From: a virus
DNA length: 20,507 nucleotides
IMG/VR virus record: IMGVR_UViG_3300031841_003833
Span: 1-20,507 of that record
Direction: 5' to 3' (one strand)
Shown here: positions 1-20,507 of the stretch, piece by piece
Numbering within the stretch: position 1 is the first letter of the stretch
Layout of the letters: each line of letters begins with the position of its first letter
The notes under the pieces: generated by a model
Told to the model about the DNA's origin: nothing
Databases searched by the model: none
Seen by the model: the letters and a program-made list of their open reading frames with translations, nothing else
Position numbers and translations under genes: made by a program

Positions 1-1185
1 TTCGTCGTAATAGACCTCAATGTGCTGAAGACCAGCATTTTGCACATTTTCGTGAAGTTCGTCATAATCAAAACCACCCGCAGGATTATCCTCGGTATCA
101 GATTGTGCGTCGGCATACATTTGCCCCCAAGTCTGGTCTGCTATGGCACTGAAAATTCCAGCAGCCTCATCATTATCGTATAAGGTTGTAGATCCAAGTT
201 CTGGTATCTCACTCACATCAACAGGGAGATCGTTGCCGTGTTTTTTGAGATAATCTACAATGCCTTTATAGACTTTTCTATTTATTCTCTGCTCTGGTCC
301 TCGGTCGTCTTCGTCCACATCCTCTCCAAGATATTCTTCAAGCTGAGATCCATTGCGGAAAACATCGGCAATATTATCAATATCAGAATCTTCTACAGCC
401 ATTCCCATATTTTTGATTGCGGGGGCGAGGATGTTGAAAAGAAGTACATTGCCCAACTCATACTCGGATGAATATCCATTGTCTGGAGTATCAAACCACT
501 CGTCAAACTCTCCGCTTTTATCAAATACAAGAGCAACCTTTTTGAACATGGAGTTTTCTGGTAAGTTCTTGTTGAGGACAAAATAGAAAGACTTTCCTTG
601 TCTTGTGTAGGAATCATAATAGTTTTGTGATCTCTCTGCTGAAATACACCACTTTGTCTTTCTACCAAAGAAGCAAGAGGATTCTTTTGTAAGAGGTCTA
701 ATAACAAAAAAGTCCTCATCGTCCTGCATAATAGTAGCACCACCAAGGGCAGCTTCCTTTTCCCTTTTCTTTTCCTCAGAACTAGACAAACCAAGATTAT
801 CAATAAAGCCTTCAAGTTCATCAAGAGACTTGAACTGGTTGATGTCGTTTGGGTATAAACTTTTACCAGCTTGCTTTCTATTTTTGTTCAGTTGGTTGAT
901 TCTTTGCTTGGCTTTGTGAAAGTCAGCAACAATAGGAACAATATCAAATATGCGTTCCCTTGCCAAGCCCGGAACACTATAAATGCCAGCACCAGAATCT
1001 TTCATTACCTTTGTCATCCACATCAAGTAAGCGTTTTTGTCTGATGGATCAGAAAGGGAAAGTTGCTTGATTATTTCTGGGTCTATCTCAGGAAACTTTT
1101 TCATAGTGTCCTGTAATCTGCCTTCAATAAGCAGTTCTTCATTTAGGAAGCTATTCCATTTGCTTAGATCATTATAAAAATTCAT
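1..1185 (-). CDS. Large phage protein with TKWC motif, 3' end cut by window edge
   Basis: This reading frame is open for 395 codons from the ATG at 1185 to the left edge, so the C-terminus lies outside the window. The N-terminal 150 residues are helical and charged. A conserved-looking core follows around residues 160-240: an I-R-P-L-T segment, then FGRKTKWCISAE (TKWC at about 177-180), YYDSYTRQGKSFYFV, and a beta-rich KVALVFDKSGEFDEWFDTPDNG stretch. An FG..TKWC...Y...G..(F/Y)(Y/F) pattern recurs in uncharacterised proteins of many large phages; I know of no assigned activity. An acidic region (GEDVDEDDRG) follows near 288-297. The start overlaps the upstream stop by one base (TGATG), so translation is probably coupled. 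The family is recognised only by motif and the function is unknown. Confidence 0.85.
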   Translation of the reverse strand, partial: MNFYNDLSKWNSFLNEELLIEGRLQDTMKKFPEIDPEIIKQLSLSDPSDKNAYLMWMTKVMKDSGAGIYSVPGLARERIFDIVPIVADFHKAKQRINQLNKNRKQAGKSLYPNDINQFKSLDELEGFIDNLGLSSSEEKKREKEAALGGATIMQDDEDFFVIRPLTKESSCFFGRKTKWCISAERSQNYYDSYTRQGKSFYFVLNKNLPENSMFKKVALVFDKSGEFDEWFDTPDNGYSSEYELGNVLLFNILAPAIKNMGMAVEDSDIDNIADVFRNGSQLEEYLGEDVDEDDRGPEQRINRKVYKGIVDYLKKHGNDLPVDVSEIPELGSTTLYDNDEAAGIFSAIADQTWGQMYADAQSDTEDNPAGGFDYDELHENVQNAGLQHIEVYYDE

Positions 1186-1535
1186 CACTCTCCCTCGCTT
1201 TCTGATACTGCATATTGTGCTCTAACCTTTTCACCGGCTGAAGCTCCTGCTGTCTTTGCAGGCGTCATTGTATAATTTAATACCTTTAGCTGAGATATTA
1301 TCTCTCTCAACAGAGCGATCATTTGCTCGTCGGTGGAAAGATCCTCGGCCTCATAGTCGGTGTAAGTCGGTATGACATTCTGCTTCTCTTCGCCTTCTGC
1401 CTTGATACAGTTTCTATATGTCTTACCATACATTTTCTTTGTTTTTCGGGTTGGATGCGTCTTATATCCTTTTTGACAGCGCTCTTCTAGTTGTTCTCTT
1501 ATCATTTGCCTAAAAGCTTCTCTCATGTTTTTCAT
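1185..1535 (-). CDS. Conserved small phage protein, function unknown
   Basis: The protein has 116 residues. The N-terminal half is strongly basic (KNMREAFRQMIREQLEERCQ, then KTHPTRKTKKMYGKTYRNCIKAE), and the second half is acidic and polar with a short amphipathic helix (MIALLREIISQLKVLNY). The TRKTKKMYGKTYRNC pattern resembles short lysine-rich segments I associate with uncharacterised structural or core proteins of marine phages, but no function can be assigned. It overlaps the upstream secreted protein by 4 bases (ATGA) and the downstream TKWC protein by one base, so the three are probably translated as a unit. Confidence 0.75.
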   Translation of the reverse strand: MKNMREAFRQMIREQLEERCQKGYKTHPTRKTKKMYGKTYRNCIKAEGEEKQNVIPTYTDYEAEDLSTDEQMIALLREIISQLKVLNYTMTPAKTAGASAGEKVRAQYAVSESEGE

Positions 1536-1795
1536 TTAAATGTTCGCTCCTCAGATGTTTTCAATAAGTCGGGAATAAATGATTTTTTAAGCTTGAGCAG
1601 TCTATCAAATTTTACTTTCTTTTTGCTGTCGGTGTAAAGGGCTGTTGGCTTTTTTATTTCACCATCAATAACTTGTTCTCCAAAGTCATAGAATTTAGAT
1701 TTTGGTTTAGACTGACCCGCCGCTTCTGATTGCGCCATAAAAAAGAAAATAAATGCAATCAAAACAGATAATATTATTATTGAAATCTTTCTCAT
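1532..1795 (-). CDS. Small secreted or membrane-anchored protein
   Basis: I place the start at the ATG at 1795, giving 87 residues. The same frame can be extended to 1882, but that extension runs back through an intrinsic terminator. From 1795 the protein begins with a textbook signal peptide: MRK, a hydrophobic stretch of about 17 residues (ISIIILSVLIAFIFFFM), then AQSEAAG with a plausible signal peptidase I site after SEA. The mature part is about 60 residues, lysine-rich, with a F-Y-D-F-G-E-Q-V-I-D-G-E motif followed by KFDRLLKLKKSFIPDLLKT. That arrangement faintly recalls small exported proteins of Myxococcota-type bacteria, which would hint at acquisition from the host; this is memory-based and tentative. 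It overlaps the next gene by 4 bases. Confidence 0.7.
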   Translation of the reverse strand: MRKISIIILSVLIAFIFFFMAQSEAAGQSKPKSKFYDFGEQVIDGEIKKPTALYTDSKKKVKFDRLLKLKKSFIPDLLKTSEERTFK

Positions 1796-1810
1796 AGTAG
1801 GGTAAATAGT
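1796..1810 (-). promoter_or_regulatory. ACTATTTA-type element upstream of the secreted protein
   Basis: On the minus strand, bases 1810-1801 read ACTATTTACC, ending five bases before the ATG at 1795. Closely similar elements sit upstream of three other genes. No sigma-70 -35 box is visible here. The element follows directly after the hsp20 terminator, where a fresh promoter would be expected. At this distance from the ATG a -10-like element would give a leaderless transcript. The promoter role is inferred. Confidence 0.3.
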
Positions 1811-1822
1811 TCTTTTTAATAC

Positions 1823-1854
1823 AAAAAGAGCGTTAAAGTTTCCCCTAACGCTCT
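1823..1854 (-). terminator. Intrinsic terminator downstream of hsp20
   Basis: Read on the minus strand there is a 9-bp perfect stem, AGAGCGTTA (1854-1846) paired with TAACGCTCT (1835-1827), a 10-base loop GGGGAAACTT, and an immediate run of T (1827-1823). It lies 20 bases after the hsp20 stop codon. This is the only convincing Rho-independent terminator I found in the window, and it separates the hsp20 unit from the secreted-protein unit. Confidence 0.88.
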
Positions 1855-1874
1855 CTTCTTTAGCTGTGTAAAAA

Positions 1875-2270
1875 CTAGGCAACTGTGACGGTCGTTGTCT
1901 TAGGAATAACTTCCTCTGGCTTTGGCACCGTTACACGCAAAATTCCTTGCTTGTAGTCAGCGGCTACACCTTCGGCTGCTGTCCCTTCAGGCAACGTCCA
2001 AGTTTTGGTAAAAGATGAAGTTCCAAATTCTGTGACCGTTTTCTCGGTACTCACAGTCAGAACCCCATCAGTAACTGTAATAGAAAAATCCTCTTTGTCC
2101 AATCCCGGCGCAGCTACTGAAATAATATATTTATCACTCTCATTGGACACATGGGTGTTTGTTGAAAGTGTTCTCTTGATTGGGGTTGTTGCCGTCGCAA
2201 AGAATGGATCAAAGAGGGAGTCAAAAAGACTATGTGTTGGAAAAGTATTTGTTCTAATCAATGTGCTCAT
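1875..2270 (-). CDS. hsp20: Small heat-shock protein, Hsp20/alpha-crystallin family
   Basis: The protein has 131 residues, a usual length for the family. After an N-terminal region rich in Phe (LFDSLFDPFF) comes the alpha-crystallin domain (about residues 40-118): KYIISVAAPGLDKEDFSITV, GVLTVSTEK, then the hallmark end of the domain, ADYKQGILRVTVPKPE. A short polar/valine tail follows. Family members are ATP-independent holdases that keep unfolding proteins soluble; versions are common in marine myophages. The gene has its own sigma-70 promoter, a leader of about 52 bases, a good ribosome-binding site (AAGGAG), and a terminator just after the stop, so it is probably expressed as a single-gene unit. 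The family call is firm; its clients are unknown. Confidence 0.95.
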   Translation of the reverse strand: MSTLIRTNTFPTHSLFDSLFDPFFATATTPIKRTLSTNTHVSNESDKYIISVAAPGLDKEDFSITVTDGVLTVSTEKTVTEFGTSSFTKTWTLPEGTAAEGVAADYKQGILRVTVPKPEEVIPKTTTVTVA

Positions 2271-2296
2271 TTATATTATCTCCTTATAAAGTTATG

Positions 2297-2313
2297 GGCA
2301 GTTTTTATCTGCC
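2297..2313 (-). promoter_or_regulatory. Short hairpin in the hsp20 leader
   Basis: In the predicted hsp20 leader a 5-bp stem GGCAG/CTGCC encloses a 7-base A-rich loop (ATAAAAA). It lies about 16 bases upstream of the AAGGAG site and does not itself cover it. It could stabilise the 5' end of the mRNA or form part of a larger temperature-sensitive fold. Function is speculative. Confidence 0.3.
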
Positions 2314-2328
2314 ATTGATTATAGGCAT

Positions 2329-2356
2329 AATATATACATGCATTTTTACTTGTCAA
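2329..2356 (-). promoter_or_regulatory. Sigma-70 promoter of hsp20
   Basis: On the minus strand a perfect -35 TTGACA (2356-2351), a 16-base spacer and a -10 TATATT (2334-2329) predict a start near 2322. The -35 box is preceded by CCC and lies five bases after the stop codon of the cupin gene. The same CTTGACAA core occurs at three other promoters in the window. Confidence 0.8.
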
Positions 2357-2360
2357 GGGC

Positions 2361-2711
2361 CTACCTTGAATATTTATCTTCTAATCTCACAACATCGTCA
2401 ATCTCTGGTGAACTGACTTCAGCCAACTTTACATTGGTGGTGGTTGCGATAAACCTGTGGACTGTTCCGGGCTTGACATGGTAGGTTGAGCCTTCGCCAA
2501 GATACATTCTTTGGAAACCTGTTTCTTCTGGTCTGCCGATCTCAAGGCAAAGGACGCCTTCAAGCACACAGATAGTTTCTTCTTTTACCTCGTGGTATTG
2601 ACGGGAAAGCATTTCACCTGCATTGATATACAGGAACTTGCCTAAATATTTATCTGTCTCCCCCCAGATTTCTTCTTTGCCCCAAGGCTTCTCAACTGTT
2701 CTCAACTCCAT
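2361..2711 (-). CDS. Cupin protein related to mannose-6-phosphate isomerase type II C-terminal domain
   Basis: The 116-residue protein is a single-domain cupin. It opens with VEKPWGKEEIW, followed by a metal-site segment SRQYHEVKEE (His40, Glu44/45), the turn VLEGVLCLEIG, the second cupin motif HVKPGTVHRF (His85) and an ending EVSSPEIDDVVRLEDKYSR. The PWG opening and the S-P-E-(I/L)-D-D-V-V-R-L-E-D-Y-R ending are hallmarks of the isomerase domain of GDP-mannose pyrophosphorylase/phosphomannose isomerase proteins. Here the domain stands alone without the nucleotidyltransferase half, so it may act on a sugar phosphate or simply bind one. The start overlaps the SET gene end by 10 bases. Its ribosome-binding site (AGGAGA) sits unusually close to the ATG. 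Confidence 0.85.
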   Translation of the reverse strand: MELRTVEKPWGKEEIWGETDKYLGKFLYINAGEMLSRQYHEVKEETICVLEGVLCLEIGRPEETGFQRMYLGEGSTYHVKPGTVHRFIATTTNVKLAEVSSPEIDDVVRLEDKYSR

Positions 2712-3022
2712 TCTCCTGTTTTGATTGGTGTTTCATAGGAAGGCAGCCAATAAAATACTGTAAGCTCTTGCCCCTCTTCTATGTTTCTCAGGGCTACAAC
2801 CCAAATTTCTCTGTCTCTTAGTTGTGCTTGACAATTAGGTGTAAGCGAATGGTTTATGAAACCACCAAGTGGAGTTCTCAGCCATCCGTCTGGCTGTCCA
2901 GCGTATCTAACATGACCAAGACCAATGACAGTTCCGGCAGGTATAAGGTGATTGGCAACCAGCCCCATACCTTCTAAGCCTTCAGTTATCTTTACGCTTG
3001 GCGGCAGAGGTCTATAGTTCAC
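2702..3022 (-). CDS. Single-domain SET protein, putative protein lysine methyltransferase
   Basis: I choose the GTG at 3022, giving 106 residues. An upstream ATG at 3169 would add 49 basic residues that overlap the preceding gene deeply and show no SET homology. The SET signature is clear: GLEGMGLVANHLIPAGTVI near residues 15-33, the GGFINHSLTPNC motif (N57-H58-S59, N63-C64) for S-adenosylmethionine binding, and NIEEGQELTVFYWL (about 80-93). No pre-SET or post-SET zinc cluster is present, so this is a minimal SET domain. Such proteins methylate lysines; in a phage the target could be a host or virion protein. It overlaps the upstream gene by 11 bases and the cupin by 10. The fold call is good, the substrate unknown. 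Confidence 0.8.
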   Translation of the reverse strand: MNYRPLPPSVKITEGLEGMGLVANHLIPAGTVIGLGHVRYAGQPDGWLRTPLGGFINHSLTPNCQAQLRDREIWVVALRNIEEGQELTVFYWLPSYETPIKTGEWS

Positions 3023-3410
3023 TAGTTTCTTCTTCCTCTTGCGCTGGTTTAGTAAGAACAGAGCCGTCGTCCCTGTAATGAACTTGTTCTCCATCCTCGT
3101 AAGTAATAATCGTTTCGTTGCCCGGATGGGGCTTGATATGAACCGTGGCAAAGTCGCTGATACTATCAAAGATTGCTATGGAACCTCTTGGTGCTGGGTA
3201 AAGCCAATGAACAACGCACTGACCTGTTGCCAGAGTAATACCCTCGATCACAATACCAGTGCCAGATACGCCGCTTTCGTCATTGATGCGGCAGACTGTA
3301 AAAGTTCTAATGCCTTGCGGAGCCAACTTCGCTGGCTTCTTTGGCTTGAGATCTACCTCTGGGGTTTCTTGTGTTTCCTCAAGGTTTTTATGTTCTTCTG
3401 CTTGAAACAT
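3012..3410 (-). CDS. Unknown protein with SGVSGTG domain
   Basis: The 132-residue protein has charged, low-complexity ends and a folded core at about residues 35-105: FTVCRINDESGVSGTGIVIEG, then GQCVVHWLYP, SIAIFDSISDFATVHIKPHPGNETII. The pattern CR..D.SG.SGTG..(A/I)EG....G..V..W with a following H..H.G.T recurs in short uncharacterised phage proteins. It is probably a small beta-barrel. The ribosome-binding site is good (AGAGGAAAATAAA before ATG). The tail is glutamate-rich and overlaps the start of the SET gene. Confidence 0.75.
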   Translation of the reverse strand: MFQAEEHKNLEETQETPEVDLKPKKPAKLAPQGIRTFTVCRINDESGVSGTGIVIEGITLATGQCVVHWLYPAPRGSIAIFDSISDFATVHIKPHPGNETIITYEDGEQVHYRDDGSVLTKPAQEEEETSEL

Positions 3411-3411
3411 T

Positions 3412-4326
3412 TTATTTTCCTCTCTGCGTTGGATAAGGCAAGGAGACTTTCCGTGGGCTGTTTTTTTTGAACGCTTCTTTCAATAGCTTTGTCTCCTTTT
3501 TACCTCTGCCCAAAATATAAACATATTTATGTTTTGCTGGGACTTTTCTTGATTTGCAACTTTGCCTATATATTTCCTCTTGTTTTTTAATTGCGTTTTT
3601 TACGTCGGGTGGAATGACGTTCCAGTCCGGGGAATACTTCTTCATCCAGCCTTTCCAACGCTCTTTACTTATACCAATTTTCTCTGCGTATTTATAGTAA
3701 TTAGATTTTTTTCTGAACTCTCGACTGCTAAACCAGCCTTTCTGTGGATTTTTTGGATCAAAATATTGCTTATCTGTGCCACTTGTTTGCCCTAAGTATG
3801 TGAAGTTACAGGCTTGATAAATAGTGCCTAGCTCTTTTGCTTCAGGGTCAGAATATGCGGTAAAAAACCGAAAATCTGTGTTTTCTACCATCCATCGGAT
3901 AGAAGACATAATCAGCCAAGAGCCGAGGTTCTTTGGTCCCCAAGAGATACAAGCACCACGAGAGATTAGTTTTTCTTTGTCTTTGTTTTCTTTTCCCAAA
4001 AGGTTTGAAAAGGCATTCGGGGTTGCCATAATGATAGTGCCTGCCAGAGTTCCATTCTTTTTTAGCCTCGCTGTAAATCTATGTGTTGGTCGGTTGGGAA
4101 GTTTAGCAAGCCACTCGTGTCGCTCGATAAACTCCTTTACCTCTTTACATAGTTCCTTCTGGTCGCTGGATACATACTCAAACACAAAGTCACTTGTTCG
4201 TAACTTTGCAGCACCTGCCTCCGTCAAATTAGCCATGATGAGGTCTCTTTCTCGATTCACGTCAGCAACGTGTGCTTGCCAGCATTTGTTGCCTTTGTAA
4301 TCCTTAAATCTTTCGTGAGCATTCAT
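3412..4326 (-). CDS. Mom-like GNAT-fold protein, possible DNA-modification enzyme
   Basis: The protein has 304 residues. A central domain resembles the acetyltransferase-fold family that includes phage Mu Mom: THRFTARLKKNGTLAGTIIM (about 81-100), ISRGACISWGPKNLGSWLIM (121-140), then FFTAYSDPEAKELGTIYQACNFTYLGQT (about 154-181). The YSD.EA.E.GTIYQACNF.Y.GQ motif is the strongest marker. Mu Mom converts adenine to a carbamoylmethyl-type derivative, shielding DNA from restriction. The C-terminal third is lysine/tryptophan-rich and ends with KHKYVYILGRGKKE and a PYP motif, as in the phage members I recall. It overlaps the upstream gene as TAATG. Family relation to Mom is moderately sure; the DNA-modifying role here is inference, and another GNAT substrate is possible. 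Confidence 0.75.
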   Translation of the reverse strand: MNAHERFKDYKGNKCWQAHVADVNRERDLIMANLTEAGAAKLRTSDFVFEYVSSDQKELCKEVKEFIERHEWLAKLPNRPTHRFTARLKKNGTLAGTIIMATPNAFSNLLGKENKDKEKLISRGACISWGPKNLGSWLIMSSIRWMVENTDFRFFTAYSDPEAKELGTIYQACNFTYLGQTSGTDKQYFDPKNPQKGWFSSREFRKKSNYYKYAEKIGISKERWKGWMKKYSPDWNVIPPDVKNAIKKQEEIYRQSCKSRKVPAKHKYVYILGRGKKETKLLKEAFKKNSPRKVSLPYPTQRGK

Positions 4327-4688
4327 TAGTGTACCGTAAAGTTTATGTTATATTGACTTAGTTCTGCTTTTACCATTTCCACAGTGCTAACAAGCATATG
4401 AAGTGCTTTTACCTCTAGTTGTTCTACCACATAACCATAACTGTTTTCTTTTTCGCTAAACCTTTTTTCTTTGGTTAGTTCAATGTTTGTAACAGCCTCA
4501 TACATCGCTCTATTACAAATAAAAAACTCACAAAGTTTAGCAAAAATAATATCATTCACAATAATACTGTTCGTCTCATACTTTTTTATTAGATGAGTCG
4601 ATAGTTTTTCATTGACAAGGGATTCTTCAATAAGGTTAGCTGCCCTTTTTTCGCTGAAAATGAAAAGTTTTTGACCTTTATTGCTCAA
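4326..4688 (-). CDS. Small helical protein, function unknown
   Basis: The 120-residue protein looks almost wholly helical, with heptad-like spacing (EESLVNEKLSTHLIKKYE; EVKALHMLVSTVEMVKAEL). I do not recognise it. The frame opens at a TTG at 4688 that overlaps the stop of the upstream gene (TTGA); no ATG lies near the 5' end, so a TTG start with translational coupling is the best reading. Its stop overlaps the start of the Mom-like gene, so it may be co-translated with it. Confidence 0.65.
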   Translation of the reverse strand: MSNKGQKLFIFSEKRAANLIEESLVNEKLSTHLIKKYETNSIIVNDIIFAKLCEFFICNRAMYEAVTNIELTKEKRFSEKENSYGYVVEQLEVKALHMLVSTVEMVKAELSQYNINFTVH

Positions 4689-5146
4689 CGTTTTGCACCC
4701 TCACCCCAAAAATATTTACTCTTTTGCTTATCAGTAATCAAAATAACCTGTGCGGTGTTGTCACCCAGTTTACAAATCTTGTGAAGTCGTAACCTACCAT
4801 ACAAAGGTTTCGTTTGCTTTTTGGCATACTTTTTGCGTGGAGGTGCTAAGTTCAAATAATTCACACATCCTTGCAGAACTTGCTCCTTTGTAAGTCCTTG
4901 TTTTCCATATTCATCAAAATCAACTTTTATACTGGTCACAACTGCCCAGTTCTTTATCCAAAGTTGTGGAACTCCGGGAAAGAATGAACCGTGGTAGCTG
5001 CCAAACCTCTGTTCTCCCGTATCAAGAGTCTGTTGATTCCACTGTGGGCGTGGAATTAGTTGACACGGAATCGTGCGATTCGTTGCTGCTTGTTGAATCG
5101 TCTTCTTTTCCATCTTCTCTTGTGCTTTCCTGAATCTCTTCAGCAT
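4685..5146 (-). CDS. Unknown basic protein whose 5' end overlaps the glutaredoxin gene
   Basis: The 153-residue protein is basic (KYAKKQTKPLYGRLRLHK) with tryptophans and a central beta-like segment (QLWIKNWAVVTSIKVDFDE). I do not recognise it. The start is well supported: a near-perfect ribosome-binding site AAAGGAGGT lies six bases before the ATG at 5146, inside the glutaredoxin reading frame. The first 125 bases therefore code in two frames. The overlapping part gives a lysine/glutamine-rich N-terminus here and a Ser/Thr/Asp/Glu-rich tail on glutaredoxin. Confidence 0.75.
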   Translation of the reverse strand: MLKRFRKAQEKMEKKTIQQAATNRTIPCQLIPRPQWNQQTLDTGEQRFGSYHGSFFPGVPQLWIKNWAVVTSIKVDFDEYGKQGLTKEQVLQGCVNYLNLAPPRKKYAKKQTKPLYGRLRLHKICKLGDNTAQVILITDKQKSKYFWGEGAKR

Positions 5147-5381
5147 TAAAGACCTCCTTTAGATCTGAGCATCCTCCGATAAAATTATACTTTTCGCCTT
5201 CTGCGACTTCAAAAATAATTGGCACAGTTGTGTGCCCTGTCTTTTCTTTGAGCCTGTCTAGAACGTTTGGAGCTTTATCTAGAAGCGTAACAACGTGTTC
5301 TATTTTTTGGCTTTTTAGCAACTCTTTTGCTTCTTTGCAAAAAGGGCAGCGACTCTTTACAAAAAGATGGTAATAATTCAT
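5022..5381 (-). CDS. grx: Glutaredoxin with an extended acidic tail
   Basis: The protein has 119 residues, of which the first 82 or so are a complete dithiol glutaredoxin: YYHLFVKSRCPFCKEAKELL with the CPFC active site (Cys13, Cys16), the cis-proline motif TTVPIIF, and the glutathione-site GGCSDL. It would use glutathione to reduce disulfides, for example in a ribonucleotide reductase not seen in this window. Residues 83-119 form a low-complexity Ser/Thr/Glu/Asp tail with no counterpart in normal glutaredoxins. That tail is encoded by the same bases as the N-terminus of the next gene. The gene follows its upstream neighbour by one base. Confidence 0.92.
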   Translation of the reverse strand: MNYYHLFVKSRCPFCKEAKELLKSQKIEHVVTLLDKAPNVLDRLKEKTGHTTVPIIFEVAEGEKYNFIGGCSDLKEVFNAEEIQESTREDGKEDDSTSSNESHDSVSTNSTPTVESTDS

Positions 5382-5382
5382 T

Positions 5383-5679
5383 CTATCCTCTTAGAACTTG
5401 TTTTTCTTTGCGCCCCAGTTTATCTTCAATTGAGGACGGAGATCCAACAACAATAATATCCAAACCAAGTTGTCCTCTACTCATATGCACACGAGTAAAC
5501 TCTTGCCTGCTATCTAAACCCTCTGGCAAAACTCCCTCTTGAAGCAGTCTACCATAGTTTGGTTCAGAACGCAAGCAAACAACGTGGTCTGGGTTTACAA
5601 AAACTTCTCGCACCGAATATCTTTTGGCTTCTTGTGTAAACTTTTTATTTTCAAAAACTTCTACTAACTTAATAATCAT
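5383..5679 (-). CDS. Conserved small phage protein, function unknown
   Basis: The 98-residue protein has a beta-strand-rich opening (MIIKLVEVFENKK), then KRYSVREVFVNPDHVVCLRSEP, a middle PEGLDSRQEFTRVHMSRGQ and an ending IIVVGSPSSIEDKLG followed by QVLRG. The YSVREVFVNP.HVV pattern and the GSP..IE.KLG ending look like a compact beta-fold kept under selection. I know no function for it. A good ribosome-binding site (AGGAG) precedes the ATG, nine bases after the upstream stop. Confidence 0.7.
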   Translation of the reverse strand: MIIKLVEVFENKKFTQEAKRYSVREVFVNPDHVVCLRSEPNYGRLLQEGVLPEGLDSRQEFTRVHMSRGQLGLDIIVVGSPSSIEDKLGRKEKQVLRG

Positions 5680-5688
5680 TTCTTACTC

Positions 5689-5889
5689 CTATTCATACAA
5701 ACAACTTTTAGGCACCGACCATGTTGCACCTCGGTAAAGCACCTCATAATAAACTTCATCTCTCTCGCCAATAATAAAAACGTGTTGTGGTTCTTTAGGA
5801 TAACACCACTGCTTTACTGTGCCACTACTACCATCAAAACTTAGCAACGCTGTATTGCTGGGTAGCCAAGCTAAATCACCCGGACTCAT
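5689..5889 (-). CDS. Small SH3-like beta-barrel protein, function unknown
   Basis: The protein has only 66 residues. It begins MSPGDLAWLPSNTALLSF and continues with FIIGERDEVYYEVLYRG and WSVPKSCLYE. The P-G-D-L-(A/V)-W-(L/I)-P opening and the closing W.V....LYE are typical of short SH3-like barrels in phages, a class without assigned role. Its start overlaps the end of the 98-aa gene by 14 bases. Confidence 0.7.
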   Translation of the reverse strand: MSPGDLAWLPSNTALLSFDGSSGTVKQWCYPKEPQHVFIIGERDEVYYEVLYRGATWSVPKSCLYE

Positions 5890-6172
5890 CTTGCACCTCC
5901 TCTTCTTCTGTCATGACATCAAGTCTTGCTTTTTCGTAATTAGCCAACAAATTGACATAATCTGCCAACTGCATGTCATATTTCATCAATGATTGACGAA
6001 AGGTTTGGAGTTTACTGATTACCTCTACTAGGTTGTTTGGGTTGATATTCTTGATTGGGCGTACCACATCCGTGGCTTCGAGGAGCAACTCTCCCACAGT
6101 GTTTTGGGCTAGCTCTGAGACTTTTTCTGGGAGTTCATCAAAGTCAATTGTGTAACTTATTTTTACTTTCAT
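5876..6172 (-). CDS. Small acidic helical protein, probably leaderless mRNA
   Basis: The 98-residue protein starts with a beta segment (MKVKISYTIDFDELP) followed by long helices (SELAQNTVGELLLEA; LQTFRQSLMKYDMQLADYVNLL) and an acidic end (TEEEEVQDESG). I do not recognise the family. No ribosome-binding site precedes the ATG. The promoter -10 box ends only seven bases upstream, so transcription should begin at or within two bases of the start codon. It heads the run of genes leading to glutaredoxin and the Mom-like protein. Confidence 0.72.
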   Translation of the reverse strand: MKVKISYTIDFDELPEKVSELAQNTVGELLLEATDVVRPIKNINPNNLVEVISKLQTFRQSLMKYDMQLADYVNLLANYEKARLDVMTEEEEVQDESG

Positions 6173-6179
6173 AATAGCA

Positions 6180-6208
6180 ATACTAATACACTAATTTATT
6201 TTTGTCAA
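6180..6208 (-). promoter_or_regulatory. Sigma-70 promoter giving a leaderless transcript
   Basis: On the minus strand: perfect -35 TTGACA (6208-6203), a 17-base spacer and -10 TAGTAT (6185-6180). The expected start point, about 7 bases downstream, falls on or next to the ATG at 6172. The -35 box lies three bases past the upstream stop codon. Confidence 0.75.
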
Positions 6209-6211
6209 GAA

Positions 6212-6568
6212 CTATAGAACAAAAAACTTTACTGCTAAAGCCGTAAGGGTTGTCACTGCACTACCAATAACGAGCCATTGGATTTTCTTGATTGCTGCAA
6301 TGGTTGTTTCCACCTGCGCCAACCTAAGTTCTCCATTGGTAATTGTGTGGTATCTAATTCTTTCTTCAAAAGTGTTTAGAAAGTTTTCTCTCCACAATTC
6401 CATCTCTCTGATTCTGGTGAATAGACCTTGGTCAGGATCATAGATTGCCTCCTTGATCTTAGAGATGTTCTCTGCAACTTCTTCTTGTCGCTGTAAAAGA
6501 GTCTCTAGCTTGTTGCTCAAGTCTGCCATTGCGATGGCTATTTTTGTACTATCATTTTCTGGTGGCAT
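6212..6568 (-). CDS. Coiled-coil protein with C-terminal membrane segment (XhlA/holin-accessory-like)
   Basis: The 118-residue protein has a long N-terminal coiled coil (about residues 10-45: MADLSNKLETLLQRQEE, then NISKIKEAI), a PDQGLFTRIREMELWRENF segment, and a hydrophobic C-terminal helix of about 23 residues (IQWLVIGSAVTTLTALAVKF) with almost no tail after it. The layout, a cytoplasmic coiled coil and a terminal membrane anchor, matches XhlA-type haemolysin/holin-accessory proteins of phages. No second membrane helix is visible, so it is not a classic holin. The ribosome-binding site AGGAAG is present. It sits directly after groEL; an ACTATTTAT element in the gap may give it its own promoter. 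Confidence 0.72.
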   Translation of the reverse strand: MPPENDSTKIAIAMADLSNKLETLLQRQEEVAENISKIKEAIYDPDQGLFTRIREMELWRENFLNTFEERIRYHTITNGELRLAQVETTIAAIKKIQWLVIGSAVTTLTALAVKFFVL

Positions 6569-6591
6569 ATCAGTCTTCCTACCCTGCGGTA

Positions 6592-6604
6592 CAATAAATA
6601 GTCC
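6592..6604 (-). promoter_or_regulatory. ACTATTTAT-type element between groEL and the coiled-coil gene
   Basis: The minus strand reads GGACTATTTATTG, 24 bases before the ATG at 6568. Its first nine bases, GGACTATTT, and the following AT are identical to the element before the repeat protein at 12227-12216. No -35 box accompanies it. The promoter role is inferred from recurrence. Confidence 0.35.
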
Positions 6605-6612
6605 TATTCTGC

Positions 6613-8187
6613 CTATTCAGTTTGGACAATAGCAAAATTAGCCAAAATAAGCGAAGAGGATACTGAAGCTGCGTTTTGTAGTGCTACTCGGGTTACTTTT
6701 GCAGGATCAATGATTCCAGTATCATACAAATCGCAAACCTCATTATTGGAAAAATTGTAGCCGCAATTTTCTTGAGCGGCCTGAATTTCAGACAAGATTA
6801 GATCTGGGGATAAACCGGCGTTCTTTGCCATCTGTCTGGCTGGTTCCTGAATAGCCTTTCTCACGATCTCGAAACCAAATAATTGGTCCTGATTAAGACC
6901 CTCTGGTGGCGTTAGTTTCTCTGCGATCTTCACCAGTGTGCTACCACCACCAAGAACAACACCCTCTTCCTGTGCAGATTTTACTGCTTCAAGCGCATCC
7001 TCTAGTCGGTGCTTCTTCTCAATCATCTCGACCTCGGTATGGGCACCAACATGAATGATTGCAACGCCAGAAGCAAGACGGGTGATTCTCTCCTGAATTT
7101 GTTCGCACTCTTGAATAGATTCTGTGTCTTGCATTTCTGTTTTTAGGTTTTCAATGCGCTCCTCTACCTCATCGTAGTCAGCGTCGCCGTCCACAAGCGT
7201 TGTAGATCGCTTTGTAACTTCAACTGTTTTTGCCTTACCAAAATCAGCGAGTGTAATATCTCTAAGTGTCTTACCAGATTCACGAGACATAAAAGTAGCA
7301 CCTACAGAAAGGGCTAAGTCTTTCAACATATTTCTGCGCTCTTCACCGTAGCGTGGAGCTTTGACTGCCGCAACCTTCATTGTGCCTCGCACGGCGTTCA
7401 TAATAAGTGCTGCAAGAGCTTGACCCTCAACATCTTCTGCTACAATCAGGAATGGTCGTCCCTCTCGTGCAACTAGTTCAAGGGCTGGCAAAATGTCATC
7501 GACAGAATCAATCTTTGAGTCTGTGACAAGGACAAGCAAGTCCTCGTACTTGACCAGCTTACGTCGCTCATCTGTAACAAACTGTGGAGACAAGTAGCCG
7601 GAATCAAATCGGAAACCTTCAACGACTGTCAGACCGCTTTCAACAGAGCGAGCTTCCTCAATTGTGATTGAACCGTTCTTCCCAACCTTGTCAACGGCAG
7701 TTGCAATCATCTCTCCGATGACTGTATCTCCATTAGCTGAGATAGTGGCGATGTGAGCCACATCTTTTTCCGATGTGATGGGGCGGGACAGTTCTCTAAT
7801 CTCTGCTACAACCTGCTCGACGGCTTTGTCAATCCCTCGCTTCAATTCAACGGGAGATGAGCCTGCTGTGATATATTTTTGTGAATGTTTTAAGATTGCT
7901 CGGGAAAGAACCGTTGCAGTAGTTGTACCATCACCGGCAACATTGTTTGTCTGCTCAGATGCTTGTCGAATAATTTGAGCACCTGCATTCTCGAATGGAT
8001 CTTCAAGTTCAACAAACTTTGCGACGGTCACCCCGTCCTTTGTGATGAATGGGTTTGCACCCTTTTGATGTATAATAACATTGCGTCCTTTTGGACCCAT
8101 TGTGGAAGCCACGTTGTCAGCTAGAGTGTCAATCCCGGTGAGGATTTTCTGCTGCAAAGAGCCTTTGCAATCATATTTTCTGGACAT
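6613..8187 (-). CDS. groL: Chaperonin GroEL (Cpn60, group I)
   Basis: At 524 residues the protein is nearly full length for GroEL (about 545). The ATPase residues are present: TKDGVTVAK (Asp51), VAGDGTTTATVL (Asp86) and LEDALEAVKSAQEEGVVLGGG with the third Asp. The apical domain is intact (SGYLSPQFVTD, ILPALELVAREGRPFLIVAEDVEGQAL), as is the C-terminal equatorial end (GIIDPAKVTRVALQNAASV). The usual Gly-Gly-Met tail is missing; the protein stops at FAIVQTE. It should form ATP-driven folding rings for phage proteins such as capsid. No groES gene is adjacent or elsewhere in the window, so it must use the host co-chaperonin or one encoded elsewhere. Expression comes from a strong sigma-70 promoter just upstream. 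Confidence 0.98.
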   Translation of the reverse strand: MSRKYDCKGSLQQKILTGIDTLADNVASTMGPKGRNVIIHQKGANPFITKDGVTVAKFVELEDPFENAGAQIIRQASEQTNNVAGDGTTTATVLSRAILKHSQKYITAGSSPVELKRGIDKAVEQVVAEIRELSRPITSEKDVAHIATISANGDTVIGEMIATAVDKVGKNGSITIEEARSVESGLTVVEGFRFDSGYLSPQFVTDERRKLVKYEDLLVLVTDSKIDSVDDILPALELVAREGRPFLIVAEDVEGQALAALIMNAVRGTMKVAAVKAPRYGEERRNMLKDLALSVGATFMSRESGKTLRDITLADFGKAKTVEVTKRSTTLVDGDADYDEVEERIENLKTEMQDTESIQECEQIQERITRLASGVAIIHVGAHTEVEMIEKKHRLEDALEAVKSAQEEGVVLGGGSTLVKIAEKLTPPEGLNQDQLFGFEIVRKAIQEPARQMAKNAGLSPDLILSEIQAAQENCGYNFSNNEVCDLYDTGIIDPAKVTRVALQNAASVSSSLILANFAIVQTE

Positions 8188-8217
8188 TTATACCTCTCTG
8201 TGTAATCTGGTGTGAAT

Positions 8218-8246
8218 AATATAATCTGTTGTGGTGTGTTTGTCAA
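8218..8246 (-). promoter_or_regulatory. Sigma-70 promoter of groEL
   Basis: Minus strand: perfect -35 TTGACA (8246-8241), 17-base spacer, -10 TATATT (8223-8218). The predicted start near 8211 gives a leader of about 24 bases with an AGAGAGG ribosome-binding site. The -35 context GCCCTTGACAA is identical to that of hsp20, suggesting joint control of the two chaperones. No CIRCE-like inverted repeat is seen. Confidence 0.88.
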
Positions 8247-8251
8247 GGGCT

Positions 8252-9469
8252 TTAGATATCTTTAGTAATTTTTCTGCCATTGTATGGATATATAGTAGCT
8301 CTCAAGCCCTTTATATTGAAGTTGTTTCTCTGAGTCGCAAATCGTGACACGAGGGCTGGGCGATAGGGACCGGGAAGGTCTTGTTCATCGTCGTCTGCTT
8401 GAAGAGTTGGTTGATAACTTTTTCCAAAATCATACTTGTCGTCGCCTCTAACCATCATATGGTGAGCGGATAGGGTGTAGATCGCCTCTGGTACATCCTC
8501 CACACCAGCGTCGGGGTCCGTTCCAACCCTCTCTAACTTGAATGTTCCCTGTGCCACGATATCAACATTATTAAAGCTACCGGGACCGTCAGGTGTGTAG
8601 TCGGGACCAAACAAAGCCATGTTAATCAGATCCGGACTATTAATAACTCTTCTATAGGTTGTTGCATTTGGGTAGATATAATTGTCATCTTTGTCTCGCT
8701 CAAGCTCACCTTTCAAATCTTCAATAAACTTTAGCACTTCTGGGTGTCCGTTTATTTTTTCACCGGCTTTCGGTGTCACGCCACTCCACTGTCCGAAGTG
8801 TTTTGCAGTGGTTCCATCTTTATGTGAAATAAAGACGGGCGGCTTTGGGTCTTTTCTGATTAGGACAAAATCCGACTTTGGGTCTACTCCCTTAAAGTCT
8901 CCCTGCTCTGGCTGTTTTTGTGTTTTGACTCCTATCACATCGTCATAAGTGTGCAGCACCTCTCCAGAACTATTCAATACTCTCAGGATTATACCATCGG
9001 TGCCGGATTCTTTGATAGCTGTTTTGATGAGGGCTTCTAAATTCTTCATGGCATACGCTTCTTTTGCCGTCCTCTTTCCCGCCTCTTCACCACCCATGCC
9101 CGGATCTTTGAAAAATTTAGATATTGAGTATACTTCGCCATCCGTTGTTGTAAAATCAGGAATGCCCAACTCCTTAGCTTTTTTAGCGCTTATGTCGCCA
9201 CTGTCAGCCAATACTCTTAGTTTTACTAGGAGAGGCTCTGACTTTTTAATGATGACCTTCTTCTTAGTTGCATCGATAACAAAAGGTTCGCCTTTCTCAA
9301 TTCTTCGGATGAACTCCTCAAACCTGCCCGGATTTCTGTTGAAGTTAGCCCAACCCAATGTTGCCATTTCGTCCAAAGTCTCCTCAACCATCTCGACAAG
9401 CATGTCCATGGCAAGGGCTTTTTTCTTATCAAAATGATTTTCTATCAAAAGATCCCAGTTAGTTTCCAT
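8252..9469 (-). CDS. Large phage protein with possible PD-(D/E)XK nuclease-like core
   Basis: The protein has 405 residues. An N-terminal helical region (ALAMDMLVEMVEETLDEMA) precedes a lysine-rich strand (ATKKKVIIKKSEP). A motif YSISKFFKDPGMGGEEAGKRTAKE (about 114-137) follows, then KSDFVLIRKDPKPPVFISHK (198-217) and DGTTAKHFGQWSGVT. The D200 ... S215-H-K217 arrangement followed by a basic/aromatic helix resembles PD-(D/E)XK nucleases, with Ser where the second acid is expected. The C-terminal part has HHMMVRGDDKYD and an ending RPALVSRFATQRNNFNIKGLR, YPYNGRK. I associate this overall layout with an uncharacterised marine-phage family. Nuclease activity is only a possibility; a virion role fits the neighbouring amidase and protease. 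The start overlaps the amidase by 11 bases. Confidence 0.75.
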   Translation of the reverse strand: METNWDLLIENHFDKKKALAMDMLVEMVEETLDEMATLGWANFNRNPGRFEEFIRRIEKGEPFVIDATKKKVIIKKSEPLLVKLRVLADSGDISAKKAKELGIPDFTTTDGEVYSISKFFKDPGMGGEEAGKRTAKEAYAMKNLEALIKTAIKESGTDGIILRVLNSSGEVLHTYDDVIGVKTQKQPEQGDFKGVDPKSDFVLIRKDPKPPVFISHKDGTTAKHFGQWSGVTPKAGEKINGHPEVLKFIEDLKGELERDKDDNYIYPNATTYRRVINSPDLINMALFGPDYTPDGPGSFNNVDIVAQGTFKLERVGTDPDAGVEDVPEAIYTLSAHHMMVRGDDKYDFGKSYQPTLQADDDEQDLPGPYRPALVSRFATQRNNFNIKGLRATIYPYNGRKITKDI

Positions 9470-10364
9470 CTTCGATTTCCCTCAGTAGTTTATTTATATC
9501 AAGACCTGCACAGTCAATTTTTCTGTTGGTCAGGTGGTAGTGGCTTACAACTCCTTTGAAGTTGCCCTGAGCGGCAGAGTTGTCTACTCTCTGAGAAGTG
9601 TTTCCGTCGTCATCAAGTGGGCATGCTAGCTCAATACTGTAATGACTCGCCAAGCATTTGACCAATGCTTTGTACGCCGCCAACTGTACATCATAATAAC
9701 CTAAATGATCTCCAAGTTTAACACCATGAATTCTAGAATCTGTAATTATAGGACGAGGACCAAAACCCTTCTTACTGTAGTAGCTTTGATACTTTGTATA
9801 ATATGCGTTGCTGAAATCAATTCCAATTGAAGCGTTATTGACTCTTGTGTTGCCAGCATGCCAACCTATGTGCTGAGTATCCACTAGCTGGTAGATGGTG
9901 CCGTCGTTATCAATAACAAAGTGACTGGAAATGCTTCTCTTTTTTAGAATCTTATAACAGGAGTGAGCGGATAATGCAGCGTCCCAGTGAGTAACAATCA
10001 TGGTGGGGTATCTTTTCTTTCTTGTTACAGAGCGGAAGCAGTTTGTGGGCAACGCAAGGTTGCCTTGCTCTTTCAAGTTCACCACTTTGTCCCATTGAAT
10101 CGGAATGGCTGTGTCATTTGCAATGATTGTGTTGCCATCCATCGCATCTCCACTAATCTCATAAGAAGCTTCTCTTTCTGTCACGACCCTAGTATACGTC
10201 ATTGGTCCACAAAGCCCATCAGGACTCAAGCCATTATCCCTTTGAAATTGTTTGATATTATTTATCAATATGTCGTTGAAGCCTCGGGCTCCAAACCAAG
10301 AAGGATCCCAGCCTAACTTAGCTGCACTTGCTTGGTTATAAAATATTTTATCGCTTATAGACAT
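9459..10364 (-). CDS. N-acetylmuramoyl-L-alanine amidase (Amidase_2) with peptidoglycan-binding domain
   Basis: The 301-residue protein starts with a short peptidoglycan-binding-type repeat (about 18-60: DILINNIKQFQRDNGLSPDG, CGPMTYTRV). The zinc amidase domain spans about 118-300: TMIVTHWDAALSAHSCYKIL (zinc His126), ISSHFVIDNDGTIYQLVDTQ, HIGWHAGN, NNASIGID, and VVSHYHLTNRKIDCAGLD, where His275 or His277 and Cys285 would complete the zinc site and Lys282 is the catalytic lysine. It cleaves the bond between N-acetylmuramic acid and L-alanine in peptidoglycan. There is no signal peptide, so it is either a holin-dependent endolysin or a virion-associated lysin. The ATG overlaps the clpP stop (TAATG). 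Confidence 0.93.
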   Translation of the reverse strand: MSISDKIFYNQASAAKLGWDPSWFGARGFNDILINNIKQFQRDNGLSPDGLCGPMTYTRVVTEREASYEISGDAMDGNTIIANDTAIPIQWDKVVNLKEQGNLALPTNCFRSVTRKKRYPTMIVTHWDAALSAHSCYKILKKRSISSHFVIDNDGTIYQLVDTQHIGWHAGNTRVNNASIGIDFSNAYYTKYQSYYSKKGFGPRPIITDSRIHGVKLGDHLGYYDVQLAAYKALVKCLASHYSIELACPLDDDGNTSQRVDNSAAQGNFKGVVSHYHLTNRKIDCAGLDINKLLREIEDGN

Positions 10365-11041
10365 TAGAAAACCTCATCGGCAATCCCATATTCTACAGCC
10401 TGTTCTGCCGTCAAATAGACATTTACCTTTCTACTAATTAGATTTTTTATATATTTTTCAGTCATATCCGTTTCAGAGGCAAGCGTCTTAATGTATTGTT
10501 CCTGAGTCCACTGGACTTCTTCCAATTCATTTTCTAAATTATGAATGGAGCCAGCATAACCAGAAGCAACAGCATGAATCATTACACGGCAATGTTTGCC
10601 AATCTTTCTATATCCCTTTGTACCGGAAGCTAATATCAAAACTCCAGCAGACATCACTTTTCCTAAACCAACCGTAGAAATAGGAGCCTTCTCTTTTATC
10701 ATTCTCATCGTATCATAGATAGCGAACATCTCTAAGGCAGAGCCACCATTTGTGCTGACCAAAACTTCAAACTCGTTCTTCTCATAGTCCTCCGTGAAGC
10801 CGGTCTCTAAGATTCTCATTGCATGCACAACATCTCTAGCGTTTTCTTCGTCAATGTCCCCATACAAGCTAACCACTTTTGGTTTTGAATTTTCTTGTTG
10901 TTGCGCTAAAAGGAGAATCTCTTCTATTTCTTGTGCTATCTCTTCATCACTCTTTTCTTCAGCTTTTTGTGTCTCTTCTGTCTCAACCTCTTGCTGCTTC
11001 TTGGTTCTTCTTTTTTTCTTTTTTGCTTCTTCTAAAATCAT
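10364..11041 (-). CDS. clpP: ClpP-like serine protease with altered triad
   Basis: The protein has 225 residues. A 50-residue, very charged N-terminus (KKKKRRTKKQQ, then Glu-rich) precedes a ClpP fold: VVSLYGDIDEENARDV (about 56-71), VSTNGGSALEMFAIYDTM (oxyanion-loop region), GLGKVMSAGVLILASGTKG (nucleophile Ser131), RVMIHAVASGYAG (His156), and VNVYLTAEQAVEYGIADEV. In ClpP the last motif normally carries the catalytic Asp (RDRFLSAPEAVEYG); here that position is Asn207. Ser and His are intact, so activity may survive in reduced form. The role could be prohead processing or protein turnover; the neighbours favour virion assembly. The ribosome-binding site is GAGG, in the 3' arm of a small hairpin. 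Confidence 0.92.
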   Translation of the reverse strand: MILEEAKKKKRRTKKQQEVETEETQKAEEKSDEEIAQEIEEILLLAQQQENSKPKVVSLYGDIDEENARDVVHAMRILETGFTEDYEKNEFEVLVSTNGGSALEMFAIYDTMRMIKEKAPISTVGLGKVMSAGVLILASGTKGYRKIGKHCRVMIHAVASGYAGSIHNLENELEEVQWTQEQYIKTLASETDMTEKYIKNLISRKVNVYLTAEQAVEYGIADEVF

Positions 11042-11047
11042 ACTTTA

Positions 11048-11075
11048 CCTCGGCTATGTATAAATACTATCGAGG
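11048..11075 (-). promoter_or_regulatory. Hairpin with TATTTATA element over the clpP ribosome-binding site
   Basis: On the minus strand CCTCG (11075-11071) can pair with CGAGG (11052-11048), enclosing GTATTTATA (11067-11059). The 3' arm contains the GAGG ribosome-binding site of clpP; the 5' arm is the last codons of the upstream gene. Translating ribosomes from upstream would open it, suggesting coupling. The loop element resembles the ACTATTTAT motif at three other genes. Confidence 0.3.
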
Positions 11076-11465
11076 ACTTCTTTTTTTCATTTCTTTTGTA
11101 AGAATATCGACAGCTTGCTGCCAAGTTGAAAACTTCAAAATACCTCTCATTTCTTTAGGGTAAATAGATACGAACTTGTGTATAACAATCATCTTCCACG
11201 AATTAAAAGTTTGTTCGTCAATTTCTTTTACAGACTCAATTTGCTCGTCGGTACACCCTGTGCTTTTCATTTGTTGATATTTCATCTCTCTCATGAAGGC
11301 AACGTCCTCCATAATAAAGATCAAAAGTTTTAGGGTTTGGTTTAGTCCGTCTTGTGCAAAGCGTAGCACTTTGCCGTAACCCATCCAAAGGCTACCAATT
11401 TTGTGGGCAAGTGCGCCACCTAGAAACCATAGAAATTCTTGGGGGATTTGAGGTAGTTGGTCCAT
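11067..11465 (-). CDS. Unknown alpha-helical protein
   Basis: The 132-residue protein is mostly helical and moderately hydrophobic near the start (PQEFLWFLGGALAHKIGSLWMGYGKVL; QTLKLLIFIMEDVAF), then charged (MREMKYQQMKSTG, CTDEQIESVKEIDEQTF) and ends with basic residues. One short hydrophobic stretch (LKLLIFIMEDVAFM) may bury against a partner or membrane, but it is interrupted by acids. I do not recognise the family. It has its own sigma-70 promoter and a strong ribosome-binding site (AAGGAG), and precedes clpP by 25 bases. Confidence 0.7.
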   Translation of the reverse strand: MDQLPQIPQEFLWFLGGALAHKIGSLWMGYGKVLRFAQDGLNQTLKLLIFIMEDVAFMREMKYQQMKSTGCTDEQIESVKEIDEQTFNSWKMIVIHKFVSIYPKEMRGILKFSTWQQAVDILTKEMKKRSPR

Positions 11466-11500
11466 AAAAAATTACTCCTTGCAAGATAAGATTCCTACAA

Positions 11501-11529
11501 AGAGTAACGTTTTATGGTTTATTTGTCAA
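11501..11529 (-). promoter_or_regulatory. Sigma-70-type promoter of the 132-aa gene
   Basis: Minus strand: perfect -35 TTGACA (11529-11524) within CTTGACAA, a 17-base spacer, and a weaker -10 TACTCT (11506-11501). It gives a leader of about 30 bases. It probably drives the 132-aa gene and clpP, amidase and the following gene. Confidence 0.62.
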
Positions 11530-11544
11530 GGAGAACAAAGTAAA

Positions 11545-12171
11545 TTATTTAGAAATTTTGCTTTTGATAATTCTTTTAGCAACCCTTCTGGTTACTTCTG
11601 CGATGTAAGCGTCAAAATTATCATCTTCCATTACATCCATTTTGGCTGCTTCATCGTCCATTTCCATTTCTCCGCCAAGATCAACTTCTTCTTCGTCTTC
11701 TTCAGCACCCATTGACTCATCATCCATGCCACCCATATCAGCTTCGACGGCACCGTCTTCAACAGCAACCTCTACGCCTGTTTCTTGCTCGATTGCACCT
11801 GCAATTGCATCAACAAGTCTTTTGACCATGGCTTCATCTGCTCCACCTTCGTCAGCAGGAGCATCCATTGGCTCATCATCAACCTCTGCGTCCATTTCCA
11901 CGTCCATTTCTTCTTCAAGATCTTCTTCATCTTTCTTACGAGGCTTTCCCATTCCCTCTTCTACTTCTTCTTCATCTTTCTTACGAGGCTTTCCCATTCC
12001 CTCTTCTACTTCTTCTTCATCTTTCTTACGAGGCTTTCCCATTCCCTCTTCTACTTCTTCTTCGTTTACCTCGAATCTGTCAAGGTAACTCTCAGCGAGA
12101 TTATCCATGTTTGCGAGTTTCATGAATCGTCGGATCGTTCCCTCGTTGAGTAATGTTTTCTTGTTGCTCAT
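11545..12171 (-). CDS. Acidic repeat protein, probably structural
   Basis: The protein has 208 residues and is extremely acidic. The N-terminus KKTLLNEGTIRRFMKLANMD is a recognisable opening of uncharacterised marine-phage proteins, and it is followed by three identical 15-residue repeats EEEVEEGMGKPRKKD, a long Asp/Glu/Met/Gly-rich stretch with one helix (MVKRLVDAIAGAIEQETGVE), and a basic C-terminal helix (YIAEVTRRVAKRIIKSKISK). Basic ends around an acidic middle suggest a scaffold- or core-like role, which suits its place upstream of a ClpP-like protease, but nothing proves it. An AGGAG site precedes the ATG. Confidence 0.78.
   Translation of the reverse strand: MSNKKTLLNEGTIRRFMKLANMDNLAESYLDRFEVNEEEVEEGMGKPRKKDEEEVEEGMGKPRKKDEEEVEEGMGKPRKKDEEDLEEEMDVEMDAEVDDEPMDAPADEGGADEAMVKRLVDAIAGAIEQETGVEVAVEDGAVEADMGGMDDESMGAEEDEEEVDLGGEMEMDDEAAKMDVMEDDNFDAYIAEVTRRVAKRIIKSKISK
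11921..12063 (-). repeat. 45-bp perfect tandem repeat, about 3.2 copies, inside a coding region
   Basis: Units beginning at 11926, 11971 and 12016 are identical over 45 bases, and matching sequence extends from 11921 to 12063. Each unit encodes one EEEVEEGMGKPRKKD block in frame. Perfect identity at synonymous positions indicates recent expansion by slippage or recombination. Confidence 0.95.
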
Positions 12172-12215
12172 TTTTATGTTCTCCTAAGTTAAATAAAAAA
12201 ATGCGATTGCACAAT

Positions 12216-12227
12216 GATAAATAGTCC
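12216..12227 (-). promoter_or_regulatory. ACTATTTAT-type element upstream of the repeat protein
   Basis: The minus strand reads GGACTATTTATC, 44 bases before the ATG at 12171, in a 65-base gap. It shares GGACTATTTAT with the element at 6604-6593. No sigma-70 -35/-10 pair and no terminator hairpin are visible in this gap, so it is the best candidate for a promoter here. Confidence 0.38.
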
Positions 12228-12236
12228 TTTTGTTGT

Positions 12237-12485
12237 TTAAAAGTCTTTCTTAGATGTCAATTTTTCTATAGCCTTATCTTGTATTTGTTTCACACGAACG
12301 AAACTGACTCCCAGTCTGTCGGCTACTTCTCTCAAAGACATCTTGCCGTTTCTCCTGACCGCCACCAAAGTGCAGTTTAAGTCTTCCTTATAATTTAGCC
12401 ACTGCCTACATTCTTTGTTGCTACATAATTGACCGCTTTGCATACAAACATCAGCACAGTCATCAGTATCTATAAGTCTGGACAT
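12237..12485 (-). CDS. Mini sigma-like protein: cysteine cluster plus sigma region 4 HTH
   Basis: The protein has only 82 residues. The N-terminal half has five cysteines (Cys10, 14, 21, 26, 38) in the order DDCADVC, QLCSNKECRQWLNY, DLNC, spaced like a zinc or metal site. The C-terminal half (about 46-77: GKMSLREVADRLGVSFVRVKQIQDKAIEKL) matches the helix-turn-helix of sigma-70 region 4, with the S.(R)RV.QI..KA..KL signature of the recognition helix. Regions 2 and 3 are absent. It could bind -35-like DNA or core RNA polymerase as an appropriator or late-transcription factor. It overlaps the upstream gene by 16 bases. The HTH call is good; the role is inferred. Confidence 0.85.
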   Translation of the reverse strand: MSRLIDTDDCADVCMQSGQLCSNKECRQWLNYKEDLNCTLVAVRRNGKMSLREVADRLGVSFVRVKQIQDKAIEKLTSKKDF

Positions 12486-12799
12486 TCTTCCTCCAATATA
12501 TCAAATATGTTTTCAATCTCATCTTGATCGAGTGCAAATTTTTGAATTGTCTGCTTTTTCGTCTCGTTCATTTTTGAAATCTTTTTCATTTTCTTTTTGC
12601 TCTGCACATTCTTGCGCTCTTTCATTTCTTCAATAAACTTAACAATGTTTTCATTCTGCGAAACATATGCAGCCACCACTTCACGGAAAAACGCACTTTG
12701 AGTTAGCCCATCGTAATGCAACCTTATCTTTAGCTCTGCATGATTCTTCTCTGAGTCATAGAAAACTATCTTTTTACCTGCTTCGCCATAAACACTCAT
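12470..12799 (-). CDS. Possible ribbon-helix-helix DNA-binding protein with acidic C-terminus
   Basis: The protein has 109 residues. Residues 8-50 look like a ribbon-helix-helix fold: a strand ending in AELKIRLHYDG, then LTQSAFFREVVAAYVSQNENIVKFIEE, as in CopG/Arc-type regulators. A lysine-rich linker follows (QSKKKMKKISKMNETKKQ), then a hydrophobic/acidic tail DQDEIENIFDILEEECPDL. Such a tail could contact RNA polymerase or a clamp, as in phage late co-activators, but this is guesswork. The gene overlaps the enzyme gene upstream by 4 bases (ATGA) and the mini sigma gene downstream by 16, so it and the sigma-like protein are likely made together. Confidence 0.72.
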   Translation of the reverse strand: MSVYGEAGKKIVFYDSEKNHAELKIRLHYDGLTQSAFFREVVAAYVSQNENIVKFIEEMKERKNVQSKKKMKKISKMNETKKQTIQKFALDQDEIENIFDILEEECPDL

Positions 12800-13809
12800 T
12801 TGTTCCTCATTAGAATGTGAGTGAAACTCTCTGCTTGACCTGCTGTTGTCTGCTGAACGAACCGAGCCTTGGCTTGTAGATCGTTGATTGTTCTAGCACC
12901 TGAGTAAGACATACCACTTTGGATACCGCCTTTGAGGTCAGCCAAGATTGTATTCACATCGCCTTTGTATGGTATTGTGGTAGAGATGCCTTCTGGTGTG
13001 GAGGTCTTGCCTCGCCAATTAACTTGGGCTTCGCTTGATGCCATCCCACGATAGACTTTATATTTTTTGTTACCTGCGTCAAAAACCTGTCCCGGTGATT
13101 GGTCTGTACCAGCCAGCATTGAGCCAAGCATAACAAAGTCAGCACCAGCAGCCAGAGCCTTTACAATGTCTCCGCTAGTTTTCATACCACCGTCAGCAAT
13201 GATTGGGATAGGACAGCCAGCATCAACGCAGTCCATAACTGATTGGAATGTTGGAACGCCGTGTCCGCTTACCAATCTCGTAGAGCAGATACTTCCTCCA
13301 CCGACGCCGACCCTTACGCTGTGGGCTCCCCACTCTGCAAGATCACAGGCTCCTTTGCCTGTTGCAACATTACCAGCCATAATGTGGACTGAGTTTCCGA
13401 AGACCTTCCGCAGTTCTCCAAGGGCATTCTTCATCATTGAGTGGTGCCCGTGTGCTACATCAACGCAGAGAACATTTGCACCAGCATCAACAACTGCCTG
13501 TGCTCTTTCCAAGTAATCACCAGTCACACCGATGGCTGCTCCTACATTATCTACCTCTACAACCTTGGCTTGCTTTACCAGTTTGGATTGGTCGTCAATA
13601 CTATTGTAGCGGTGGATAATACCTAACCCTCCGTTCATTTCCATAGCAACCAACATATCAAGTTCGGTTACTGTATCCATAGGACTGGAAATAATAGGCA
13701 GGTCTAGTCCAATGTCTCCCAAACTATTCTTGGTTGATAGGACTGTCCTACTTTCTATGTCTGAATACTGGGGAACCAGCAAGACATCATCAAAACTCAA
13801 ACTAGCCAT
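12796..13809 (-). CDS. GMP reductase / IMP dehydrogenase family enzyme
   Basis: The 337-residue TIM-barrel enzyme lacks the CBS pair of most IMP dehydrogenases, matching GMP reductase in length. Seen motifs: LSFDDVLLVPQYSDI at the start, SSPMDTVTE, GGLGIIHRY, VLCVDVAHGH, the catalytic loop GVGGGSICSTRLV (nucleophile Cys175, Thr177), PIIADGGMKTSGDIVKALAAGAD, FVMLGSMLAGTDQSPG and YRGMASSEAQ. The IMP dehydrogenase flap Arg-Tyr dyad (DRYF) is absent, which favours GMP reductase (GMP to IMP plus ammonia with NADPH), although STPEGISTTIPYKG and SGMSYSGA look more IMP-dehydrogenase-like. The loop has Gly for the usual Pro (GPGS). It would shift purine pools during infection. The ribosome-binding site is AAGGAGGG. 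Confidence 0.92.
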   Translation of the reverse strand: MASLSFDDVLLVPQYSDIESRTVLSTKNSLGDIGLDLPIISSPMDTVTELDMLVAMEMNGGLGIIHRYNSIDDQSKLVKQAKVVEVDNVGAAIGVTGDYLERAQAVVDAGANVLCVDVAHGHHSMMKNALGELRKVFGNSVHIMAGNVATGKGACDLAEWGAHSVRVGVGGGSICSTRLVSGHGVPTFQSVMDCVDAGCPIPIIADGGMKTSGDIVKALAAGADFVMLGSMLAGTDQSPGQVFDAGNKKYKVYRGMASSEAQVNWRGKTSTPEGISTTIPYKGDVNTILADLKGGIQSGMSYSGARTINDLQAKARFVQQTTAGQAESFTHILMRNK

Positions 13810-14193
13810 CTAGCCCTCCTTATTTGCCCAGTATTCTTTCATCCTTTTACTTCTAGATGAAGAACCTTTTTTCTTCGTTGCTCGAATAAGTTCAGCGACT
13901 TTTAGTGCATGCTGCTCCATGACAAAAAAGTTCCCTTCTGAGTCTCCTTCTTGCTGTAAAGCGCAGCCAGCTTCGATCAACTTTTTCTTGATGCCCTTGT
14001 ATGTTGCCGCTGTTGGTCTCTCAACTGTAACACCTATTCTGCCATCGTCAGTTCCAGTCCACCAGAGATGATCGCCTGAAAACTTTCTAATTCTGGATGG
14101 GCTGATTGGATTTCCGCAGTCATCTAAAACATACCTGATTCTGTTGTCTTCACAGAACTTTTTATAAACGTTTTTACTTTTCCTTTCGCTCAC
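13810..14193 (-). CDS. Unknown basic phage protein, GTG start
   Basis: The 127-residue protein is basic at both ends (SERKSKNVYKKF; KKKGSSSRSKRMKEYW) with a small folded middle: HLWWTGTDDGRIGVTVERPT, AATYKGIKKKLIEAGC, EGNFFVME. The Trp-Trp-Thr-Gly and GIG(V/I)TVER pattern suggests a compact alpha/beta fold that I cannot name. The start is a GTG at 14193 preceded by AGGAG; it overlaps the zinc-ribbon gene by 20 bases and abuts the enzyme gene downstream (stop next to its ATG). Confidence 0.72.
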   Translation of the reverse strand: MSERKSKNVYKKFCEDNRIRYVLDDCGNPISPSRIRKFSGDHLWWTGTDDGRIGVTVERPTAATYKGIKKKLIEAGCALQQEGDSEGNFFVMEQHALKVAELIRATKKKGSSSRSKRMKEYWANKEG

Positions 14194-14449
14194 TTAGATT
14201 CTCCTGAAATTCTTTTACCATTTCATTGCCTCGCTGCCAGCAAGGTGGGCAATATAGATTGACTTGCTTAGATTCGTTTCTAACAATGACATACCAAGAT
14301 TTTACCATTTCCTTGTCTGCCTTGTCAAAAGGTTTTTGACACACCAAGCATTCGCTGCCGATCTTACCGAACATAGCTACCTTCGATGCCATTTCCTTTT
14401 GAGAGTCTAACTCTTTTTTTCTACCTATTTTTTTAGTTAGCTTGCCCAT
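14174..14449 (-). CDS. Small zinc-ribbon protein
   Basis: The 91-residue protein begins with a lysine-rich stretch and carries two CxxC knuckles: CLVCQKPFDKADKE (about 34-47) and YCPPCW (about 66-71), spaced about 30 residues with a SWYVIVRNE beta segment between. This is a classic four-cysteine zinc ribbon, probably for protein or nucleic-acid contact. Similar short proteins occur in marine T4-like phages, without known function. The ATG overlaps the dUTPase stop (TAATG). Confidence 0.8.
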   Translation of the reverse strand: MGKLTKKIGRKKELDSQKEMASKVAMFGKIGSECLVCQKPFDKADKEMVKSWYVIVRNESKQVNLYCPPCWQRGNEMVKEFQENLSERKEK

Positions 14450-14919
14450 TAGCGGTCACCCGTAGACCCAAAGCCGCCTTCGCCTCTGGTAGAACCACCA
14501 TTCAAATCATCTTCAGTTGCTTCCTCAATACCACAATGAACAACTGGGACGAGGACGGCTTGAGCGATCTTATCTCCAGCTTTGATTACTTGTGTCTCAC
14601 ATCCAATATTATGCAGGTTAACATAGATCTCGCCATCATAGCCGGGGTCAACAACACAGGCACCTACAACTAGTTGTCGCTTAGATGCAATGCCAGACTT
14701 GTTCTTGATCTCCAACATGTACCCTTCTGGAATGTGCGTCTTTAGTCCCGTGGACAATAGATTGCTTGAGTTGGCAGACAACCAATATTCTCCATTGTCT
14801 TCCATGCAAACCCCTCGCCCTCCGTTGGGACAATAGAACAAATCCATACCAGCATCTGTCTTGTGTGCTCTCACTGGTAGTTTTGCCTCTGGTCTAATTT
14901 TATAAAATTTTAGATTCAT
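14449..14919 (-). CDS. dut: dUTP pyrophosphatase (trimeric dUTPase)
   Basis: I place the start at the ATG at 14919 because AGGAGGT lies directly before it; the longer frame from 14943 has no such site. The 156-residue protein shows all five dUTPase motifs: KTDAGMDLFYCP (I), EIKNKSGIASK (II), VVDPGYDGEIYVNL with the catalytic Asp (III), GDKIAQAVLVP (IV) and the C-terminal STRGEGGFGSTG (V). It hydrolyses dUTP to dUMP and pyrophosphate, limiting uracil in phage DNA. A 14-residue insertion between motifs I and II (GGRGVCMEDNGEYW) is slightly longer than usual. It follows dnaE by 26 bases and is likely co-transcribed. Confidence 0.96.
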   Translation of the reverse strand: MNLKFYKIRPEAKLPVRAHKTDAGMDLFYCPNGGRGVCMEDNGEYWLSANSSNLLSTGLKTHIPEGYMLEIKNKSGIASKRQLVVGACVVDPGYDGEIYVNLHNIGCETQVIKAGDKIAQAVLVPVVHCGIEEATEDDLNGGSTRGEGGFGSTGDR

Positions 14920-14945
14920 AGTACCTCCTATTTTAACACTCATCT

Positions 14946-17900
14946 TTACCCCAAAAGTCTAAAGTTTCTGCTGATTGATCGGGTGCTAAAGCCCCATTGC
15001 TCATCATATTCCAACCTACCCATATAAGGGCGATTGACAGCTATTTTGTCTTTCTTTGAACTTACACCCCAACATTTTATTGTTGTCAGAACATTGTTTG
15101 AATCAATCACCTCCAATATATAATACTCTTTGCCATTTTTGGTTCTTTTGATGTTTACTTTTCTAGGAATAAACCATGCAGCACCCAAATCGACATCAAA
15201 TTCTGAGATTGGTGGGATGTGCAGTTCAGATAGTCGGTTCATCACGTCATCATCAATCACCAAGCTTATGGGAAACGCTCCTGTCAAACTGGATAAGTGC
15301 TCGATCTTTTCGTAGTTAGTAAAGTCGCCCTCATCTTTATACTTTTCTATGTTCTCCATTAAGTTCTTCTCTTTCCGAGGGCGCATGACAGCAACTGCAC
15401 TCCAGAAATGCTTTTCTCCTGAGAATCTGTCGTCCATCAAGCATTTCAAAGCACCAGCCCTGCATAACACATCAAGCGCTTTTTTATTCAGCTTAGAGTA
15501 TACCATCTCCTCGTTGAACAAGAAGTCTTCAATTTTATCAAAGGGGCGATTTTCTAAAATCTGTTCCATCGCAGCATCACCAAGACCCTTGATAGAAGTA
15601 AGCGGTTGAATTAGTGTTTTGCCGTCCTCACTAATTTCCCACACCTGACCAGACCTATTCACATCTAGTGCTGCAACTTTGAATCCAAATTGCTTGGCAA
15701 TCGCAATAGCTTTTTCTTTTCTTGCCTCTGGCTCTTTGTCCAAAAATGCAGCCATCCATTCTGCTGGATAATAATTGAGCAGCCAAGCACACTGATAAGA
15801 CAGAACTGAATACGAGACGGCGTGTGATTTGTTAAAACCATACCCTGAGAAATACTCGAAAGTCTGCCAAAGCTCTTGTGCCTTTCCTTTAGTTAGCCCT
15901 TTTTTGACACAACCTGAAACAAACTTCTTGTAAATCTTATCTTTCTTTTGCTGCGTTTTGCCTGTTCCTTTTTTAGTCAACAGCTTCCGCAAAGCATTGC
16001 CCTCGTCCAATGATAAGCCATCACCCAGCTTGTGTGCGAGAAGTGCGATCTGTTCTTGAAAAATCAAGAATCCATATGTTTCTTCTGTGACTTCCTTCAC
16101 AATATCGTTTACATATTCAACTTCTTCAGGCTTCCTCATTGCCTTGACATACATTTTGTCTACTTTAGCACTGAGTGGTCCCGGACGATAAATACTGGTA
16201 ATAGCAGCAATATCAATGATGCTCTTTGGCTTTGCCTTCTTACAAAAGTCCTGCGCTCCGCCTTCCGTGAACTGAAAGATACCAGCCCACTTGCCTTTAT
16301 GAAAGACGTTTTTGTACACCTTCTGGTCGTTCAAGTCAATCGTCTCAGGGTGGAGCTTCGTATCATAGTATTCTTTGACATCATCAAACGTCGGCTTCTC
16401 GATGCCATGATGTCTTTTTAGAATATGTCTAATCGCACCCTCCATCATTCTCAATGAAGCAAGTCCCAAGATATCAAACTTAATAAAGCCCATTGGCTCC
16501 AGATGTCTTACATTTTGCCCTTCGGACCATGGTGTCTGTACAACGCCACCACTGTTTATAAGTGGCATATACTTATCCAAATCTTCTCCGATGACGACAC
16601 CACCAGCATGACGACTAATGGACCTTGGCTGTCCAAAAATAACATCAATATGACTAGCGATATGAGGATATTTGTTCAAGAAATTCTTCAGTGACTCCGA
16701 ATATTCCTTTAGTTCCTCAAAGGTTGGCGTATAAACACCAGCCTTGATGCCATGCGCCTTCTTTGCAAGGGGTGTTGCTTCTTTGAGCATCTTTGATGTA
16801 ACCGGATTGACCTCGGTAAAGGGCACACCGTAAAACTTTGAGATGTCCTTGACTAGGGAGCGCAACTGTAGCGTGTTAAAATTTGAAATGGGCACTACCG
16901 TGTTCTGACCCCAGTCATCAATAAGCATCTCCTTCAATTCCATGGGGTCCGATACGTCATAATCAATATCAGGATAGTCAGTTTGATCTTTGGTCATAAA
17001 CCTCTCAAACTGTAACTTATACTTAATAGGGTCGATCTGAGTAATGCCCAAAGCGTATGCAACAAGAGACCCAGCAGCAGAGCCACGCCCTGAGCCGACA
17101 AGCTGACAGTCAGTCGCTTTATCTGCAATACTTTTCATTGTCAGAAAATACTCGCTGAATCCCCTCTTGTTGATTACATCCATCTCCAAAGCGAGCCTAG
17201 ATGAATACTCCTTGTTCATCAAGCCAAGCTTTACAAGACCATCCTCGCTGAACTTTTGTAGGGCTTCCGATGCTGACTGCTTATCCGGCACAACAAAGCT
17301 TGGCAAGCGAACCGTATTGTCGGGCATGAACTTTTCAATTCTATTATGTGCGATTTCATGAGTCCGAAGAATAGACTCTTCAATCATTTTGTCGTTGTAA
17401 GATGCACCCACCTTTTCTGAATAATATTTATACGCCTCCCACATCTCGTCGCCATTCTTTGGATAGAGTTCATAACCAATATCCTCCACATTTTCTGGCA
17501 ATTCAGACGACAAGTAATCGGGACGTGTCTTGCCACCTAGCCAGCCGAGGCGTTTATAAAGCTCTCTATCCCTCCACGCCTCTTTAGTTGGATAGTGACT
17601 ATCAGCCGTTGAAATAAGCTGGATGCCGTATTCGTGATGCAATTGAATGATGTATTGGTTTAATTCGTGCTGTTCTGGCGCACTGTTCCACTGTAACTCC
17701 CCATACCATCTGTCTCCAAAGATGTCAATCATTTTTTCTGTTGTTCGGCGCATGCTTTGTATCACAGCGTCTTTGCCGTTCTCTCTATTATCCCAGTAAT
17801 TACCAGCATAAATACCGCCGAGGCAAGCAGATGCAGCGATGACCCCCTCGTTATATTGACTGAGCAAGTCATAATCCATTCGAGGATATCGGTAAAAGTT

Positions 17901-18356
17901 GTCATTTTTATAAGAATCAGATACCATCTTGAAGATGTTATTGAGACCGGTTTGGTTCTGAGCCAAAAGAATAAGGTGGTTTCTCTTGTTCAATTTACTT
18001 TTCTTGCTCTTAGACGCACCCTCATTTTCAATAACGAGCCCACTGGAGGAGTCGGACTTCTTCTTGGAGCCCTTTTCCTTGTCCATCTCTTTTCTCCAGT
18101 CTTTGACTGAAGGGATAAAATAAGCCTCGACCCCAAAGATTGGCTTGAAGTTTTTACCCTCCTCCATCATCTTCTTTGCGTGTGCAACCTGATAGCTAAG
18201 ACCATTCATATTCCCATGATCGGTTAATGCTAGGGCGTCCATTCCGTTTTCAAATGCACTATCCATGTGCTCACCGGGGAATCCGAGTCCGTCAAAAAAA
18301 GAACCCGCAACTGAGTGTGCGTGGAGACCTACAAATGGAATATCACTCTTCTTCAA
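14946..18356 (-). CDS. dnaE: DNA polymerase III alpha subunit (DnaE-type, C-family replicase)
   Basis: At 1136 residues it is the usual DnaE length, with no intein or PolC-type exonuclease insert. The N-terminal PHP domain keeps its metal ligands: GLHAHS (His12, His14), LTDHGN (Asp46, His47), GVEAYF (Glu77), RNHLIL (His127), ACLGG and STADSHYP (Asp252, His254). The palm follows: GSGRGSAAGSLVAYALGITQ (421-440), PDIDYD (catalytic Asp463, Asp465) and GFIKFDILGLASLRMM (Asp628). Fingers and helix-hairpin-helix segments (SIKGLGDAAMEQIL) and an OB-like C-terminus are present. It is the phage replicase; the intact PHP site suggests proofreading by this domain. The start is a TTG at 18356 with AGGAG eight bases upstream, overlapping the nucleotidyltransferase end by 14 bases. 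Confidence 0.98.
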   Translation of the reverse strand: MKKSDIPFVGLHAHSVAGSFFDGLGFPGEHMDSAFENGMDALALTDHGNMNGLSYQVAHAKKMMEEGKNFKPIFGVEAYFIPSVKDWRKEMDKEKGSKKKSDSSSGLVIENEGASKSKKSKLNKRNHLILLAQNQTGLNNIFKMVSDSYKNDNFYRYPRMDYDLLSQYNEGVIAASACLGGIYAGNYWDNRENGKDAVIQSMRRTTEKMIDIFGDRWYGELQWNSAPEQHELNQYIIQLHHEYGIQLISTADSHYPTKEAWRDRELYKRLGWLGGKTRPDYLSSELPENVEDIGYELYPKNGDEMWEAYKYYSEKVGASYNDKMIEESILRTHEIAHNRIEKFMPDNTVRLPSFVVPDKQSASEALQKFSEDGLVKLGLMNKEYSSRLALEMDVINKRGFSEYFLTMKSIADKATDCQLVGSGRGSAAGSLVAYALGITQIDPIKYKLQFERFMTKDQTDYPDIDYDVSDPMELKEMLIDDWGQNTVVPISNFNTLQLRSLVKDISKFYGVPFTEVNPVTSKMLKEATPLAKKAHGIKAGVYTPTFEELKEYSESLKNFLNKYPHIASHIDVIFGQPRSISRHAGGVVIGEDLDKYMPLINSGGVVQTPWSEGQNVRHLEPMGFIKFDILGLASLRMMEGAIRHILKRHHGIEKPTFDDVKEYYDTKLHPETIDLNDQKVYKNVFHKGKWAGIFQFTEGGAQDFCKKAKPKSIIDIAAITSIYRPGPLSAKVDKMYVKAMRKPEEVEYVNDIVKEVTEETYGFLIFQEQIALLAHKLGDGLSLDEGNALRKLLTKKGTGKTQQKKDKIYKKFVSGCVKKGLTKGKAQELWQTFEYFSGYGFNKSHAVSYSVLSYQCAWLLNYYPAEWMAAFLDKEPEARKEKAIAIAKQFGFKVAALDVNRSGQVWEISEDGKTLIQPLTSIKGLGDAAMEQILENRPFDKIEDFLFNEEMVYSKLNKKALDVLCRAGALKCLMDDRFSGEKHFWSAVAVMRPRKEKNLMENIEKYKDEGDFTNYEKIEHLSSLTGAFPISLVIDDDVMNRLSELHIPPISEFDVDLGAAWFIPRKVNIKRTKNGKEYYILEVIDSNNVLTTIKCWGVSSKKDKIAVNRPYMGRLEYDEQWGFSTRSISRNFRLLG

Positions 18357-19218
18357 TACTTTCTCCTATCTTGTTCCACTGTCTGCTAGAAAGAATCAGC
18401 TTGTCCGGTTTTTCTAATTCTCTATCAGACCCTAAATAATTCTTTAGACCCTGCCAAGAGTCTATGTTGTCATACCGTGGTAGTTCAACTACTTTTGCTT
18501 CAGCCATTTTAGCAGATCCAAAAACTGTGTCAAGATTAAAGTGAACGGCGCTCCATCTTTTTTCAAAAGGTAGCATGGCTTCATCTCCAAACTTGGCACC
18601 AGCCGGTCTATATCCTGTACCCTGCTCTGTTATGACTCGTTTGTATTCTTTATATTCTTCACTGTCAAAAGTGAAACCCAAATATTCACCGTCTGCCACA
18701 GTCTTTCCGTCGTTAGATAAAAAGAATGACTTATCGCTTGAAATGTCCGGTCTGTGCTCTCTGAGCATAGAGGGGTCATATACGCCATATGGAAAAGCCG
18801 TATAATATCTAGAAGGTACAACCCATTTGCTTATTTTATTGCTGACGTGGTATGAGGTTAGCGCACCATAAAGCACACTAAAAGCTAGACAATCTCTTTT
18901 TCCAAGATCTTTTGGATGTATAGGAACATAGTATATGGGTATTTTTCTTCTTGATTCGGATGGATATTTGTTTAGCCTTCCCAAAGAAACAGGGTCAATT
19001 ATATATTCTCCTAGCCTGCTTCTAATCAAAGGTTGCATGTCGTCATTGCAAACAAGCCAAATAGTTTCGCATCCAGCCCAAGCACACTCCAGCACCGCTC
19101 TTTCTACTGCTAGGTAGTTTGCGCCTATTGGTTGCAAACAGTCGTGCCATGGAAAATTAAAGTCAAGCTTTTTTCCTGCTACTGGAACAATTCCTGCTAA
19201 ATGGAATGGGGATCTTAT
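18343..19218 (-). CDS. Putative nucleotidyltransferase, apparent AUA start
   Basis: The frame is open well upstream of its first standard start (TTG at 19137). That upstream part is clearly protein-like: SPFHLAGIVPVAGKKLDFNF followed by PWHDCL. The strong ribosome-binding site GGGAGG lies six bases before an ATA at 19218, overlapping the previous stop, and no ATG, GTG or TTG occurs between. I therefore annotate an AUA start and 291 residues. The sequence looks like a sugar-phosphate nucleotidyltransferase fold: a short N-terminal strand, NYLAVERAVLECAWAGCETI followed by WLVCNDD, then MQPLIRSRLGE, and GKRDCLAFSVLYGAL. The usual G-x-G-T-R-L glycine loop is not evident. A later domain (about residues 150-290) is unassigned. 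The fold call is moderate. Confidence 0.72.
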   Translation of the reverse strand: MRSPFHLAGIVPVAGKKLDFNFPWHDCLQPIGANYLAVERAVLECAWAGCETIWLVCNDDMQPLIRSRLGEYIIDPVSLGRLNKYPSESRRKIPIYYVPIHPKDLGKRDCLAFSVLYGALTSYHVSNKISKWVVPSRYYTAFPYGVYDPSMLREHRPDISSDKSFFLSNDGKTVADGEYLGFTFDSEEYKEYKRVITEQGTGYRPAGAKFGDEAMLPFEKRWSAVHFNLDTVFGSAKMAEAKVVELPRYDNIDSWQGLKNYLGSDRELEKPDKLILSSRQWNKIGESIEEE

Positions 19219-19652
19219 TGCCCACCTCCCATCATAGATGCGCCGCCTTCTGCGCCGCCTCCCATTTGTTCCATCATTTTTTCAAGCATTTTCAAGATGA
19301 TCATCATAATCAACATCTTCATAATCTTTTCAAGGTCCATTTCATTTCCCTGACCCATCTGACCCATTTCAGATCCACCACCTATTTGAAGGCTTTGCTC
19401 TGAACTCATATTCTGAAATGAACTAACTTCGTTTGTTATGTTAATGTTGATTGAGTTAGAGTCTCCACCACCTTCTGGTGAGCCTCCCATCTCAACTCCC
19501 TTGTTATTTTCACTACCTACTGCTGCTCCTCCGCTAGACGGAGTAACTCGTTGAGTAGACACTGGTGCTGCGGATGCTCCACCGCTACCACCAGAACCTA
19601 TTGATCCTGCGCTAGACACGGTTCTGCCCCTCCTTGAAGATGATACCATCAT
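19215..19652 (-). CDS. Low-complexity Gly/Ser/Met-rich protein
   Basis: The 145-residue protein is unlike its neighbours. Residues 1-65 are Ser/Gly/Ala-rich and probably disordered; a polar beta-like patch follows (SININITNEVSSF), then Gly/Met, and a hydrophobic methionine-rich helix at about 105-130 (MDLEKIMKMLIMMIILKMLE, KMMEQM; nine Met in 26 residues). It ends with GGGAEGGASMMGGGQ. The hydrophobic helix is long enough to insert in a membrane or to oligomerise as an amphipathic helix. I do not recognise it. It overlaps the upstream gene by 4 bases (ATGA) and its stop overlaps the AUA-start gene. Confidence 0.75.
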   Translation of the reverse strand: MMVSSSRRGRTVSSAGSIGSGGSGGASAAPVSTQRVTPSSGGAAVGSENNKGVEMGGSPEGGGDSNSININITNEVSSFQNMSSEQSLQIGGGSEMGQMGQGNEMDLEKIMKMLIMMIILKMLEKMMEQMGGGAEGGASMMGGGQ

Positions 19653-20452
19653 GCACCACCTCCAATATAATTATGGAGCTTGTGGATATATTTATTGATG
19701 CTAACTTGCAAATCTTGATTCTGGAAGGATAAAAAATCAGTGTCTTTGTATGCGTCCATGTGAATCTTTTTTATTTGCCTTCTGTCAGACTCCAGCTTTA
19801 TGCTGTAGTATTTATATTTTTCCGGGTCGCTAACGTCTCTGCCATTTCTTGGACCTTTGATTCCATATTGTTTCATTATGTCCTTTGTTTTATACAGTGT
19901 CATAAGAGTAGAGTATGAGTGATCTTTTATTTGTTCATCTGTAAGATACGATATTGCAACTAAGTCTTTATAATCATGATCTCCATCGATCCGAGGCGAT
20001 TTATAAAAAACTATCTCATTAACAAAATCATCTCCGGTTTCAATCGTGTGGTATTCATGGGTCATACCAGCACGAACATTTATCCAATCTAAAATCATTT
20101 TTTTTGGATTTTTTTCAGTCAATTTTGGTAATGGTAAACCTTCAACGTTCTCATCGTCAAAAACAAAAACTTTCTCACACTCAACTTCTACCATTCTTTC
20201 TCTTTTTGTGTAGACTTTTAGCTTTTTTTCATCTTCTAGTATCCTAATTGAAGTGACCTTATCTGAAAATGGGATCTTTCCAGCCATTGAAAGCAGAAAA
20301 ACTAAATGGTTCCAATCTTTTGTTTCCTTTTGTTCAAATATTTCAGGAAGTGAGACCTTATTGAGAATCAGAGAGCAATCGTTTTTAGAAGCAAAAAGAA
20401 CCGACTCTAAAGAAGAGCCTATTACAATTCTTTGCATGTTTATCGTCTTCAT
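19649..20452 (-). CDS. Unknown protein, 267 residues
   Basis: The N-terminus (QRIVIGSSLESVLFASKNDC, then SLILNK) resembles the first strand, glycine turn and helix of a nucleotide-binding Rossmann-like domain, but the GxGxxG motif is incomplete (IGSSLES). Basic/aromatic segments follow (KKLKVYTKRERMVEVE), a DWINVRAGMTHEYHTIE segment and KSPRIDGDHDYKDLVAISYL. The C-terminal part is charged and helical. An FAD- or NAD-type fold is possible but unproven. The ATG at 20452 overlaps the upstream stop (ATGA); a stop codon lies immediately upstream in frame. Confidence 0.7.
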   Translation of the reverse strand: MKTINMQRIVIGSSLESVLFASKNDCSLILNKVSLPEIFEQKETKDWNHLVFLLSMAGKIPFSDKVTSIRILEDEKKLKVYTKRERMVEVECEKVFVFDDENVEGLPLPKLTEKNPKKMILDWINVRAGMTHEYHTIETGDDFVNEIVFYKSPRIDGDHDYKDLVAISYLTDEQIKDHSYSTLMTLYKTKDIMKQYGIKGPRNGRDVSDPEKYKYYSIKLESDRRQIKKIHMDAYKDTDFLSFQNQDLQVSINKYIHKLHNYIGGGA

Positions 20453-20507
20453 CTTTTACTCTCTTTATTTTGCGGTCTAATATTCTCTTGTACTTCAAGA
20501 CTTTTTT
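20449..20507 (-). CDS. 3' end of an upstream gene cut by the window edge
   Basis: From the right edge one frame stays open for 18 codons and ends in TGA overlapping the next ATG (ATGA), the same coupling used elsewhere in this gene run. The visible residues are KSLEVQENIRPQNKESKR. Too little remains to identify the protein. Confidence 0.4.
   Translation of the reverse strand, partial: KSLEVQENIRPQNKESKR

Follow-up and report, generated by a model that had tools for sequence, protein, structure and literature searches.

A gene on the minus strand of a marine phage genome very probably encodes a divergent nucleotidyltransferase of the RmlA/GalU fold, translation of which would start at an AUA codon at position 19218. 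The sequence analysed, hereafter the window, is a virus record of 20,507 bp. The open frame that contains the gene extends from 19281 to 18343 and has no ATG, GTG or TTG until the TTG at 19137. The details on which the original prediction of an apparent AUA start had been built, namely 27 codons ahead of this TTG, ATA at 19218, a GGGAGG motif six bases away and an upstream stop at 19284-19282, were each verified in the window sequence. On the minus strand GGGAGG lies at 19230-19225, with a spacing of 6 nt between GGAGG and the AUA, and the ATA (19218-19216) overlaps by two bases the TAA stop codon (19217-19215) of an upstream Gly/Met-rich gene, hereafter the Met-rich gene, forming an A-UAA junction (Table 1).

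Table 1. Features of the junction and of the adjoining genes, in window coordinates.
Feature	Position	Strand	Evidence or remark
Upstream in-frame stop, TGA	19282..19284	-	Bounds the open frame; translation of the frame
Nucleotidyltransferase-like gene, 291 codons	18343..19218	-	AUA 19218 to TGA 18345-18343; 80 homologues; fold; purifying selection over the whole gene
Probable AUA initiation codon	19216..19218	-	Invariant in the window and L001-L005; ATG column in L077/L079; selection switch
Extended Shine-Dalgarno, GGAGGTG	19223..19229	-	Duplex strength; invariant Gly wobble bases
TTG, first standard start in frame (codon 28 counted from the ATA), rejected as start	19135..19137	-	Weak Shine-Dalgarno duplex; loss of N-terminus
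Upstream Gly/Met-rich gene (ATG at 19652; 145 aa)	19215..19652	-	Conserved in L001-L005
Downstream DNA polymerase III alpha-type gene (PHP, C-family)	14946..18356	-	TTG start, Shine-Dalgarno AGGAG

The DNA polymerase III alpha-type gene, the TTG start of which overlaps the end of the nucleotidyltransferase-like gene, was detected downstream in 74 of the 80 loci that make up the homologue set. Two adjacent genes hence carry weak starts, the AUA being followed by the polymerase TTG at 18356 with its AGGAG Shine-Dalgarno (SD) sequence. A 267 aa protein (19649-20452, minus strand) without a match in Pfam, PHROGs or NCBIfam is encoded upstream of the nucleotidyltransferase-like gene in 77 of the 80 loci and is a conserved partner of it. 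Elsewhere in the window, an acidic protein of 208 aa (11545-12171, minus strand) contains three tandem copies of EEVEEGMGKPRKKD; the corresponding stop-to-stop frame of locus L085 is 15 residues, or about one unit, shorter (197 against 212), and repeat number therefore varies.

The homologues were drawn from IMG/VR, and 75 of the 80 loci fall outside the window's sub-clade. Each of these 75 starts with ATG, GTG or TTG, 17-29 residues ahead of an invariant DFNFPWHD motif. The ATA of the window lies 18 residues before this motif; L077 and L079 carry an ATG in exactly that alignment column, and in L006, sister to the sub-clade, an ATG precedes the motif by 17 residues. Across 39 aligned sequences the residues L7, G9, P12, D19, N21, F22, P23, W24, H25 and D26 are invariant, and residues 5-27 (FHLAGIVPVAGKKLDFNFPWHDC) hold the densest run of invariant positions in the family. 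The gene thus encodes a conserved N-terminus upstream of any standard start codon. Of 1243 open reading frames scanned in 84 related sequences, a conserved N-terminus ahead of every standard start was seen on the coding strand only in this gene and its direct orthologues; no other AUA or otherwise odd start was found on the coding strands of the phage family, the remaining flagged frames being antisense to known genes.

The same triplet is present in the five nearest contigs, L001-L005, all of which read GGAGGTGGGnnATAAGATC, and a pattern scan tolerating other third bases returned these five and no more. The proteins of L001 and L002 are identical to that of the window, whilst those of L003, L004 and L005 have 85% identity to it, such that the ATA has been kept in six sequences of two diverged lineages (the window with L001 and L002, and L003-L005), which form one monophyletic clade with 100% SH-aLRT support. 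Comparison of the window with L004 shows changes in 20 of the first 27 codons, synonymous in 16 and non-synonymous in 4; hence the ATA has persisted through change at most neighbouring wobble bases. A single-base change, A to G, could have turned the ATA into ATG and the stop into TGA, and has not been fixed in the clade. By itself, however, conservation of the ATA is weak evidence, as only two lineages are involved and the last two bases are also tied to the TAA stop.

The pattern of substitution between the two lineages changes at the ATA. In the 21 codons upstream of it, read in the same frame, dN (0.137-0.159) approximately equals dS (0.147-0.156). Codons 2-27 show a dN of 0.087 with saturation at synonymous sites, and over the 264 codons from 28 to 291 dN is around 0.1 and dS is 1.4-1.7. 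Because of this switch in selection, coding in the nucleotidyltransferase frame can be placed as beginning at, or very near, the ATA.

The extended SD sequence GGAGGTG is both strong and properly placed, at 6 nt from the ATA: its predicted duplex with the 3' end of the 16S rRNA, at -15.3 kcal/mol, ranks with the strongest found for starts in the window. It is spelt by three glycine codons of the Met-rich gene (GGAGGTGGG), the wobble bases of which do not differ between the six sequences; of seven nearby upstream Gly/Ala codons, six vary at the wobble position (Fisher's exact p about 0.03). GGAGGT could nonetheless partly reflect the glycine-rich coding of the upstream gene. A hairpin sequestering the SD sequence was considered as a further element and dropped, since that predicted in the window is no better than those of shuffled sequences (z 0.83) and the relatives form different pairings.

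Taken together, initiation at the AUA is strongly supported by comparative sequence evidence. The original prediction had offered as its alternative a -1 frameshift from the Met-rich gene, making the protein a fusion product with no separate start. The frame is indeed open for 21 codons upstream of the ATA, in the -1 register relative to the Met-rich frame, and the P-site codons AAA (19280) and GGA (19262 and 19229) could re-pair after slippage. However, at no position in the overlap could both P- and A-site tRNAs re-pair in -1, CAA-UAA itself being unable to do so, and a frame translated as part of a fusion is difficult to reconcile with the lack of coding constraint ahead of the ATA. The homologues, most of which have no Met-rich gene, use stand-alone starts, and the fixed glycine wobble bases spell an SD sequence at the spacing of a start codon. 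With neither a slippery site nor upstream constraint to be found, we consider frameshifting very improbable.

Translation from the TTG at 19137, or from another internal codon, is less probable still. It is true that no standard start codon precedes this TTG in the frame of the window, and that L002 carries a GTG at codon 13, but the SD duplex available to the TTG amounts to just -1.5 kcal/mol, and the purifying selection on codons 2-27 argues against any internal start. In an AlphaFold model of the protein (mean pLDDT 83, pTM 0.85), residues 7-12 form the first beta-strand. As codons 5-27 encode this strand and the most conserved motif of the family, DFNFPWHD, both of which would be deleted, the TTG cannot be the start; none of the 80 loci has a start at its position. 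The alignment proposed with the original prediction gave conservation ahead of residue 28 and starts clustering near the ATA.

The absence of a standard start from the right place might also be taken as a sign that the start has been lost and the gene is silent or in decay, but the low dN relative to dS over 264 codons, and the intact frames in all six sequences, make this similarly hard to credit. Least probable of all is an error of sequencing or assembly concealing a true ATG: a single G to A change would suffice, and the upstream gene provides no check, since TGA and TAA are both stops, but the ATA recurs in five other contigs from separate assemblies, the record names of which indicate five different metagenomes, and three of which encode proteins of only 85% identity. 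A one-off error is thereby excluded, and the conserved arrangement is real biology. Hence the original reading of the start withstood both the comparison with homologues and the check for error, and is supported by the homologue starts as well as by the five contigs sharing the ATA.

The description of the product as nucleotidyltransferase-like stands with regard to fold, but gained no support from Pfam, PHROGs or NCBIfam, in none of which the protein has a match. The best PDB matches of the AlphaFold model in a Foldseek search are RmlA and UDP-glucose pyrophosphorylases (E about 1e-7, probability 1.00), with a TM score of about 0.5 and about 10% identity. In these enzymes the first strand and the loop following it bind the nucleotide. 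The signature GxGTRLxPLTxxxPK is absent from the phage protein, the N-terminus of which reads AGIVPVAG-LDFNFPWHD; a search of PDB sequences returned chance matches only, and tblastn against a collection of phage GenBank records found no match for either this protein or the upstream 267 aa protein. Two matches were found in a genome collection, both on short contigs of marine metagenome-assembled genomes; as these contigs are probably viral, they give no host assignment. The predicted fold is therefore that of the sugar-1-phosphate nucleotidyltransferases RmlA and GalU, although, unlike those enzymes, the phage protein belongs to no matched family and has diverged to about a tenth of identical residues.

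Initiation at the AUA would involve fMet-tRNA pairing with two positions of the codon and mismatched at the third codon base, for which the strong, well-spaced SD sequence may compensate. An overlapping stop and start with an SD sequence nearby (A-UAA, with the SD at 19229-19223) is the layout of a translationally coupled pair, and the Met-rich and nucleotidyltransferase-like genes may be so coupled: ribosomes terminating at the UAA, one base downstream, could rebind and assist the AUA start. The expected N-terminal peptide would be (M)RSPFHLAGIVPVAGK. Output is likely to be lower than from an AUG, and the low, IF3-sensitive expression originally suggested may follow by analogy with the published cases. 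Against an AUA start stands the observation that in E. coli an AUAA junction lacking an SD sequence gave no downstream product (PMC9955659); as that junction was inactive, function of the AUA would rest on the SD. Reassignment of AUA to methionine was rejected, as internal AUA codons align with Ile, Val or Leu in homologues, and a search for tRNA genes in the window found none, so that the window offers no hint of a phage-encoded initiator tRNA bearing another anticodon.

The AUA may owe its origin to the mobility of the gene preceding it. Relatives of the Met-rich gene are also found in L010, L011, L026, L030, L038 and L071, and the copy in the ATA clade conflicts with the nucleotidyltransferase tree; L006, sister to this clade, lacks the gene. 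It is 80-84% identical to the copies in L026, L071 and L038, whereas the nucleotidyltransferases are only about 58-60% identical, a mismatch on account of which the gene has probably been transferred between lineages. In those three loci the Met-rich gene is followed by a cysteine-synthase-like gene (assigned by eye), and the nucleotidyltransferase starts at an ATG of its own. The GGQ-stop terminus of the Met-rich protein is encoded as CAATAA in L038 and as CAATAG in L029 and L015, where another gene comes next; the ATA triplet therefore probably arrived with the Met-rich gene and replaced a lost ATG.

Several arrangements of these genes were observed in the relatives. In L026 and L038 (2132-2998 in both), L071, L029, L015 and L016, the cysteine-synthase-like gene (PLP; by eye) lies between the Met-rich and nucleotidyltransferase genes and overlaps the ATG of the latter. 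A truncated Met-rich N-terminus is apparently fused in frame to the cysteine-synthase-like protein in L010 (1877-2998, an open reading frame of 373 aa), L011 and L030. L002 matches the window almost perfectly over the nucleotidyltransferase and the greater part of the Met-rich gene, but upstream of about 1990 in L002 the similarity drops, the next gene sharing only 31% identity; this marks a recombination joint close to where the Met-rich gene begins.

We give roughly even odds to the start having been captured by recombination: a mobile Met-rich gene ending in CAA-TAA would have joined upstream of the nucleotidyltransferase gene and supplied the AUA, the original ATG being lost, so that the start lies inside the neighbour's stop (A-UAA) and the SD sequence derives from the neighbour's glycine codons, both since kept by selection. 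A somewhat smaller chance attaches to a point mutation in an ATGA overlap present in the ancestor, one step converting both ATG to ATA and TGA to TAA. Such an origin accords with the ATGA overlap of L006 at about the position of the junction, and with the sequence of L077, ATGAGTTCTGGA in place of the window's ATAAGATCCCCA. However, the GGQ-stop terminus exists before a different gene, and the greater similarity of the Met-rich genes to those of L026 and L038 than of the nucleotidyltransferases (about 58%) points to a joint. This alternative concerns only the origin of the AUA and not its use.

Capture by recombination would suggest how, through the exchange of modules, a gene can persist once its ATG is gone. 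In practice, gene callers limited to ATG, GTG and TTG would shorten the protein by 27 residues, at the cost of its first strand and best-conserved motif. In the open-access literature, no report of an AUA start in a tailed phage was found, and the present case is a comparatively well-supported natural example in a phage of a rare start already known in bacteria, as judged from sequence, with an unusual A-UAA overlap. It also represents a stop-start junction of the AUAA type that occurs in nature together with an SD sequence; a junction of this type failed without one in E. coli.

The infC gene of E. coli starts with AUU and is regulated by IF3. In Streptomyces, sigR has another IF3-regulated rare start, GTC (PMC5472188). 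The phage gene resembles both in having a conserved rare start that may restrain expression, but differs in not being a known regulator. Closer parallels are found in Staphylococcus aureus, where infC, ccpN and citZ use AUA starts, infC and ccpN having an extended SD sequence, and where AUA reporters gave about 10% of the output of AUG, with ccpN reaching up to 30% in rich medium (PMC13009471). The phage gene shares with infC and ccpN the AUA and the strong extended SD sequence, and the unusual start of ccpN is likewise kept between species (PMC13009471). The S. aureus genes, however, are cellular and were identified by ribosome profiling, two also by reporters, whereas the phage gene is known from its sequence; overlap of the AUA with an upstream stop is a feature of the phage gene and not of theirs. 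In this respect it is more similar to AUGA and UAAUG junctions, such as that between the coat and lysis genes of the RNA phage GA, in which start and stop overlap with an SD sequence upstream; in E. coli such a sequence draws released ribosomes to an overlapping start that lies on the same side of the stop as the sequence itself (PMC9955659). The AUAA junction examined in that work lacked an SD sequence, whereas the phage junction combines AUAA with a strong one.
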